The position numbers and the translations under genes were made by a program. From assembly GCF_000337035.1 (NCBI RefSeq), contig NZ_AOJL01000027.1:1-61387 (forward strand): a DNA stretch of 61,387 nucleotides. The letters run 5' to 3'. Under the pieces are notes generated by a model. It ran no database searches. It saw nothing but the letters and a program-made list of their open reading frames with translations, and was not told the DNA's origin. Below, piece by piece: positions 1 through 61,387 of the stretch. How positions within the stretch are numbered: the first letter of the stretch is position 1; the number at the start of each line of letters is the position of its first letter. The DNA is from Halorubrum coriense DSM 10284. Its GTDB lineage: Archaea > Halobacteriota > Halobacteria > Halobacteriales > Haloferacaceae.

Positions 1-21
1 AGAGATGTGTATAAGAGACAG
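1..21. other. Sequencing adapter remnant (Nextera/Tn5 mosaic end)
   Basis: Bases 3-21 read AGATGTGTATAAGAGACAG, an exact match to the 19-base Tn5 mosaic end used in Nextera tagmentation libraries. This is known library sequence. The acetamidase reading frame becomes sensible only after base 21. The window therefore starts at a contig end with untrimmed adapter, and these bases are not genomic. Confidence 0.95.
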
Positions 22-416
22 ACTTCCCCGTCTTCCAGCCGGGCGCGATGCTGGCGATGGGCGACGCGAAGGCGGCAATGGCCGACGGCGAGATGTGCGG
101 GACCGGCGCGGAGATCGCGGTCGAGGTCGACGCGACGCTCTCCGTGATCGACGACCCGGCCGTCCCGCTGGACCGGCCCCTCCTCGACACCGGCGACGCG
201 GTGAAGACGGTCGCGAGCGCCGAGACGCTGGAGGAGGCGGTCGAGAAGGCGAACCGCGACATGCTGGGGCTGCTGGCGCACCACCACGGCTTCTCGCGCA
301 CCGAGGCGTACCTCTTCTCCAGCCTCGTCGGCGGCCTAGAGATCAGTCAGGTTGTCGACCCGCAGGTCACGGCGCGGAACGCCGTGCCGAGCGAGTACCT
401 CTCGGTCCCGTTCTGA
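22..416 (+). CDS. Acetamidase/formamidase family protein, C-terminal part
   Basis: This is the 3' end of a gene cut by the contig edge; the frame runs from about base 24 and gives roughly 130 residues. The fragment begins FPVFQPGAMLAMGDAKAAMADGE, shown here only in part by its key GDAKAAMADGE motif, which is the conserved metal-site region of the FmdA/AmdA family. It ends with the typical SLVGGLEISQVVDPQ segment. Family members hydrolyse formamide or short amides to ammonia and the acid in the cytoplasm. The N-terminal two thirds are missing because of the assembly edge, so there is no sign of a pseudogene. It converges with the HerA-like ATPase gene, 12 bases away. Confidence 0.85.
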
Positions 417-428
417 TCCCGGCGAGAG

Positions 429-2450
429 TCAGCGCTCCGTCCGCTCGGCGAACCGGCGCGCGGCGTCGCTCAGGCCGGCGTCGGCCGCCGTTTCGCCCTC
501 GTCGGCGTCGGCGGCGTCGGGGGGCGCCGCGTCCCGAGCGCGGTCCGCGGCGGTCCCGTCGTCCGCGGTGACGGGGTCCTCGCCGTCGGCCGACGCCGTC
601 GTCTCGGCCTGATCCCCGCCGGACCGGTCGGTCGGCCCTCCCGCGGGCGGCTCGCCGACGTCGGTCGGGGCGGCGTCCGGCGGGTAGCTCAGCTCCGCGG
701 GCGGGACGAAGACCGATTCGACGGCGCTCACGACCTCGTCGACCTGCGCCTCGTCGAGCCGGTCGGCGTACGCCTCGCGGACGAGGTCCGGGACCGCGTA
801 GGCGTAGTGCCCGCGGCCGGCGTGACGGATGAGCCCCGCGCGGCGGATCGGGCGGTGGCGGCTGTAGGCGTGTCCGGAGTCGCCGTCGCCGCCGGCGTCG
901 ATATGGGCCGCGACGGGGTCGCTCGCGCCCTCGCGCCGGTAGTGACGGAGCATCCCGCGGGAGAGCTCCGGGAGCGCCTCGATGCGCGAGCGGAGCTCCT
1001 CGATGACCGCCTCGCGGGTGCCGAGTTCGATCGCGTCGTCGAACCGGAGCGCGCTCTCGGCCACGTCGTCGCGGGTGACCGGGTCGACGTCGTCCGGCGG
1101 CCCCGACGCGGACGCGACCGCGGCGTCGGAGTTGGGAGTTGCGGAGTCGTCGGAGTCGCCCTCGGAGGCGTCGGCCGGAGATTCGCTGCCCGTCGACGCG
1201 GCGGCCTCGGAGCCGTCGTCGGCCCCGGGACCGCCGTCCGCGGCCGACGCCGCCGAGTCGCCCTCGGTCGCGGCGACCGCCTCGTCGTACGACTTGAGCA
1301 CCGACTGGTCGCCGTTTCCGTCGTCGCCGCCCGCTCCGCCGTCGTCTCGGGACCGGTCAGGGCTCGCCGCGGACGGACCACCGCCGCGGTACGGGGCCTC
1401 CGCCTTGCCCAGCAGCGCCTGCGCGAACTGGTCGGCCATGTTGCTCAGGTCGCGGGCCTCCTCCAGCTCGCGTTCGAGGTCGGCGATCCGCCGGTCCCTC
1501 TTCTCTAGCTCCTGCTTGAGGTCCGCGATCTCGGACTCGCGGCGCTCCTTCTCGTCGGAGATCGATTCGAGCTCGCCGACGAGGTCGCTGGAGACGGACT
1601 TCAGCTCCGGGCGCTCGAAGTCGTCGAGCCCGGGGGTCGCGCCCGCGTCGAACGTCTCCTTGCGGTGGAACTGGATCCGGCGGATCGACTCGTCCCAGTC
1701 GGTCATCAGGAACGCCTCGCCGTCGCCTAAGTCCTCCACCGCGCTCGCGTACTTCGAGCCGAGGATGCGCCCGACCACCTTCGTGTCGTTGTCCCAGGTG
1801 AGCCGGTGCCAGCAGAGCCAGTCGCACTGGGTGATGAAGTCCTTCTTGACGTCCGCCGGGCGCTGGCTGATGCCGACGATGCCGAGCCCGTGCTTCCGGC
1901 CGCGTTTCCCCACCTTGATCAGCATCTTCCCCGTCTCGTCCATCCCGCCGCCCTCGGGGATGTACTCGTGACACTCCTCGATCACGAGCAGGAAGGGCTT
2001 CTTCATGCGCTTCTCCTTCGCGAACAGCTGTCTGACGACCTCCAAGAGGAGCTCGTTGGCGGTCTCCTCTTCGAGGTAGCCGGAGACGTCCAAGATGATC
2101 GGGACGTTCTGCTCTAAGGCGAGGGCCGCGATCTTCTCGGCGTGTTCGGGGGAGACGACGATGTCGCACTCGTCGTCCGCGCCGGCGTGGAGGATCTCGT
2201 ACTCTTCTTTTAAACCGTAATATTCGCCGTCCGTGTCGACGATAAGAACCGGGAAGCCGCTGTCGAGCAGGTTCTCGATGACGACCGAGGCGGTGTTGCT
2301 CTTCCCGGAGCCGCTCTTCCCCGTGATAAACGATCGGCCGGTGAGGACGTCGACGACCGGGAGCTCGACCGGCGACCCCGGCTCCGCCGTCGCGTCGCCG
2401 CCGATCCCCTCGCTGACGTCCGCGACGTGGATCGTCTCTGCCTCGCTCAT
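429..2450 (-). CDS. HerA/DUF87-type ATPase with coiled coil and acidic C-terminal region
   Basis: The predicted protein has 673 residues. A P-loop (GKSGSGKSNT) lies near residue 44, followed by a Walker B segment (LLVIEECHEYIP) and an arginine-finger/sensor region (GISQRPADVKKDF). This is the HerA/FtsK-like RecA fold of DUF87 proteins, which act as hexameric DNA or protein pumps. After the ATPase core (about 1-280) comes a predicted coiled coil rich in Glu, Arg and Lys (about 290-350), a low-complexity acidic linker, and a small C-terminal domain around 500-590. I chose the ATG at 2450 because upstream in-frame codons lack the family's N terminus. It lacks a NurA neighbour, so the canonical end-resection HerA role is not supported by context. 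Confidence 0.8.
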   Translation of the reverse strand: MSEAETIHVADVSEGIGGDATAEPGSPVELPVVDVLTGRSFITGKSGSGKSNTASVVIENLLDSGFPVLIVDTDGEYYGLKEEYEILHAGADDECDIVVSPEHAEKIAALALEQNVPIILDVSGYLEEETANELLLEVVRQLFAKEKRMKKPFLLVIEECHEYIPEGGGMDETGKMLIKVGKRGRKHGLGIVGISQRPADVKKDFITQCDWLCWHRLTWDNDTKVVGRILGSKYASAVEDLGDGEAFLMTDWDESIRRIQFHRKETFDAGATPGLDDFERPELKSVSSDLVGELESISDEKERRESEIADLKQELEKRDRRIADLERELEEARDLSNMADQFAQALLGKAEAPYRGGGPSAASPDRSRDDGGAGGDDGNGDQSVLKSYDEAVAATEGDSAASAADGGPGADDGSEAAASTGSESPADASEGDSDDSATPNSDAAVASASGPPDDVDPVTRDDVAESALRFDDAIELGTREAVIEELRSRIEALPELSRGMLRHYRREGASDPVAAHIDAGGDGDSGHAYSRHRPIRRAGLIRHAGRGHYAYAVPDLVREAYADRLDEAQVDEVVSAVESVFVPPAELSYPPDAAPTDVGEPPAGGPTDRSGGDQAETTASADGEDPVTADDGTAADRARDAAPPDAADADEGETAADAGLSDAARRFAERTER

Positions 2451-2575
2451 ACCCGTGAGAGGTAGCGCCCGCCTCATAAACCATCGCCTCGGTCGTCGGC
2501 CGGGTACACCGGTCGTAGGCGAGTCGGGTTCGAGGCTCCGCAAGACGTATGCCGCCGCCGGGAGTGCGGCCGCGT

Positions 2576-2956
2576 ATGGACAGCGAAAACACCCTCCTCA
2601 ACGCGCTCGTCGGCGCGATCGCGACGACGGTGCTCTCGTTCACCGGCATCTCGCCGCTGCTCGGCGGCGCGGTCGCCGGGTACTTAACCAGCGACGGTGA
2701 GCCGGACGGCGGCGACGGGCTCCGGGTCGGCGCGCTCTCCGGCGCGATCGCGTCGATTCCGATCGTCGGACTGCTGCTTCTCGGCCTCGTGTTGTTGCCG
2801 TTCTTGGGACTCTTCGGGTTCCCGCTCGAAGCCGGGATCGCAGTCGGCGGGGTCGTCGTCTTCGGCGCGATTATCGTGATCGGCGGCGTCGCCTACACCG
2901 TGGTGCTGAGCGCGCTCGGCGGACTGCTCGGCGTGTACGTGAAAGAAGAGCTGTAG
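2576..2956 (+). CDS. Small membrane protein, DUF5518-like
   Basis: The protein has 126 residues with four likely hydrophobic segments: NALVGAIATTVLSF near the N terminus, a Gly/Ala-rich second segment, IVGLLLLGLVLLPFLGLFGF, and a long C-terminal GGVVVFGAIIVIGGVAYTVVLSALGGLLG. The arrangement and the phrase GGAVAGYL resemble the DUF5518 family common in haloarchaea, whose function is unknown. The start at 2576 (MDSENTLLNAL) is preferred to an in-frame ATG nine codons upstream, which would add a proline-rich stretch. It is divergent from the HerA-like gene and converges with trpS. Confidence 0.6.
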   Translation: MDSENTLLNALVGAIATTVLSFTGISPLLGGAVAGYLTSDGEPDGGDGLRVGALSGAIASIPIVGLLLLGLVLLPFLGLFGFPLEAGIAVGGVVVFGAIIVIGGVAYTVVLSALGGLLGVYVKEEL

Positions 2957-2992
2957 GGGCCGCGCGTGGCGGGCTCGGTCCGTGCCGCGGGC

Positions 2993-4681
2993 TCAGTGCT
3001 CGCCGCCGGTGCCGCGCCGGTCGGAGTCGAGGTCGATGTCGAGGTCGTCGAGGAGCTCCTCGGCCTCCGCGCGCTTCTCTTGATGATCTTCGAGGAACTC
3101 GCGCATCAGCTCTGCCGCCTGCTCCTTACAGCCGCCACAGAGGCGCTCGCCGTTGACGCACTCGGCGTACACCTCCTTGGTCAGCTCGTCGTCGTCGCCC
3201 GCGAGCAGGTAGGCGTACAGCTCGTAGACGGGGCACTCGTCGGCCTCGCCGCCGAGCTCGCGCTGCTCCGCGGCGGTGTCGCGCCCGCCGGTGGTCGCCG
3301 CCTTCACCTTGTCGTAGCCGTCCTCGGGGTCGTCGAGCAGCGAGATGTGGCTCGCCGGGATCGACGAGGACATCTTCCCGCCCGTGAGCCCGGTCATGAA
3401 CCGGTGGTAGATCGAGGAGGGCTGCCGGAAGCCGAACCCGTCGTGGTCGATCTCGACCTCCCGCGCCAGCGACTCGGCCTCCCCGCGGGTGAGTTCGAAC
3501 GCGTCGACGTGGCCCTCGAAGACGCGCTTTTCGCCCGCCACGGCCTCGATCAGCGCCTCGAACGCCTCGTCGGTGGCGTTGCGGTCGAAGAACCGCACGC
3601 GGGGGCGGAGCGGCTCCTTGCCGCCGGCGCGGAGCTTGTCGAGGGCGGTCGACTTCGCGGCCGCGAGGTCGACGCTGTCGCGGTCGGTCTCGGGCGGCTC
3701 GTAGTCGGCGAGCCACTCGGCGGCGTCCTCGCAGCGCACGTCGCTCTCGGCGGCGTCGCCCTCTTCGGCAGCGTCACCGTCGCCGTCGCGGGCCGCGAGC
3801 GCGTCGTAGGCGGCCCGGACGAGCCGCCGCTCGTCGTCGTCGAGCTCGAAGGAGGCGAACGCCTCGGTCACCTTGAAGTAGCGCACGCGGGTCGCCAGAT
3901 CGCGGGTGAGCCTGACGTGCGGGTCCTGGTCGGGGCCGACCGGGATCACCGTCGGCTTCGGCTCGTCGACGAGCTGCGGGTAGAGGATGTCCGCGGTCTG
4001 GGTGATCACGCTCTGCATGTGCGAGATGTTCGTCTCGCCGTCGAAGCCGTAGATCGCCTCGAACTCCGAGAAGTTCGCCTTCGAGCCGAGCTCGAACCCG
4101 AGGTCCTGGACCGCGCGGTTGTCGGACTGGCGGTACAGCTCCCCCTCCTCGGCGTCGAAGCCGAGCGCGAGCAGGGAGAGGAGGTAGTTGCGGGCGTGCT
4201 CGTCGATCTCGTCCCACGACATCCCGCGCGCGGAGTGCGCCTCGAGGTCGGCGATGAGGCCGAAGGCGTCGCCGCCCATCCGCTGGTGCCAGATGATCTC
4301 GTCGAACACGAGCTTGTGGCCGATGTGCGGGTCGCCGGTGGGCATGAACCCGGAGAGCGCCGCGAACGGCTCGTCGTTCGCCATCGCCTCCGCGACCGCG
4401 TCGTACTCGCGGTGACCGAAGATGACGCCGCGGCGCATCAGGTAGTGCGGGTCCGGCACGTCGTCGTCGACCTCGTCGAACGCCTCGATGCCGAACTCCG
4501 CGAAGAGGTCCGCGTAGTCCCCGACCGACGCCGACCCCCACGGGTCGAGCGCGACGTCCTCGGCCGGCTCGTCCGCGCGCTCGGTCCCGCCGTCCGTCCG
4601 AGGGGCGGCCGGGTCGGCCGCGGCGTCGCCGCCGCGCCCGTCGCCCGGCGGGGTCGCGCCCTCGGGGGTGTCTTCGTCCAT
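2993..4681 (-). CDS. trpS: Tryptophan--tRNA ligase
   Basis: This class I synthetase charges tRNA-Trp in the cytoplasm. In the 562-residue product the HIGH signature is PTGDPHIGHK (H119-H122) and the KMSKS-type loop is GGKMSSSIPASH (Lys near 436). The archaeal Trp-site segment SHMQSVITQTADILYPQ is present. Two features are typical of haloarchaeal versions: a disordered acidic N terminus of about 60 residues and an acidic insert between the two catalytic halves (AARDGDGDAAEEGDAAESD). A C-terminal Cys cluster (CVNGERLCGGC) could bind zinc. The start ATG at 4681 is preceded by a T-rich TATA-like element about 24 bases upstream on the minus strand, consistent with a leaderless transcript. Confidence 0.95.
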   Translation of the reverse strand: MDEDTPEGATPPGDGRGGDAAADPAAPRTDGGTERADEPAEDVALDPWGSASVGDYADLFAEFGIEAFDEVDDDVPDPHYLMRRGVIFGHREYDAVAEAMANDEPFAALSGFMPTGDPHIGHKLVFDEIIWHQRMGGDAFGLIADLEAHSARGMSWDEIDEHARNYLLSLLALGFDAEEGELYRQSDNRAVQDLGFELGSKANFSEFEAIYGFDGETNISHMQSVITQTADILYPQLVDEPKPTVIPVGPDQDPHVRLTRDLATRVRYFKVTEAFASFELDDDERRLVRAAYDALAARDGDGDAAEEGDAAESDVRCEDAAEWLADYEPPETDRDSVDLAAAKSTALDKLRAGGKEPLRPRVRFFDRNATDEAFEALIEAVAGEKRVFEGHVDAFELTRGEAESLAREVEIDHDGFGFRQPSSIYHRFMTGLTGGKMSSSIPASHISLLDDPEDGYDKVKAATTGGRDTAAEQRELGGEADECPVYELYAYLLAGDDDELTKEVYAECVNGERLCGGCKEQAAELMREFLEDHQEKRAEAEELLDDLDIDLDSDRRGTGGEH

Positions 4682-4758
4682 ACCAACCCTCCCGTCGGTC
4701 GACGCAAAAACCGTTCGCTTGCGCGGGACCGGTTGGCACAGTGTGTCGGCCGACCGAG

Positions 4759-5550
4759 TCACTCCGCGTGCGCCACCAGCCGCGTCGCGGTCGCCTTCCA
4801 CCGGAGCGACACCCGGTCGCCGGGAGCGAGACCGAGCCGACCGACGCTCTCGGCGGTGATCAGCGCCGCGACTTCGACGGCGGCCTCGACTCTCTCTCCC
4901 CGGTCGACCGGTTCGACCCCGATCCGAACCGTCGACACCGTCTCGCCGGAGTCGATGCGTGAGACGCGGCCGGTCAGGCGGTTCCGGGCGCTCGTCGCGT
5001 CCGGATCGACCTCGCTGGCCGCGTCGTTGACCGTGACCGCGTCCGCGCCGATCCGGACCTGGACCGGATCGCCCGCGGCGACCGTGCCGCCGTCGCTCCC
5101 GTCACCCCCGGCGTCCTCGTCGCCGGTCGCGCCGTGGAGCCCGGAGAGCGCCCCGACCGCGGTGTCGACGACCGCGATCTCGCCGTCGATCGCCTCGACC
5201 GTCCCGCGCAGCACCGTCTCGGGGACCGACGCGGTCGCCGCGAGGACGGCCTGAAGCCGGTCGTAGCGGTCGAGGAGGTCTCGGCCCGACGCGGCGAGTC
5301 GGCTCCCGCCGCCGCCCTCGCCGCCGCGGCGGCGCTCGACGAGCGTTCCGTAGGCGTCCTCCAGCGTCTCGATCCGCGAGAGCGCCCGGGCCCGGGAGCG
5401 ACCGAGCGCAGACGCGGCCCCCGCGACCGACCCCGCGGCGTCGACCGCGCGCAGGAGCGCGGCGTCGCGGCCGTCGAACTCCACGCCGTCCTCGACGAGC
5501 GCGGCGTGCCCCCGCCCCGCGGCCGCGTCCGGACCGGTCGCGTCGCTCAT
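4759..5550 (-). CDS. ModE-like oxyanion-responsive regulator (HTH plus two TOBE domains)
   Basis: The product has 263 residues. Residues about 27-95 form a LysR/ModE-type winged helix-turn-helix ([27 protein letters not shown] and on, quoted here by its [11 protein letters not shown] helix). The rest consists of two TOBE-like repeats: [18 protein letters not shown] with [13 protein letters not shown], then [13 protein letters not shown] with [19 protein letters not shown]. Di-TOBE modules bind molybdate or tungstate, so this is most likely a sensor-repressor. It is divergent from tupABC, and a 24-base palindrome sits over the tupA start. It lies upstream of trpS on the same strand with a 77-base gap. 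Confidence 0.8.
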
Positions 5551-5645
5551 GTCCGGAGGATACGTCCGGGCCGTGTTGGGAGTTTCGACGCGCCGTCGAC
5601 CCCCGCTCCGGTCGCGTCGATCCGGCGTACGGGGCCGTGACGCAA

Positions 5646-5653
5646 CTTATATG
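5646..5653 (+). promoter_or_regulatory. TATA box of tupABC
   Basis: CTTATATG ends 25 bases before the tupA ATG at 5678, which fits an archaeal promoter that gives a leaderless or nearly leaderless transcript. The palindromic candidate operator follows 14 bases later and covers the expected transcription start. Confidence 0.65.
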
Positions 5654-5667
5654 TCGTGTCGACCCAC

Positions 5668-5691
5668 CGTTGTATCTATGCCGATACAACG
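5668..5691 (+). promoter_or_regulatory. Candidate ModE-type operator over the tupA start codon
   Basis: CGTTGTATC, six spacer bases, GATACAACG: a perfect 9-base inverted repeat. The tupA ATG (5678-5680) lies inside the spacer. The half-sites resemble the CGTTATAT...ATATAACG form that I recall for bacterial ModE boxes. A bound regulator here would block the transcription start, which matches oxyanion-dependent repression by the divergent ModE-like protein. Binding itself is inferred. Confidence 0.6.
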
Positions 5692-6643
5692 ACGTACGTT
5701 CGTGGCTGCGCTCGGTGCCGGGACGATCGCGAGCACGGCGGGCTGCTCGTCGACGGGAGGCACCGGCGGCGACGGGAGCGACGGCAGCGGCGGGAACGGC
5801 ACCGCCGACGGGACGCCCTCGGTCGCCGGCGAGACGCTGACGCTCACGACGACGACGAGCACCTACGACACCGGGCTCCTCGACGAGATCCACACGGACT
5901 TCGAGGAGATGTACGGCGTCACGGTCGACGCCGTCGCCCAGGGGACCGGCGCGGCCCTGGAGACCGCCCGCAACGGCGACTCGGACATCGTGATGGTCCA
6001 CGCCCGCGGGCTCGAAGACGAGTTCATGCGCAACGGGTACGGGATCAACCGCCGGGACCTGATGTTCAACGACTTCGTGATCGTCGGCCCGGCGGACGAC
6101 CCGGCCGGGATCGAGGGGACGGGCTCCGCGACCGAGGCGCTGACGACCGTCGCGGAGGCGGAGGCGACGTTCGTCTCCCGCGGCGACAACTCGGGGACGC
6201 ACACGAAGGAGCTGAACCTCTGGGAGGCGGCGGGCACGGACCCCGGCGGCGACTGGTATCAGGAGACCGGCACCGGGATGGGCGAGGCGCTCAACGCCGC
6301 CAACCAGCAGGGCGCGTACACGCTCTCCGACCGCGGGACGTTCATCTCGCAGCGGTCCGAGATCGACCTCACGATCCTCGTTCAGGGACCGATCGAGGGC
6401 GGGCCGGAGATCCTCGCGAACCCGTACGGCGTCATGGCGGTGAACCCCGGCGTCCACGAGAACGCCAACTACGACCTCGCGATGGCGTACATCGGGTGGA
6501 TCACCAGCCCGGGCGTCCAGAACGCCATCTCCGAGTACCAGGTGAACGGCGAGCAGCTGTTCTTCCCGGAGGCCGTCTCCGAGGACCCCGACTTCCGGCA
6601 GTACGTTCCGGAAGGCTGGAGTAGCGACGACTCGGACGCGTAA
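5678..6643 (+). CDS. tupA: Tungstate/molybdate ABC transporter, substrate-binding lipoprotein
   Basis: The 321-residue product is exported by the Tat pathway and lipid-anchored: twin arginine at 5-6 ([10 protein letters not shown]) and lipobox ending in C23 (STAGC). A Gly/Ser linker follows, then a PBP-II fold typical of Tup[17 protein letters not shown] at the start, [19 protein letters not shown] in the middle, and [11 protein letters not shown] near the end. TupA proteins capture tungstate with high affinity, and some prefer molybdate. Downstream genes tupB and tupC complete the importer. The oxyanion preferred here cannot be read from sequence alone. Confidence 0.88.
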
Positions 6644-6645
6644 GC

Positions 6646-7395
6646 GTGCCGCTCGAACCGGTCGCACAGCTGGCCCCCGCCCTCCTCGACGGGGGCGCGG
6701 GCCCCGCGGCGTCCCTGCTCGGCGTCTCGTTCAGAGAGGGATACGTCGGGAGCGTCATCGCGGTCTCGCTGTACGTGAGCCTCACCGCGGTCGCGTTGAG
6801 CACGCTCATCAGCGTCCCGGCCGCCGTCGCCATCGGCCTCACGGAGTTCCCCGGGAAGGGGTTCGTGAAGTCGGTCGTCAACACGGGGATGGGGTTCCCG
6901 AGCGTGGTCGTCGGACTGGTGGTGCTGTTCGCGGTCTCCAACCAGGGGCCGCTGGGGTCGCTGGAGCTCATCTTCACCCGCGAGGCGATGATCATGTCGC
7001 AGTTCGTCCTCGCGACGCCGCCGATCACCGCGATCAGCCTCGCGGCCGTGAGCGGCGTCGACGACGGCGTCCGCGACGCCGCCCGCGTCCTCGGCGGGAC
7101 CCGCGTCGACGTGGCGCTGGTGGTGATCAAGGAGGCCCGCTACGGGATCGCGACGGCGGTGTTGGCCGGGTTCGGCCGCGCGATCAGCGAGGTCGGCTCC
7201 GTGCTGATCGTCGGCGGGAACATCACGAGCGCGGACGGCATCTCCAAGACGCGCACGCTGACGACGGCCATCCAGCTGGAGGCCAGACAGGGACGGTACG
7301 AGACCGCGATGGTGCTCGGTGCGGTGCTGGTCGCGCTCGTGTTGACGGTCAACGCCGTCGTCGTCCGCTTCGGCGATCGGGGGGTGACCGGTTGA
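6646..7395 (+). CDS. tupB: Tungstate/molybdate ABC transporter, permease
   Basis: This 249-residue membrane protein begins with GTG two bases after the tupA stop. It has about five to six transmembrane segments and the binding-protein-dependent permease (EAA) loop, [23 protein letters not shown]. The motif [21 protein letters not shown] is characteristic of TupB. It forms the channel through which the oxyanion captured by TupA is imported, powered by TupC. The very close spacing indicates co-transcription and translational coupling. Confidence 0.88.
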
Positions 7396-7427
7396 TGCGA
7401 AGGGAGGTGACCGGCTGATGCTCCGCG
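7382..7427 (+). repeat. Imperfect 23-base tandem duplication at the tupB/tupC junction, with Shine-Dalgarno
   Basis: The end of tupB, GGTGACCGGTTGATGC, is repeated 23 bases later as GGTGACCGGCTGATGC. The second copy supplies the tupC start ATG (7418). The block just before it contains GGAGGTGA (about 7403-7410), a near-perfect match to the anti-Shine-Dalgarno sequence of haloarchaeal 16S rRNA. So tupC, an internal operon gene, appears to use ribosome binding, unlike the leaderless first genes of operons around it. Confidence 0.7.
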
Positions 7428-8170
7428 CCACGGGGGTGTCGCGGTCGTACGGCGACGATACCGTGTTCCGCGACCTCACGATCGACGTCGACGCCGGCGA
7501 GGTCGTCGCCGTCATCGGTCCCTCCGGCGTCGGCAAGACGACGCTGTTGCGAACGCTCGCGCTGTCGCTGGAGCCGGACGAGGGGAGGGTGAAGCTCGAC
7601 GGGACCGACCCGTGGACGGCCGACGAGGCGGAGCGGCTCGTGCTGCGCCGCCGGGTCGGCATGGTGTTCCAAGAGGCGAGCCTCTTCGCCGGAACGGTCG
7701 CCCGCAACGTCGAGTACGGGCTCCGGGTCCGCCGCTCGTGGAGCGAGCGGATCGCCTCGCTCTTCCGGCTGTCCGGCGCGGCGGACGCGGTCCGCGAGTC
7801 GCTCGACGTCGTCGGACTGACCGACAAGACGGACCAGCCGGTCGACTCGCTCTCCGGCGGCGAGGCCCAGCGGGTGTCGTTCGCCCGCGCGCTGGCGTAC
7901 GACCCCGACGTCCTGCTGCTCGACGAGCCCACCTCCGACCTCGACCCGCGCAACACCGCGGTCATCGAGGACGCCGTCGGCGAGGCGAGCGACAGGGGGA
8001 TCGGCGTCGTCGTCGCGACCCACGACATGCATCAGGCCGAGCGGGTCGCGGACCGCGTCGCGGTGCTGTTGGACGACGGGATCACGGAGGTCGGGCCGAC
8101 GGCGGAGATCTTCGAGGACCCCGCCGACGAGCGCACCCGGAAGTTCATCTCTGGCGAACTGGTGTACTGA
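7418..8170 (+). CDS. tupC: Tungstate/molybdate ABC transporter, ATP-binding protein
   Basis: The 250-residue protein has a complete ABC nucleotide-binding domain: Walker A GPSGVGKTT, Q-loop MVFQEASLF, signature LSGGEAQR, Walker B VLLLDEPTSDLD, and switch histidine in VVATHDMHQ. It powers uptake through TupB. The ATG at 7418 is preferred because a strong Shine-Dalgarno sequence ends about seven bases upstream. The short C terminus lacks a TOBE domain, so oxyanion sensing probably resides in the separate ModE-like regulator. Confidence 0.9.
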   Translation: MLRATGVSRSYGDDTVFRDLTIDVDAGEVVAVIGPSGVGKTTLLRTLALSLEPDEGRVKLDGTDPWTADEAERLVLRRRVGMVFQEASLFAGTVARNVEYGLRVRRSWSERIASLFRLSGAADAVRESLDVVGLTDKTDQPVDSLSGGEAQRVSFARALAYDPDVLLLDEPTSDLDPRNTAVIEDAVGEASDRGIGVVVATHDMHQAERVADRVAVLLDDGITEVGPTAEIFEDPADERTRKFISGELVY

Positions 8171-8436
8171 TATCGAGAAAGAGGAGGAATCCGGTCGGAT
8201 TCCGGCGGCCTGACGTGGCTGGCCGACGTATCTGCGGAGTACGCCTCCAAAGCCCCGGCCTCGTCGTTGGCACCCTCCGCTTCGCTCCGGGGCCAGCGAC
8301 TCCAGCGAGGGACCGGAGCTCCCTCTGGCAGCCGGCGCGTAGCGCCGGCGATCTCGCGCGTGCGACTCGCTCCCTGCGGGCGCTCGTCGGCACGCGCCAC
8401 CGCGACGTTTGTTTATCTGTGATCGACACCGCCGCT
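8171..8436. other. Structured intergenic element between convergent genes
   Basis: This 266-base gap contains three successive inverted repeats. The first is GAGGGA with TCCCTC (8308-8326). The second is GCCGGCGC, GTA, GCGCCGGC (8332-8350), a perfect 8-base stem. The third pairs GCGCGTGC (8357-8364) with GCACGCGC (8391-8398) and can extend with a bulge. No credible gene is present. It may be a bidirectional termination region or one copy of a dispersed palindromic repeat. Confidence 0.6.
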
Positions 8437-8988
8437 TCAGATGTCGAAGTCGAGTTCGACCGCGTCGCCCGCCTCCGCGTCGCCCGGATCGACGGCGTTC
8501 TCGTCGGCCGCGAAGCCCGCGTGGAGGTGGTCGTAGGTGCGCTCTATCGCCTCCACGATCACCTTCGTCTCGCCGGTGACGGGCATGAAGTTCGTGTCGC
8601 CGCTCCAGCGCGGGACGACGTGGGTGTGGAGGTGGTCGATCGACCCGCCCGCGGCGTCGCCGCCGAGGTTCTGTCCGGTGTTGACGCCGTCGGGGTCCAT
8701 GTCGCGGCGCAGCGCGGCGAGCGTCGCCGCTTTCAGCTTCGCGTGGTCGAGGAGGGTCGCGTCGTCGAGGCCGGTCGGATCCTCGCGGTGTTCGTCCGGG
8801 ATCACCATCGCGTGGCCGGGGTTGTACGGCGCGTTGTTCAGCAGGACGTAGTTGCGCTCGCTGCGGGCGACCACGCGCGCCTCGCGGGCGTCCTCCCGCT
8901 CCGGGAGCACGCAGAACGGGCAGCCGTCGATGGGGTCCGCGTCGCGTTCGACCCACTCGATCCGCCACGGCGCGAAGATCTGATCCAT
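8437..8988 (-). CDS. HIT-family hydrolase
   Basis: The 183-residue protein has the histidine triad HLHTH at 119-123 followed by VVPRW, with an upstream dicysteine CPFC (23-26) that, together with the triad histidines, often binds zinc in this branch. HIT proteins hydrolyse or transfer nucleotides from nucleoside phosphoramidates or Ap4A-like dinucleotides. The gene overlaps the stop codon of the methionine aminopeptidase gene by one base (TGATG on the minus strand), which indicates translational coupling. The C-terminal 30 residues are acidic and probably flexible. The exact substrate is unknown. Confidence 0.88.
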   Translation of the reverse strand: MDQIFAPWRIEWVERDADPIDGCPFCVLPEREDAREARVVARSERNYVLLNNAPYNPGHAMVIPDEHREDPTGLDDATLLDHAKLKAATLAALRRDMDPDGVNTGQNLGGDAAGGSIDHLHTHVVPRWSGDTNFMPVTGETKVIVEAIERTYDHLHAGFAADENAVDPGDAEAGDAVELDFDI

Positions 8989-9896
8989 CAGTCGTCGAAG
9001 CCGTGGATGCCCGCGGTCGTCACCTCGACGCCGTCCTCGGTGACGAGGAGGGTGTGCTCCGCCTGACTCACGAGGGCGTCGTCGTCCTCCTTCAGTACGG
9101 GGTAGCCCTTGATCGCGTTCGCCTGCTTCAGCCGGCGCAGCGCCATCTCCGCGCGGTCCGTCTCCAGCCACCGCGCCGCGAACGGGAGGTCGTCGAACGC
9201 CTCGATCTCGTCGAGCGCCTGCCGCGCCCGCCGGTCGCGCACGCTCGCGGAGCCCCGCTGTTCGAAGATCTGCTCGTCGGTCCCCTCGCCGACCTTGCCG
9301 CGGCCGTCGGTGGCGAACGGCTCGATCGCGACCGCCTGCCCGGGCTCCAGTTCGACGGAGCGGTCGACGCCGCGGTTCGGCACCGTCGGGCCGGTGTGGG
9401 CGTCGTAGCGCTGGACCCCGTGGCCGGAGAGGTTGAGGACCGGCGTGTAGCCGTACCCGCGGATCACGTCCTCGATCGCCTCGCCGACGACGCCGACCTC
9501 GACGCCCGGGCCGGCCTCGTCGAGCGCAGCTTCGAGGGCCATCTCGGCGGCCTCGGCGAGCTCCGGCGTCCCGCTGTGGTCGACCGTCACCGCGGCGTCG
9601 GCGATGTAGCCGTCGACGTGGACGCCGACGTCGAGACACACCATCTCCTCGCCGAACTCGGTCTCGTCGTCGCGGCTCGGCGTCGCGTGCGACGCCTCCG
9701 GATCGACGCTGATGTTCACCGGGAACGCGAGGCCGGCCCCCTGCTCGCGGACGAAGTCCTCCGTCCACTCGGCGACTTCGAGGTGGGTCCGGCCCGGTTC
9801 GACCATCTCGCGGGCCTCGTTCATCGCCTCGACCAGCACCGCGCCGGCCTCGCGGTAGCTCTCGACCGCGTCCTCGTCCAGAGGTCCGTGACTCAT
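8988..9896 (-). CDS. map: Methionine aminopeptidase, type II
   Basis: The 302-residue cytosolic metalloprotease removes N-terminal methionine from new proteins. The pita-bread fold metal ligands are visible: VCLDVGVHVDGYIADAAVTVD (key residues Asp in LDVG and in DGYIADAA), NLSGHGVQRYDAHTG (His), VAIEPFATDG (Glu) and TLLVTEDGVEVTT (Glu context). The insert between the last ligands is the archaeal/eukaryal type II form. The start ATG at 9896 gives the usual length. It is the upstream partner of the HIT gene. A GC-rich gap of 124 bases separates it from the histidine kinase gene upstream. Confidence 0.92.
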   Translation of the reverse strand: MSHGPLDEDAVESYREAGAVLVEAMNEAREMVEPGRTHLEVAEWTEDFVREQGAGLAFPVNISVDPEASHATPSRDDETEFGEEMVCLDVGVHVDGYIADAAVTVDHSGTPELAEAAEMALEAALDEAGPGVEVGVVGEAIEDVIRGYGYTPVLNLSGHGVQRYDAHTGPTVPNRGVDRSVELEPGQAVAIEPFATDGRGKVGEGTDEQIFEQRGSASVRDRRARQALDEIEAFDDLPFAARWLETDRAEMALRRLKQANAIKGYPVLKEDDDALVSQAEHTLLVTEDGVEVTTAGIHGFDD

Positions 9897-10020
9897 GGCT
9901 TCGGCTTCGGCGAGGGCGCGCAAAGAGGTTGCGGAGGGCGGTCGACGCACGGCGGCGGTCGACCGCGGCGATCCCACCGGGAACCACGTCTGAGCGGGAC
10001 CGCCGCGAGAGACGGCGGGC

Positions 10021-12072
10021 TCAGTCGCTCCCCTCGGTCGCCCGCGGGAGCCACATCTGTACCACCGTGCCGGTCGGCTCGCGGGTCGCTATCTCGACGT
10101 CCCCGCCGGACTCCGTGATTATCCAGTGGACGAGCCAGAGGCCGAGCCCGCTCGCGTGTTCGAGCGCCGTCTCCCGGGCCTCCGAGAACACCGTCCGCTC
10201 GACCGGCGGGATGCCCGGCCCGTCGTCGGCCACGTCGACTCGGAACCGGTCGCCGTCGGCGACGACCGTCGCCTCGACGTGCGGGTCGTCGCCGTCGTTG
10301 TGGACGACGGCGTTCTCCAACACGTTCCGGATCGCGGACTCCAGCAGCTCGTCAGCGGCGACGACCGCCGACTCGGGGGCGGTCACCGACACGGTCGCAT
10401 GGGGGAACGACGACTCCAGCGACTGACAGAGTCGGACGACGAGCGCGGCCAAGTCGATCTCCGTCCGGGCCGCGTCGCTGTGGAGCGCGACGTCGATCTC
10501 GCGGGCCTGATCGCTCAGGTGCGTCAGCGTCCCCACCTTCCGGTCGATGACGTCGAGGTAGGGGTCGCCCTCCTCGTCGACGTGGTCGCGGAGCAGGTCG
10601 GCGTACCCGCCGATGACGTTGGTGTCGTTCTTCAGGTCGTGACGCAGCACGCGGTTCAGCACTTGGAGCCGCTGCTCGTACCGCCGAGCCTCCGTGACGT
10701 CGGTGGCGGTGATGACGACCTCACGGGCGTCCTCGAACAGCCGTTCGATCACCGTCTCGAACAGCCGCCAACTGCCGTCGCCGCGGGCGATGCGGTGCGT
10801 GAGCGACTGGGGCTCGTCACTGTCGAAGGCGCGCTCGAACGCGTGCTGTGCCTCGCGGCGGTCCTCGGGGTGGACCAAGTCGATGACCGGGCGGCCCTCG
10901 ATCTCGTTCGGCCGGTGGCCGATCAGCCGCTCTATCGACGGACTCACGTACCGGACCAGGCCGTCCTCCCCGCAGACCGCGATCACGTTCGGGGACTTCT
11001 CGATGAGCGCGCGGTACCGCCGCTGGAGGGTCTCGCGCTCCGTGATGTCCCGGAACAGCAGGACGATCCCGCCGCGAGTCGTTCCCGGGCCCGTGATGTC
11101 GTGGACGTCGACCGTCAGGAACTGGGGCGCACCGCCCCCGTCGAGCGTCACGCGGAACTCGTCGTCCGAGCCCTCGCCCGTCACCGCGTCGGCGACCGTC
11201 GGGAGATCGTCGAACGCCTCGCCGACCTCGACGCCGATTTCGGCCTCCGGGAACAGGGCCTCGGCCGGATCGTTCCGGTCGACGACCCGCCCGTCGGCGT
11301 CGCAGACGACGACGGCGTCGGAGAGGTTCGCGAACACCGCGTCGCGCGCGACGGGAGAGACGTCGAGCAGCCGGTATCGGAACACGAGCCACGCCAAGAG
11401 CGCCGAGGTCCCGCCGAAGGCGACCGGCGTGAAGTCGACGACGCCGTTCTCCGGACCGATGACCCCGGAGATGCCGGCCGCGCCGAACGCCATCGGCGCG
11501 ACGCCGGCGACGAAGAGGACGGCCGCCTGCCGGCGGAACACGCCGTCGCGCGCGACCGCGGCGTAAGCGAGGACGGCGAAGGTGAACAGGTTGACCGCGT
11601 AGGTGTAACCGACGAATCCGAGCAGCGCCGCCGTCGGGGTGTACTCCAAGACGCGATAGCCGTCGGCGTCAACGAGGGCGGGGTCGACGTAGAAGAGCGG
11701 GTCGACGCCGACCGTCCAGACGGCGACCGCGACCGCGGCGGGGACCGCCCAGAAGAGCGGGAAGCGGCGGCGACCGAGCCACGCCGTCCGGTCGACGTAC
11801 GAGAAGACGAAGGCGGGCCACGCGACCGCTAACCCGGCGGAGGCGAACCAGACGAACCGGTTGAAAAACAGCGCGGGACCGAGCGCTGGGGCCGACAGCT
11901 GGGCCGCGTACGCCAGCGCCCAGACGCCGGCGGTGCCCGCGACGCCGACGAAGCTCCACAGGAGCGCGTGGCCGCCGCGTGAGCGGTTTCCGACGGCGTA
12001 CACGGTGAACCCGAAAGAGGCGACGGCGGCGACGAGCAGCGGAACCGTGTACGGCGTCGGTTGCCACGTCAT
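10021..12072 (-). CDS. Membrane sensor histidine kinase: 7TM domain, two PAS domains, kinase
   Basis: The protein has 683 residues. Residues about 1-220 carry seven hydrophobic segments of the histidine kinase N-terminal 7TM type. Two PAS domains follow: one around VFANLSDAVVVCDADGRVVDRN, the second around ALIEKSPNVIAVCGEDG, each with a PAC end (FRDITERE and ITATDVTEA). The dimerisation box is VLRHDLKNDTNVIGGYADLL (phosphoacceptor His), and the ATPase has N box NVLENAVVHND, G1 DDGPGIP and G2 GLGLWLVHWI. There is no receiver domain and no response regulator gene nearby, so its partner is elsewhere. The start at 12072 opens directly on the first membrane segment. Confidence 0.9.
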   Translation of the reverse strand: MTWQPTPYTVPLLVAAVASFGFTVYAVGNRSRGGHALLWSFVGVAGTAGVWALAYAAQLSAPALGPALFFNRFVWFASAGLAVAWPAFVFSYVDRTAWLGRRRFPLFWAVPAAVAVAVWTVGVDPLFYVDPALVDADGYRVLEYTPTAALLGFVGYTYAVNLFTFAVLAYAAVARDGVFRRQAAVLFVAGVAPMAFGAAGISGVIGPENGVVDFTPVAFGGTSALLAWLVFRYRLLDVSPVARDAVFANLSDAVVVCDADGRVVDRNDPAEALFPEAEIGVEVGEAFDDLPTVADAVTGEGSDDEFRVTLDGGGAPQFLTVDVHDITGPGTTRGGIVLLFRDITERETLQRRYRALIEKSPNVIAVCGEDGLVRYVSPSIERLIGHRPNEIEGRPVIDLVHPEDRREAQHAFERAFDSDEPQSLTHRIARGDGSWRLFETVIERLFEDAREVVITATDVTEARRYEQRLQVLNRVLRHDLKNDTNVIGGYADLLRDHVDEEGDPYLDVIDRKVGTLTHLSDQAREIDVALHSDAARTEIDLAALVVRLCQSLESSFPHATVSVTAPESAVVAADELLESAIRNVLENAVVHNDGDDPHVEATVVADGDRFRVDVADDGPGIPPVERTVFSEARETALEHASGLGLWLVHWIITESGGDVEIATREPTGTVVQMWLPRATEGSD

Positions 12073-12146
12073 CGATACGGGTAGGATGCGAGAGGCCGGT
12101 AAAAATGGACCGAATCCCCTAACTCGGTTGAGGAGAGTCAATCCGT

Positions 12147-12614
12147 ATGCTCGAACCCGGCGACGCCGCGCCCGACATCGCGCTCACCGACCACCGCGGC
12201 GAGGCGGTCACCGTCGACCCGGCCGCGGCCAGTCACACGGTAGTGTACTTCTATCCCCGCGCCGACACGCCCGGCTGTACCGCCGAGGCGTGTAGCTTCC
12301 GCGACGAGTGGGACGCGTTCGAGGACGCCGACGTCGCCGTCGTCGGGATCAGCGACGACCCGGTCGAGGACCTCGAACCGTTCGCCGCGGAGTACGACCT
12401 CCCCTTCACGCTCCTCTCGGATCCCGACGGCGCGGTCGCGAGCGAGTACGACTCCTACGGCGAGAAGTCGATGTTCGGGAACACCTTCGACGGCGTGTTC
12501 CGGAACACGTACGTCCTCGACGACGAGGGCACCGTCGTCCTCGCGTACGAGGGCGTCTCTCCCGAGGACCACGCCGTCGAGATACTCGACGATATCGACG
12601 CGCTCGACGACTGA
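12147..12614 (+). CDS. bcp: Peroxiredoxin, Bcp/PrxQ type
   Basis: The 155-residue thiol peroxidase reduces hydrogen peroxide and organic peroxides using thioredoxin-like donors. The peroxidatic cysteine is C44 in TPGCTAEACSF and the resolving cysteine is C49, the five-residue spacing typical of PrxQ. The upstream YFYPRADTPG and the later NTYVLDDEGTVVLAYEGV are standard. It is divergent from the histidine kinase, with a 74-base shared promoter gap; regulation of one by the other is not shown. Confidence 0.93.
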   Translation: MLEPGDAAPDIALTDHRGEAVTVDPAAASHTVVYFYPRADTPGCTAEACSFRDEWDAFEDADVAVVGISDDPVEDLEPFAAEYDLPFTLLSDPDGAVASEYDSYGEKSMFGNTFDGVFRNTYVLDDEGTVVLAYEGVSPEDHAVEILDDIDALDD

Positions 12615-12722
12615 GCGGAGCGGTCGACGCCGCCGCGCCCGGTCGCTATCGCCCGGAAGCCGGGGACCGCATCCGGTCGCAGTCACGGGCCGCCGAGCGA
12701 CCGTCCGGTCGCCACCCGGCAG

Positions 12723-12730
12723 TATTATAC
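12723..12730 (+). promoter_or_regulatory. TATA box of the 12754 gene
   Basis: TATTATAC ends 24 bases before the ATG at 12754, as expected for an archaeal leaderless transcript. It supports this ORF as a real, separately transcribed gene. Confidence 0.65.
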
Positions 12731-12753
12731 GCTCTCGTTAGTCAGGTGAAACG

Positions 12754-13905
12754 ATGCCCTCCAAACGAGCGTTCGCGAAGCGCCTAGCCGCGCTCGCGGC
12801 GACCGGGTTGGGAGTCGGTGACCCGATCGACGCCCTGACGGCCGAACAGTTCGGAGACGGAGCGCTCGCGGTCGAGTCGAGCCCGACCAGAGCCCGCTCC
12901 GCAGGCGACAAAGCGGCGACCGGCCGGTCGGACACCGCCTCGGGCGGCCCGCGGTCGGCGGTCGCCGCGGGAGCCTACGATCCGGCCGCGACGGCCGCGG
13001 CCGACGCCGACACCGTCGTGACCGGGAGGCTCGATCCGACCGTTCTGGCGGCGACCGGCCTCCCGAGCGGGCTCGGGAGCCGGGTCCGTCGGCTCCTCGG
13101 GCGATACGACAGCGTGTCGCTCGGCGCGCTCCGTCGGGCGGCCGGCGGGGCCGCGCTCACCGCGGACGGGCCGGCGGGGTGCGCGGTCGCGGTCGGCGAC
13201 GTGGACGCGGCCGCGCTCGTAACCGAACTCGACGCGGACCCCGACGTGACCCGCGAACCGGACGAGCGCGCCGGATTCGTCCGGTTCCGCGCGCGCGAAA
13301 TCGGGTCGGCGGTCGCGGTGACGCCGGACGAGGTCGTGGCCGCGTTCGGGCCGACCGCCGCCGCCGCCGCGGCGCACCGCGACGCCGGAGTCGGAGACGA
13401 GTCTCGACGGGGGGCGGGCACGACCGCGAACTACGGGCCGCTGCCGTCGCTCCTCGGCGGGGACGCGACGGTGTGCGTCGACCTCGGCCCCGACGCCCGG
13501 CGGCGGCTTCGGCGTCGCCTCGGCGACGCGCCGGCCGAACTCCGCGCCGTGCTCGACGCGTCGAGCGCGGTCGGCGCGTCGCTCCGCGTGATCAAAAGCG
13601 GACCGGCGGCGACCGCCGACGCGGGCGCGACCGGCGACGCGGACGGGGACGGGGAAGACGGCGGCGGGCCGAGCGTCGCGCTGCGCTACGGAGCGGTCGC
13701 GGACCCGCGGCGGCTCGATCGGGAGACCGCGGAGGCGCTCGCGCGGGCGGTCCGCGAGGGCGACGCGGCGCTCTCGGACGCGACCGTCGCCCGGCACGGG
13801 CGGACCGTTGTCGTCGACGCCGCCGCGGGGGGCGACCTCTTCGCGGCACACGGCTCGCTGTTCGGTGTCGACGTCGGCGACCCGGTCGACGTGGCTGTCG
13901 ATTGA
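12754..13905 (+). CDS. Unrecognised haloarchaeal protein
   Basis: The 383-residue product is rich in Ala, Asp and Arg. I do not recognise a family. The N terminus (MPSKRAFAKRLAALAATG) is basic then weakly hydrophobic and looks like a shortened signal-like segment without a clear twin-arginine or lipobox. The body seems to contain alternating beta/alpha blocks such as CAVAVGDVDAAALVTELDADP and FRAREIGSAVAVTPDEVVAAFG (shown in part), with two disordered acidic stretches near 40-80 and 285-310. The TATA box 24 bases upstream and good third-position GC bias argue that it is a real gene. No function is proposed. Confidence 0.6.
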   Translation: MPSKRAFAKRLAALAATGLGVGDPIDALTAEQFGDGALAVESSPTRARSAGDKAATGRSDTASGGPRSAVAAGAYDPAATAAADADTVVTGRLDPTVLAATGLPSGLGSRVRRLLGRYDSVSLGALRRAAGGAALTADGPAGCAVAVGDVDAAALVTELDADPDVTREPDERAGFVRFRAREIGSAVAVTPDEVVAAFGPTAAAAAAHRDAGVGDESRRGAGTTANYGPLPSLLGGDATVCVDLGPDARRRLRRRLGDAPAELRAVLDASSAVGASLRVIKSGPAATADAGATGDADGDGEDGGGPSVALRYGAVADPRRLDRETAEALARAVREGDAALSDATVARHGRTVVVDAAAGGDLFAAHGSLFGVDVGDPVDVAVD

Positions 13906-13931
13906 GGCGACCCGCTTCGGGCGGGTCGCCG

Positions 13932-14846
13932 CTATCCGGCCGGCCGGACCTCGGCGACCGCGGCGGCGATCTCGCGGCGCTTCAGCAGGCCGAACCCGGC
14001 GACGATGACCGCGAAGCCGGCGACGGTGAACGCCGTCACCGGCTCCGCGAGCAGGACGGCGCCCGCGACGGTGGCGACGACCGGGACGACGTAGGAGACG
14101 AGGTTGATCTCGAAGGGACCGAGCCGGTCGAGCAGCGTGAAGTAGATGGTGTACGCCACCGCCGACGAGAGGAGCCCGAGGAACGCCAGCGAGGCGACAG
14201 CGCGCGGCGCCGCGGCCGGGAGGCGCTGGCTCTCTCCCAAGCCGAGGCTGAGCGCGTGGATGGCGACCGCGCCGAACCCCATCGCCCAGCCGGTGAGCGC
14301 GACGCTGGAGAACGTCGTCTCCACGGTCCGGAGGCCGACGCTGCCGACCGCGACGGCGATCACGCCGACCGCGATCAGCCCGACGCCGACCGCGACGCCG
14401 CCGCCGAGGTTCGCGGGGTCGGGCTGCGCGACGAGCCCCACGCCGAGGAACGCGAGGACGACCCCGACCGCGCCGCGCGCGTCGAGGTCCGCCCCGCCGA
14501 TCCACGCGGCCGCGACCGCCGCGGTGGCGATGGGGACGAGGCTGTAGGTGATCGAGGCGATGCCGCTCGTCGTGTACTGCTGGCCGACGAACAGCAGCGA
14601 GTTGTTCGCGGCCACGGAGAGCCCGCCGCTGAACCCGATCGCGGCGAGGTCGCCCCGCGTCCGCGGGAACGGGTCGGACTGGGTGAGGAGGACGTACGAG
14701 ATCAGCGCCAGCGCGGCCACGTCGAACCGGTAGGCGGCGTACAACACCGGCGGGTAGTAGTCGAGGCCGACCTCGATAGCGACGAAGGAGCCGCCCCAGA
14801 ACAGCGCGAGGAGGCAGAACAGCGCGGCGTTTCGGTACCGTGACAC
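13932..14846 (-). CDS. EamA/DMT-family transporter
   Basis: The 304-residue protein has about ten transmembrane helices in two EamA repeats. The first begins ALFCLLALFWGGSFVAIEVGL and the second GWAMGFGAVAIHALSLG, each with the Gly/Pro-rich helix ends of the family. Such proteins export metabolites, amino acids or drugs. The start codon is GTG at 14846. It converges with the 12754 gene (26-base gap). The substrate cannot be predicted from sequence. Confidence 0.88.
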   Translation of the reverse strand: MSRYRNAALFCLLALFWGGSFVAIEVGLDYYPPVLYAAYRFDVAALALISYVLLTQSDPFPRTRGDLAAIGFSGGLSVAANNSLLFVGQQYTTSGIASITYSLVPIATAAVAAAWIGGADLDARGAVGVVLAFLGVGLVAQPDPANLGGGVAVGVGLIAVGVIAVAVGSVGLRTVETTFSSVALTGWAMGFGAVAIHALSLGLGESQRLPAAAPRAVASLAFLGLLSSAVAYTIYFTLLDRLGPFEINLVSYVVPVVATVAGAVLLAEPVTAFTVAGFAVIVAGFGLLKRREIAAAVAEVRPAG

Positions 14847-14932
14847 GGTCGCTCCGACGCGGGCCCCGGATAAAGCCGTGTCCGTCGCGGCCCGGACCGC
14901 CGGTGCCGGCTCGTCCGGATCGGGCGCGCGGC

Positions 14933-15979
14933 TCAGTAGCCGCGGACGATGAGGTAGTCCGCGAGGTCTTCGAGCAGCCCCCGGGAGCCGCTCTCGGGGA
15001 GGATCTGGAGGTGCTCCTTCGAGCGCTCCGTGAGGTCCTCGGCGGTCTCCCGGGCGTACTCGATGGACCCGACCTCCTCCAACGCGGCGACCGCGTCGTC
15101 GATGGCCGCCTCGGTCACCTCGGCCGGGGTGTCGGCGTCGACCAGCCCGTCGACGTCGACGCCCTGTTGCCGGGCGTGGAGCGTGATGAGCGTCTCCTTC
15201 CCCTCGACGAGGTCGGAGCCGCGCTGCTTCCCCAGCTCCTCCGAGGGGACGGTGAGGTCGAGCACGTCGTCTTGGATCTGGAACGCGCGCCCGGAGTCGA
15301 TCCCGTATCGGTAAAGGGCGTCGACGACCGCCTCGTCCGCGCCGAGTAGGAGGGCGGGCGTCGCGGCGGACGCGCCGTACAGCACCGCGGTCTTCAGCTC
15401 GACCATGTCCAGGTACTCGTCGGGGAGGATGTCGTCGCGGCTCTCGAAGGCGACGTCAAGCGCCTGCCCCTCGCAGATCTCGGTACAGGTCGACGCGAGC
15501 ATTCGCATGGCTTCGAGGCCGTGCTGCGGGTCCGCGCCGGTCTCGGTCATGAACTCGAACGCCTTCGAGTAGAGCGTGTCGCCCGCGAGGATCGCCGTCG
15601 AGACGTCGTACGCCTCGTGGACCGCCGGGACGCCCCGGCGCAGGTCGTCCTCGTCCATGATGTCGTCGTGGATCAGCGTGAACGACTGGATCACCTCGAT
15701 GGCGACCGCGGCGCGCATCACGTCGACGTCGTCGCCGCCGAGCGACGAGAACGCGCGGAAGTCGGCCCCCATCGGCTCCGTGCCGGTGACCGCCTCCGCG
15801 GCCAGCGTCGTCACCGTCGGCCGGAGTCGCTTCCCGCCGGCTTCGAGGATGTACCGGGTGGCCTCGTACAGTCGCTCCGGCTCCTGTACCGGCAGCTCCT
15901 CGTCGATAGCGGCGTTGACGAGGTCACGCCGCTCGCGGATGGCGTCCAGCACCCGCGCCTCCTTCGTCTCGCTCGTCAT
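14933..15979 (-). CDS. idsA: Polyprenyl diphosphate synthase (archaeal lipid GGPP/GFPP synthase)
   Basis: The 348-residue trans-prenyltransferase makes the C20 or C25 diphosphates used for archaeal ether lipids and carotenoids. The first Asp-rich motif is DDIMDEDD starting at 105, and the second is QIQDDVLDL, which binds magnesium. GGKRLRP (48-54) binds isopentenyl diphosphate. The start ATG overlaps the RNase J stop codon by four bases (ATGA), so the two are one operon, a pairing known from other archaea. Confidence 0.92.
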
Positions 15980-17328
15980 TCGACGAGTTGGATCGTGGAC
16001 CCGTTCTGCGTCACGTGAACGTCACGTCCGAGCTTGTACCCCTGCGTCTTCGCGAGGTCGACGTACGGCGAGCGGCCCTTGAGCGTCTGGTGGCCGGGAA
16101 TAAGGTGCTGCGGCTGGAGCGCCTGGAGCATCTCGTAGTGCCCCTCCTCGCGGAGGTGGCCGGAGACGTGGATGTCGTCGTAGAGGCGGGCTCCCTGCAT
16201 CCGGAGCAGCTGTTCGGACTGGTAGCGCTGCCCCTCGTTGGTGGGCTCCGGGATGACGCTCGCGCTGAAGACGACCTTGTCGCCGTCGTCGATCTCGTAC
16301 GGCGTCTCGCCGCGGCCCATGCGGGTGAGCATCGCGCGCGGCTCGCCCTGGTGGCCCGTCACGATGGGGAGGAAGTTCCCCTTCCCCTCCTTCATGATCC
16401 GCTTGAACGCGCGGTCGACCGACTTGCGGTGGCCGTACATGCCGACGTCGCCCTGGAAGTCGACGAAGTCGAGCCGCTCGGCCGTGCCGGAGTACTTCTC
16501 CATCGAGCGCCCGAGCAGGACCGGCTGCCGGCCGATCTCGCGGGCGTACTCGACGAGGGTCTTCACGCGGGCGATGTGCGAGGAGAACGTGGTGGCGATG
16601 ATGCCGCCCGTGTAGTCCTCCATCGATTTCAGCGTGTCCTCGACGTGCTTCTTCGCGTACGACTCGGAGGGCGTGCGGCCCTTGCTCCCGGCGTTCGTAC
16701 AGTCCTCGATGTACGCGAGGACGCCCTCGTCCTGCCGGCCGATCTCGCGGAACCGCTCCATGTCGATCGGGTCGCCGATGACGGGGTCGTGGTCCAGGCG
16801 CTTGTCGAGGCCGTAGACGACCGCGCCCTCGGGCGTGTGGAGGACCGGGTTGATCGCGTCGATGATCGAGTGGGTGACGTTGACGAACTCCAGTTCGACC
16901 TGCTCGGAGTCGCCGATCGCCATCGACGCGCCGGGCTTCATCTTCACGAGATCGTTGTCGACCTGGAACTTGCCCTCGTCTTCGATCTGCTGGCGGACCA
17001 GCTCGATCGTGTACGGCGCGGAGACGATCGGCGCGTCGTAGCGGTGGGCGAGCTTCGGGATCCCCGCGATGTGGTCGAGGTGACCGTGGGTGGGGACGAT
17101 CGCCTGAACGTCGCCCTCCAGTTCGCTCATGACCCGGTCGTCCGGGATGGCGCCCATGTCGATCAGGTCGAGGCTGTGCATGCTCTCGGTCTCCACGTTG
17201 TCGTGGATGAGGACCTTACTGAGGTTCAGGCCCATGTCGAAGATGACGATGTCGTCGCCCGCGCGAACCGCCGTCATCTGTCGACCGACCTCTTCGTAAC
17301 CGCCGAGTGTCGCAATTTCGATTTCCAT
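15976..17328 (-). CDS. rnj: Archaeal ribonuclease J
   Basis: The 450-residue metallo-beta-lactamase/beta-CASP nuclease degrades RNA 5' to 3'. HGHLDH (81-86) is the main zinc motif. The later motifs are [20 protein letters not shown], the beta-CASP block [10 protein letters not shown] with LLGRSM, and [11 protein letters not shown] plus [10 protein letters not shown] at the C terminus. The N terminus [17 protein letters not shown] is the canonical start. It is the first gene of the rnj-idsA operon. No clear TATA box appears directly before the start; a TTAAAA element lies about 160 bases upstream and could serve either this gene or the divergent lipoprotein gene. Confidence 0.93.
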
Positions 17329-17583
17329 AGTGTGTCCGTGTGTGACGCCGTGGTCGGCGTCGGTCACTGAACCCCGCAAGGAGCCGTCGGCGCTACGTCC
17401 TACCGCGCGTCGTTGAAGGCCCCGCTACGGCCGAGTCGTCGCGACTCACCGTGTCCCGCGGGAGTGTGGTACTTCGGCGTACTCTCGCCCACGTTAAAAA
17501 CTCCCGGGTTCGCCCCCGCGACGTCGGTTCGCGTCCGAGCGGCTCCCACAAAGCGTTTCACGCCCTCGGTCGAACCGCCGGCG

Positions 17584-18234
17584 ATGGCAGACGTTCCCCG
17601 CCGCCGAGCCCTCCTCGCGGCCGCGTCAGGGATCGCCGCCCTGGCCGGCTGCGCCGGCAGCGAGACGGCGTCGAACAGCTACCCGACCAGAGAACGGCCG
17701 ATCGACGGCTACGAGCTCGAGAAGGCGCGCGACGAGGCGGGCGACGCGCTCGTCGCCGCGGGGGACGCGCTCCCGTCGCCGTCCACCGACGAGCCGGCGC
17801 GACAGCGCCGAGGGGCGCGGCGAGTGCTGGTCGCGGACGACGACCTCGCGGAACTCACCTTCGCCGAGACCGACCCGGGCGAGGCGCTCCGGTCGTTCTG
17901 CGAGGCGACCGACTTCGACGCCGCGTCGGTGTACCTCCTCGCGATGCCCGTGATGGCCTGCCGGGAGATCCGGTTCCGGTCGGTGTCCGTCGAGCCGGAC
18001 GACGCCGCCGAGGGCGACCTCCACCCCTACGCGCAGTTCTGTGAGGCGTACCGCCCGGCCGACGCGGCGTGCGCCCCCGACGAGTTCCACACCGTCGGGT
18101 TCGCGATCCGGCTGCCCGTCGCAGCCGACCGCTCGACCGGAAGCGGGCGCGGCATGAGCGGCTCCTGTCGGCGGCGGGGTCGGCCAGCAGTGTTCAACTC
18201 GTCGGCGACCGAGTCGGGGGGTGACGACGCGTGA
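17584..18234 (+). CDS. Tat-exported lipoprotein, first of a pair
   Basis: The 216-residue product has a Tat signal (PRRRALLAAASGIAAL) and lipobox Cys at 23 (LAGC). I do not recognise the mature domain. It contains five or six Cys, including MACREI, FCEAY, AACAPDEF and GSCRRRG, unusual for a haloarchaeal secreted protein and compatible with disulfides. A core phrase is EFHTVGFAIRLPV. The start ATG at 17584 directly precedes the signal peptide. It overlaps the next gene by four bases. Confidence 0.7.
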   Translation: MADVPRRRALLAAASGIAALAGCAGSETASNSYPTRERPIDGYELEKARDEAGDALVAAGDALPSPSTDEPARQRRGARRVLVADDDLAELTFAETDPGEALRSFCEATDFDAASVYLLAMPVMACREIRFRSVSVEPDDAAEGDLHPYAQFCEAYRPADAACAPDEFHTVGFAIRLPVAADRSTGSGRGMSGSCRRRGRPAVFNSSATESGGDDA

Positions 18235-19523
18235 CCGCCGACTCCGGCTCCCGCCGCCGGTTCCTCGCCGGGATCGCGACGGCGGGCGCGGCGGCCCTCG
18301 GCGGCTGTTCGGCGCTCCCGTTCGCCGGCGAGGAGGGGCGGCCAGAGGCGCCCGCGTCGCTCCCGTCGGACGCCGTCGGATCGGTCGAGTGGCCGGCGTC
18401 CCCGTTCCCGGCGGCCGTCCCCGGGTCGCTCGCGGACGGCCACGAGACGCGGGCGCTCGAGATGCTCGCCGACGTGCCGGCCGACCCGGACGTCCCCAAC
18501 GTCGCCGTCGCCGAGAAGATCGGGAACGACCGGGAGCGCGCGATGGAGCGGACGAACGCGGCCCCGCCCGACGGCTGGCCGGTCGACGCCCTCTCCGCGT
18601 GGCGGCGACGGCGGGAGGACGCCGCGGCGGTCCGCGGCGCGCACCGCGCGGCCACCGGGACCGACGACGCGGCGGAGCTGGCCGCTCGCCGGCGCGCGGT
18701 CCGCGCCGACCGCAGTTCGCTCGCGGCCGACCTGACGTACCGCGCCGGCTCCCCCGCGGAGGCGGTCGTGGCGTACGAGCCGGTCGAGTCGCTGCTCGCG
18801 CGGTGCGCGGCGCACGTCGAACCCAGTGTCGCGTACCCCGCGGACCCGGTCGCCGACCCGTTCCGGGCCGGCGAGGCGATCGCCCGCGTCGAGCGCGCGC
18901 GAGCCGCCGCGAGCGACGCCGAGGGGCTCCGGGACGCATTCCTCGGCGAGCGCGACGACCCGGCCCCGCAGTGGGCGTCGCTGGTCGCGGCCGCCGACGA
19001 ACTGCGGGCCTCGGTGAGTCGGACGCGCGCGACCGTCCGCGAGCGGCGGCGCGGCGAGGACCCGCTCGACGGCGAGGACCTGAGTGGGACGGTCGCACAG
19101 GAGCTCGTCGCCACGAGCGAGAGTCGGGTCGAGTCGGTCGTCGACGACGTGGAACGGGCGGTCGACGACGGCGACCACGCGACCGCGGTGGTCGAGGCCG
19201 GCACCGCGCTCGCCGAGGTCGACGCGTACCGGCGGATCGTCGACGAGATTCGCGACGGGAACCACCGGGAGGTCCCCTCGGAGTCGTCCGTCCGGTCGGC
19301 CGCGGAGCGAGCGAGGACGGCGGTCGACGAGGCGGGCGCGGTCGACGATCCGCTGGCGGCGCGGCTCGTCCGCCCCGAGGTAGAGCTGTTCGGGTACGTC
19401 GCCGACCGCGTCGGGGAGGGGTACGGCTCGGCCCGCCGGACGCAGGCGAGTCTGGTGTACGCCGCCCGCTACGCGAGCGCGGTTCCGGCGGCGGCCGACT
19501 TCGTGCGGGACCGGCTGGAGTGA
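18231..19523 (+). CDS. Tat-exported lipoprotein, second of a pair
   Basis: The 430-residue product starts with GTG inside the stop of the previous gene (GTGA overlap). It has a Tat signal (GSRRRFLAGIATAGAAAL) and lipobox Cys at 26 (LGGC). The mature part is almost entirely alpha-helical by composition, with long Ala/Arg/Glu runs and no cysteines that suggest cofactors, as in extracytoplasmic helical-bundle proteins. I do not recognise a family. Tight coupling with the preceding lipoprotein suggests they form one surface complex; this is inferred. Confidence 0.7.
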   Translation: MTADSGSRRRFLAGIATAGAAALGGCSALPFAGEEGRPEAPASLPSDAVGSVEWPASPFPAAVPGSLADGHETRALEMLADVPADPDVPNVAVAEKIGNDRERAMERTNAAPPDGWPVDALSAWRRRREDAAAVRGAHRAATGTDDAAELAARRRAVRADRSSLAADLTYRAGSPAEAVVAYEPVESLLARCAAHVEPSVAYPADPVADPFRAGEAIARVERARAAASDAEGLRDAFLGERDDPAPQWASLVAAADELRASVSRTRATVRERRRGEDPLDGEDLSGTVAQELVATSESRVESVVDDVERAVDDGDHATAVVEAGTALAEVDAYRRIVDEIRDGNHREVPSESSVRSAAERARTAVDEAGAVDDPLAARLVRPEVELFGYVADRVGEGYGSARRTQASLVYAARYASAVPAAADFVRDRLE

Positions 19524-19570
19524 CGGCCGGCTCGTGTCAGTCCGACCGGGTTCGGCGGCTCGTCCCGGTA

Positions 19571-19580
19571 TTTTTATTAT
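19571..19580 (+). promoter_or_regulatory. TATA box of the lsm-rpl37e operon
   Basis: TTTTTATTAT ends 24 bases before the lsm ATG at 19604, giving a leaderless or three-base leader transcript. Confidence 0.65.
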
Positions 19581-19603
19581 CGCGACGGGCGGCGGTACGG
19601 ACA

Positions 19604-19846
19604 ATGAGTGGACGACCCCTCGACGTGCTCGAAGCGTCGCTCGAGGAGCCGGTGACGGTACACCTGAAGGACGGGACGACGTACTACGGCGTCCTCGGCG
19701 GGTACGACCAGCACATGAACGTGGTCATCGAGCCCGAAGACGGCGTGGGCGACCGCGTCGACGGCGACCTCGACGGCGAGTTCGCGGTCGCGATCGAAGA
19801 CACAACGATTATACGCGGCGATAACGTCGTCACCATCAAAGCATGA
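19604..19846 (+). CDS. lsm: Lsm (Sm-like archaeal) RNA-binding protein
   Basis: This 80-residue protein forms heptameric rings that bind U-rich RNA. Sm1 motif: [25 protein letters not shown] (key [17 protein letters not shown]). Sm2 motif: [10 protein letters not shown]. The acidic insert between them ([18 protein letters not shown]) is the haloarchaeal form. The stop overlaps the start of rpl37e (ATGA), an operon arrangement conserved in archaea. Confidence 0.95.
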
Positions 19847-20019
19847 CCGGCGCAGGTACGCCCTCTCAGGGAAAGAAGAACAAGACGGTCCACGTGAAGT
19901 GTCGACGCTGCGGTGAGAAGTCCTACCACGTCAAGAAGGAGCGCTGCTCCTCGTGCGGCTTCGGCGAGTCCGCCTCCCGGCGCGACTACGCCTGGCAGTC
20001 GAAAACCGGCGACAACTGA
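19843..20019 (+). CDS. rpl37e: 50S ribosomal protein L37e
   Basis: The ATG at 19843 opens a 58-codon frame ending with TGA at 20017-20019. The product begins [20 protein letters not shown] and contains the two zinc dicysteines CRRC and CSSC, then the family ending [13 protein letters not shown]37e is a zinc-ribbon protein of the large subunit. It overlaps lsm by four bases. Confidence 0.95.
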
Positions 20020-20193
20020 CGACGCGGTTCTTCTCTTCGCTTTCGCTCACCGACCAGCCGCGGCGCTCAGCCGGGTTTGTTCTCGTGACGTCACAGTCCG
20101 CGCGATTATGATCTCGCGGCTCGCGCGGTTTCGATCCCCCGACCGCTCCGCCGCCGAGCCAACCGTTAACCGGATCAGTCGCCGACCGGGGGT

Positions 20194-21231
20194 ATGGACC
20201 TCTCAGTCGTCGACCTCTCGCCGGTCCCCCGCGGCGGCACCGCGGCGGACGCGTTCGCGAACACGGTCGACGCCGCGCGCCACGCCGAGCGACTGGGCTA
20301 CGAGCGGTTCTGGGTCGCCGAACACCACGGCATGGGCGACCGCCTCGCGGGCACCACGCCCGAGGTGCTGCTCGGCCGTCTCGCGGGCGCGACAGACTCG
20401 ATCCGGATCGGCTCCGGCGCGATTCTACTGAACCACTACAGCCCGTTCAAAGTGGCCGAGTCGTTCGGCGTCCTCGACGGGCTGGCACCGGGCCGCGTCG
20501 ACCTCGGGATGGGGCGCGCGAACGGCTCCGCCGCGTCCGACCGCGCGCTCGGCACCGACCGCCGCGTCGAGAAGCCGAACGAGGACCACCGCGAGCGGAT
20601 CACGGCGGTGGTGAACCACCTCCGCGACGCCTACCCCGACGAGCACCCGTACGCCGACCTGTCGGTGCCGGGCTCGGCGGAGGGACCGGCCGTTCCGTGG
20701 GTGCTGGGGTCGAGCCCGGCGAGCGGCGAGATCGCCGGCGAGCTGGGGCTGCGCTACTGCTTCGCCGGCTTCATCCGCCCCGGGTTCGGCGAGCGCGCGT
20801 TCGCCGAGTACCGCGAGGCGTTCGACCCTGAGGCCGGACCGGGCGGACTCGACGAGCCGCGGGGGATGGTCGCGGTCAACGCGGTCGCGGCCGAGACGGA
20901 CGCGGCCGCGGCCCGGCGGCGCGCGCCCGCGGAGGCGACGTTCCGGCGGATGAAGCGCGGCGAACTGGGAGACGAGACGCCGACCGAGGCGGAGGCGATA
21001 GACGAGTTGGGCGGCGCGCCGGACCCGACGCCCGCGACGTTGGACGACGGCGAGTGGCCGCGGTCGATCTCCGGGAGCCCGGAGACGATCAGCGGGTTGC
21101 TGGAGCAGTTGGCCGACCGCGTCGGCGTCGACGAGGTGATGATCCAGCACACCGTGCCGGACCCCGAGGCCGCGCGCGACTCGCACGCGCTGCTCGCCGA
21201 GGCGATGGACTTGGAGCCGCGCGCCGACTGA
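20194..21231 (+). CDS. LLM-class flavin-dependent oxidoreductase
   Basis: The 345-residue protein is a luciferase-like TIM barrel. Family marks: LSVVDLSPVPRGG at the start, HAERLGYERFWVAEHHGM, GSGAILLNHYSPFKVAESFGVLDGLAPGRVDLGMGRA (key LDGLAPGRVDLGMGRA), and a C-terminal GSPETISGLLEQL. These enzymes use FMN or F420; haloarchaeal members often use F420. The substrate is unknown. A TTAACC element about 25-30 bases upstream may be its TATA box. Confidence 0.88.
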   Translation: MDLSVVDLSPVPRGGTAADAFANTVDAARHAERLGYERFWVAEHHGMGDRLAGTTPEVLLGRLAGATDSIRIGSGAILLNHYSPFKVAESFGVLDGLAPGRVDLGMGRANGSAASDRALGTDRRVEKPNEDHRERITAVVNHLRDAYPDEHPYADLSVPGSAEGPAVPWVLGSSPASGEIAGELGLRYCFAGFIRPGFGERAFAEYREAFDPEAGPGGLDEPRGMVAVNAVAAETDAAAARRRAPAEATFRRMKRGELGDETPTEAEAIDELGGAPDPTPATLDDGEWPRSISGSPETISGLLEQLADRVGVDEVMIQHTVPDPEAARDSHALLAEAMDLEPRAD

Positions 21232-21342
21232 CGCGCGGGCGAGTGAGCGAGGGTTCGACGCGAGTCGGACCCGCTCCCGGGTTTTCCGCACTTCCAGAGG
21301 AGAGGTCATTTGATTAGTGAACGGTCCGTATCGGCGGTTCGT

Positions 21343-22752
21343 ATGGGACAGGGCTACGGAATCGGGTTCCGATCGCTCGCGACGGAAGTCACCGACCACC
21401 GCCCCGCGGTCGAGGGCGAGATCCCGTCGTGGCTGTCGGGGACGCTCGTTCGGAACGGTCCGGGGCTGTTCGACGTCGACGGCGAGCGACTCGGGCACTG
21501 GTTCGACGGTCTCGCGATGCTGCGGCGATACGCGTTCGACGACGGGACGCTCTCGTACTCGAACCGCTTCCTCCGCACGGACGCCTACGCGGACGCGATG
21601 GATGGCTCCGTCTCCGGGCAGTTCGGCACCGACCGGACGGGCGTGGGGAAAATCGCGTCGTGGCTGCGGGCGCTCGGCCCGCCGGAGATCACGGACAACG
21701 CGAACGTTCACGTCGCCCGACTCGACGGCGAGTACGTCGCGCTCACCGAGGCGCCGCGTCGGGTCGCGTTCGACCCCGCGACGCTCGAGACGCGAGGCGT
21801 CTTCGACTTCGACGACGACCTCGGCGAGCACGTCACCGCCGCTCACCTCGTGCGCGACCCCGAGAGCGGCGCGTGGTTCGGCTTCGCGACCGAATTCGGC
21901 CGGACCCCCGAGTACCACGTCTACCGACTCGGCCCGGACCGCCGCGCCAGGGAACGGGTCGCGTCGATCGAAGCGGACGGGCCAGGGTACGTCCACGACT
22001 GTAGCATCACGACCGATCACGTCGTCCTCGTCGAGACGCCGCTCGTGATGCCGATCCGCCGCGCGCTGAGCCCGTTCTCCGAGGGGATTCTCGACGTCTT
22101 CGACTGGCAGCCGGAGCGCGGCACGCGCGTCCTCGTCGTCGATCGCGAGACGGGCGATCTCGTCGCCGATCCCGCGCTCCCGCCCGTCTTCGCCTTCCAC
22201 CACATCAACGCCTACGCGACGAGCGACGAGGTCGTCGCGGACCTCGTCGAGTTCCCCGATCCCGGCATCGTCGACGCGATGCGCCTCGACGCGCTCGACG
22301 AGGACTCCTCGGACGCCGATATCCCCGACGGTCGCCCCGTCCGGTACCGCATCGACCTGCGGGACGACGGCGTCGATCGGTCGACGCTCCACCCGGTCGG
22401 CGTGGAGCTCCCCCGAGTCGCCCGCGAGGTCGTCGGCCGCGAGTACCGGTACGCGTACGCGCAGGCGACGGATCGGGAGGGCGCGAACGGGCTGGTGAAG
22501 CTCGACGTCGAGACCGGACGGACGCGCGAGTGGTGGGAAGACGGGGTCTTCGTGGAGGAGCCCGTCCCCGTGCGGCGGCCGGACGCGGACGCCGAGGACG
22601 ACGGCGTCGTCGTCGCGCCGGCGCTCGACAGCCGCGCGGAGGAGACCCGCCTCCTCGTCTTCGACGCCGACACGCTCGCGCTCCTCGCCGACGCGTCGCT
22701 CCCCCACGTCGAGCCGTTCGGCTTCCACGGTCGCTTCTTCCGTGACGTCTGA
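21343..22752 (+). CDS. Carotenoid oxygenase (RPE65/ACO family)
   Basis: The 469-residue non-haem iron enzyme cleaves carotenoids or apocarotenoids. Four likely iron histidines are H168 (TAAHLV), H218 (YVHDC), H286 or H287 (FAFHHINAY) and H462 (GFHGRFF), in the family order. The N terminus SLATEVTDHRPAVEGEIPSWLSGTLVRNGPG is diagnostic by its WLSGTLVRNGPG part. I chose ATG 21343 over an upstream TTG. No rhodopsin or Brp/Blh gene lies in the window. It converges with the SDR gene. Confidence 0.9.
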   Translation: MGQGYGIGFRSLATEVTDHRPAVEGEIPSWLSGTLVRNGPGLFDVDGERLGHWFDGLAMLRRYAFDDGTLSYSNRFLRTDAYADAMDGSVSGQFGTDRTGVGKIASWLRALGPPEITDNANVHVARLDGEYVALTEAPRRVAFDPATLETRGVFDFDDDLGEHVTAAHLVRDPESGAWFGFATEFGRTPEYHVYRLGPDRRARERVASIEADGPGYVHDCSITTDHVVLVETPLVMPIRRALSPFSEGILDVFDWQPERGTRVLVVDRETGDLVADPALPPVFAFHHINAYATSDEVVADLVEFPDPGIVDAMRLDALDEDSSDADIPDGRPVRYRIDLRDDGVDRSTLHPVGVELPRVAREVVGREYRYAYAQATDREGANGLVKLDVETGRTREWWEDGVFVEEPVPVRRPDADAEDDGVVVAPALDSRAEETRLLVFDADTLALLADASLPHVEPFGFHGRFFRDV

Positions 22753-22791
22753 ACGCCACCGCACCGTCCGTTGTCCGCTGTACCGATCCCG

Positions 22792-23511
22792 TTATATGAA
22801 CTCGGAGTTCCGCGGCCCGTTGGTGATGTGAACCTCGAACGGCTGCGTGCCGACGTCGTCCCGTTCGACGAGATGCCAGTACGTCTCCGCCATCTCGTCG
22901 GGGTCGAGGAACGTGTCGCCGTCCCGGTCGGGGGACCGTTCGCGAACACCCGGCGAGTCGATCTGTCCGTCGATGACGACGTGGGCGACGTGAACGCCCT
23001 CCGAGCCGAACTCCTGCGCGACGTCCATCGCCATCCCGCGGGCCGCGAACTTCGCGGCCGTGAACCCGACTGCGCCGCCGAGACTCCGCACCGAAGAGGT
23101 GGCTCCGGTGAAGACGACCGTCCCCCCGCCGGTCTCGAGCATGTCGCCGACCGCCTCCTGCGAGCAGACGAACGCGCCTCGGCCGTTCACCGCCCACGCC
23201 CCCTCGAACTCCTCGACGCTCGTGTCCATGAGCCCCGTCCACGAGGCGGCGCTCGCGTGGTTCACGAGGACCTCGACCGGACCGAACGCCTCTCGAACCG
23301 TCTCGAACCCGGCTCGGATCTGCTCGACCTCCGCGAGATCCGTCGGGACGGCGAGCCCCTCACCGGGGTCCGGCAGATCCGCGGCGAGGTCTTCGAGATA
23401 GTCCGCCGAGCGAGCGAAGAGCGCGACTCGACAGCCCTCGGCTGCGAACTTTCGGGCGAGCGACTCGCCGAGCCCCGGACCGACGCCTGCGATGATCGCC
23501 GTTTGGGTCAT
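22792..23511 (-). CDS. SDR-superfamily protein with Phe in place of the catalytic Tyr
   Basis: The 239-residue protein has a Rossmann fold with a glycine motif GVGPGLGES (9-17) and the substrate-side serines SS (139-140). Where classical SDRs have YxxxK it has F150-T-A-A-K154, and the structural NNAG motif is VNHA. So NAD(P) binding is likely while the usual acid/base chemistry is doubtful. A subfamily with this change is known. A TATA-like TGTAAATC lies about 25 bases upstream of ATG 23511. Confidence 0.82.
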   Translation of the reverse strand: MTQTAIIAGVGPGLGESLARKFAAEGCRVALFARSADYLEDLAADLPDPGEGLAVPTDLAEVEQIRAGFETVREAFGPVEVLVNHASAASWTGLMDTSVEEFEGAWAVNGRGAFVCSQEAVGDMLETGGGTVVFTGATSSVRSLGGAVGFTAAKFAARGMAMDVAQEFGSEGVHVAHVVIDGQIDSPGVRERSPDRDGDTFLDPDEMAETYWHLVERDDVGTQPFEVHITNGPRNSEFI

Positions 23512-23559
23512 ACGTCGCGTAGACGCCCCGCTCGTGTAAATCGTGGTGGCGACACGCCA

Positions 23560-24678
23560 CTACTCCACGCGGTCGCGGGCCGCGGCGATCAGCATCGGGA
23601 GCATCACGGTCGCGTCGCCGTAGACGGAGGCGTTGCGCGCGTCCTTCTCCAGCTTCCCCCACGAGCGCGCCTCTTCGAGCGTCGCGCCGGAGAGCCCGCC
23701 GGTCGCCTCCGGGTCCATCGTGATCTGGACGGCGTAGTCGTACGCCCGCGGCGTGACGAGCATCGTCTGGAGCGTGAAGTTCTTCGGCACGCCGCCGCCG
23801 ACGAGCAGGCAGCCCGCGTCGTCGGCCTCGAACGCGAGGTCGGTCAGCTCGGTCATGTCCGCGAGGGCGTCGAGCGTGAAGTCCGCGGTCTGCGCGTACA
23901 TCCACGCCTGGAGCCCCAGCACGGAATCCTGAACCGCCGGGCAGTAGATCGGCACGTCGGACTCGTAGGCGGCGGCCGCGACGCCGGGCCCCTCGGGGAC
24001 GTCGTCGCGCTCGTTGACCTCAGCGTTCGCGCGGCCGAGCTCGCGCGTGAGGTCGGCGATCGAGACCGCGCCGCCGCCGTCCGCGTCGGGGTCGGCCTCC
24101 AAGGCGGGGAACACCTCCTCGCGGAGGTGGCCCTCGAACTCGGCGAAGTGTTCCTGCGGGAGGTAGACGTTGTAGATGCGGTCGACCCCCTCGTCGCGGA
24201 GCCCCTCGTCGTGTTCGCGGAGGCTCTTCTCGGGGTCGTGAGTGCGACCGTGGTGGTGTTTCCCGCCGATGGCCTCGATGGCGTCGTGGGTGAGGTTCGC
24301 CCCGGTCGTCACCAGCGCGTCGACGTAGCCGTCCCGGACGAGGTCGGCGACGATCCGGCGCATCCCGGCGGGCACCATCGCGCCCGCGAGCGAGAGGAAC
24401 ACGGTGCAGTCCTCGTTCGCGAACATCTCCGCGAGCACGTCGCCCGCCTCGTTGACGGACGCCGCCCCGATCCCCGCGTCGCCGTAGCCGTCGACGAGTT
24501 CGCTCACCGTCATTCCGGCGGTCGCGCGGGTGTGACCGACCGGGTCCTCGTGGAACTCCTCGCGGTGCGGCTCGTGGTCGGCGCGGTCGTCGCCGTCGGT
24601 TTCGTCGCGGTGGGCGTCGCCGTCGACGTCTCCGGCGTCCGAACCCTCATGTCGCGTCTCCTCGTCGCTGTCTGTCAT
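23560..24678 (-). CDS. dys: Deoxyhypusine synthase
   Basis: The enzyme transfers the aminobutyl group of spermidine (or agmatine-derived form in haloarchaea) to a lysine of aIF5A. In the 372-residue product the NAD-binding segment is TVFLSLAGAMVPAGMRR and TTGANLTHDAIEA, the acceptor-lysine segment is WGKLEKDARNASVYGD, and a typical VPIYCPAVQDSVLG is present. An acidic, probably disordered 50-residue N terminus precedes the fold; a later ATG (MTVSELVDGYG) could be an alternative start. It is the last gene of a four-gene run on the minus strand after the SAMP-like gene (39-base gap). Confidence 0.92.
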   Translation of the reverse strand: MTDSDEETRHEGSDAGDVDGDAHRDETDGDDRADHEPHREEFHEDPVGHTRATAGMTVSELVDGYGDAGIGAASVNEAGDVLAEMFANEDCTVFLSLAGAMVPAGMRRIVADLVRDGYVDALVTTGANLTHDAIEAIGGKHHHGRTHDPEKSLREHDEGLRDEGVDRIYNVYLPQEHFAEFEGHLREEVFPALEADPDADGGGAVSIADLTRELGRANAEVNERDDVPEGPGVAAAAYESDVPIYCPAVQDSVLGLQAWMYAQTADFTLDALADMTELTDLAFEADDAGCLLVGGGVPKNFTLQTMLVTPRAYDYAVQITMDPEATGGLSGATLEEARSWGKLEKDARNASVYGDATVMLPMLIAAARDRVE

Positions 24679-24717
24679 GGCTGCGGGTGGGGCCGGCGCG
24701 CGTTTGAAACGACCGAT

Positions 24718-25002
24718 CTATCGGTCGGCGAGACCGCCGCTCACCGGCGGGAACAGCGCCAGCTCGTCGCCCGCCTCCAGCGTCGCGTCGAGCCCGTCGT
24801 CGTGACGGACGCTCCGCCCGTTCCGGAGGACGTTGATGTGGTCCGCGACGGTCCCGTCCTCCAGCACGCGATCTCTGAGGTCGGGGTGCGCGTCCAGCAG
24901 CGCGTCGAGGGCGTCGCCGACCGTGTCGCCCGGCTCCGCGTCGACGGCCACCACACGGTCGCCCGCGATCTCCGCGAGGTCGGCGAACAGCTTCCACTCC
25001 AT
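24718..25002 (-). CDS. samp1: Ubiquitin-like small modifier (SAMP1/MoaD type) with residues after the diglycine
   Basis: The 94-residue beta-grasp protein begins MEWKLFADLAEIAGDR and ends ELALFPPVSGGLADR. Haloarchaeal SAMP1 normally ends exactly at ...PPVSGG, where the glycine is activated by UbaA and joined to target lysines or carries sulfur for molybdopterin. Here four residues, LADR, follow the diglycine, so the protein would need trimming, as eukaryotic ubiquitin precursors do. The ATG at 25002 gives the family N terminus. It follows the second TrkA_C gene by 23 bases. Confidence 0.85.
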   Translation of the reverse strand: MEWKLFADLAEIAGDRVVAVDAEPGDTVGDALDALLDAHPDLRDRVLEDGTVADHINVLRNGRSVRHDDGLDATLEAGDELALFPPVSGGLADR

Positions 25003-25025
25003 GGCGTGATCCCCGCGCGGGCGAC

Positions 25026-26402
25026 TCAAGAGCGTTGCGTCCCGTCGGGATTCGCGGCGGAAGCGCCGTCGCGGTCGGCGGTGTCGTCGGACGGGGGTTC
25101 ACCGGGGGCGTCGGCGTCGTTCGGTTCTGCGTCGTTCGGTTCGGCGTCGCGGTCGGCCGCGGGGGTCTCGCCGTCCGCGTCGGCCCAACCGTCCGCGTCG
25201 GCCCCACCGTCCGCTTCGGTCGGCGTCGCGGCCGCCGCCTCGAACCGGCGGATCGCCCCCGGGCCGCCGACGAGGTACACCAGATCGCCGGCGCCGAAGA
25301 CGTAATCGCGCGGCGGGATCGGCTGGACGGACCCCTCCGCGGGCCGGACCGCGGCGACGACGGCGTCGACCTCACCGACGGCGTCGAGCTTGCCGACCGT
25401 GCTCCCGTCGAGGGCGCTCCCGGCCGCGACGGTGACCGAGGCCATCGTCTCGTCCGCGTTCCGCAGCAGGGAGGCGAACTCCCGGTCCGCCCGCGGCTCG
25501 GCGGGGAGCGTCACGAGCCGGTAGCCGCCCTCGTCGGTCAGGCGTTCGGCGTCCGACTCGTCGAGCGCGACGGTGACGGCGTCGTCGGCGACGCCGCGGA
25601 GTTCGCCGGTCGTGACGCGCTTCGGCTCCGGGTCGTCGCGCCACAGTTGGACCGTGTCTCCGACGGTGGCGCTGTTCGGCGGGTCGGCCGAGACCGCGAT
25701 CGCCGCCGACCCGGGCGCGAGCGTCGGGCCGAGCCCGGCGGCGCGGGAGCCGACCGCGAAGTACTCGACGGTCCCGTCGGCGGCGAGGTCGACGTCGACG
25801 TAACCGACGCCGTACTCGTCTTTGAGCCGGGTGACGAGCCGCTCGCGGAGCGCCTCCGGGGAGAGCTTCCGCGGGAAGAGCAGCGTCTTCTCGGCGAGTT
25901 CGGCCTTCTTCTCGGGCGAGGCGGGATCGTAGGTGTCCACGTCGCCGATCTCGTCCGCGGGCGGGAGCGTCACCGCGGTGAAGCGCCCGAGGGCGCGCAC
26001 GACCCCGCTGAGTTCGCCTTCGAGCTGTTTGGCCCCGGAGAGCGCGAACACGTCGACCGCGAGCCGGTCGCCCGCGTACCGACCGACGGGCGCGGTCACC
26101 GCCGCGACGCCGAGCGAGACGAGGTTGAAGAAGACGCTCTCGGGCGCTAACAGCGCCGGGTTGTCCCCGATCGCGACCGACCCCAGCGAGGTCGTGTTGA
26201 GGTACAGCGCGACGACGGAGACGCCGAGCAGCGCGGTCACCCCCTCGGGTATCTCCGTGCGGAAGTACCAGCGGTAGGCCAGCGCCGCGCCCCCGGCCGC
26301 GAGGGCAACGACGACCGCGAAGGTGACGAGCGTGACCGCCGCCTGTCGCGGGCGGGCGAAGCCCACGTCGACGGCGGCGGCAGCAGCGACCGCGAGCGTC
26401 AC
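25026..26402 (-). CDS. Membrane protein with C-terminal TrkA_C domain, paralogue B
   Basis: The 458-residue protein starts with GTG inside the stop of paralogue A (GTGA overlap). About four hydrophobic segments (residues about 1-125) precede a cytoplasmic region with the motif LLFPRKLSPEALRERLVTRL, shared in form with paralogue A, then a TrkA_C domain (SVTVAAGSALDGSTVGKL to YVFGAGDLVYLVGG) and a disordered Asp/Ala-rich tail. TrkA_C domains bind small ligands that gate K+ transport. There is no TrkA_N (NAD-binding) half. The N-terminal GTG is preferred since longer frames add an Arg-rich segment. Confidence 0.75.
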   Translation of the reverse strand: MTLAVAAAAAVDVGFARPRQAAVTLVTFAVVVALAAGGAALAYRWYFRTEIPEGVTALLGVSVVALYLNTTSLGSVAIGDNPALLAPESVFFNLVSLGVAAVTAPVGRYAGDRLAVDVFALSGAKQLEGELSGVVRALGRFTAVTLPPADEIGDVDTYDPASPEKKAELAEKTLLFPRKLSPEALRERLVTRLKDEYGVGYVDVDLAADGTVEYFAVGSRAAGLGPTLAPGSAAIAVSADPPNSATVGDTVQLWRDDPEPKRVTTGELRGVADDAVTVALDESDAERLTDEGGYRLVTLPAEPRADREFASLLRNADETMASVTVAAGSALDGSTVGKLDAVGEVDAVVAAVRPAEGSVQPIPPRDYVFGAGDLVYLVGGPGAIRRFEAAAATPTEADGGADADGWADADGETPAADRDAEPNDAEPNDADAPGEPPSDDTADRDGASAANPDGTQRS

Positions 26403-27664
26403 GCGGCCACCTCCGCGAACCGGTCGAGCGCCTCGCCGCTCCCCACCACGAACAGGTCGTCGCCCGCCGACAGCGACTGCGAGCCGCCGGGCGCGAGCGT
26501 CCACGAGTCGTGCCGAGCCGCGAGGACCGCCACGCCGTACGCCTCGCGCACCTCGGCCTCGCCGATGCTGTGACCGTCCAGCGGTCCCCCGGCGACGACT
26601 GAGACCCGCCGGAACCGCTTGCCGGTCCGGCGCAGCAGGGCCGTGAGCTCGTACTCGCGGCGGGTTCCCCGTGACAGCACCAGGACGCGACCCCGGTCGG
26701 CGCGGAGGAGCGCCGTCGCCTCGGCGCGGTCGAGCGCGAGCGTCACCCGGCCCTCGCCGCCGGTCGTCGTGGGAGCGGTCGCCGCCGGGGGCGACGAGAC
26801 GGCCGCCTCCCCGCCGTCGGTTCGGAGGTCGTCCGGGTCGGCGTCGTCGCCCCCGGCGGGAGCGGGGGTCGACGCCGCGGCGGCTCCCGGCTCGGGCTTC
26901 CCGCTCGACCGGGCGGCGATCACGGGCCCTCGGGCGTCGAGGTCCGGGGTGATCACGCGGACGACGTCGCCGCGAGCGATCCCCGTCGGGACCAGCGCCG
27001 ACACCGACACCGCGCGCTTCCCCGCGGGCACCCGCTTCGAGAGCGCGCCGGTCGGCGGGGCGGCGGCCACGGTCGCGCGCGCCTGCTCGTCGATCCTGAC
27101 CGCCACGTCGGCCAGGTCGAGTTCCGCCCGGAGCCGCTCGGCGAACCGGCCTTCGAGTTCGGCGAGCGGGAGGTCGGCCGGGAACGTCCAGTCGCCGTCG
27201 AGGATCGCGCGGCGCGTGTCGGCCGGCAGCGGCGGGTACCCCTCCATGTCGTTCACCTCGCCGGTCACCGCGACGGAGACCCGGCCGCGGCCGCCGACGA
27301 GTTCGATCACGTCGGTCGAGAGCGTCCGGTCGCGCAGCTGTTTGAGCGAGATCCGCTTCGGGACGCTGGCGCCGAGCCGGTCGCCCTGCGCGTGGGCGTA
27401 CAGCGAGATCATCAACACCACGACGATCGCCGTGAGAATGGCCGGCGCGCGCTCCGACGACCGGATCGTCTCGTCGTTGAGCGCGAGGAGCCCCCCGTTG
27501 ACGCCGGCGATCGCGAGCGACAACACGACGACGCCGAGCCCGGGGATCGTCACGTCGGTGACGTACTTGAACACGAAGCCGAGGGTGCCGGCCACCAGCG
27601 CGGGGACGATTCCGGTGATGACACCGAGATAGATGCCGAAGACGATCTCGACGGGCAGCGACAT
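26399..27664 (-). CDS. Membrane protein with C-terminal TrkA_C domain, paralogue A
   Basis: The 421-residue protein has three to four hydrophobic segments at the N terminus (EIVFGIYLGVITGIVPALVAGT, GLGVVVLSLAIAGVNGG, AILTAIVVVLMISLYAHA), a middle domain containing WTFPADLPLAELEGRFAERL, a Pro/Ala/Asp-rich linker, and a TrkA_C domain (VSVVAGGPLDGHSIGE to LSAGDDLFVVGS). It is coupled to paralogue B by a 4-base overlap and divergent from a K+ channel gene 122 bases away. The shared middle motif suggests a tandem duplication. A role in potassium transport or its gating is inferred from the domain and neighbours. Confidence 0.75.
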   Translation of the reverse strand: MSLPVEIVFGIYLGVITGIVPALVAGTLGFVFKYVTDVTIPGLGVVVLSLAIAGVNGGLLALNDETIRSSERAPAILTAIVVVLMISLYAHAQGDRLGASVPKRISLKQLRDRTLSTDVIELVGGRGRVSVAVTGEVNDMEGYPPLPADTRRAILDGDWTFPADLPLAELEGRFAERLRAELDLADVAVRIDEQARATVAAAPPTGALSKRVPAGKRAVSVSALVPTGIARGDVVRVITPDLDARGPVIAARSSGKPEPGAAAASTPAPAGGDDADPDDLRTDGGEAAVSSPPAATAPTTTGGEGRVTLALDRAEATALLRADRGRVLVLSRGTRREYELTALLRRTGKRFRRVSVVAGGPLDGHSIGEAEVREAYGVAVLAARHDSWTLAPGGSQSLSAGDDLFVVGSGEALDRFAEVAA

Positions 27665-27786
27665 ACGGCCTCCAATCCGCGGCGCGGTTAAACGTGTGTC
27701 GGCGGGATCGGCCCGCGGATCGCCCGCCGGGGTCGACTCCGAGGCGGCCTCGCGGGGTTTAAGTTCGGTCTCGGCGACCCGGGGAC

Positions 27787-28953
27787 ATGGAGCTGACCCG
27801 GGACTGGGTGACCGTCCGCGCGTCGATCCTGTTGACGTTCGCGGTCGCGGTGCTGTCGATCCTCGCCGGGCTGGCTCAGATCGGCGGCCTCGGCGTCTCT
27901 GGCCCGCTCGCCCCGTACGTTCCGGACGTCGTTCGACAGACCGTCGGGTTCACCGGGACGATAACCGGCTTCGCGATGTTCGGAAGCGGGTTCGCACTGC
28001 GGAACGGGTACCGGGTCGGGTGGTACACCACGGCGGTGTTGCTGCCGCTGACGGCCGTCCAAGGGCTGATGCAGGCGTCCGTCCTGTCGTTCCCGCTCGT
28101 GGCGCTGTCGGCGCTCTCGGTGCCGACGCTCATGATCAACCGGGGCCGGTTCGACAGGAGCTACTCGCCGTCCCCGACGCAACTCGCGGCCGCCGCCGCG
28201 CTGGTGACCGCCATCTCCTACGGGACGGTCGGCGCGTACGCGCTCCGCGACCAGTTCGGCGGGGTCGAGACCATCGTCGACGCGTTCTACTTCACCGTGG
28301 TCACTGCTTCCACGGTCGGCTACGGCGACATCAGCCCGACGACCGACATCGCCCAGCTGTTCGCGCTCTCCTCGCTCGTGATGAACGTCGCCGCGTTCGC
28401 GGTGGCGCTCGGGGTCCTGCTCACGCCCGCCATCGAGGCGCAGCTCTCCAAGGCGCTCGGGAAAATGACAGACAGACAGATAGACCTCCTCGACGACCAC
28501 GTCCTCGTGCTCGGCTACGGGGACCTGACGGAACCGATACTCGAAGAGCTCGACGCCCGCGACGGCGTCGAGTACGCGGTCGTGACGCCGGACGAGACCG
28601 CCGCGAGGCGGCTCGCGGACCGCGACATTCCGGTGTACACCGCGGACCCCAGCGACGTCGACCCGCTCGAACGGGTCAACCTCGGCGACGCGCGGGCGGT
28701 CGTCGCCGCGACCGAAGACGACGCGCGCGACGCGCTCGCCATCCTCACCGCGCGCCAGCTCAATCCGGACGTGCGGATCGTCGCGGCGGTGACGCAGCGA
28801 GAGAACGTGGACAAGCTCCGGCGCGCCGGTGCCGACCAAGTGATCTCGCCGTCGACGCTCGGCGGGCACATCCTCGTCGACTGCGCGTTCGGCGCGGACA
28901 GCAAGGACGCGACCGAAGGGATCCTCGACGACGTCGACCTCGACGACGACTGA
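27787..28953 (+). CDS. Potassium channel with RCK N-terminal (Rossmann) domain
   Basis: The 388-residue protein has about four leading hydrophobic segments, a pore loop with selectivity filter TVGYGDISP (GYGD at 178-181), an inner helix, and an RCK_N domain (HVLVLGYGDLTEPILEEL, then VVTPDETAARRL and VVAATEDDARDALAILTAR). The protein ends about 40 residues after the Rossmann fold with an acidic tail, so the usual RCK C (TrkA_C) half is absent. It is divergent from two membrane proteins that carry only TrkA_C. Likely role: K+ flux controlled by bound nucleotide. Confidence 0.88.
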   Translation: MELTRDWVTVRASILLTFAVAVLSILAGLAQIGGLGVSGPLAPYVPDVVRQTVGFTGTITGFAMFGSGFALRNGYRVGWYTTAVLLPLTAVQGLMQASVLSFPLVALSALSVPTLMINRGRFDRSYSPSPTQLAAAAALVTAISYGTVGAYALRDQFGGVETIVDAFYFTVVTASTVGYGDISPTTDIAQLFALSSLVMNVAAFAVALGVLLTPAIEAQLSKALGKMTDRQIDLLDDHVLVLGYGDLTEPILEELDARDGVEYAVVTPDETAARRLADRDIPVYTADPSDVDPLERVNLGDARAVVAATEDDARDALAILTARQLNPDVRIVAAVTQRENVDKLRRAGADQVISPSTLGGHILVDCAFGADSKDATEGILDDVDLDDD

Positions 28954-28980
28954 GCGAACCGGCGACTGCCGGCTCCGAAC

Positions 28981-29616
28981 TCAGCGGTTCCGCCGCCCCT
29001 TCGTCTGGCGGTAGTCCCGGCTCAGCACGTTCTCGCGCATGTGCTCGCGGAAGGCGTCCGCCTCGTCGTCGCTCATCTCGGCCGGCTCCTTCATCGGCAC
29101 GAGCTCGAACCCGCGCCCGCGGATCGTCGTCGCGTGCTCGGCCTCGACGTCGAAGGAGTCCGGCCGGCGCGTCGTGTACTCGACGGCCAGCTCGCGGAGC
29201 GGTCGGTCGCCGACCGGCACGATGATCTGGGGGTTTATCATCCGGATCTCCGCGTTGAGGAACGGCTCGCAGGTGTCGACCTCCCGGTCCGTCGGCCCGC
29301 GCTCCGGGTGTCGACACCGCGTCAGGTTCGTGAAGAAGACGTTCTGGACGTCCGGCTCCGTCGCGTCCGGCTCCGACCGGACGAAGCCGAGGTCGGCGAA
29401 GATCGATTGGACCAGCTCGCCGCCGCCCGCGCCGGTGAAGGGGACGCCGTTGCGTTCGGCGGCCGCCGTGGGTCCGGTCCCGACGACGAGGAACTCCGCG
29501 CCGACGTCGCCGTAGCCGTGAACGACGCGGTCGCGGGCGCCGCACAGCTCGGCGCAGTTCTCGCAGTCGGCGTCCATCGCGAACGGGTTCTCGAACTCCG
29601 TCTGGTTCGCGTCCAC
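28981..29616 (-). CDS. Uracil-DNA glycosylase superfamily protein
   Basis: The 211-residue protein has the UDG fold: LVVGTGPTAAAERNGVPFTGAGGGELVQSIFADLGF (key FTGAGGGELV), VFFTNLTRCRHP, and NPQIIVPVGDRPLRELA. Cys at CENCAELC and RC...TC are placed as in the FeS-binding type 4/5 enzymes. Such enzymes excise uracil from deaminated DNA. The catalytic acidic or Asn residue is not in the canonical GEAPG form (GTGPTAAA), so its substrate range could differ. It converges with the K+ channel gene. Confidence 0.82.
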   Translation of the reverse strand: MDANQTEFENPFAMDADCENCAELCGARDRVVHGYGDVGAEFLVVGTGPTAAAERNGVPFTGAGGGELVQSIFADLGFVRSEPDATEPDVQNVFFTNLTRCRHPERGPTDREVDTCEPFLNAEIRMINPQIIVPVGDRPLRELAVEYTTRRPDSFDVEAEHATTIRGRGFELVPMKEPAEMSDDEADAFREHMRENVLSRDYRQTKGRRNR

Positions 29617-29718
29617 GGTGGACCTGTGCGCTCCGCATGCCTAAACGCTCCGGCGCGGGGGGGCCGTCGCGAGCGATAGTTCGGGAGGAATAGCGGTGCG
29701 CGGCCGGAACCGGCCGGG

Positions 29719-29946
29719 TCAGTTCGGCACGTAGCGGTCGCCGTCGCAGTCGACCAGCCCCTCGCTGCGGAGGGTCTTCAGGATGCTGTACAGGGAGAGC
29801 TTCTTCATCCCGAGCGACTCGCCCATCTCGGACACCGTGGCGTCGCCGTTCGTGGTCAGGAACAGGTACACGAGTTTGGCGCGGGGCGACTGGAGCTCCC
29901 GGGGCAGCGCGGGGGCCGCCGCGGACGCGGTCTCCGTCTCGAACAT
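29719..29946 (-). CDS. Small winged-helix transcription regulator
   Basis: The 75-residue protein is little more than a winged helix: SPRAKLVYLFLTTNG, DATVSEMGESLGMKKLSLYSILKTL (recognition region GMKKLSLYSILKTL) and the wing SEGLVDCDGDRYV. This matches MarR/TrmB-like HTH proteins. The start ATG 29946 is fixed by a TATA box 25 bases upstream. The short length leaves no effector domain. It sits 299 bases downstream of sdhA, on the same strand but with its own promoter. Confidence 0.75.
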   Translation of the reverse strand: MFETETASAAAPALPRELQSPRAKLVYLFLTTNGDATVSEMGESLGMKKLSLYSILKTLRSEGLVDCDGDRYVPN

Positions 29947-30245
29947 CTTGTTCGGAACGATGGGTTCGACGATAATAAACCCCCTTTTCAACGTTCGTCG
30001 AAACAGCAGGAAGGGACCGGAAACCGCCTCAGACGCCCGTCTTCGCTGAAACCGAACCGATAACGTCGATCGACGAACCGTAAATCGACGCGTATCGACG
30101 CTCGGTTTCGACCGTCGACGGATAGGAGACCGTGAACGATCCGGATCGATAAGGCGAAACGAGGCGGTTCGCGAGCACGGGAGTCCGCCCCGCGGAGTCG
30201 AAGCCCGCGACGCGTCGCCGCGGGCGACCGCGCGCGCCGGACGGT
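29947..30245 (-). promoter_or_regulatory. Long promoter region of the small HTH gene
   Basis: This 299-base gap holds no gene. A minus-strand TATA box GTTTATTATC (29971-29980) with a purine-rich BRE-like AAAAGGGGG next to it fits a start at 29946. Further upstream the heptamer ATCGACG occurs three times (30069, 30084, 30094) close to partly inverted AACCG/CGGTT. The region is richer in A/T than its surroundings. The repeats could be regulator sites. Confidence 0.5.
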
Positions 30246-32075
30246 TCAGTACGACCGGCTCTTCGGCTCGTACGTCTTGTTCTCGCCTTCGAGGACGACC
30301 GGCTTGTACCACAGCTCCGGCTCGCCGTCGTTCCACGAGATGAGCGTGTGCTTCAGCCAGTCCTGGTCCTTGCGCTCCTGGTGCTCCTTGCGCCAGTGCG
30401 CGCCGCGGAACTCCTCGCGGGCCAGCGCGCCCATCGTCAGGGCCTCCGCGAGGTCCAAGATGTTGCGCGTCTCGATGGTGTGGATGAGGTCGGTGTTGAA
30501 CGTCCGGGACGGGTCCGACACCGCGACGTCCTTGTACGCCTCGCGGGCCTCGCGGAGGTCTCCGAGCGTCTCCTCCAGCCGGCCCTCCTCGCGGAACACG
30601 TTGACGTTGCCCGTCATCGTCTCCTGGACGGCGGAGCGGATCTCCGCGTGGTTGCGCCCCTTCCGCGAGAGCAGTTCGTCGACGCGCTCCTGCGCCCGGT
30701 CGACGGCGCCCCCGAGGACGCTCTCGGCGTCGGTCACCACCGCGCCGCCGTCGGCGGCGGCCGTGCCGGAGCCGCCCGTCTCGCCGACCTCGACGCCGAA
30801 CTCGTAGTCGGCGGGCTGCCAGTCGCCAGACCGGCCGGTCTCGATCTCGGCCTCGCCCATCTCCTCGCCGGCGGCGTGGCGGCCGGCGCGCTTCCCGAAG
30901 ACGATGAGCTCCGGCAGCGCGTTGCCGCCGAGGCGGTTCGCGCCGTGAACGGACGCGCAGGCGCACTCGCCGGCGGCGTACAGCCCGTCGATGACGGTCT
31001 CGCCGAACTCGTTCGTCTCGATGCCGCCCATCGCGTAGTGCTGACCGGGCTTGACCGGCATCGGCTCCGTGAGCCCGTCCGCGCCCTCGAAGTCCTCCGC
31101 GAGGTGGAGGATGTTCTCGAGCCGGTCGAGGATGCGCTCCTCGCCGAGGTGGCGCATGTCGAGGTGGACGTACTCGTCCTCGATGCCGCGCCCCTCGTTG
31201 ACCTCGGTCAGCTCGGCGCGGGAGACGACGTCGCGGGAGGCGAGCTCGCCGTCGTTGTTCGCGTAGCCGTGTTCGAACATGAACCGCTCGCCCTCGCTGT
31301 TGTAGAGGATTCCCCCCTCGCCGCGGACGCCCTCGGAGATGAGGACGCCGGTCGACGGCAGCGTCGTCGGGTGGAACTGGATGAACTCCATGTCCTCCAT
31401 CGGGACGCCGGCGCGGTAGGCCATCGCGACGCCGTCCCCGGTGTTCGCCACCGCGTTGGTGGTGTGGTCGAACACCTGCCCCATCCCGCCGGTCGCGAGG
31501 ATGACGCCGTTCTCGGCGCGGAAGCCGCTGATCTCGCCGCTCTGGATGTCGTACGCGACGACGCCGTGACAGGTCCGCTCCGCGGGGTCGTCCTCGTCGG
31601 TGACCGCGAGGTCCATCACGTGCCACTCGTCGTACACCGTGATGCCCCGTTTGACCACCTGCTCGTACATCGTGTGGAGCATCTGGTGGCCGGTCTCCGC
31701 GCCCGCGTACGTCGTCCGCGGGAACGAGAGGCCGCCAAACGGTCGCTGGGAGACGCGGCCGTCGTCCTCGCGGGAGAACGGCATCCCCCAGTGTTCGAGC
31801 CGGATGACCTCCTCGGGGCTCTCCTGACAGAGCGCCTCGACCGCGGGCGCGTCGCCGAGGTAGTCGGACCCCTTCATCGTGTCGTAGGCGTGGTCCTGCC
31901 AGGAGTCGGCGTCGCGCAGCGCCGCGTTGATCCCGCCCTCAGCCGCGCCCGTGTGCGACCGGACGGGGTGGAGCTTCGACACCATCGCCACGTCCGCGCC
32001 CGCTTCCTGTGCCGCGATCGCCGCCCGGAGTCCCGCCCCGCCGGCCCCGACGACGACGACGTCGTGTTCGTACAT
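30246..32075 (-). CDS. sdhA: Succinate dehydrogenase flavoprotein subunit
   Basis: The 609-residue subunit oxidises succinate to fumarate at covalently bound FAD. Visible: the dinucleotide motif VVVGAGGAGLRAAIAA, the FAD-attachment histidine in PVRSHTGAAEGGINAA, the active-site regions FIQFHPTTLP and GGILYNSEGERF, and HGANRLGGNALPE. The start ATG 32075 directly opens the Rossmann motif. It is the last gene of sdhCDBA; the 53-base gap from sdhB is unusually A/T-rich for this operon and could hold an internal signal. Confidence 0.95.
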   Translation of the reverse strand: MYEHDVVVVGAGGAGLRAAIAAQEAGADVAMVSKLHPVRSHTGAAEGGINAALRDADSWQDHAYDTMKGSDYLGDAPAVEALCQESPEEVIRLEHWGMPFSREDDGRVSQRPFGGLSFPRTTYAGAETGHQMLHTMYEQVVKRGITVYDEWHVMDLAVTDEDDPAERTCHGVVAYDIQSGEISGFRAENGVILATGGMGQVFDHTTNAVANTGDGVAMAYRAGVPMEDMEFIQFHPTTLPSTGVLISEGVRGEGGILYNSEGERFMFEHGYANNDGELASRDVVSRAELTEVNEGRGIEDEYVHLDMRHLGEERILDRLENILHLAEDFEGADGLTEPMPVKPGQHYAMGGIETNEFGETVIDGLYAAGECACASVHGANRLGGNALPELIVFGKRAGRHAAGEEMGEAEIETGRSGDWQPADYEFGVEVGETGGSGTAAADGGAVVTDAESVLGGAVDRAQERVDELLSRKGRNHAEIRSAVQETMTGNVNVFREEGRLEETLGDLREAREAYKDVAVSDPSRTFNTDLIHTIETRNILDLAEALTMGALAREEFRGAHWRKEHQERKDQDWLKHTLISWNDGEPELWYKPVVLEGENKTYEPKSRSY

Positions 32076-32128
32076 TGTTGGTATGTAATTTCGTAAGTTC
32101 CGGAGTCCCTTGATACTGTCTGTCGGAA

Positions 32129-33019
32129 TTACCAGAATTTCAGGTTGTTCTTGACCGCCTCGCGCTTCAGCTCCTGGATGTGCTCGGTGAGGGGGATGTC
32201 CTTCGGGCACACCTCCGTACAGGAGAACTGGGTCTGACACCGCCAGACGCCGTGTTCCTGCTCGATGATCTCCAGGCGCTTCTGTTTCATCTCCTCGCCC
32301 TCGCGCTCGTCCATCGCGAACCGGTACGCCTTGTTGATCGCGGCCGGCCCGAGGTACTCGTTGTCGCCCGCGGCGATGTTACACGAGGACATACACGCGC
32401 CACACCAGATACAGCGCGTGGACATCTTGATCTTCTCGCGGTTCGCCCGGTCCTGGCGCTGCTCTTCGAGCTCGCCGTCCGGGTACTCGTCCGTCTGGAA
32501 GTACGGCTCGACGGCCTCCATCTGCTCGTAGAAGTGCTCCATGTCGACGACGAGGTCCTTCGTCACCTCGGCGTGCGGGAGCGGCTCGACGCGGACCGGC
32601 TCTTCGAGGTCCGATATCTGCGTCTTACACGCCAGCTTCTGGCCGCCGTTGACGAACATCGCGTCGGAGCCGCACACCGCCTGCCGGCAGGAGTGACGGA
32701 ACGTGAGCGAGGAGTCGTAGGTGTCGCGCGCGTACATCAGCGCGTCGAGGACGGTCATCCCCTTCGTGAACGGGACGTGGAACGTGTCGAACCGCGGCTC
32801 CTGTTTCCCCTCGACCTGCGGGTCGTAGCGGAACACCTTCAGCTCCACCGTGCTCTCGTCGGCGGCCGCCTTCTCCGCTTCCTCCTCCTGCCGCTGTTCG
32901 CGGCGCTCGGCGGCGCGACGCCGCTTCTCGGCGCGGCGCTCCTCGCCCTTCGAGGCGGGCTGCGTCTCGGCTTCGGTCTCGGTCGATTCCTCGGTCTGCT
33001 TCGGAATTTGCGTGCTCAT
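32129..33019 (-). CDS. sdhB: Succinate dehydrogenase iron-sulfur subunit
   Basis: The 296-residue subunit passes electrons from FAD to quinone through three clusters. The 2Fe-2S motif is HSCRQAVCGSDAM with a later LAC; the Asp at the third position is as in E. coli SdhB. The 4Fe-4S and 3Fe-4S ligands are in CIWCGACMSSCN and CTEVCPKDIP. A 55-residue charged, coiled-coil-like N terminus (ERRAEKRRRAAERREQR) precedes the ferredoxin fold and is an extension common in haloarchaea. Confidence 0.95.
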   Translation of the reverse strand: MSTQIPKQTEESTETEAETQPASKGEERRAEKRRRAAERREQRQEEEAEKAAADESTVELKVFRYDPQVEGKQEPRFDTFHVPFTKGMTVLDALMYARDTYDSSLTFRHSCRQAVCGSDAMFVNGGQKLACKTQISDLEEPVRVEPLPHAEVTKDLVVDMEHFYEQMEAVEPYFQTDEYPDGELEEQRQDRANREKIKMSTRCIWCGACMSSCNIAAGDNEYLGPAAINKAYRFAMDEREGEEMKQKRLEIIEQEHGVWRCQTQFSCTEVCPKDIPLTEHIQELKREAVKNNLKFW

Positions 33020-33026
33020 GGTCGGT

Positions 33027-33398
33027 TCAGTAGAGTCCGATACCCGCCCACGCGTTCGCGGTGCGGATTCCCTGCGCGATCAGCACGACGCTCGCGGCGA
33101 CGAGCGTCCACTTGATCACGGTGCGTTTCGTGCCGGTGAGCCCCTGGTTCACCAAGGCGTTGTACACGCCGTTGACCCCGTGGAACGTCGCCGTCACGAG
33201 GAAGAGGATCATCAGCGAGTAGTAGCTCAGCGACTCCATCCGGGCCGAGCTCGCGAGGAACGACACCTCGTCGGCGTGGTGGACGAAGTGGAGCAGGAAG
33301 AAGTGGAACGCCAACACGACTAAGAGGAAGACCGCGGTGATCCGCTGGAGCAGCCACATGCGACCGCCCGACTGGAACGAGGAGTAGCGCTCGGCCAT
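33027..33398 (-). CDS. sdhD: Succinate dehydrogenase membrane anchor subunit
   Basis: The 123-residue protein has three transmembrane helices: LLQRITAVFLLVVLAFHFFLLHF, SLMILFLVTATFHGVNGVYN and VIKWTLVAASVVLIAQGI. Histidines in FHFFLLHFVHH and ATFHGVNG are candidate haem b ligands. It is separated from sdhC by one base and from sdhB by seven, within the sdhCDBA operon. Confidence 0.9.
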   Translation of the reverse strand: MAERYSSFQSGGRMWLLQRITAVFLLVVLAFHFFLLHFVHHADEVSFLASSARMESLSYYSLMILFLVTATFHGVNGVYNALVNQGLTGTKRTVIKWTLVAASVVLIAQGIRTANAWAGIGLY

Positions 33399-33399
33399 C

Positions 33400-33825
33400 T
33401 CAGAACGCCCCCGCGATGAACGTCGGCACGGACGCGACGGTGATCGCTCCCGTGAGGATCAGCGACGCGTAGAAGCTCTTGTCCTGTGCGTCGAGCCCGA
33501 TTCCGAGGTCGGTGAGGAGGAGCCGGGTCCCGTTGAGCATGTGGAAGACCGCGACGGCCAGCAGCCCGACCTCCAGGAGGCGGACGAGCAGCAGCCCTTC
33601 CAGCGAGACGATGGTCTGCGTGTACACGTCGTTTCCCGCGGCGATCGCCGCTTCGCTCGCGCCGGCCGCCGGGATTCCCGTACTCAACACGGCGATGTGC
33701 GTGAACAGGTACCCGATGAGCACCCATCCCGTGAACTTGTGGAAGATCCACGCCCACATCCCCGCCTCGAACTCCCGCCAGCGGGCGAAGTCCTCGATGA
33801 GGCCTCGATTGTACGACTGACTCAT
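33400..33825 (-). CDS. sdhC: Succinate dehydrogenase cytochrome b556 subunit
   Basis: The 141-residue protein has three transmembrane helices. [18 protein letters not shown] is the family signature with haem and quinone-site residues, and [16 protein letters not shown] is the second histidine motif. It is the first gene of the operon. A minus-strand TATA box (CTACTATAC, about 33850-33858) ends 25 bases before ATG 33825, so the operon mRNA is probably leaderless. Confidence 0.92.
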
Positions 33826-34035
33826 ACCTAACGGTTCTGAACCGGGGTCGTATAGTAGTTACTAACACGGCGGCGCTCGCTTCCGCGATCGGAACGCGGG
33901 CGATCCGCCCGTTCGGCCGTGAGCGACCCCCAACACTCCGATTCCGAAACGTGCCGCGAGCGCCGCGACGCGACGAATCGCGACGCCGAGCCGCCCCGTG
34001 AGACGGCGTTCCACGCCGCGGTTCGTCGCGGAAGC

Positions 34036-34043
34036 CTTTTATG
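34036..34043 (+). promoter_or_regulatory. TATA box of cspA
   Basis: CTTTTATG ends 25 bases before ATG 34069. No long leader exists, so the bacterial type of cold-shock control through a structured 5' UTR is not possible here. Confidence 0.6.
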
Positions 34044-34068
34044 TCCCACACTCGCTTCTTCGGTCGCA

Positions 34069-34263
34069 ATGGCGAAAGGCGAAGTCGATTTCTTCAACGA
34101 CACTGGCGGCTACGGATTCATCGAGACCGACGACGCGGACGAGGACGTGTTCTTCCACATGGAGGACGTCGGCGGCCCGGACCTCGAAGAGGGTCAGGAA
34201 GTCGAGTTCGACATCGAGGAGGCGGACAAGGGTCCGCGCGCCACGAACGTCACCCGTCTGTAA
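34069..34263 (+). CDS. cspA: Cold-shock domain protein
   Basis: The 64-residue OB-fold protein binds single-stranded nucleic acid. It contains RNP1 GGYGFIETDD and RNP2 DVFFHMED, and begins MAKGEVDFFNDTGGYGF as in haloarchaeal CspA. The RNP aromatic residues are intact. It is divergent from the sdh operon across 243 bases. Confidence 0.95.
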   Translation: MAKGEVDFFNDTGGYGFIETDDADEDVFFHMEDVGGPDLEEGQEVEFDIEEADKGPRATNVTRL

Positions 34264-34403
34264 GTCGACGACGACACCCGAGGCGAATCGATTTTCGACC
34301 GATTTCTACCCGCCGAGCGACGGCGCCGGGACGCGTCGCGTCACGGACGGCGGACCCGCCCGTTCGTCGAGCGAAGTCGCGCGTGAGACGCCCCCGACCG
34401 ATA

Positions 34404-34444
34404 GGAATTTACCGCTCGTTGACTGACCGGTCAGTCAATGAGCG
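34404..34444 (+). promoter_or_regulatory. Promoter and TetR operator of the tetR-MFS operon
   Basis: A TATA-like GAATTTACC (34404-34412) is followed directly by a 32-base palindrome (34413-34444) with one mismatched pair. Its perfect 20-base core is TTGACTGACCGGTCAGTCAA (34419-34438). The ATG at 34438 lies in the right edge of the core. This is a classic TetR-family operator form, so the adjacent regulator most likely represses its own operon by covering the transcription and translation start. Confidence 0.8.
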
Positions 34445-35184
34445 ACTCGCCGAGCGCGGCCGCGGAGATCATGGACGGGGTGTACAGCGCCCTCCGCGCT
34501 CACGGCTACGCCGACCTGACGATGCAGGACATCGCCGACGAGTGTTCCAAGAGCAAGTCGCTGCTCCACTACCACTACGACACGAAGGAGGACCTGCTCG
34601 TCGCGTTCCTCGAACACATCATCTCCGACTCCGAAGAGCGGATCGCGGCCCGCGCCGACGACCCGCCCGTCGACCGGTTGGTCCAGTTCGTCGGGTGGTT
34701 CGTCTTCGCGCCCGACGAGACGGACCGCGAGGCGTTCCACATCGCGCTGTTGGAGCTGCGCACGCAGGGACCGTTCAACGAGCGGATCCGCGAGCAGTTG
34801 GCCCGCAGCGACCGGCTCCTCCGGGGCACTGTCGCCGACATCCTCGCGGAGGGGATCGAGGCCGGCGTCTTCCGCGACGTGGACGTGGAGGAGACGGCGG
34901 CGCTGCTCGTGGCGACGCTCGACGGCGCGCGGACCAGACAGATCACCCTCGCGGGGGCCGAACGCGACGGCGACGCGGCGGGGTACACCCGCGAGGTCGC
35001 CGAGGCGGCGCTCCAGCGGACCGTCGGGCCGCTGCTCGCGGAGGGGGTGGAGCCGCCGCCGCTCGACGCGGCGCTGGAGGCGCTCCGGCGCGACCCAGAC
35101 GCCGGCGAGACGGACGGCGCGGCGGTCGGCGATTCCGGAGGAGACGGCTCGGACGGCGACGAGTCCGACGACGAGCGCGGATGA
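34438..35184 (+). CDS. TetR/AcrR-family transcription regulator
   Basis: The 248-residue protein has the TetR HTH at about 9-55 (YADLTMQDIADECSKSKSLLHYHY, shown by its core DIADECSKSKSLLHYHYDTKE) and a helical ligand-binding domain ending near 205, then an acidic tail. It precedes an MFS efflux gene by overlap (ATGA). An inducer, probably a substrate of the pump, would release it from the operator over its own start codon. Confidence 0.9.
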   Translation: MSDSPSAAAEIMDGVYSALRAHGYADLTMQDIADECSKSKSLLHYHYDTKEDLLVAFLEHIISDSEERIAARADDPPVDRLVQFVGWFVFAPDETDREAFHIALLELRTQGPFNERIREQLARSDRLLRGTVADILAEGIEAGVFRDVDVEETAALLVATLDGARTRQITLAGAERDGDAAGYTREVAEAALQRTVGPLLAEGVEPPPLDAALEALRRDPDAGETDGAAVGDSGGDGSDGDESDDERG

Positions 35185-36554
35185 GCCGCCTCGGGTTCGG
35201 GCGGCCGCCGCCGGTGCTGCTCGCGGTGATCGCGAGCACCTTCTTCGTCGGCTTCGGCGGCGGCGTCGTCTTCCCGATCCTCCCCAACCTCGGCGCGGTC
35301 CTCGGCATCTCGGCGTTCATGGTCGGCGCGATCCTCTCCGCGAACCGATGGGTCCGGCTGGTCGCGAACGCCCCCGCCGGCGCGCTCGTCGACCGGTACG
35401 GGACGCGGACGCCGTTCGTTGCCGGCCTGTTCGTCGAGGGAGTCGCCACGCTCGGCTACGTCGTCGCGCTCGCGATGCCGCCCGCCGAGTCGCTCCGCCC
35501 GCTGGCGGCCTCGCTGCCGACGCTCGCGGCCGGCCCGCTGGTCGTCGGACCCGAACAGTGGTTCGCCCCGATCGGGCTCGCGGTCGCGCCCGAGACGTGG
35601 TTCCTGCTCGCGCGCGTCCTCTGGGGGCTCGGCTCGGCCGCCGTGTTCGCGACCGCCTACACCATCGCCGCCGACCTCTCCGACAGCGGCTCGCGGGGGA
35701 CGAACATGGGGATCGTCCGCGGCGGGATCACGATGGGATTCCCGGCGGGCCTCGTGCTCGGCGGGGTCGTCTCCGCGCTCGCGGGAAACGTCGCGGCGTT
35801 CACCGTCGCCGCCGCGTTCGCGCTCACCGCCAGCGTCGTCGCGTACCGCTACGTACCGGAGACCCACGTCACGGGCGACCGCTCCGAGGACTCGATCAAG
35901 CCGTGGGAGGTCGACACCGCCGTCCCCGCCGTAACGGTCGGCCTAGTCAACTTCGGGCTGATGTTCGCGTACATCGGCGCGCTGTTCTCCACGCTCGTCC
36001 TGTTCCTCGGCGCGAACGACATCTCGCTGTTCGGCCTCGCCCCGCAGGGGACCTCCGGGCTGTTCATGGCCGGCACCGTCCTCTCGGCCGCGTTCTTCAT
36101 GCTCGTCGGCGGTCGCGTCTCGGACACCCGCGAGTCCCGGACGCCGATCCTCCTGACGTTCCTCGTCGTCTCGTTCGTCGGGTTCCTGCTGCTCGCTCGG
36201 GCCGGGTCGGTCCTCTCGCTCGGCCTCGCGTGCGTCTTCATCGGGGCCGGACAGGGCGGGACGAGCGGCCCGATGATGGCCCTGCTCGCGGACCTCACCC
36301 CCGACGAGCGGATGGGCCGCGCCTCGGGAACGAACAACGTCCTCGGCGACGTGGGCGGCGGGCTCGGACCGTTGGTGTCGCTCCCGCTGATCGAGGCGGT
36401 CGGCTTCGCGCCGATCTACGCCGCCTGCGCGGCGCTTCCGCTGCTGGCCGGCTGCGTCCTCCTCCTCGGGGTCCGGCGGGAGACCGGGACGTTCCTGCCC
36501 GGGCGCGTCGCGGGCGAGGCGGGCGGGGGCGAAGCCGTCCCCACCGACGCGTAG
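35181..36554 (+). CDS. MFS efflux transporter
   Basis: The 457-residue membrane protein has twelve predicted helices. The motif A region NAPAGALVDRYGTRTPFVAG follows helix 2 and its counterpart GGRVSDTRESRTP lies in the second half. RVLWGLGSAAVFATAYTIAADL and GIVRGGITMGFPAGLVLGG are drug-exporter-like. Its coupling to a TetR repressor supports a role in efflux of a toxic or signalling compound. The substrate is unknown. Confidence 0.88.
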   Translation: MSRLGFGRPPPVLLAVIASTFFVGFGGGVVFPILPNLGAVLGISAFMVGAILSANRWVRLVANAPAGALVDRYGTRTPFVAGLFVEGVATLGYVVALAMPPAESLRPLAASLPTLAAGPLVVGPEQWFAPIGLAVAPETWFLLARVLWGLGSAAVFATAYTIAADLSDSGSRGTNMGIVRGGITMGFPAGLVLGGVVSALAGNVAAFTVAAAFALTASVVAYRYVPETHVTGDRSEDSIKPWEVDTAVPAVTVGLVNFGLMFAYIGALFSTLVLFLGANDISLFGLAPQGTSGLFMAGTVLSAAFFMLVGGRVSDTRESRTPILLTFLVVSFVGFLLLARAGSVLSLGLACVFIGAGQGGTSGPMMALLADLTPDERMGRASGTNNVLGDVGGGLGPLVSLPLIEAVGFAPIYAACAALPLLAGCVLLLGVRRETGTFLPGRVAGEAGGGEAVPTDA

Positions 36555-36650
36555 CCGCGCCCGCCGCTTCCCGGCCGACGGACCGCCTCCGTCGGGTCGC
36601 GGGGACGCCGTATGCGAACCGCTATCGCCCTCTGCCCGAAAGAACAACCG

Positions 36651-36656
36651 TTAAAA
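36651..36656 (+). promoter_or_regulatory. TATA box of rpl11
   Basis: TTAAAA preceded by a purine-rich BRE-like GAAAGAACAACC ends 24 bases before ATG 36680, giving a leaderless ribosomal protein mRNA. Confidence 0.65.
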
Positions 36657-36679
36657 GTCGGCGTCGGGTTCGTACGGAC

Positions 36680-37156
36680 ATGGCTGGAACTATCGAAGCG
36701 CTCGTCCCCGGCGGGCAGGCCAACCCCGGCCCGCCGCTCGGTCCCGAGCTCGGACCGACGCCGGTGGACGTCCAGGACGTCGTCGCGGAGATCAACGATG
36801 AGACCGCTGCCTTCGACGGCATGGAGGTGCCCGTCACCGTCGAGTACGACGACGACGGCTCCTTCACCATCGAGGTCGGCGTGCCGCCCACCGCGGAGCT
36901 CATCAAGGACGAGGCCGGCTTCGACACCGGCTCCGGCGAGCCCCAGGAGAACTTCGTCGCCGACATGTCGATCGAACAGGTGAAGAAGGTCGCCGAGCAG
37001 AAGTCGAGCGACCTGCTCGCGTACGACACGAAGGCGGCCGCCAAGGAGGTCGGCGGCACCTGCGCCTCCCTCGGCGTCACCATCGAGGGCGAGGACGCCC
37101 GGACGTTCGACGACCGCGTCGACGCCGGCGAGTACGACGACGTCCTCGACGAGTAA
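36680..37156 (+). CDS. rpl11: 50S ribosomal protein L11
   Basis: The 158-residue protein binds the 23S rRNA GTPase centre. The N-terminal domain has the proline-rich PGGQANPGPPLGPELGPT that contacts RNA and elongation factors, and the C-terminal domain has AKEVGGTCASLGVTIEG. It is transcribed alone. A T-run follows the stop. L1, L10 and L12 genes are not next to it here. Confidence 0.96.
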   Translation: MAGTIEALVPGGQANPGPPLGPELGPTPVDVQDVVAEINDETAAFDGMEVPVTVEYDDDGSFTIEVGVPPTAELIKDEAGFDTGSGEPQENFVADMSIEQVKKVAEQKSSDLLAYDTKAAAKEVGGTCASLGVTIEGEDARTFDDRVDAGEYDDVLDE

Positions 37157-37158
37157 CG

Positions 37159-37175
37159 CCGCGGTCGCGGTTTTT
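37159..37175 (+). terminator. Terminator after rpl11
   Basis: A short inverted repeat CCGCG/CGCGG with a two-base loop is followed at once by five T (37171-37175). The T-run is the likely archaeal termination signal; the stem may not form. Confidence 0.5.
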
Positions 37176-37202
37176 CGACGCCGTCCGTTTCTCACCGACC
37201 GT

Positions 37203-37925
37203 CTACACGACTGGCCGTTCCGCCGGCTCGGCCTCTGTCGACTCGGCCGTCACCGGTCGCACGTCCGTCCACGTCCAGCCGATGATAGCGGCCGCCGCGA
37301 CGACGGCGTAGAACTGGACGAAGAGTCCGGCGATCGTCCCCAACACCGGAACGATCGAGAGGACGCCGATCGCCAGCGCGCCGGCGAACGCCACCGCGGC
37401 GGCCGTGAGCCAGCCGACGGCGTACGCCCGCTTCGTGACGATTCCCCAGAGCGTGCCGAGGGCGAAGCCGTCGCCGACGCGTCCCGAGTCGGCGACAGCG
37501 GCCAGCGCGGCCGGCGTCACGTAGGCGCCGGCGAGCGAGGCGGCGAGCGCGACGACGACGAGTGCCGGCGCCACCAACCCGCCGGCCAAGCCGCCGAGGA
37601 GGCCGCCCGCGCCCTCGCCGAAGCCGAGGACGGCGGCGCCCACGCCGAACACGGCGGCGACCGCGAGGACCGCGAGCGGGACGAGCGAGTAGACGAACGT
37701 GACCGCGAACGCTTTCAGCCCCTCGACGAGGAGGTCGCCCCACGCCTCGAAGACCGGCGGTTCGTCGTCGCCGTCGGCGGTCTGCCGGATGACGCGCGCG
37801 AGGTACCCGAGCAGGAGGAACGACGGGATCAGGAGCGGGCTCGCGAGGAGCAGGACGCCGCCGATCAGGGTCGTGACGAGGGCGTCGTCGCCGTCGCGAA
37901 GGTAGTTGAGTGACGCTTCTATCAT
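37203..37925 (-). CDS. DUF4013-type membrane protein
   Basis: The 240-residue protein has about six hydrophobic segments and the DUF4013 start pattern LNYLRDGDDALVTTLIGGVLLL. Ala/Gly-rich helices fill the rest, and a short acidic tail ends the protein. The family is common in archaea; no function is known. It converges with rpl11. Confidence 0.75.
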   Translation of the reverse strand: MIEASLNYLRDGDDALVTTLIGGVLLLASPLLIPSFLLLGYLARVIRQTADGDDEPPVFEAWGDLLVEGLKAFAVTFVYSLVPLAVLAVAAVFGVGAAVLGFGEGAGGLLGGLAGGLVAPALVVVALAASLAGAYVTPAALAAVADSGRVGDGFALGTLWGIVTKRAYAVGWLTAAAVAFAGALAIGVLSIVPVLGTIAGLFVQFYAVVAAAAIIGWTWTDVRPVTAESTEAEPAERPVV

Positions 37926-38053
37926 GGTTTATCAGGCGGACGTACGCGCCGTGAGGGCGTAAAGTAGTACGACGAACGCGGACCGCGGGGCCTTCGCCGC
38001 GCCGCGACGAGCGGAGCCGTCCATTTATTTCCGAACCGGACGGAGTCGCCGAC

Positions 38054-38341
38054 ATGCCGGATCTCAATCCGATCGCGAAGCGGATCCACAACGTCCAGCC
38101 CCGACCGGTGCGGCTCGAACTCGACTCCGGCGAGACCGGCGTCTTCGAGTTCTCGTCGACGGAGTTCTTCCAGCGGGAGTTCCGCGGCGAGGGCGTCCGG
38201 ACCGACGCCGACCCCGAGGCCGACTTCCGGCTGATCAGCTCAGAGGACTACGAGGATATCCTGCTCGGCCGCTCGGGTCCCGACGAGGAGGGCTGGTCGA
38301 TGGTCGGCGAGGTGGTCGCGGCCGAGCGCGCCGAGGAGTAG
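38054..38341 (+). CDS. Small haloarchaeal protein of unknown function
   Basis: The 95-residue acidic cytosolic protein begins MPDLNPIAKRIHNVQPRPVR and contains SSTEFFQREFRGEGVRTDAD and YEDILLGR. I do not recognise a family. TATA-like ATTTATTT ends 24 bases before the ATG, supporting a real leaderless gene. It converges with uspA. Confidence 0.65.
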   Translation: MPDLNPIAKRIHNVQPRPVRLELDSGETGVFEFSSTEFFQREFRGEGVRTDADPEADFRLISSEDYEDILLGRSGPDEEGWSMVGEVVAAERAEE

Positions 38342-38364
38342 CCGGAACCGCGCCCGAGAGTCGC

Positions 38365-38817
38365 TCAGCGGACGACCGTCACGGGCACCTCGGCGCGGCG
38401 GACCACCCCCTCGGCGACGCTGCCGAGGAGGACCCGCGAGAGGCCGGTGCGACCCCGGCTCGCCAGCACGAGGTGGTCGAACGGCTCGCCGGCGTCCCCG
38501 TCGCCGCCGACCGGCTCCTCGCCGCCGGCCACGCCGAGGATCGTCTTCGTCGGACGGCCGACCTCCAGTCGCGTCTCGACGTCGCGGTCGACCGCCTGGG
38601 TCGCCTCGGAGAGGGTCCGCTTCCCGCGCTGTTTGGCGCTCTTGTACCACTGGTCGGACGCCCCCGGGAACCCGCCGTCGGCGCCCGTCGCCGAGTCGGC
38701 GGGGTTGATGACGTGGAGCGCCGTGAGCTCGGCGTCCGGCCACTCGGTGGCGGCGAACTGTAACGCCTCGATCGCCTCCGACGACCCGTCGACCGCGACG
38801 AGGATGCGCTTGGACAT
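38365..38817 (-). CDS. Universal stress protein UspA
   Basis: The 150-residue alpha/beta protein begins KRILVAVDGSSEAIEALQFA and ends with the ATP-binding loop LVLASRGRTGLSRVLLGSVAEGV (key GRTGLSRVLLGS) and the strand VPVTVVR. The G-2x-G-9x-G(S/T) pattern is complete, so ATP binding is expected. A Gly/Asp insert around 110-120 is the only variation. The ATG 38817 gives the family start. Confidence 0.9.
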   Translation of the reverse strand: MSKRILVAVDGSSEAIEALQFAATEWPDAELTALHVINPADSATGADGGFPGASDQWYKSAKQRGKRTLSEATQAVDRDVETRLEVGRPTKTILGVAGGEEPVGGDGDAGEPFDHLVLASRGRTGLSRVLLGSVAEGVVRRAEVPVTVVR

Positions 38818-38940
38818 GGGTGTCGGTTCGCCCGCTCCGGGCAAAAAGGGCGGCGGCGACTCCGGGGCGGCGACAATCCACCGCGCGGCGCGACGGGAGC
38901 GTTCACAAGGCACTTCCCGGACCGCGGGTCACCCGGGCAC

Positions 38941-39351
38941 ATGAGCAAGCCGTACACGCGGTCGCAGTTGGCGTCGGTCACCGCGCGCGGCGGCGCCTGG
39001 CTCGTCGACATCGTCGCGAGCCTCGTGGTCGCCGCGGTCGTCTCGGGGGTCGTCGGCGTCGCCGCGGACCCGCTCGGGGCCCTCGCGTTCCTCCTCGTCT
39101 CGGTCGGCTGGTACGTCGTCTCGGAGGCGGTCTGGGGCCGAACGCCGGGCAAGTGGGTCGCCGGGATCAGAGTCGTGGAGGCCGACGGCGGCGACGTCTC
39201 CGCGCGCGCCGCCGTCGTGCGGAACGCGACGAAGGTGATCGGCGGCGGCTCGATCCTGTTGGTCCTCGCGGGCGTCGTGTTCATCGCCGACTCGCGCGAC
39301 AACCAGCGGCTCGGCGACCGGTTCGCCGACACGCTGGTCGTGCGGGTCTAG
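38941..39351 (+). CDS. RDD-family membrane protein
   Basis: The 136-residue protein has three hydrophobic segments. The Arg-Asp signature appears as ARGGAWLVDIVAS (Arg then Asp) and the family loop as WGRTPGKWVAGIRVV, ending in RDNQRLGDRFADTLVV. RDD proteins are linked to ion exchange or membrane stress, but the function is not firm. Confidence 0.88.
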   Translation: MSKPYTRSQLASVTARGGAWLVDIVASLVVAAVVSGVVGVAADPLGALAFLLVSVGWYVVSEAVWGRTPGKWVAGIRVVEADGGDVSARAAVVRNATKVIGGGSILLVLAGVVFIADSRDNQRLGDRFADTLVVRV

Positions 39352-39364
39352 CGGGACGCCGCCG

Positions 39365-41257
39365 TCAGTCGTGCCGCGTCACGCACTCGGAGAGACCGAT
39401 CAGCTCGACGGGCTCGGAGTTGTCCGGCGAGTAGACGACCATCTGCCCCTTCTCCATGTACGGGACCTTCCCGGCGAGGTTCGACGGGATGTTGACGCTG
39501 GAGATGGCGTCCTCGTCGCCGAGGTTCAGGACTATCTTCGTGTTCACCTGCTTGAACACCGACTCGGCGACGTCCTGCGGGTCCTGCGTGATCAGGAAGA
39601 GCCCGAGCCGCTCCTTGCGACCCTGCTTCGCGGCCTCGGTGAACTTCTGGACCACCTTCTGGGCCTGGACGTTGTCGGCGTCGGCGAGGAAGTTGTGCGC
39701 CTCGTCCATCCCGACGAGGAGCGGCGTCTCCTTGATCCGGTCGCTCGCCGGGTCGTTCGAGAGCTTGTCGTCGACGAGCAGGCCCGCGACCGCGAGGACG
39801 ACGATCTCCTTCTGCCGCGAGGTCGGCAGGTGGTAGGTGGGAACCACCGAGAGCCCGCCGGGGCGCACCAAGGTGTGGTCGAGCTCGGTGATCGGCTTCG
39901 CGTCCTGGTCGAATATCCCGCTCGGGACGCCGCGGACCCGCCGTTTGACCGCGTCGAACGTCGCCTCGTGGATCCGCCCGCTCTCGTGGAGTTCCTCTTT
40001 GAGCGCCGGGTCGTCGAGGTACGAGAGGAACTGGCTGTACGTCCCCGCGTCGCCGTAATCGTCGAAGAAACGGTTCAAGAGGGTCAAAAGCGCCGGGTAC
40101 TGGTTGTCGTTGAGCCCGGAGCCGGCCACCAGCCACGGCATGTCCCGCGCCAGCGAGAAGGGGATCGTGAACTCGACGCGCTCGGCGCGGTGCCCCTCGC
40201 CGGGGTACGTCGCGTTCGCGACGCGCGGCACGAGCGCGACGGTGTCGTCGTGGCCGCCGTGCGCGATCCCCTCGCGCTCCAGGCGACGCGCGAACGCGTC
40301 GTCGAGGTCGGGGTTGTCGTCGTGCATCTGCGCGTACTCGTCCTGCGGGTCGAACTGCACGACGGCCATCCGCGACTCGCGGCCGTCCCCCATCGGGTAC
40401 GTCCGGTCGGCGTCGAGGTACTGCCGCAGGACGTTCTTCGAGGCGTGCGTCTTCCCCGACCCGGTGCCGCCGGCGACGAGCGTGTGCCGGAACGCGAGCG
40501 GGTCGCCGTCGCCGTAGTCGTCCTTCACGCGGTAGTCGACGGTGGGCGGCTCCGCCGCGGTCCGGACCTTCTCGCCGCCGACGGAGAGGTGGCCGAGGAA
40601 GACGCCGTCGTCGGGGATCTTCAGTCCCGTCTTGATCTCGGCGTCGTCGGCCGCCTCCTCGACGACCGCGCCGGGCTTCGGCACGCGGTCCGTCATCCGG
40701 CGTTTCATCCCCTCGCCCTCGCCGTAGACGACGGACATCGGCTCAAGGTCGGCGACGAACTTGTAGTCGCGCTCGGCGAACTCGTCGCGGCGCATCTGCC
40801 GGCGGGCGTGGATCTCGGTCGCGTCGTCCGACTGGAACTCCTGTGCGTACTCCAGTCCAGTGATCCGGCAGAACAACCGCTCGCCGTCCGGGTACGGTAT
40901 CAGGAGGTACTTGCCGAGCCGGACGGACTCGCGGTTGCCGGTGGTGACGAACGCCTTCAGCGACGTCTCGTCCTCCTCCTCGGCGACGCGGAGCCCCTGC
41001 GAGACCGACACGACGCCGAGGCCCGAATCGCTCCCGGCCGGCGTCGCCTCGTAGTCGGCGAAGGCCTCGCCCTCGCGGTCGTCGTTCGCGTCGGGTTCGG
41101 GCGCGTCCGAGGTGGCTCCGCCCGCCGCGCTCCCCCCGTCGACGGCGGACTCGCCGCCGGACCCGACCGCGGCGTCGCTCCCGCCCTCGGCCTCGTCCGG
41201 GGAGCCGCCGTCACCGTCGCCGTCACCGGTGAACTCGGTGAAATCCTCCAGCGTCAT
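39365..41257 (-). CDS. HerA-like ATPase (second DUF87 protein)
   Basis: The 630-residue protein opens with a disordered acidic segment (about 1-75), then a HAS-barrel-like beta region (LGVVSVSQGLRV, SVRLGKYLLIPYPDG). Walker A is VAGGTGSGKTHASKN, Walker B is PLLVGMDEAHNFL, and the sensor segment is GLFLITQDPQDVAESVFKQVNTK. It belongs to the HerA/FtsK superfamily but is distinct from the first DUF87 protein at the left of the window. No NurA or Mre11/Rad50 gene is adjacent. The role, probably DNA translocation or processing, is inferred. Confidence 0.85.
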   Translation of the reverse strand: MTLEDFTEFTGDGDGDGGSPDEAEGGSDAAVGSGGESAVDGGSAAGGATSDAPEPDANDDREGEAFADYEATPAGSDSGLGVVSVSQGLRVAEEEDETSLKAFVTTGNRESVRLGKYLLIPYPDGERLFCRITGLEYAQEFQSDDATEIHARRQMRRDEFAERDYKFVADLEPMSVVYGEGEGMKRRMTDRVPKPGAVVEEAADDAEIKTGLKIPDDGVFLGHLSVGGEKVRTAAEPPTVDYRVKDDYGDGDPLAFRHTLVAGGTGSGKTHASKNVLRQYLDADRTYPMGDGRESRMAVVQFDPQDEYAQMHDDNPDLDDAFARRLEREGIAHGGHDDTVALVPRVANATYPGEGHRAERVEFTIPFSLARDMPWLVAGSGLNDNQYPALLTLLNRFFDDYGDAGTYSQFLSYLDDPALKEELHESGRIHEATFDAVKRRVRGVPSGIFDQDAKPITELDHTLVRPGGLSVVPTYHLPTSRQKEIVVLAVAGLLVDDKLSNDPASDRIKETPLLVGMDEAHNFLADADNVQAQKVVQKFTEAAKQGRKERLGLFLITQDPQDVAESVFKQVNTKIVLNLGDEDAISSVNIPSNLAGKVPYMEKGQMVVYSPDNSEPVELIGLSECVTRHD

Positions 41258-41382
41258 GGCGGATCCACCGGTCGCCGGGCCGAAAGCGTTTGCCCTCGCG
41301 CGCCGGGGCACCGATTCGCCGCCGGCCGGCCCTGCGCGACCGGTCACGGGGCCCTTATCCGGCTCGACCTCGTACGTGTGCC

Positions 41383-41718
41383 ATGATACTCGTTCGCGGT
41401 AGCGGCGGCGGGACGGACCTCACCGGGACGGTGTTCGAACGCGGTGAGGAGCCGCCCGCCTACAAGGGTGCGCCCGACGAGGACGCGCCGTACGTGTGGG
41501 TGTGCGACTCGTTCTACGAGGTCGAGAGCGGCGGCTCGCCGCTCGTCGTCGACGGCGAGGAGATCCGCGTCGCCTTCGAGGAGCCGATGCCGCGCGGGTT
41601 CGACACGCGCGACCAGGCGGTGGAGGCGGCCCGCGACCACGTCCGGACGCAGTTCGCCCGGATCGGCGTCGATCCCACCGAGGTCGAGGTCGAGGTGACC
41701 GCGGCGGACCCCGCCTGA
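41383..41718 (+). CDS. Small haloarchaeal protein of unknown function
   Basis: The 111-residue acidic protein begins MILVRGSGGGTDLTGTVFERG and contains APYVWVCDSFYEVESGG. It is conserved-looking, soluble and without membrane segments. A TATA-like CCTTATCC ends 24 bases before the ATG. It is divergent from the HerA-like gene. Confidence 0.65.
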   Translation: MILVRGSGGGTDLTGTVFERGEEPPAYKGAPDEDAPYVWVCDSFYEVESGGSPLVVDGEEIRVAFEEPMPRGFDTRDQAVEAARDHVRTQFARIGVDPTEVEVEVTAADPA

Positions 41719-41797
41719 GCGCCGGCGACGAGCGGAAGCGAGCCGACCGGGCTCCGCCTCCCGCAACCCCTTTTCGCGCGCGGCCCAACCAGTGGAT

Positions 41798-43192
41798 ATG
41801 ACGGAGCTACCGGACCGCGTCGTGGGCGACGCGCGGACGAGCGACTTCGGGTGGAACCTTCTCACGGACCTGACGGACATCGGGAACCGAATGGCCGGGT
41901 CGACCGGGGAGCGCCGCGGGGCCGAGCGGGTCGTCGAGGCGTTCGAGGCGGCCGGGCTGCGGAACGCCGGCCTCGACGAGTTCGAGATCCCCGGCTGGTG
42001 GCGCGGCGAGTCGTCGCTGTCGGTGTCCGGCGCGGTCGAGCGCCGCCACGAGAACTCCCACGAGGTGATCGCCCTGCCCGGCACGCCGAGTGGCGAGGTG
42101 ACCGCCCCGCTCATCGACGTCGGCGACGGCACCGACGAGGAGTTCGCGGCCGCGGAAGACGACTTGGACGGCGCGGTCGCGATGGCCTCCTCGCGCACGC
42201 CGGAGAGTCACGACCGGTGGATCCACCGGATGGAGAAGTACGTCGCGGCGGCCGAGCGCGGCGCGGTCGGGTTCGTCTTCCGGAACCACATCGAGGGGGC
42301 GCTCCCGCCCACCGGCGAGATCGGGTACCACAACCGACCGGGGCCGATCCCCGCGGTCGGCGTCTCGAAGGAGGTCGGCGACCGGCTCGCGCGGCTCGCC
42401 GAGCCCGCGGAACACGGCGGTCTGGCGGGCAGCGACGGCTCGGGAGCCGGCGACCGCCCGACCGTCTCGCTCGACGTCGACTGCCGCAACGAGCCGACGA
42501 CCTCGGTGAACGCGGTCGCGGAGGTCGGGCCGGACACCGAGGAGGCGGTGTACCTCACCGCGCACGTCGACGCCCACGACGTGAGCGACGGGGCCAACGA
42601 CAACGGGGCCGGCTCGGCGCTCGTCGCGGAGGTCGGCCGCCTGCTCGCGGCCGTCGAGGGCGACCTCGACACCCGGGTGCGGCTCGTCACCTTCGGCTCG
42701 GAGGAGATCGGGCTGTGGGGGGCGTATCACGCCGCGGAGACGACGCCGCGCGAGGAGATCGCCTGCGTGGTCAACCTCGACGGCGCGTGTAGCTCGCGGA
42801 ACCTCCGCGTGGGGACGAACGGGTTCGACGGGATGCGGTCGACGTTCGAGGCGGTCGCGGACGCGTTCGACGCGCCCCTCGCGACCGGCGAGACGATCTC
42901 GCCGCACGGGGACCAGTGGGCGTTCGTCCAGGAGGGGATCCCGGCCGTGATGGCGTCGACGACGAGCGACCAGTCCGGCCGCGGCTGGGGCCACACCCAC
43001 GCCGACACCCTCGACAAGCTCGATTCCCGGGACCTCGGCGAGGTGGCGACGCTCGTGACCGCGGCCGTCTACCGGTTCGCGACGGGCGAAGTCGGAGCGA
43101 CCCATCGGTCGCGGGAGTCGATCCGCGACGCCATCGACGAGGGGTACGTCGAGGAGCTGAAGACGGGCGGACGGTGGCCTTACGACGAGTGA
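41798..43192 (+). CDS. M28-family zinc peptidase
   Basis: The 464-residue protein is an aminopeptidase-like metalloprotease. Zinc-site motifs: LTAHVDAHDVSDGANDNGAG (His and bridging Asp), FGSEEIGLWGA (catalytic and ligand Glu), VVNLDGAC (Asp) and WGHTHADTLDKL (His). A PA-type insert (residues about 100-200) lies between the first helices and the catalytic core. No signal peptide is seen, so it is probably cytosolic. ATG 41798 is preferred over a GTG two codons upstream. Confidence 0.9.
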   Translation: MTELPDRVVGDARTSDFGWNLLTDLTDIGNRMAGSTGERRGAERVVEAFEAAGLRNAGLDEFEIPGWWRGESSLSVSGAVERRHENSHEVIALPGTPSGEVTAPLIDVGDGTDEEFAAAEDDLDGAVAMASSRTPESHDRWIHRMEKYVAAAERGAVGFVFRNHIEGALPPTGEIGYHNRPGPIPAVGVSKEVGDRLARLAEPAEHGGLAGSDGSGAGDRPTVSLDVDCRNEPTTSVNAVAEVGPDTEEAVYLTAHVDAHDVSDGANDNGAGSALVAEVGRLLAAVEGDLDTRVRLVTFGSEEIGLWGAYHAAETTPREEIACVVNLDGACSSRNLRVGTNGFDGMRSTFEAVADAFDAPLATGETISPHGDQWAFVQEGIPAVMASTTSDQSGRGWGHTHADTLDKLDSRDLGEVATLVTAAVYRFATGEVGATHRSRESIRDAIDEGYVEELKTGGRWPYDE

Positions 43193-43246
43193 CGGCGGCA
43201 AGGCCGGGGCGGCCGCGACCGCGTCCGGCGGCGACTCGCGGCTCGG

Positions 43247-43453
43247 CTACTTCTCGGCGTACAGGAGCGTCCGTCGGCAGGCGGGACAGACGTACGGAAC
43301 CGGCGTCAGGATCTCGTCCGCTCTGATGCCGCTCAGCAACCCGTCGTCCGTCGACGGGGAGACGACGGACAGTTCGCCGACGGCGTCGGTCCCCTGTAGT
43401 TCCATCCGCTCGAGCGGCTCGTCGCAATCGGGACAGGTCCTCTCGGAGGGCAT
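43247..43453 (-). CDS. Small zinc-ribbon protein
   Basis: The 68-residue protein has two dicysteine knuckles, CPDC near the N terminus and CPAC near the C terminus, spaced like a zinc ribbon. The middle (SVVSPSTDDGLLSG) is unremarkable. It has no recognised family. It converges with the M28 peptidase gene. Confidence 0.65.
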   Translation of the reverse strand: MPSERTCPDCDEPLERMELQGTDAVGELSVVSPSTDDGLLSGIRADEILTPVPYVCPACRRTLLYAEK

Positions 43454-43610
43454 CTCCGCTAGAAGTACGGATGCCGCCGGAAAAATCGGTTCGGTGTGAG
43501 CGCCGGCTCGACGGGCGTCTCCTATCGGACTGAAACCTCGTCGCGAAGACGACGGGTTACGGTCGAACCCGGCGCGGCGGCTCACGGACCCTTCCGGCCC
43601 GCCGCCCGGC

Positions 43611-43802
43611 TCACTCCTCGTCGGAGCCGTCGCAGACGCCGAGCGGGAGTGACTCGGGGGCGTCGACGTCGGCGTCGAGGCCGGCGTACGCGTCGTCGAT
43701 GAGCCGGGCCAGTTGCGTCTCGGGGCTCACGCCGCGGGCGGCGGCGAGGGCCGCGAGCCGCTCGTACTGCTCGTCCGGCACGGTGACCGTTCCCTCGTCC
43801 AT
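43611..43802 (-). CDS. Small ribbon-helix-helix-like protein
   Basis: The 63-residue protein begins EGTVTVPDEQYERLAALAAARG, followed by SPETQLARLIDDAYAG, a strand-helix-helix pattern of MetJ/Arc or antitoxin-like DNA-binding proteins. The acidic C terminus ends with a single Cys. There is no toxin-like gene directly beside it. The fold assignment is by pattern only. Confidence 0.6.
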   Translation of the reverse strand: MDEGTVTVPDEQYERLAALAAARGVSPETQLARLIDDAYAGLDADVDAPESLPLGVCDGSDEE

Positions 43803-43849
43803 ACGCGGCGGTGCGTCCCGGAGCTACAAAAGCGTTAGTCTGGCCCCGC

Positions 43850-44590
43850 TCACGACCGATCCGTTCGGTCCGCCTCGCGAACGGCACCGACCGGTTCGCC
43901 CTCGGCGAAGCGGTCGAACAGCGCGTTCATCACCGCCGACTCGGCGCGAGAGAGGTGTTCCCACACCGTCGTGGAGCCGAGCCCGAGCTCCGCGGCGACC
44001 TCCTCGACGCCCACGCCGCCGCCGTGGTCGTAGTAGCCCGCGGCGATCGCGGTCGCGAGCACCTCCCGCTGCCGGTCGGTAAGGTCGTCGAGGAGGCCGG
44101 AGGCGGGGAGCTGCGGCGAGCGTTCGATGGAGGCCAGCTCCACGTTCCGCGCCAGCTCCACCTCGTTGCCGCCGCGTTCGAGCTCCCGCATCACCGCCGA
44201 GAGGTCGTCGCCGTCCTCGAGGTACGCCGTCCAGCGCTCGACGCCGCCGGAGATGGTCGTGCCCATCCGGTAGTGGATCCCCATCCGCGAGAACCGCTCG
44301 CCGATCCCCTCCCAGTCGGCCGCCGAGACGTCGATCGTGAGGGCGACGTACGCGTGCGTGCCCTCGATCGGCGCGAGCGGCTCCGCGGAGACGATAAGAT
44401 CGAACTCGCGGAACTCCTCGACGAACGCCTCGATCTCTGCCGTCGGTCCGGTCAGTTCCGCGATCCGCTTGCGCTCGGAGCCGCTGCCCGTCATCGACGA
44501 GACGGACCGGTACCGTACCTCCGGGTGACGCGCGCTCACCTCACACTCCGGCTCCCCGGCGTGGTGGATCCGAAACGTCACTTCCCGCAT
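43850..44590 (-). CDS. Bat-type HTH-10 transcription regulator
   Basis: The 246-residue protein has an N-terminal beta-rich sensory region and a C-terminal HTH-10 domain: LTDRQREVLATAIAAGYYD, VGVEEVAAELGLGSTTVWEHLSRAE (core VEEVAAELGLGSTTVWEHL). This domain is the DNA-binding part of bacterio-opsin activator (Bat) and many haloarchaeal regulators. A GAF or PAS part is not evident. Its promoter TATA box (44642-44650) lies 52 bases upstream of the ATG, leaving a short leader. Target genes are unknown. Confidence 0.88.
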   Translation of the reverse strand: MREVTFRIHHAGEPECEVSARHPEVRYRSVSSMTGSGSERKRIAELTGPTAEIEAFVEEFREFDLIVSAEPLAPIEGTHAYVALTIDVSAADWEGIGERFSRMGIHYRMGTTISGGVERWTAYLEDGDDLSAVMRELERGGNEVELARNVELASIERSPQLPASGLLDDLTDRQREVLATAIAAGYYDHGGGVGVEEVAAELGLGSTTVWEHLSRAESAVMNALFDRFAEGEPVGAVREADRTDRS

Positions 44591-44930
44591 GGCGGATCCG
44601 AGACCGTCGGGGTTCAAACCCGTTCCGGACCGGTCGCGAGCCATTTATACCCGCGACCGCGCAACGGTCGACGTGGTGGCGATGACGAGTCGGTTACCCC
44701 CACCGAGCCCCTTGTGACGACGGGTTTCGACCGAGCCACCGTTCCCACCCGCGCCAGCGGCGCGGCCGTCCAGCGCCCCGGGCACCCGTCGGCTCGACGC
44801 GGTAGCGGCGGCGCTCCGCGGAGCGCGGTGAAAGTGATCCAGCGCCGTGACAACCGCTCGCAGTCGGGCGGTTTCGAGACGAAAAGGACGGGTCGAGCGG
44901 GGGCGGTCGAACGGGGCGCGGGCTCGGCGC
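44591..44930. other. Gene-poor 340-base region
   Basis: No credible protein gene is present. TTTATACCC (44642-44650) reads as a TATA box on both strands; on the minus strand it suits the Bat-type gene. On the plus strand an element about 25 bases later leads only to an 11-codon frame. Short inverted repeats such as GGCGCTCCGCGGAGCG occur near 44806. The rest is GC-rich sequence without visible structure. Confidence 0.5.
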
Positions 44931-46004
44931 TCAGTACGAGGCGGCGCGCTTGTCGAGGCCGGCGGCCTCGATGTCCTCGCCGTCGACGGAGGTGCGGAGG
45001 ACGTCCATCCCGTCGTCGCGGTCGATGTCGAAGTCGCGCGCGTACAGGTCGTCCAGCCGCTCGTACTCCGCGTCGGAGAGCGGCGGCACGTCGCTCGCGG
45101 CGCTCCACTCGGCGATGTCGTCGCCGTCGCGGAACGTGGGCGTGACGGAGGCGACCTCGTCGTGGGCGAGCAGCCAGCGGATCGCGGCCTGCGCCATCGT
45201 GCGCGTTCCCTCGCCGTGGTCGGGGTCTTCGAGGAAGCGGATCGCGTCGACCTTCTCCCAGCCGGTCTCGTACCACTCCTTCGGGCGGTGCGAGCGGTGG
45301 TCGCCATCTTCGAGGACGGTGTCCGGCGTCACCTGCTCGTTGAGCAGCCCGGAGGAGTGCGGGACGCGGGCGATGACGGAGGTGTCCGAGCCGCTCTCGC
45401 GGATCGTGTCCACGAAGTGGCGGCCGGGCTCCTGCTCGAAGAGGTTGAAGACGGTCTGGACCGCGTCGAACTCCTCGTACTCGACGGCGGCGTCGCCCTC
45501 GGCGAGCCAGCCGATCGAGGGGCCGAGCGCCCAGCCGAGCGCGCGGACGCGCCCGTCGGCCTTCCACTCGCCGAGGAGGTCGCGCACCTCGGGCGTCACC
45601 TCGTCGACGTTCGCGTTGTGGAGCTGGAGCACGTCGACGTAGTCGGTGTCGAGGCGGTCCAGCGAGGCCTCGAACGCCTCGGTGAGGTACTCGCGGTTCA
45701 GCTCCTTGGGGAGTTCGCCGTGGCCGGCCTGCGGGTTGTCGTAGAAGTCGTAGCCGATCTTCGTCGACAGCGTCACCTCGTCGCGGCGGCCGTCGATCGC
45801 CTTCCCGATTATCGTCTCGCTGTCGCCGTGGCCGTACACGTCGCCGGTGTCGACGTAGGTGACGCCGGCGTCGAGCGCCTCCTCGACCATCCCGACCGCC
45901 TGGTCGTCCGAGCGGTCGCCCCACCAGTCCGTGCCGACGACCCACGCGCCGAAGCCGATCTCCGAGACCTCGACGCCCGAGTTACCGAGTTCGCGGCGTT
46001 CCAT
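44931..46004 (-). CDS. Aldo/keto reductase
   Basis: The 357-residue TIM-barrel NADPH oxidoreductase shows the catalytic tetrad: Asp and Tyr in YVDTGDVYGHGDSE, Lys in LSTKIGYD and His in VLQLHNANVD. The start MERRELGNSGVEVSEIGFGAW is the family N terminus. The substrate is not predictable. It shares no operon. Confidence 0.92.
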   Translation of the reverse strand: MERRELGNSGVEVSEIGFGAWVVGTDWWGDRSDDQAVGMVEEALDAGVTYVDTGDVYGHGDSETIIGKAIDGRRDEVTLSTKIGYDFYDNPQAGHGELPKELNREYLTEAFEASLDRLDTDYVDVLQLHNANVDEVTPEVRDLLGEWKADGRVRALGWALGPSIGWLAEGDAAVEYEEFDAVQTVFNLFEQEPGRHFVDTIRESGSDTSVIARVPHSSGLLNEQVTPDTVLEDGDHRSHRPKEWYETGWEKVDAIRFLEDPDHGEGTRTMAQAAIRWLLAHDEVASVTPTFRDGDDIAEWSAASDVPPLSDAEYERLDDLYARDFDIDRDDGMDVLRTSVDGEDIEAAGLDKRAASY

Positions 46005-46181
46005 ACACACCGGTTGTCGGTCGGGACACTTATCGGGCGCGGTCGGTCTCGCGCCGGTGGAACGGGCGGGGGGCCGCGGGGGTCGCGCTCGCGGAGGACC
46101 GCGGTCGCGAGGGTCGCGGCGGACCGCGGCTGCGCGTCCGATACCGTCGGCTATTACTCGCTCGCGGCTCGCTGACCGCCC

Positions 46182-46358
46182 ATGGACGACTCCCTCCGTC
46201 GTCGACTCGACGCCGTCGTCGCCCTGCTCGGGGTCATCGCCCTCGTCGCGGTCACCGCGCTGTTGCTCTCGTTCGGCAGGGCCGCGATCGCCCCGTCCCT
46301 CGTGATCGCCTTCACGGGCGTCCTCGTCGCCATATTCGTCGACGCCGAGCTGTACTGA
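46182..46358 (+). CDS. 58-residue two-helix membrane protein
   Basis: ATG 46182 to TGA 46356-46358. The product begins MDDSLRRRLDAVVALLGVI and has two hydrophobic helices, AVVALLGVIALVAVTALLL and APSLVIAFTGVLVAIFV, joined by a short FGRA turn, with positive charges at the N-terminal side. It is divergent from the aldo/keto reductase and precedes the acyltransferase by 62 bases. No family is recognised, but composition fits a real haloarchaeal membrane microprotein. Confidence 0.65.
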   Translation: MDDSLRRRLDAVVALLGVIALVAVTALLLSFGRAAIAPSLVIAFTGVLVAIFVDAELY

Positions 46359-46420
46359 CGGATGAGGCGTCGCGTTCGCACAACCGAATCCATTTGAACG
46401 ACGGCGACGAAGTGGGCCCG

Positions 46421-47332
46421 ATGACAAAGCGACACGTGTCCCTGCCCGACGGTGCCGAGGCCGGGGTCCGAGGGTTCATCGACGAGGTGGACGAGCGGCT
46501 CTCCTCGGACGAGGACACCTGCGAGGTCGTCCGCGACGTGCTGATCGACCTCCACGGCGACCGGGAGGCGTGGGAGGCGTGGCAGGACGGGGAGTCGGTG
46601 TCGCGCGCCGAGCGCGTCCGGCTTCAGGGGTACGACCCCTGTAACGCGACGCTGGAGTCGGAGTACTACGCCGAGAAGGACGAGGACCGATTCCAGCGCT
46701 CGAAACACCTCCAGTGGCTCTGGCGGCAGTTCGACGCCACGCCGATGGCCGACAACGTCGAGTTCGCGCTCCGCTTCCGCCAGATGCTCGGCAACCACCT
46801 CTTCGCCGAGTGCGGGGAGGACTGCCGCTTTTTCAAAGGGATCTCCGTCACCTACGGCCACAACATCGAGGTCGGCGACAACGTCGTGATCCACGACGAC
46901 GTCCACCTCGACGACCGGGGGAAGCTGACGATCGGCGACCGCGCCTCCATCTCCGACGGCGTCCACCTCTACAGCCACGACCACGACATCGTCGACCAGA
47001 CCGCGGTCCGGAACTTCCACACGATCGTCGAGGACGACGCCCGCGTCACCTACGACGCGATGGTCCGGGCCGGCTGCCGCGTCGGCGAGAACAGCGTCGT
47101 CGGCGCGCGCTCCGTGGTGCAGGGCGACGTGCCGGCCCACCACGTCGTCGTCGGGTCGCCGGCCCGCAGCGTCCGCGTGAAGCCCGGCTGGGAGGAGGCC
47201 GCCGACGAGTTGGAGGACGGCCGGCTCCCCGACAACCAGGACGACCGCGAGATCGAGTACGACCTCCCGGACGACCTCGAACAGTTCGACGAGTTTCAGC
47301 GGGACCTCCGCCCGCCGAGCCCGCAGCACTGA
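46421..47332 (+). CDS. Left-handed beta-helix (hexapeptide) acyltransferase
   Basis: The 303-residue protein has an N-terminal helical part and a central beta-helix of hexapeptide repeats: ISVTYGHNIEVGDNVVIHDDVHLDDRGKLTIGDRASISDGV (shown by IEVGDNVVIHDD and LTIGDRASIS), with the active-site histidine region HLYSHDHD and the GENSVVGARSVVQGDVPAHHVVVG end as in maltose/galactoside O-acetyltransferases. The acceptor is unknown. A TATA-like CATTTGAAC ends 24 bases before the ATG. Confidence 0.88.
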   Translation: MTKRHVSLPDGAEAGVRGFIDEVDERLSSDEDTCEVVRDVLIDLHGDREAWEAWQDGESVSRAERVRLQGYDPCNATLESEYYAEKDEDRFQRSKHLQWLWRQFDATPMADNVEFALRFRQMLGNHLFAECGEDCRFFKGISVTYGHNIEVGDNVVIHDDVHLDDRGKLTIGDRASISDGVHLYSHDHDIVDQTAVRNFHTIVEDDARVTYDAMVRAGCRVGENSVVGARSVVQGDVPAHHVVVGSPARSVRVKPGWEEAADELEDGRLPDNQDDREIEYDLPDDLEQFDEFQRDLRPPSPQH

Positions 47333-47446
47333 GACCCCCGTGCGGCCGTCCGCTCGGTGACCGCAGACGGCTTCTCCCGTGGTATGCCATCGCACGCCAG
47401 TATCGTTATTGGCCAGCGGCGCGTACGCGCAAGTGGTGTCTAGCAC

Positions 47447-48040
47447 ATGACAGGACAACGCGTACTGATGATCGCCGGCGACTTCGGCGAGGACTACGAG
47501 ATCATGGTGCCGTATCAGGCGCTCCAAGCGGTCGGTCACGAGGTCCACGCCGTCTGCCCGGAGCGGGAGGGCGGCGAGTCGATCAAGACCGCAATCCACG
47601 ACTTCCGCGGCGACCAGACGTACCTGGAGACCCGCGGCCACGACTTCGAACTCACGCACGGGTTCGACGAGGTCGACCCGACCGACTACGACGCGCTCGT
47701 CGTTCCCGGCGGGCGCGCCCCCGAGTACCTGCGGGGCTACGAGGAGGTGCTCGACGCGGTGCGGCACTTCTTCGAGGCCGACAAGCCGGTCGCGTCGATC
47801 TGCCACGGCCCGCAGATCCTCGCGGCCGCCGGCGTGCTCGACGGCTACGAGATGACGGCGTACCCGGCCGTCAAGGCCGAGGTCGAGGCCGCCGGCTGCT
47901 CGTGGGTCGACGGCGTGACGACCGACGGGAACCTCGTCACGGGGCAGGCGTGGCCCGACCACCCCGAGTGGATCGCGCAGTTCCTCGACCTCCTCGGAAC
48001 GGAGATCGACCACGAACAGCCCGCCGCGACGGCGGACTGA
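47447..48040 (+). CDS. DJ-1/PfpI-family protein
   Basis: The 197-residue class I glutamine amidotransferase-like protein has the nucleophile elbow ASICHGPQIL (C119, followed by H120) and the conserved Glu in GEDYEIMVPYQAL. PfpI-type members act as proteases, deglycases or glyoxalases. It precedes an Nmad3-like gene by 15 bases, so they are likely co-transcribed. Confidence 0.9.
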   Translation: MTGQRVLMIAGDFGEDYEIMVPYQALQAVGHEVHAVCPEREGGESIKTAIHDFRGDQTYLETRGHDFELTHGFDEVDPTDYDALVVPGGRAPEYLRGYEEVLDAVRHFFEADKPVASICHGPQILAAAGVLDGYEMTAYPAVKAEVEAAGCSWVDGVTTDGNLVTGQAWPDHPEWIAQFLDLLGTEIDHEQPAATAD

Positions 48041-48055
48041 TTCCCCTCTTTTTCG

Positions 48056-48874
48056 ATGCCCGGCCCCCGCGCCCTCGCGGTCAACGTCGCCGCCAACACG
48101 AACGAACCCGGCTTTCGGGGTCCCGTCTACCCCGACGGCTCCTTCGCGTACGTCCCGATCCCCGAGTCGGCGGCGACGCTGCCGCGCGGGCGAGCCCTGG
48201 TCGACGAGCCGGTCCCGACCTACGGCGACCTCGACCTCCCGTTCGCGGTCCCGGCGGTCCTGCGCGAGACGCCCGTCCACGCCGACCCCGAGTTCCCGGG
48301 CGTCCACGGCCGCGAGCGCGCGACGTACGGCGACCCGCACGGGGTCAAGGCCGGGCGGATCGCCGCCCTCGAACCCGGCGACCGGCTCTTCTTCTACGCG
48401 ACGCTGTCGCTGCGGCCGCGCGACTGGGCCGGACCGGGGGGAGAGCGTCCGGGCGACGGTGGGGCCGACGACCGCGGCGGCGCGTGGCTCCGAGAGCGCG
48501 GCGTCGGCGTCGACGACGACCTCGCCCCCGACTGGGGCGCGTACCTCTTCGCGGGGATCCGGGTCGATCGGGTGCTCTCGCCGGCGGACGGCGATGGCGT
48601 CGTCGACCGCGCGGCCGCGGCGGCGGCCGCGCCGACCAACGCGCACCTGAAGCGCGACCCGTTCGACGCCCGCGTCGTCGCGGTCGGCGACCCGAAGGCG
48701 TCCGGCCCGTTCGACCGGGTCGTCCCGCTGAGCGCGCCGGACGCCGGCGCTGACGCGAACCCGATCGTCACCGACCTGTCGAGCGACTCCGGGAAAGGGC
48801 CCTGGTGGCGTCGGCCGATGGCCTTCGACGAGGCGGCGACCGCGGAGCTGCTCGCGCGGATCGACCGAGCGTGA
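48056..48874 (+). CDS. Nmad3-like protein (nucleotide-modification-associated domain)
   Basis: The 272-residue protein has features I associate with the Nmad3 family: GFRGPVYPDGSFAYVPIPE near the start (key PDGSFAYVPIPE), HADPEFPG, TYGDPHGVKAGRIAALEPGDRLFFYATL (key GVKAGRIAALEPGDRLFFYA) and WGAYLFAGIRVDRVL. The family is named for occurrence near DNA/RNA base-modification genes, but its biochemistry is not established. There is no other modification gene here. It follows the PfpI gene in what looks like a two-gene operon. The assignment rests on motif memory, so it is moderate. Confidence 0.55.
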   Translation: MPGPRALAVNVAANTNEPGFRGPVYPDGSFAYVPIPESAATLPRGRALVDEPVPTYGDLDLPFAVPAVLRETPVHADPEFPGVHGRERATYGDPHGVKAGRIAALEPGDRLFFYATLSLRPRDWAGPGGERPGDGGADDRGGAWLRERGVGVDDDLAPDWGAYLFAGIRVDRVLSPADGDGVVDRAAAAAAAPTNAHLKRDPFDARVVAVGDPKASGPFDRVVPLSAPDAGADANPIVTDLSSDSGKGPWWRRPMAFDEAATAELLARIDRA

Positions 48875-48956
48875 GGGAGGACCGACGCGACCTGACGCGG
48901 AGCGCTCGCCGGCGTCGCCACCGCGATTTATGAGGCGCGGCCGCGTTGTGTCGCCC

Positions 48957-49370
48957 ATGAGCGACGACGAATCCACAGACGCGACCGACGAGGCGTCCGG
49001 CCGCGGCGCGCCGTCGCGGCTCGGCCGCGTCCTGCTCGGGGTCGGCCTCGCCGCGCAGGCCTCGGAGGACTTCCGCGACATGGACGACACGATCGAGTAC
49101 GCCGAGTCGGCGGGCGTCCCGGTGCCGGACGTCGCCGCACCGTTCGCCTCGGGCATGATGGTCGCCGCCGGCGTCGGCATCGCGCTCTGGCGGCTCCCGC
49201 GGGTCGCGACCGGCGCGGCGGTCGCGTTCCTAGCGGTCGTGACCGGGACGATGCACGACTTCTGGAACGCCGACGAGGACGACAAGGGCGGCGAGCGGCT
49301 CGCCTTCTTCGGCAACCTCGCGATGCTCGGCGGCGCGCTGGTGTTCCTGCGCGAGGCGTACGAGAACTGA
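48957..49370 (+). CDS. DoxX-like small membrane protein
   Basis: The 137-residue protein has a disordered acidic N terminus and three to four hydrophobic segments: LGRVLLGVGLAAQASEDF, FASGMMVAAGVGIALWRLP, VATGAAVAFLAVVTGTMHDFW and RLAFFGNLAMLGGALVFL. The HDFW turn and the overall layout match DoxX/SURF4-like proteins. TATA-like GATTTATGA ends 24 bases before ATG 48957. Function unknown. Confidence 0.75.
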   Translation: MSDDESTDATDEASGRGAPSRLGRVLLGVGLAAQASEDFRDMDDTIEYAESAGVPVPDVAAPFASGMMVAAGVGIALWRLPRVATGAAVAFLAVVTGTMHDFWNADEDDKGGERLAFFGNLAMLGGALVFLREAYEN

Positions 49371-49388
49371 GCGGGGTCGCGCCGCCCG

Positions 49389-50465
49389 TTACAGGTCGCC
49401 CGCGTCGAGCGGGTCCTCCAGTTGGCCCATCACCGCCTCCATGGCGTCGGTCGCGGTGAGCAGGCCGACGACCGCGCCGTCCGCGACGACGAGGGCGAGC
49501 TCCTGCGACTCGGCCTGGAACCGGTCGTAGGCGTCGCTGACGCTCGCGTCCGGGGAGACCGTCACCGGCGGGGCCGCGACGTCCGCGAACGTCAGATCGC
49601 CGTCTCGGAGCGCGTCGAAGCGGCTCACGATCGAGGGGGCGTACACGATCCCCTCGAAGTCGGTCCGGTCCTCGCCCACGAGCGGGAAGCGCGTGTGCGG
49701 GGTGTCCCGGATCCGGTCGAGGTTCTCCGCGACGGACGCCGTCGTCGTCAGCGAGACGATCTCGTCGGGGGCGGTCATCACGTCCGCGACGGTGACGCGG
49801 TCCACGTCGAGCGCGCTGAGGATCTCGTCGCGGCGCTCCTCCGGCAGTTCGATCTCCTCCATCATCGATCCGAGCCGGGTCCGGAGCTGCGCCCGCGTCT
49901 CCAACACCTCCTCTTCGGCCTCGGTCCACGAGCCGGTCATCTCGACGCCGAACAGCCGGAGCGTCGCCTTCGCGACCCAGTCGCCGAACGTGATCACCGG
50001 CGAGATGCTCCAGGCGAACCAGTACAGCGGCCGCGCGCCGTAGTTCGCGACCTGCTTCGAGCGCTCGACGCCGAGGTACGTCGGCGTCTGCTCGCCGTGC
50101 GTCAGGTGGACCATGTTGATGAGGAGAAAGCCCAAGAGCGAGCCCGCGCCGGCGGACGCGAGCGTCGTGTTCTCGAACAGCGGGGCGAACAGCGCCGCGA
50201 GCCCCGGCTCGGCGACGATACCGAGCGCGATGCTCGTCCCGGAGATCCACACCTGACAGGTCGTCAGGTAGAACTCCAGGTCGTCCGTCATCTCCCAGGC
50301 GCGTCGGAGCCCCGGGGTGTCCATCTCCGACTCGGGGTACTGGCGGAGGCGCGTCAGGCCGAACTCCACGGCCACGAAGTAGGCGTTGGTCAGGATGAGG
50401 AGGACGCCGGCGGCCACGCGGAGGGCGACCTCGGTCGGGGGCATCGCCGTCGCGAGCGGGAGCAT
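49389..50465 (-). CDS. CNNM/hemolysin-family transporter with CBS pair
   Basis: The 358-residue protein has a DUF21/CNNM membrane domain (about 1-190: VLLILTNAYFVAVEFGLTRLR, ISGTSIALGIVAEP, LLINMVHLTHGEQTPTYLGVER) with the conserved basic turn, then two CBS motifs (VADVMTAPDEIVSL and ALVVADGAVVGLLTATDAMEAVMG). The family exports magnesium or other divalent metals. No CorC_HlyC C-terminal domain is present. It converges with the DoxX-like gene. Confidence 0.9.
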   Translation of the reverse strand: MLPLATAMPPTEVALRVAAGVLLILTNAYFVAVEFGLTRLRQYPESEMDTPGLRRAWEMTDDLEFYLTTCQVWISGTSIALGIVAEPGLAALFAPLFENTTLASAGAGSLLGFLLINMVHLTHGEQTPTYLGVERSKQVANYGARPLYWFAWSISPVITFGDWVAKATLRLFGVEMTGSWTEAEEEVLETRAQLRTRLGSMMEEIELPEERRDEILSALDVDRVTVADVMTAPDEIVSLTTTASVAENLDRIRDTPHTRFPLVGEDRTDFEGIVYAPSIVSRFDALRDGDLTFADVAAPPVTVSPDASVSDAYDRFQAESQELALVVADGAVVGLLTATDAMEAVMGQLEDPLDAGDL

Positions 50466-50520
50466 CGTCTCCCGTTCCCCGTCCGACCCTCAAAAGGATA
50501 CAGGCCGCGACCGGCCGAGC

Positions 50521-51843
50521 CTACTCGTAATCCTCGTACGTCGGCAGCCCCGCTTCGGGCGGGAACTCCTCGACCGGGACGGTCGTCTCGTCGCCGCTCG
50601 CCATGTCCTTCACCGTGTACTCGCCGTTCTCCAAGTCGCGCTCGCCGACGACCACGACCGTCTCGGCGTTGATCGAGTCGGCGTACCCCAGCTGCGCGCC
50701 GAACGACCGGTCGGAGACATCCTGTTCGACCACCACGTCGTCGCCGAGCGCCCGGAGGTCGCTCGCCAGCGCGGCCGCCTCGCTCCGCGTGTCGCCGACC
50801 GAGAGGACGTAGTAGTCGGTCGAGAGCTCCTCGCCGGGCCAGACGCCGGCGCGCTGGCAGAGCAGCTTGAGCGTCGCGTGACCGGGCGCGACGCCGACCG
50901 CGGGCGTGGGCTGGCCGCCGAAGCTCTCGATGAGGTCGTCGTAGCGCCCGCCGCCGAAGACGGAGCGGGACACCTCGCCGGTGGAGTCGAAGCACTCGAA
51001 GACGACCCCGGTGTAGTAGTCGAGCCCGCGGGCGGTCGTCAGCGACACGTCGCAGAACTCGCCCGCGCCGAAGTCGTCGGCCGCGGCGAGGACGTTCCGG
51101 AGGTTCTCGACCGCGTCCTCGACCGATTCGTCGCCCGCCGCGGCGACCGCGTCGAGGTCGGCGACGGTCTCGACGTCCGAGATGAGGTCGTCGAACTCGC
51201 GCGCCGTGTCGCGGGCGAGCCCCGCGTCGGAGAGGAGTCCGACGTACTCTGCGTCGTCGACCTTCGCGCGCTTGTCCACCGCGCGGATCGCGGCCGCGGC
51301 GTCGACCGCGTCGGGGTCGGCGGCGAGCGACCGGACGAGCCCGCCGAGGATGTCCCGGTGCGAGACGCGGAACTCGAAGTCGTCGCCGGTGAGCCCCAGG
51401 TCGGTCAGGGCGTCGGCGGCGACCGCGAGCACCTCGGCGTCGGCCTCCGGGACCGACGAGCCGAACACGTCGATGTTGGTCTGGTAGAACTCGCGGAAGC
51501 GGCCCTGCTGGACCTGCTCGTAGCGCCAGAACGGCCGGGTGGAGACCCATTTGATCGGCTTCGAGAGCTCCTGACCCTTCTCGACGACCATCCGCGCGAC
51601 CGTCGGCGTGAGCTCCGGGGTCATCGAGACGCCGCGGCCGCCCTTGTCGTCGAAGGCGTACAGCTCCTCGACGATCTCCTCGCCGGACTTGTCCACGTAC
51701 ATCTCCGTCCGCTCCAGGGCAGGGGTGGCGATCTCGCGGAAGCCGTGGCGAGCCGCCGCGTCCTCGATCGCGTCGGTCACCTCGCGGCGGGCGGACTGCT
51801 CGCCGGGGTAGAAATCGCGGAATCCTTTGAGGCCGTCGTACAT
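50521..51843 (-). CDS. hisS: Histidine--tRNA ligase
   Basis: The 440-residue class II synthetase charges tRNA-His. Motif 2 is FWRYEQVQQGRFREFYQ, the histidine-specific motif is TARGLDYYTGVVFE, and motif 3 is FGGGRYDDLIESFGG. The C-terminal anticodon-binding domain (TDYYVLSVGDTRSEA to LENGEYTVKDMASGDE) is present, so it is not the HisZ paralogue. The start MYDGLKGFRDFYPGEQSARR is canonical. It lies 55 bases upstream of the CNNM gene on the same strand. Confidence 0.95.
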   Translation of the reverse strand: MYDGLKGFRDFYPGEQSARREVTDAIEDAAARHGFREIATPALERTEMYVDKSGEEIVEELYAFDDKGGRGVSMTPELTPTVARMVVEKGQELSKPIKWVSTRPFWRYEQVQQGRFREFYQTNIDVFGSSVPEADAEVLAVAADALTDLGLTGDDFEFRVSHRDILGGLVRSLAADPDAVDAAAAIRAVDKRAKVDDAEYVGLLSDAGLARDTAREFDDLISDVETVADLDAVAAAGDESVEDAVENLRNVLAAADDFGAGEFCDVSLTTARGLDYYTGVVFECFDSTGEVSRSVFGGGRYDDLIESFGGQPTPAVGVAPGHATLKLLCQRAGVWPGEELSTDYYVLSVGDTRSEAAALASDLRALGDDVVVEQDVSDRSFGAQLGYADSINAETVVVVGERDLENGEYTVKDMASGDETTVPVEEFPPEAGLPTYEDYE

Positions 51844-51921
51844 GACCGCCGCTTCGGCGAGCGCCCGCTTGAAAGCATCCCTTCGGGGGCGCTCCCCATG
51901 GCGGTTCGACGCCCCGCGCCG

Positions 51922-54321
51922 TTAGTCCGAGTTGGCCTCGCCAGTCGCGGAGCGGTCGGCGGCTTCCGGGTCGGCGGGACCGGCGGGGGTCGCGGCGCCC
52001 GCGAAGGAGCCCCCGTCGCCGTCCGCGGGCACCGCGTCCGCGTCCGTCTCGAACCGGTCGAGCGTCTCGGAGAGCCGGGCGGCGCGCTCGGAGAGCGAGG
52101 AGACGGACTCCGAGACCTCTGTGAGCGAGGTGGTCTGCTCCTCGGCGGCCGCGGCGACGGTGTCGGCTTCGGAGGCGGTCTCCTCGCTGATCGTCGCCAC
52201 CTCGTCCGCCATGGAGACGACTTCCTCGGTGGAGGCGGCCTGCTCCTCCGTCACGTCGGATATCTCCTGAACGCCGTCGTTGGTCTCGTCCGCGAGGTCA
52301 GCGATGTGTTCGAGGTCGTCGACGGCGGCCTCGACGCGCTCCGCGGCGTCGTCGATTTGATCGCTCGTCGACTCGACTTCGGCCGTCGACCGGTCCATCC
52401 GGTCGCGGATCGCGTCGATTCGGGACTCCGCGGTCTCCGCGGCGTCTTTCACCTCGTCGGATAGCGCCTTGATCTCCTCCGCGACCACTTCGAACCCCTT
52501 GCCCCCCTCGCCGGCGGAGCGGGCGGCCTCGATGTTGGCGTTCAGCGCGAGGATGTTCGTCTGCTCCGCGATCTCCGAGATCCGGTCTATCAGCTGGTCC
52601 ACCTCGCTCACCTCGTCGTCGAGCGCGTGGATCGCCGCGACCGCGTCCTCGACCGTCTCCTCGGTCGTCTCCATCTCGTCGATCGCGCCCCTCGCGGCCT
52701 CCTGCCCGCGGTTACCCGCCTCCGCCGTCCGTGCGGCGGCGTCGGCGACCCGATCGGACGAGGAGGCGACCTCCTCGATCGTCGCCGAGAGGTCGCTCAT
52801 CTCATCGCTCACCTCCGTCAGCGACTCGCTCTGGTCGGCGGCACCTCGTGATATCTCGTCGACCGAGCCGGCGACCTCCGACGCCGTCTCGGCCACCTCC
52901 TCGGCCGACGCCGTCGCCCGCTCGGACGCCGAGGCGACCTCGTCCGCGAACGCCGAGAGGCGGGCGTACGTCCGCTCCATCTCGGCGATCATCCCGTTGA
53001 ACTCCTCGGCGATCGCCGCCATCGCCTCGTCGTCGGCGTCGGTCCGCATCCGCGCGGTGAGGTCGCCGTCGGCGGCCTCCCGCATCGTCTCGCCGTAGTC
53101 GTCGGCGGTCGACTGGAGCCGCTCGTTCCGGCGCGCCATCCGCTCGCGTTCGGTCTCGGCGGCCTCCTGCGCGGTTTCCGCCTCGTCGATCTTGAGGCTG
53201 AGCGAGTCGCGCATCGCGCCGAAGGAGCCGTACAACCGACCGATCTCGTCGATCCGGTTCGTCTTCAGGTCGACCGAGAGATCGCCCGACTCCATGCGCT
53301 CCGCGCGGTCGCGGAGGTCGCGCAGCGGGCCGACGGTCTGCCGGCTCAGCGCGAGTCCGACGACGACGAGCGAGAGCAGCCCGGCCCCGATCACCGTCAG
53401 GACGCTGGTGCCGACCGCGTCGCTCGCGCCGAACGCCTGCGCGGTCGGGACGGTCGTGACGGCGACCCACTCCTTGTCGCCGGTCGAGGCGTACGCGGCC
53501 ACCTCATCGCCGCCGCGCTCGAAGGCGGTCCCGTCGCGGGACGCGCCGAGCGCGGCGACGATGTCGTCCGCGGCGTCCAGCGTGTCGCCGCCGCCGGAGA
53601 GGATCTCTTCCCCGTTCGCGCCGACGATCGTCGTCTCTTGATCGGCGTGGAGCTGCCGGAGGTTGTCGACGCGGTACTCCAGCGTGCCGACCAGCACGAC
53701 GACGCGCGACTCGTCGCCCGCGACGGGGCTGGCGAACGCCATCACCTGATCGCCCATGGCGCTCGACTCGTAGGCGGTCGGCGAGTTCCACACGTCGTTC
53801 GACGAGGTGAGGTCGACGCCCGGCTCGACGTCGGTCCACGGGGCATCGACGCCGTCGACCGACTCGCCGCGGAGCGCGGGCGACGTGCTCGTGACGACGC
53901 TCCCGTCGGCCGTGTCGACGAGGTGGATCGCTCGCACGTCGACCGGGAGTTGGGCCTGCTTCTGGATCAGCTCTCCTTCGGCGGTTCCCGCGTCCGCCCC
54001 TGCGAGCGCCTGCGTCGACGAGACGGACCGGGTGTGGGTCTCCATCGAGACCGCCCACTCGTTGATCGAGTCTGCGTACATGTCCACCGCCGAGGTGAGC
54101 TGCTGTTCGGCGTCCCGCTCGACCGTAGCCTCGGCGCTCGCGTAGTTCACGCCGCCGACCGCCGCGAGAACGACCACGACGAGAAGGATGGAGATGACGA
54201 ACTTCGCCCGGTAGTTGCGCCGGATCACGCCCGGCGTGAGCCGCCTCGCGACCCGGCTGACGACCGAGTCGTTGGGGTCGGGCTGGGCGCCGTCGCTCCC
54301 TCGGGATCCGGAGTCGCTCAT
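51922..54321 (-). CDS. Methyl-accepting chemotaxis transducer (BasT/CosT-type partner of a binding protein)
   Basis: The 799-residue transducer has TM1 near 44-64 (FVISILLVVVVLAAVGGVNYA, part), an extracellular dCache-like sensor domain, TM2 (VLTVIGAGLLSLVVVGLAL), HAMP (PLRDLRDRAERMESGDLSV), a second HAMP-like region (MREAADGDLTARMRTDADDE), and the signalling hairpin NILALNANIEAARSAGEGG with KGFEVVAEEIKALSDEV. Methylation-type Glu/Gln pairs line the coiled coil. It overlaps the binding-lipoprotein gene by four bases. In Halobacterium, BasB/BasT and CosB/CosT are such pairs, so this transducer probably reads a ligand-loaded binding protein. Confidence 0.92.
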   Translation of the reverse strand: MSDSGSRGSDGAQPDPNDSVVSRVARRLTPGVIRRNYRAKFVISILLVVVVLAAVGGVNYASAEATVERDAEQQLTSAVDMYADSINEWAVSMETHTRSVSSTQALAGADAGTAEGELIQKQAQLPVDVRAIHLVDTADGSVVTSTSPALRGESVDGVDAPWTDVEPGVDLTSSNDVWNSPTAYESSAMGDQVMAFASPVAGDESRVVVLVGTLEYRVDNLRQLHADQETTIVGANGEEILSGGGDTLDAADDIVAALGASRDGTAFERGGDEVAAYASTGDKEWVAVTTVPTAQAFGASDAVGTSVLTVIGAGLLSLVVVGLALSRQTVGPLRDLRDRAERMESGDLSVDLKTNRIDEIGRLYGSFGAMRDSLSLKIDEAETAQEAAETERERMARRNERLQSTADDYGETMREAADGDLTARMRTDADDEAMAAIAEEFNGMIAEMERTYARLSAFADEVASASERATASAEEVAETASEVAGSVDEISRGAADQSESLTEVSDEMSDLSATIEEVASSSDRVADAAARTAEAGNRGQEAARGAIDEMETTEETVEDAVAAIHALDDEVSEVDQLIDRISEIAEQTNILALNANIEAARSAGEGGKGFEVVAEEIKALSDEVKDAAETAESRIDAIRDRMDRSTAEVESTSDQIDDAAERVEAAVDDLEHIADLADETNDGVQEISDVTEEQAASTEEVVSMADEVATISEETASEADTVAAAAEEQTTSLTEVSESVSSLSERAARLSETLDRFETDADAVPADGDGGSFAGAATPAGPADPEAADRSATGEANSD

Positions 54322-55559
54322 TCGCTCACCTCTGGGGAGACCGTCTCGATCACGCCGATCCCGTCGGCGTCGTACCGGAAGTACTCGTAGTCGATCCCGG
54401 AGACGTCGCCGTTCTCGTCGAAGACGACCTCGCTCGACGCGCCCCGGTACTCGACCGGGTCGCCCGCGGCGGCGCGGCGCACGCCCTCGACGAGGGAGTC
54501 CGGCGTTACCTCCGCGCCGCCGCCGGAGACGACGTCCCGCATCTGTTCGCGGATCGCACCCCCGTCGTTCTCGCCGGCGGCGGCGTTCGCGAGGAGGAGC
54601 ACTGCCGCGGCGTCGTACCCGTTCGCGGTGAAGATACCCGGGGCGCTCCCGTACTCGGACTCGTATCGCTCCGCGAAGGCGTCGTAGCCGGGACCGTTCG
54701 AGGACGGGGCAGTCCCGTAGACGTTCGACATCGGTTCCCCGACCTGCTCCGGGAGCGACGGGTCCATCATCCCGTCGGTAGTGAACACGGTCTCGTCGCC
54801 GGCGTGGCCGTCGTAGTAGTGGCCGAATATCTCGACGCCGTCTTCGGGGTAGCCGATCACGAAGAGTAGGTCCGGCTCGCCGGAGAGCGCGGTCGCGAGG
54901 GGCTCCTCGTACTCCTCGGAGAAGGAGACCTGCCGCTGTACCTCCCCGTCGAACGACGTGGCGAACGCCCCGGAGAGCTGCCGGCCGTAGTCGCCCGCGA
55001 TGTGGAGCGTCGCCGCCGACGACGCGTCGTGTTCGTCGGCCGCGAGGTCCGCGGCGACGACCGCCTGTAGCGAGTCGTCGGGTGCGGTCCGGAAGCTGAA
55101 CCCGCGGTCGTTGAGGATCGAGAGCGTCGGCGTCGTGCTCGCGGGCGAGCAGTTGACGACCTCCGCCGGGATGGAGGCCTGCTGAACCGCCTGGAGGGTC
55201 ACGTCGGAGCCGAGCGGCCCGGCGACGGCCGGAAATCCGGCGTCGACGAGCGTTCGCATCGCGTCGATCCCGCCGCGGGCCGTCGTCTCGGAGTCCTCGA
55301 TCTGCCACTCGACGTCGGCCTCGACGTCCGAGGCGTCGAGCTGTTTCCCCGGCAGCTCGACCGCGTCGGCGATCGGCGTCCCGACGGACTCCAGTCCGCC
55401 GGAGAGCGCCATCACGCCGCCGTACCGGAGCGTCCGCTCCGACAGCGGCGTGCGGCGATCGCCGGTGCGTTCGGCGTTCGATCCGAGACACCCGCCGAGC
55501 CCGAAGGCGGCGGCCCCAGCCGTCGCGCCCAACAGCTGGCGGCGGCTGCGTTCCTGCAT
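54318..55559 (-). CDS. Branched-chain amino acid/amide-binding lipoprotein (BasB-type)
   Basis: The 413-residue protein has a Tat signal (RSRRQLLGATAGAAAFGL) and lipobox Cys 24 (LGGC). The mature part is the type I periplasmic-binding fold of Leu/Ile/Val-binding proteins: LRYGGVMALSGGLESVGTPIADA, the hinge AVAGPLGSDVTLQAVQ, and FTTDGMMDPSLPEQVG with NVYGTAPSS. No ABC permease or ATPase genes neighbour it, unlike uptake systems; instead the transducer gene follows with overlap. This supports a chemotaxis-only receptor. The ligand is inferred, not shown. Confidence 0.85.
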   Translation of the reverse strand: MQERSRRQLLGATAGAAAFGLGGCLGSNAERTGDRRTPLSERTLRYGGVMALSGGLESVGTPIADAVELPGKQLDASDVEADVEWQIEDSETTARGGIDAMRTLVDAGFPAVAGPLGSDVTLQAVQQASIPAEVVNCSPASTTPTLSILNDRGFSFRTAPDDSLQAVVAADLAADEHDASSAATLHIAGDYGRQLSGAFATSFDGEVQRQVSFSEEYEEPLATALSGEPDLLFVIGYPEDGVEIFGHYYDGHAGDETVFTTDGMMDPSLPEQVGEPMSNVYGTAPSSNGPGYDAFAERYESEYGSAPGIFTANGYDAAAVLLLANAAAGENDGGAIREQMRDVVSGGGAEVTPDSLVEGVRRAAAGDPVEYRGASSEVVFDENGDVSGIDYEYFRYDADGIGVIETVSPEVSE

Positions 55560-55896
55560 CGGCCTGTTAGGACACACACGCGACCGGAACCAGTATCGGG
55601 TTTTAATCCCTCAGGCCAATTTATCGGGGTCGATAACTGAGGCGTGTGGTGTCTTTCCAATCTCCGAGAGATTGGTTTTCACGCCGTGCGACGTGCGAGT
55701 GACGGAGATTCGGTCGAATCGACAGACGCACACTTTGAGAACCGGAGCGAAACGAAGCGAAGCGCGGTCGGCGGCGGCGCTGCGACGAGCACTCGCTCGA
55801 AAACATCCACTCGGGGTGAGGCTCGCGGGTGCCGATGCGGAGGTCGCGAGCGTCGACGCACGACTCACGGCCGAGGAGACGAAGCCCCGTGCCAGT
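55560..55896. other. 337-base intergenic region upstream of the binding-protein/transducer operon
   Basis: No gene is supported. A minus-strand ATTAAAACCC (about 55600-55609) is a candidate TATA box for the operon. CCAATCTC, CGA, GAGATTGG (55657-55675) is a perfect 8-base stem followed by TTTT, about 50 bases further upstream. Between 55740 and 55770 GAAACGAAGCGAAGCG-like repeats occur. A 85-codon antisense frame here has shadow-type composition and was left out. Confidence 0.6.
55657..55679. promoter_or_regulatory. Perfect inverted repeat with T-run
   Basis: CCAATCTC-CGA-GAGATTGG followed by TTTT on the plus strand. No plus-strand gene ends just before it, so an intrinsic terminator is not well placed; it lies about 100 bases upstream of the BasB-type gene and could be an operator for that operon. 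Confidence 0.5.
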
Positions 55897-56352
55897 CTAC
55901 TCGCGCCGGTATTCCTTCTGGAACCCGCGGAACTCGGTCCGGTGGGCCTCCTCGTCGGAGAGCAGCGTCACGGCGAGGTCCTCGGTGACCGGATCGTCCG
56001 CCGCCTCGGCGGCGTCGATCAGGTCGCGGTACGTCGCGATCGCGTCCTCCTCGGCGTCGAGCACGCCGTCGATGACGGCCAACACGTCCGTCGAGTCCTC
56101 GGGCGGCTGGAGCGACTCCTGTCTCGCGGTGAACTCGACGGACCCCGGGGGACGCGCGTCGAGCTGTTTGAGCCGCTGGCCGAGCTGTTCGGCGTGCCCG
56201 AGTTCCTCTTGGACGTCCTGTTTGAGGCTCTCTTTGATCTCCTCGGCGCGGACGCCGTCGAGGACGATCGCGTTCGTCTGGTAGTTCATCACGGTCTCGA
56301 TCTCGTCGGCGTACGCCGTTCGGAGCAGGTCGACGACTCGTTCGGATGACAT
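55897..56352 (-). CDS. Ferritin-like diiron protein
   Basis: The 151-residue four-helix protein has paired carboxylate/histidine motifs: DEIETVMNYQ in helix A, EELGHAEQLGQRL (ExxH) in helix B, DGVLDAEEDAIATYRDL in helix C and LLSDEEAHRTEFRGF (ExxH) in helix D. These are diiron ligands of ferritin-like proteins. It may store iron or act on oxidants; the precise class (bacterioferritin, rubrerythrin-like without rubredoxin) is not clear. ATG 56352 is the family start. Confidence 0.85.
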   Translation of the reverse strand: MSSERVVDLLRTAYADEIETVMNYQTNAIVLDGVRAEEIKESLKQDVQEELGHAEQLGQRLKQLDARPPGSVEFTARQESLQPPEDSTDVLAVIDGVLDAEEDAIATYRDLIDAAEAADDPVTEDLAVTLLSDEEAHRTEFRGFQKEYRRE

Positions 56353-56537
56353 GCCCGGCGCTACGCCTGCGGGGTCGAAAGTAGTTCCGGCGGTTCCGGG
56401 TCCGCGGGAGTCCGTCGACAGCGGACGGACCGACGCGTGGGGGCCGGCTACGGCAGCGGAGAGCGCGGCAGCCGAGCGGCGCGGTGGCGGAGGGCGCGGC
56501 AGCGGAAGGTGCGGCAGCCGAGCGGCGCGGCCGGCGG

Positions 56538-57131
56538 TCAGTCGCTCCGGCCGTGGACGTACGTCTGGTCGTGGTCCGGGAACACCTCGCCGACGGTCCC
56601 CTCGCCGTACTCGTCGGCGATGAGCGTCCGGAGCTCGTCCTCGTAGTCCGCCTTCGGCACCTCCTCGCTCGGTCCCTGCTGGACGTCGAAGGTGGCGTCG
56701 ACGAGCTGGTCGACGGCGTGGCGGCCGAACCCGGAGAGCGGGGAGATGTAGTCGATGCCGTTGCGGTCTTCGAGGCTCTGCGCCTGCGCCCGCGACACCG
56801 TGGGGACGCGGTCGTCGCGGCGCGTCCCGTCCGCGATGGCGTCGACGTCGAGCGCGGCGATGGCCTCTAGGGCGTGTTCGTGGACGCGCTGGATCCCGTT
56901 CCGAGGGTAGCCGTCCGCGACCATCGTCTCGGCGGCGCTCTCGGCCACCTCGCGGTCGAGGTCGGCGCGCTCGAACGGGAATCCGAGTTCGGTGGCCGCC
57001 CGCTCGGCGTGCTCCCAGTCGTCCGTGAGCCCGAAGCTCCCGGTGACACAGCGGACGTCGTAGAACCGGTCGAGCAGGAGAGCGGCCAGCGAGGAGTCTT
57101 TCCCCCCGCTGTACAGCAGCGCGAGCTCCAT
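56538..57131 (-). CDS. PP-loop ATPase (adenine nucleotide alpha-hydrolase superfamily)
   Basis: The 197-residue protein opens with the PP-loop LLYSGGKDSSLAALLLD, which binds ATP for adenylation chemistry. The later PISPLSGFGRHAVD-like segment (YISPLSGFGRHA) and DGTRRDDRVP resemble the diphthamide-amidation/tRNA-thiolation relatives, but a thiouridylase Cys pair is not visible. It is adjacent to the PDCD5 gene with no gap, as commonly found in haloarchaea. The reaction is unknown. Confidence 0.78.
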   Translation of the reverse strand: MELALLYSGGKDSSLAALLLDRFYDVRCVTGSFGLTDDWEHAERAATELGFPFERADLDREVAESAAETMVADGYPRNGIQRVHEHALEAIAALDVDAIADGTRRDDRVPTVSRAQAQSLEDRNGIDYISPLSGFGRHAVDQLVDATFDVQQGPSEEVPKADYEDELRTLIADEYGEGTVGEVFPDHDQTYVHGRSD

Positions 57132-57485
57132 CTAGCGCCGTCGGATGTCGAAGCTCTTCTGCTCGGGCTGGAGCTCTTTGAGCAGGTCTCGCATCTGGTC
57201 CTCGTCGATCTGTCCCTGAATGCGCCCGCTCTGCGCCAGCGCGGCGACCTGCTGTTTCACCTTCTCGCCGAACTGCGGCTTCGACATCTCCACCGCGTTG
57301 AGCCGCTGGCGCGCGCCGTCGGTCAGGTACTGCTTCAACACCGCCTCCTGTTGCGCCTCGGCGCGCTCTTGGGCCTGCTGTTGGGCCTCGGCGGCGTCGC
57401 CCTCGCCGCCCTGCCGCTCGCGAAGCTCCTCCATCTTCTGTTCGCGCAGTTCCTCAAGCCGTTCGTCGTCGGGGTTGCCGCTCAT
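57132..57485 (-). CDS. PDCD5-family DNA-binding protein
   Basis: The 117-residue helical protein begins [20 protein letters not shown] and ends with the family segment [34 protein letters not shown] (core [15 protein letters not shown]). A Gln/Ala-rich coiled region lies between. PDCD5-like archaeal proteins bind double-stranded DNA. In many archaea the gene follows rps19e, which is absent here; instead nmd3 is divergent. It is followed directly by the PP-loop gene. Confidence 0.92.
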
Positions 57486-57626
57486 ACGACCCCGTTCTCG
57501 GTCCGTGCGAAAAACCATTTCGGAGGTCGGGACCCGCGCGGAACGGCCGGATCCGGCCTCGGACCCGTCGGACGCGGCGGGGGCGGTCCGCGCCGTTTAA
57601 ACGGATCCTCGGCGTAGCCGCGTCCA

Positions 57627-58772
57627 ATGAGCGACTCGCGGGAGTTCTGTCCGCGCTGCGGCGACCCGGTCCCCGAGCGGCGCGACCCCCTTCCGGGCGA
57701 GCCGCGCGGGCGAGACGCGCTGCTCTGTGACGACTGCTACTTCGAGGACTTCGACCTGGTCGACGCGCCCGACCGCATCGAGGTGTTGGTCTGTTCCGGC
57801 TGCGGCGCGGTCAGGCGCGGCGAGTCGTGGCGCGACGTCGGCGCGCGCGACTACACCGACGTGGCCGTCGACGAGGTGGCCGAGGCGCTTGGAGTCCACG
57901 TCGACGCCGAGGAGGTCGAGTGGGGCGTCGAGCCCGAGCAGGTCGACGAGAACACCGTCCGGATGCACTGCCGGTTCTCCGGCGTCGTCCGCGGGACCCT
58001 CCGCGCCGCGGAGGTGACGGTCCCGGTGAAGATATCGCGGGGGACCTGCGACCGCTGCGGGCGCATCGCCGGCGGGTACTACGCCGGGATCGTCCAGGTC
58101 CGCGCGGACGAGCGCGACCTCACCCCGGCGGAGCGCGCCGAGGCGCTCGACATCGCGGAGTCGTACGTGGCCGACCAAGAGGCCGACGGCGACCGCGAGG
58201 CGTTCATCACCGAGGTGAACGAGACGGACGACGGGCCGGACGTCAAGCTCTCCTCGAACCGGCTCGCGCAGAACGTGGCGACGCGGATCACGGAGTCGCT
58301 CGGCGGGAGCTTCGAGTCGTACCCGACGCTCGTCACCGAGGACGGCGACGGCAACGAGGTGTACCGCGTCACGTTCGCGGTCCGGCTCCCGAAGTACGCG
58401 GAGGGCGAGATCGTCGACCCCGAGGACGGCGACGGGCCGGTCCTCGTCACGGGCGTCTCCGGCCGTCTTCAGGGGGTCCGGCTCGCCACGGGCGCCGAGT
58501 ACACTTCCGCGTTCGCGGACGCGGAGGCCCCCGACGCGACCCGGCTCGGCACCCGCGGGGACGCGGCGGAGACGACCGTGGTGACCGTGGAAGACGAGAA
58601 CGCGATTCAGGTGCTCGACCCGGTCACGTACGAGGCGAAGACCGTCCCGAACCCGGCGTTCGTCGACGACGACGCGGACGCGGTGCTCGCCTTCGAACAC
58701 GGCGGCGACGTCCACCTCGTGCCCGACGAGGGGGCGGCGCGGACCGCGGAGTCGGCGCGGAACGGCGACTGA
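57627..58772 (+). CDS. nmd3: NMD3-family ribosome biogenesis protein
   Basis: The 381-residue protein has zinc knuckles CPRCGD, CDDCYF, CSGCGAV and CDRCGRIAGGYY, the NMD3 N-terminal zinc region. A mixed alpha/beta body follows: AEVTVPVKISRGTCDRCG and KLSSNRLAQNVATRITESLGG. NMD3 acts in maturation of the large subunit. The C terminus runs into a tandem repeat that spans the stop codon. It is divergent from PDCD5. Confidence 0.92.
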   Translation: MSDSREFCPRCGDPVPERRDPLPGEPRGRDALLCDDCYFEDFDLVDAPDRIEVLVCSGCGAVRRGESWRDVGARDYTDVAVDEVAEALGVHVDAEEVEWGVEPEQVDENTVRMHCRFSGVVRGTLRAAEVTVPVKISRGTCDRCGRIAGGYYAGIVQVRADERDLTPAERAEALDIAESYVADQEADGDREAFITEVNETDDGPDVKLSSNRLAQNVATRITESLGGSFESYPTLVTEDGDGNEVYRVTFAVRLPKYAEGEIVDPEDGDGPVLVTGVSGRLQGVRLATGAEYTSAFADAEAPDATRLGTRGDAAETTVVTVEDENAIQVLDPVTYEAKTVPNPAFVDDDADAVLAFEHGGDVHLVPDEGAARTAESARNGD

Positions 58773-58827
58773 GATAGCGCGGAACGGCGACTGAGATAGC
58801 GCAGAACGGCGACTGAGGTAGCGCGGA
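58755..58827 (+). repeat. 22-base tandem repeat (about 3.3 copies) across the nmd3 stop codon
   Basis: The unit GCGCGGAACGGCGACTGAGATA, here described by its ends GCGCGGAAC...ACTGAGATA, is repeated at 58755-58776, 58777-58798 and (two substitutions) 58799-58820, then 7 bases of a fourth copy. Each unit carries the same TGA, and the first one is the functional nmd3 stop (58770-58772). It looks like a recent replication slippage. Confidence 0.9.
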
Positions 58828-58914
58828 GAGCCGAACCGAGCGACGTTCGGAAGCGAGCGAAGGGCGGTAGAACTGATCGTTCGTGAGTCGGGATCGCGAA
58901 AACGGTCGGCGAGG

Positions 58915-58942
58915 CGGCGTCCCCGGAAGCGGGGGAGCGCCG
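58915..58942. terminator. Hairpin between convergent nmd3 and the small UPF0175-like gene
   Basis: GCGGCGTCCCC and GGGGGAGCGCCGC form an imperfect GC-rich stem around a short GGAAGC-type loop. It lies in the gap between two converging genes and may end both transcripts. There is no strong T-run, so the assignment is modest. Confidence 0.4.
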
Positions 58943-58943
58943 C

Positions 58944-59135
58944 TCAGTCGGCGCGGGCGGGCTGCTCTTGGCCGAGCGCTGCGGCGCGCTCGGACTCCGT
59001 TACCTCGATGCCGCGGCGTTCGAGTTGCTCGATGAACTCGGCCTCGCTGAGCCCCGCCTGTGCGGCCGCCTGCGACAGCGTCAGGGTTCGCGCACCGTAC
59101 AGCGTCAGCGCACTCGACAGCCCGTTCGTGGCCAT
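58944..59135 (-). CDS. Small UPF0175-like (antitoxin-type) protein
   Basis: The 63-residue protein contains ALTLYGARTLTLSQAAAQAGLSEAEFIEQLERRGI (core LTLSQAAAQAGLSEAEFIEQL), the helix-turn-helix pattern of UPF0175 proteins, many of which pair with PIN toxins. No PIN gene is beside it here. A minus-strand TATA-like TTCATAATC about 24-27 bases upstream and an AT-rich region with a palindrome precede the ATG. Confidence 0.7.
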   Translation of the reverse strand: MATNGLSSALTLYGARTLTLSQAAAQAGLSEAEFIEQLERRGIEVTESERAAALGQEQPARAD

Positions 59136-59149
59136 ACATCCAGTAGTCG

Positions 59150-59240
59150 CGTGAGGGATTATGAAGGTTACTACTTCATTGAGGGACCTGATACACCTTA
59201 TATGATATATATTGACGACCGATCGAAACGGGGATCGTAA
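59150..59240 (-). promoter_or_regulatory. AT-rich promoter patch with palindrome
   Basis: In otherwise very GC-rich DNA this stretch contains TTATATGATATATATT (59198-59213) and ATGAAG, seven bases, CTTCAT (59161-59179). The palindrome overlaps the TATA-like element of the UPF0175-like gene, so it may be an autoregulatory operator. The AT-rich core further upstream could be a second promoter or an upstream binding site. Confidence 0.55.
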
Positions 59241-59275
59241 TACGTCCGTCGGCTCGTTCCGCTCGCCCGCAGGAG

Positions 59276-59282
59276 TTATACC
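59276..59282 (+). promoter_or_regulatory. TATA box of the 27-residue peptide gene
   Basis: TTATACC ends 22-23 bases before the ATG at 59305, giving a leaderless transcript start. It supports expression of the short frame. Confidence 0.6.
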
Positions 59283-59304
59283 GCCTTACGGACGACACGC
59301 TGGC

Positions 59305-59388
59305 ATGGACAGACAACAGCTCATGGCGCTGTTCTTCGCGCTCCTCATGGTGAGTTCGATGGTCGCCTGGGGCGTCTCGCTGCTGTAG
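59305..59388 (+). CDS. 27-residue single-helix membrane peptide
   Basis: ATG 59305 to TAG 59386-59388. The product starts MDRQQLMALFFALLMVSSM and ends VAWGVSLL: a charged N-terminal cap then one hydrophobic helix. Its own TATA box and the clear membrane pattern support a real microprotein. The function is unknown; it may associate with a membrane complex. Confidence 0.6.
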   Translation: MDRQQLMALFFALLMVSSMVAWGVSLL

Positions 59389-59498
59389 TCGGCCCGGTTC
59401 CGTGGCCGCCTCGACCGACGCGCGTCGGCGCCGCTCGACAGCCGCCGCTCCTCGTCCGTCGTCCTTCTCTGCCCTCCGCGAGAGATCCGCCCGGTCCG

Positions 59499-61387
59499 TC
59501 AGCCGTCGCCCCACACGTCGGATAACGGGTGGTTCTCGCGGCGCTCCGCGTCGCGTTCGGAGCGGGTGCGGACCGACTCGTCGCCCCCAGTCGCGCCGTC
59601 GGCGGTCGCGTCGCCGCCGTCGGCCCCGCTATCGGCGTTCCCGCGGGACGAGCGGGTCGCGCCTCGGTCTTCGGCCCCGCCGGAACGGCGGTCGTTCCGC
59701 CGTGCGGATCCGGCCGTAGCCGACGGAGACGCGTCGATTCCCGCCAGCGCGGCGTCGGGGTCGAACGCGGGCGGCGACGGGGTCGTCATCGCGTCGATCT
59801 GGTCGCGGAACCACGAGGGGGTGTCGGCCGCGGCGCGGTCGAAGAGGTCGAGCAGCGAGTCGTCGGCGAGGTACGTCGCGCCGTAGTCGTCCGGAGCGCG
59901 GACGACCCGGCCGCACGCCTGAATCACGGTGCGCAGCGCCGTCCGGTGGTACCACGCCCACTGGCCGTCCGCGAGCCGCCGGGCGACCCGCGAGTCGTTC
60001 GTGTTCCGATACGGGGCCTTACACACCACCTGCCAGCGGCAGAGGTCGCCTTTCAGGTCCAGCGCCTCCTCCATCTTCACCGAGACGAACACCTCCGGGT
60101 CCGGGCTCGCCTTCCACGCCTCCAGCTCGGCGTCGCGGTTCCGTTTGTCGTGACGCCTGACGCGCGCGGCGACGCCGAACTCGCCGAGGCGCTCCGTGAG
60201 CCGCTCCGCGATGTCGTACGAGTGCGCGTGGACGAGCCCCTTCTCGTCGGGGTGTTCGGCCATCAGCCGGACGATCAGGCGGGCGATCTTCGGGACCGTC
60301 TCGTCGCGGTGCTCGTAGGTCATCGACCCCTGCGTCACGTCGTAGAGCGGGCGGTTCGCGAGCGGGAACGTGTGCTCGACGTCGACGAGCGCGACGTCCG
60401 CGGGGTCGAGGCCGACGCCGCGGCAGAACGCCTCCTTCGAGAGGATCGTCGCCGACAGCAGCGCGAACCGGTTCCCGCGGTCCCACACGGTGTGTCGCAG
60501 GTATCTCGCGGGATCGAGGGGCTTGATCTCGATCGCGGTTCCCTCCCCGCCCGGTTGGTCGACGACCCACGAGGTCGGGGACTGGAGATCGCGGTAGTCT
60601 TCGAGGAACCAGCCGAGTTCGCCGATCAGCTCCTGGAGCCGGTCGCGCCGCGCGACCTCCTCGCGGTCGAGTTCGCGGCCGACCAGCTCGTCTTTCGCGC
60701 GGATCGCCACGTCGCGCAGCGCCTCGACGAACCGCGCGGTCCGGTCGAGCGCGTCCTCCTCGGGGTCGGCGTCGGCCGCGACGTCCGGGACGCCGACGTC
60801 GTCCCACACCGGCACGCGCTCGGGCGATATCTCGATCGTCGCGTACATCTCGGCCCACTCGGCGAGGCCGTGCGCCTCGTCGATCACGACCACGTCGCGC
60901 TTCCGGAACACCTCGGAGCCGGCGGTGCGCATGAAGTACGCGAGCGTCATGGCGGCGAAGCGGTTCCCCGAGGCGATGGCGCGGTCGGAGAAGTACGGGC
61001 AGCGGTGTCGGATCGAGCAGTCGAACCCCTGCTGGCGCGCGCAGGGGGCGCGGTTCACGGGCGTGTCGTGCTCGCCGGGGAGCACGCAGTCGTAGTTCGA
61101 CTTGCCGCGGATCACCGCCAGGTCGTCGAGGAGGTCGTCGGCCTCGACGTCGTCGATCTGCGACACCTGCGGGGTCGTGTAGTACGCGCCGGTCGCCTCG
61201 CTGGGGGCCGCCTCGCCCGCGGTCTCCGCCGCCCCCATGATGGCGCGGGCCAGCAGCGACTTGCCGCTGCCCGTCGGCGCGCGCACCAGCACGACCTCGT
61301 TGCCCGCCGCGAAGGCGTCGCGGATGTCGGCGACGGCCCGCTCCTGCGCGCCGCGGAAGCTCGGCGCGGGGAACTCGGCGGGGATCC
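59499..61387 (-). CDS. Rad3/XPD-type FeS DNA helicase, N terminus beyond the window
   Basis: About 629 residues are visible; the 5' end is cut at 61387. The Q-like start FPAPSFRGAQERAVADIR, Walker A RAPTGSGKS, DEAH box VVIDEAHGLAEW, and motif VI QACGRVVRAPDD are present. Four FeS cysteines occur in YDCVLPGEHD...PCARQQGFDCSIRHRCPYF (C in YDC, PC, DC and RC). The 4Fe-4S pin marks the XPD/DinG/FANCJ branch that unwinds DNA 5' to 3'. The C-terminal 100 residues are disordered and acidic/Arg-rich. It may function in repair. Confidence 0.9.
   Translation of the reverse strand, partial: IPAEFPAPSFRGAQERAVADIRDAFAAGNEVVLVRAPTGSGKSLLARAIMGAAETAGEAAPSEATGAYYTTPQVSQIDDVEADDLLDDLAVIRGKSNYDCVLPGEHDTPVNRAPCARQQGFDCSIRHRCPYFSDRAIASGNRFAAMTLAYFMRTAGSEVFRKRDVVVIDEAHGLAEWAEMYATIEISPERVPVWDDVGVPDVAADADPEEDALDRTARFVEALRDVAIRAKDELVGRELDREEVARRDRLQELIGELGWFLEDYRDLQSPTSWVVDQPGGEGTAIEIKPLDPARYLRHTVWDRGNRFALLSATILSKEAFCRGVGLDPADVALVDVEHTFPLANRPLYDVTQGSMTYEHRDETVPKIARLIVRLMAEHPDEKGLVHAHSYDIAERLTERLGEFGVAARVRRHDKRNRDAELEAWKASPDPEVFVSVKMEEALDLKGDLCRWQVVCKAPYRNTNDSRVARRLADGQWAWYHRTALRTVIQACGRVVRAPDDYGATYLADDSLLDLFDRAAADTPSWFRDQIDAMTTPSPPAFDPDAALAGIDASPSATAGSARRNDRRSGGAEDRGATRSSRGNADSGADGGDATADGATGGDESVRTRSERDAERRENHPLSDVWGDG

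Follow-up and report, generated by a model that had tools for sequence, protein, structure and literature searches.

The samp1 gene and its surroundings

The window analyzed here is a 61,387-nt stretch of DNA from Halorubrum coriense DSM 10284, and at 24718..25002 on the minus strand it carries the gene for the modifier SAMP1. The protein has 94 residues followed by a TAG stop (24718..24720, minus strand) and translates as MEWKLFADLAEI...DELALFPPVSGGLADR*; the C-terminal stretch after MEWKLFADLAEI can also be written LFPPVSGGLADR, and the end reads ...LFPPVSGG-LADR. Residues 1-90 matched the NCBIfam SAMP1 equivalog NF041918 at 132.3 bits (cut-off 60), which places the protein in this family, and a match to PF02597 (ThiS) was also obtained. 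The NF041918 match stops at residue 90, the second glycine of the activation/conjugation diglycine Gly89-Gly90 (24733..24738, minus strand), leaving the four-codon tail L-A-D-R (24721..24732, minus strand) outside the family model. The Haloferax SAMP1 chains in the PDB (3po0 and 4hro) finish at the equivalent GG. The four residues after the diglycine, as claimed in the first-pass annotation, were thus confirmed by both the translation and the end of the family match. The encoded chain goes on with LADR, so GG would be terminal only if the tail is removed, and the window SAMP1 has the encoded extension beyond the diglycine that characterizes a modifier precursor. Modifier precursors are universal for eukaryotic ubiquitin.

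The samp1 gene lies between K+-related genes and the gene for deoxyhypusine synthase, as previously described. The latter (23560..24678, minus strand; PF01916, E 5e-92; NF002630) starts 39 nt past the samp1 stop. Upstream of samp1 are a gene for a TrkA-C domain protein (25026..26504, minus strand; PF02080) and a second TrkA-C gene (26399-27664). The K+ gene linkage has no bearing on the tail, and the neighbors are relevant only in that the likely deoxyhypusine synthase promoter abuts it.

SAMP1 tails within Halorubrum

Alignment of SAMP1 homologues from relatives, a check proposed with the original observation, showed that the tail is common in the genus. An extension past GG was found in 34 of the 50 Halorubrum genomes with a readable samp1 end, and the other 16 stop at GG. 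A sequencing error near 24730 had been named as a possible refutation; with tails at the same place in 34/50 genomes this was not borne out, and a frameshift or assembly artefact was ruled out as the origin on the same grounds. The tails are four residues long in 29 of the tailed genomes, three in two and eight in three. Arg is the last residue in 28 of the 29 four-residue tails, usually in the pattern xxGR, and the variants include SVGR, SAGR, AADR, LADR, TVGR and AVGR.

A genus tree was built for 49 genomes from deoxyhypusine synthase and the SAMP1 core, with the tail columns omitted. The history of the tail on this tree takes four changes, either one gain and three losses or two gains and two losses, and three relatives inside the tailed clade have a SAMP1 ending in GG.

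SAMP1 tails across haloarchaea

In a class-wide scan for the SAMP1 C-terminus with a degenerate DNA pattern, 331 of 391 haloarchaeal genomes gave matches. A sense codon directly follows GG in 71 of these (21%), comprising 43 with a non-T base after GGN-GGN and 28 with TY as the next two bases, and tailed SAMP1 was found in about 20 genera. The tail is therefore not a peculiarity of the window copy alone. The tails across the class are unrelated to one another (for example S, AR, ER, EQ, GRR, SVERR, SGRR, SRIADR and ARPDTDA).

Over 79 tailed genes, the median tail length is four residues. Among 60 tailless genes, a further in-frame stop is reached a median of 80 codons past the real one, and in 93% more than 10 codons past it; simple loss of the stop would thus give far longer tails than those seen, which may point to selection against long ones. 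Pro was never the first tail residue among the 79 tailed genes, against 7 of 60 after the stops of tailless genes, but this deficit was set aside as evidence because the tails are not independent.

A few very long SAMP1 tails were encountered, of 113 residues (L115/L165) and 37 residues (L199). The 113-residue tail opens with SGRR, at which the tails of relatives end, and looks like the result of losing that stop or of a frameshift. Two genomes (G224 and G248) with SGRR/SGRQ tails also carry a second, diverged SAMP1-motif gene (L193 and L194), with tails SFSLRI and LFSLRI.

Sequence constraint on the Halorubrum tail

The end of samp1 runs into a perfect inverted repeat, CGACCGAT-AG-ATCGGTCG (24710..24727, minus strand), whose arm at 24720-24727 takes in the final codons of the tail together with the first base (T) of the TAG stop. 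The right arm continues into ATCGGTCGTTTCAAACG (24701..24717, minus strand), which likely serves the deoxyhypusine synthase gene as a promoter of the BRE/TATA type. This element is near-invariant in the 23 genomes whose samp1 stop abuts it, and the 17-mer has a single occurrence in the genome even when 2 mismatches are allowed. Its TTTCAAA precedes the deoxyhypusine synthase ATG by about 26 nt, which is where the TATA box of a leaderless haloarchaeal message is expected. The element is also present in tailless relatives, often as ACCGATCGGTCGTTTCAAAC and usually farther from the samp1 stop. The inverted repeat together with TTTCAAACG (24701-24727) is conserved genus-wide upstream of deoxyhypusine synthase and may be a regulated promoter.

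With a codon model whose tree and rates came from the SAMP1 core, we obtained an omega of 0.046 for the core and of 1.06, 0.38, 0.13 and 0.10 for tail codons 1 to 4 (0.37 for the pooled tail). The core is strongly constrained up to and including PPVSGG, with omega near 0 over its last 12 codons. Taken alone, the values for codons 3 and 4 would argue that the final two residues are constrained at the protein level; the base-change counts in the 23 abutting genomes indicate otherwise. The first two bases of tail codon 1 changed 10 and 6 times, and the codon is neutral, whereas the wobble base of codon 2 did not change at all. The conserved bases (C6, G7, C10, G11, the purine at 12 and TAG) all lie in the left repeat arm, so that conservation tracks the inverted repeat and not the codon phase. 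Protein-level conservation was accordingly rejected as the cause of xxGR, despite the omega of 0.37, although, at residues 3-4 (Gly-Arg), a weak constraint on the protein is hard to separate fully from one on the DNA.

The tail probably arose in an ancestor of core Halorubrum through loss of the stop codon behind GG, such that translation entered the adjacent deoxyhypusine synthase promoter at its upstream element, which would now provide the last tail codons and the stop. In the simplest history, an intergenic deletion would have taken out the original stop and brought GG directly up against this element. Some relatives would later have regained a spacer of 20-44 nt while retaining the tail; xVGR is kept in some relatives with the stop 20-44 nt from the promoter, and we counted this against our preferred explanation.

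JAMM1 in tailed and tailless genomes

The H. coriense genome encodes JAMM1, identified as the NF041370 desampylase equivalog (155.9 bits; cut-off 130) with the catalytic pattern E...HSHP...S..D intact, so a protease of the family expected to mature a modifier precursor is available in the same genome. Genes for UbaA and MoaE were both found there as well. JAMM1 was detected in 51 of 52 Halorubrum genomes, the lone exception being tailless and 79% complete. Its presence is uninformative as a test within the genus, in which tailed and tailless genomes both have it.

Outside Halorubrum, all 41 tailed genomes have JAMM1, against 64 of the 98 tailless genomes tested, with 34 lacking it (Fisher test, p 1.6e-6 when genomes are counted and 0.009 when genera are). 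No genome with a tailed SAMP1 and without JAMM1 was found, either among these 41 or among the Halorubrum genomes examined. The searches used limits of 1e-8 and 1e-4, and the scores were bimodal, all hits being at about 5e-18 or better with none between. The 34 tailless genomes without JAMM1 belong to 19 genera in six families, and in 18 of these genera every tested tailless genome lacks it. Ancestry was controlled for only by the count by genus and by contrasts within three mixed genera (g17, g53 and g71), in each of which a tailed genome has JAMM1 and the tested tailless genomes do not. The JAMM1 catalytic residues were read in about 25 genomes. In one of them (G201; L221, with HSHPAGPTEPTPRD) Thr replaces the motif Ser, and the SAMP1 tail of this genome is a single residue.

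As an independent check, the SAMP3-like paralogue was read in 40 genomes. Tails were present in 0 of 11 genuine genes from genomes without JAMM1 and in 12 of 27 from genomes with it (p 0.008), natural fusions to another domain being among the tailed ones. These counts exclude G195 (L271), a JAMM1-lacking genome whose apparent tail was a chance match in a frame that does not encode a SAMP, and G395 (L274), a match in a frame without a SAMP start. In Halorubrum, every readable copy (14 genomes and H. coriense itself) has a tail of 1-3 residues, mostly because its stop codon shares bases with the start codon of the following gene (gcATGA).

Proposed maturation of tailed SAMP1

The co-occurrence of tails with JAMM1, together with the cleavages known from Haloferax and Caldiarchaeum, makes removal of LADR by JAMM1 the best reading of these data. 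HvJAMM1 cuts a linear SAMP1-MoaE after the last glycine both in vivo and in vitro, requires the VSGG end, and by this cleavage restores molybdopterin synthase (PMC4443979). In Caldiarchaeum, the E1 does not act on pro-ubiquitin in its uncut form, which a JAMM protease matures (PMC5654768), and CsJAMM cleaves SAMP precursors (PMC6043591). We consider it likely that the tailed SAMP1 is a precursor matured by JAMM1, a zinc JAMM protease that would remove LADR by cutting after Gly90, and that the tail is a functionless by-product of stop loss. The mature SAMP1 would then be activated by UbaA, both for protein sampylation and, with MoaE, for sulfur transfer in molybdopterin synthase. The tail, probably without a function of its own, would persist as JAMM1 renders short tails harmless. 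We also consider it slightly more likely than not that, in haloarchaea, JAMM1 is an obligatory SAMP maturation protease in addition to a deconjugase, such that tails recur where it is kept and cannot persist where it is lost. The earlier suggestion that this copy would need processing is partly and indirectly supported, in that the tail is genuine, shared by relatives and found only in genomes with JAMM1, a homologue of which cuts after GG; the copy itself is not unusual, with 21% of haloarchaeal SAMP1 genes tailed.

The tail could instead be selected at the protein level, blocking activation by UbaA until JAMM1 cuts, so that processing sets the supply of SAMP1. The uniformity of the tails in the genus (29 of 34 with exactly four residues, 28 of these 29 ending in Arg), the omega of 0.10-0.13 at codons 3-4 and the refractoriness of uncleaved Caldiarchaeum pro-ubiquitin to its own E1 (PMC5654768) would all agree with this. 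We nevertheless regard it as unlikely, given that codon 1 is neutral, that the tail varies at first codon bases but not at the wobble base of codon 2, and that the constrained bases coincide with the inverted repeat. In addition, tails elsewhere differ in both sequence and length, and three relatives within the tailed clade have GG ends.

Two further explanations concern the fate of the tail. Removal might fall to a general carboxypeptidase or another protease, with JAMM1 co-occurring for other reasons such as a fuller use of sampylation; most tails are only a few residues long and would be within the reach of an exopeptidase. This seems rather improbable to us, in that no tail, on SAMP1 or on a SAMP3-like protein, was seen outside genomes with JAMM1, and the natural long C-terminal fusions of SAMP3-like proteins are unlikely to be matured by an exopeptidase. 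It is also conceivable that the tail is retained and the tailed SAMP1 is a non-conjugated protein, the work being done by a paralogue ending in GG, since cleavage of LADR in these organisms is argued by analogy. This is very doubtful, because the SAMP1 core is under such strong constraint as far as PPVSGG, the sole close paralogue in the genome (the SAMP3-like L002, on C15) itself ends in GGA, and JAMM1 is present in every tailed genome checked.

Comparison with known systems

The Halorubrum proteins resemble SAMP1 (HVO_2619) and HvJAMM1 of Haloferax volcanii in belonging to NF041918, in the PPVSGG end and in the NF041370 desampylase. Haloferax SAMP1, however, is encoded ending in GG and its linear fusion was artificial (PMC4443979), whereas the Halorubrum extension is natural. 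The pro-ubiquitin and SAMP precursors of Caldiarchaeum subterraneum likewise have residues after GG and are matured by JAMM proteases (CsRpn11 and CsJAMM), as would be the case in Halorubrum. Caldiarchaeum is of a different lineage and its pro-ubiquitin is encoded in an E1/E2/E3 operon, whereas Halorubrum samp1 adjoins deoxyhypusine synthase and its product would need an unlinked JAMM1. Natural Ubl-MoaE fusions (PMC4443979) and the Deinococcus MoaD-MoaE cut by DRJAMM (PMC8832034) are also ubiquitin-like sulfur carriers with a C-terminal extension that has to be released. Their extensions are whole domains, unlike the four residues in Halorubrum, which show no sign of function.

An archaeal modifier precursor, which the first-pass annotation held to be notable, had already been published for Caldiarchaeum (PMC5654768, PMC6043591). 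New, as far as the literature we searched shows, are the breadth of tails in haloarchaea, their apparent dependence on JAMM1 and the overlap with the neighbor's promoter, although haloarchaeal tails may have been mentioned earlier. If our reading is correct, JAMM1 takes on SAMP maturation in haloarchaea as a second, housekeeping function, and about one-fifth of haloarchaeal SAMP1 proteins would not be ready for conjugation as encoded, with consequences for mass-spectrometry searches, expression constructs and annotation. The tails would also constitute a natural experiment in the ways that modifier precursors can arise without adaptive value once the cutting enzyme exists.

A small gene next to the SAMP3-like paralogue

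In Halorubrum, the ATG of a small gene usually overlaps the TGA of the SAMP3-like gene (L002 and L240-L255). The product of the small gene (YRGISRRLA..HYLRNLGG) had no Pfam or NCBIfam match. In other haloarchaeal genera (L275, L278 and L279), the SAMP3-like protein is fused in frame, after GG, to this same domain.
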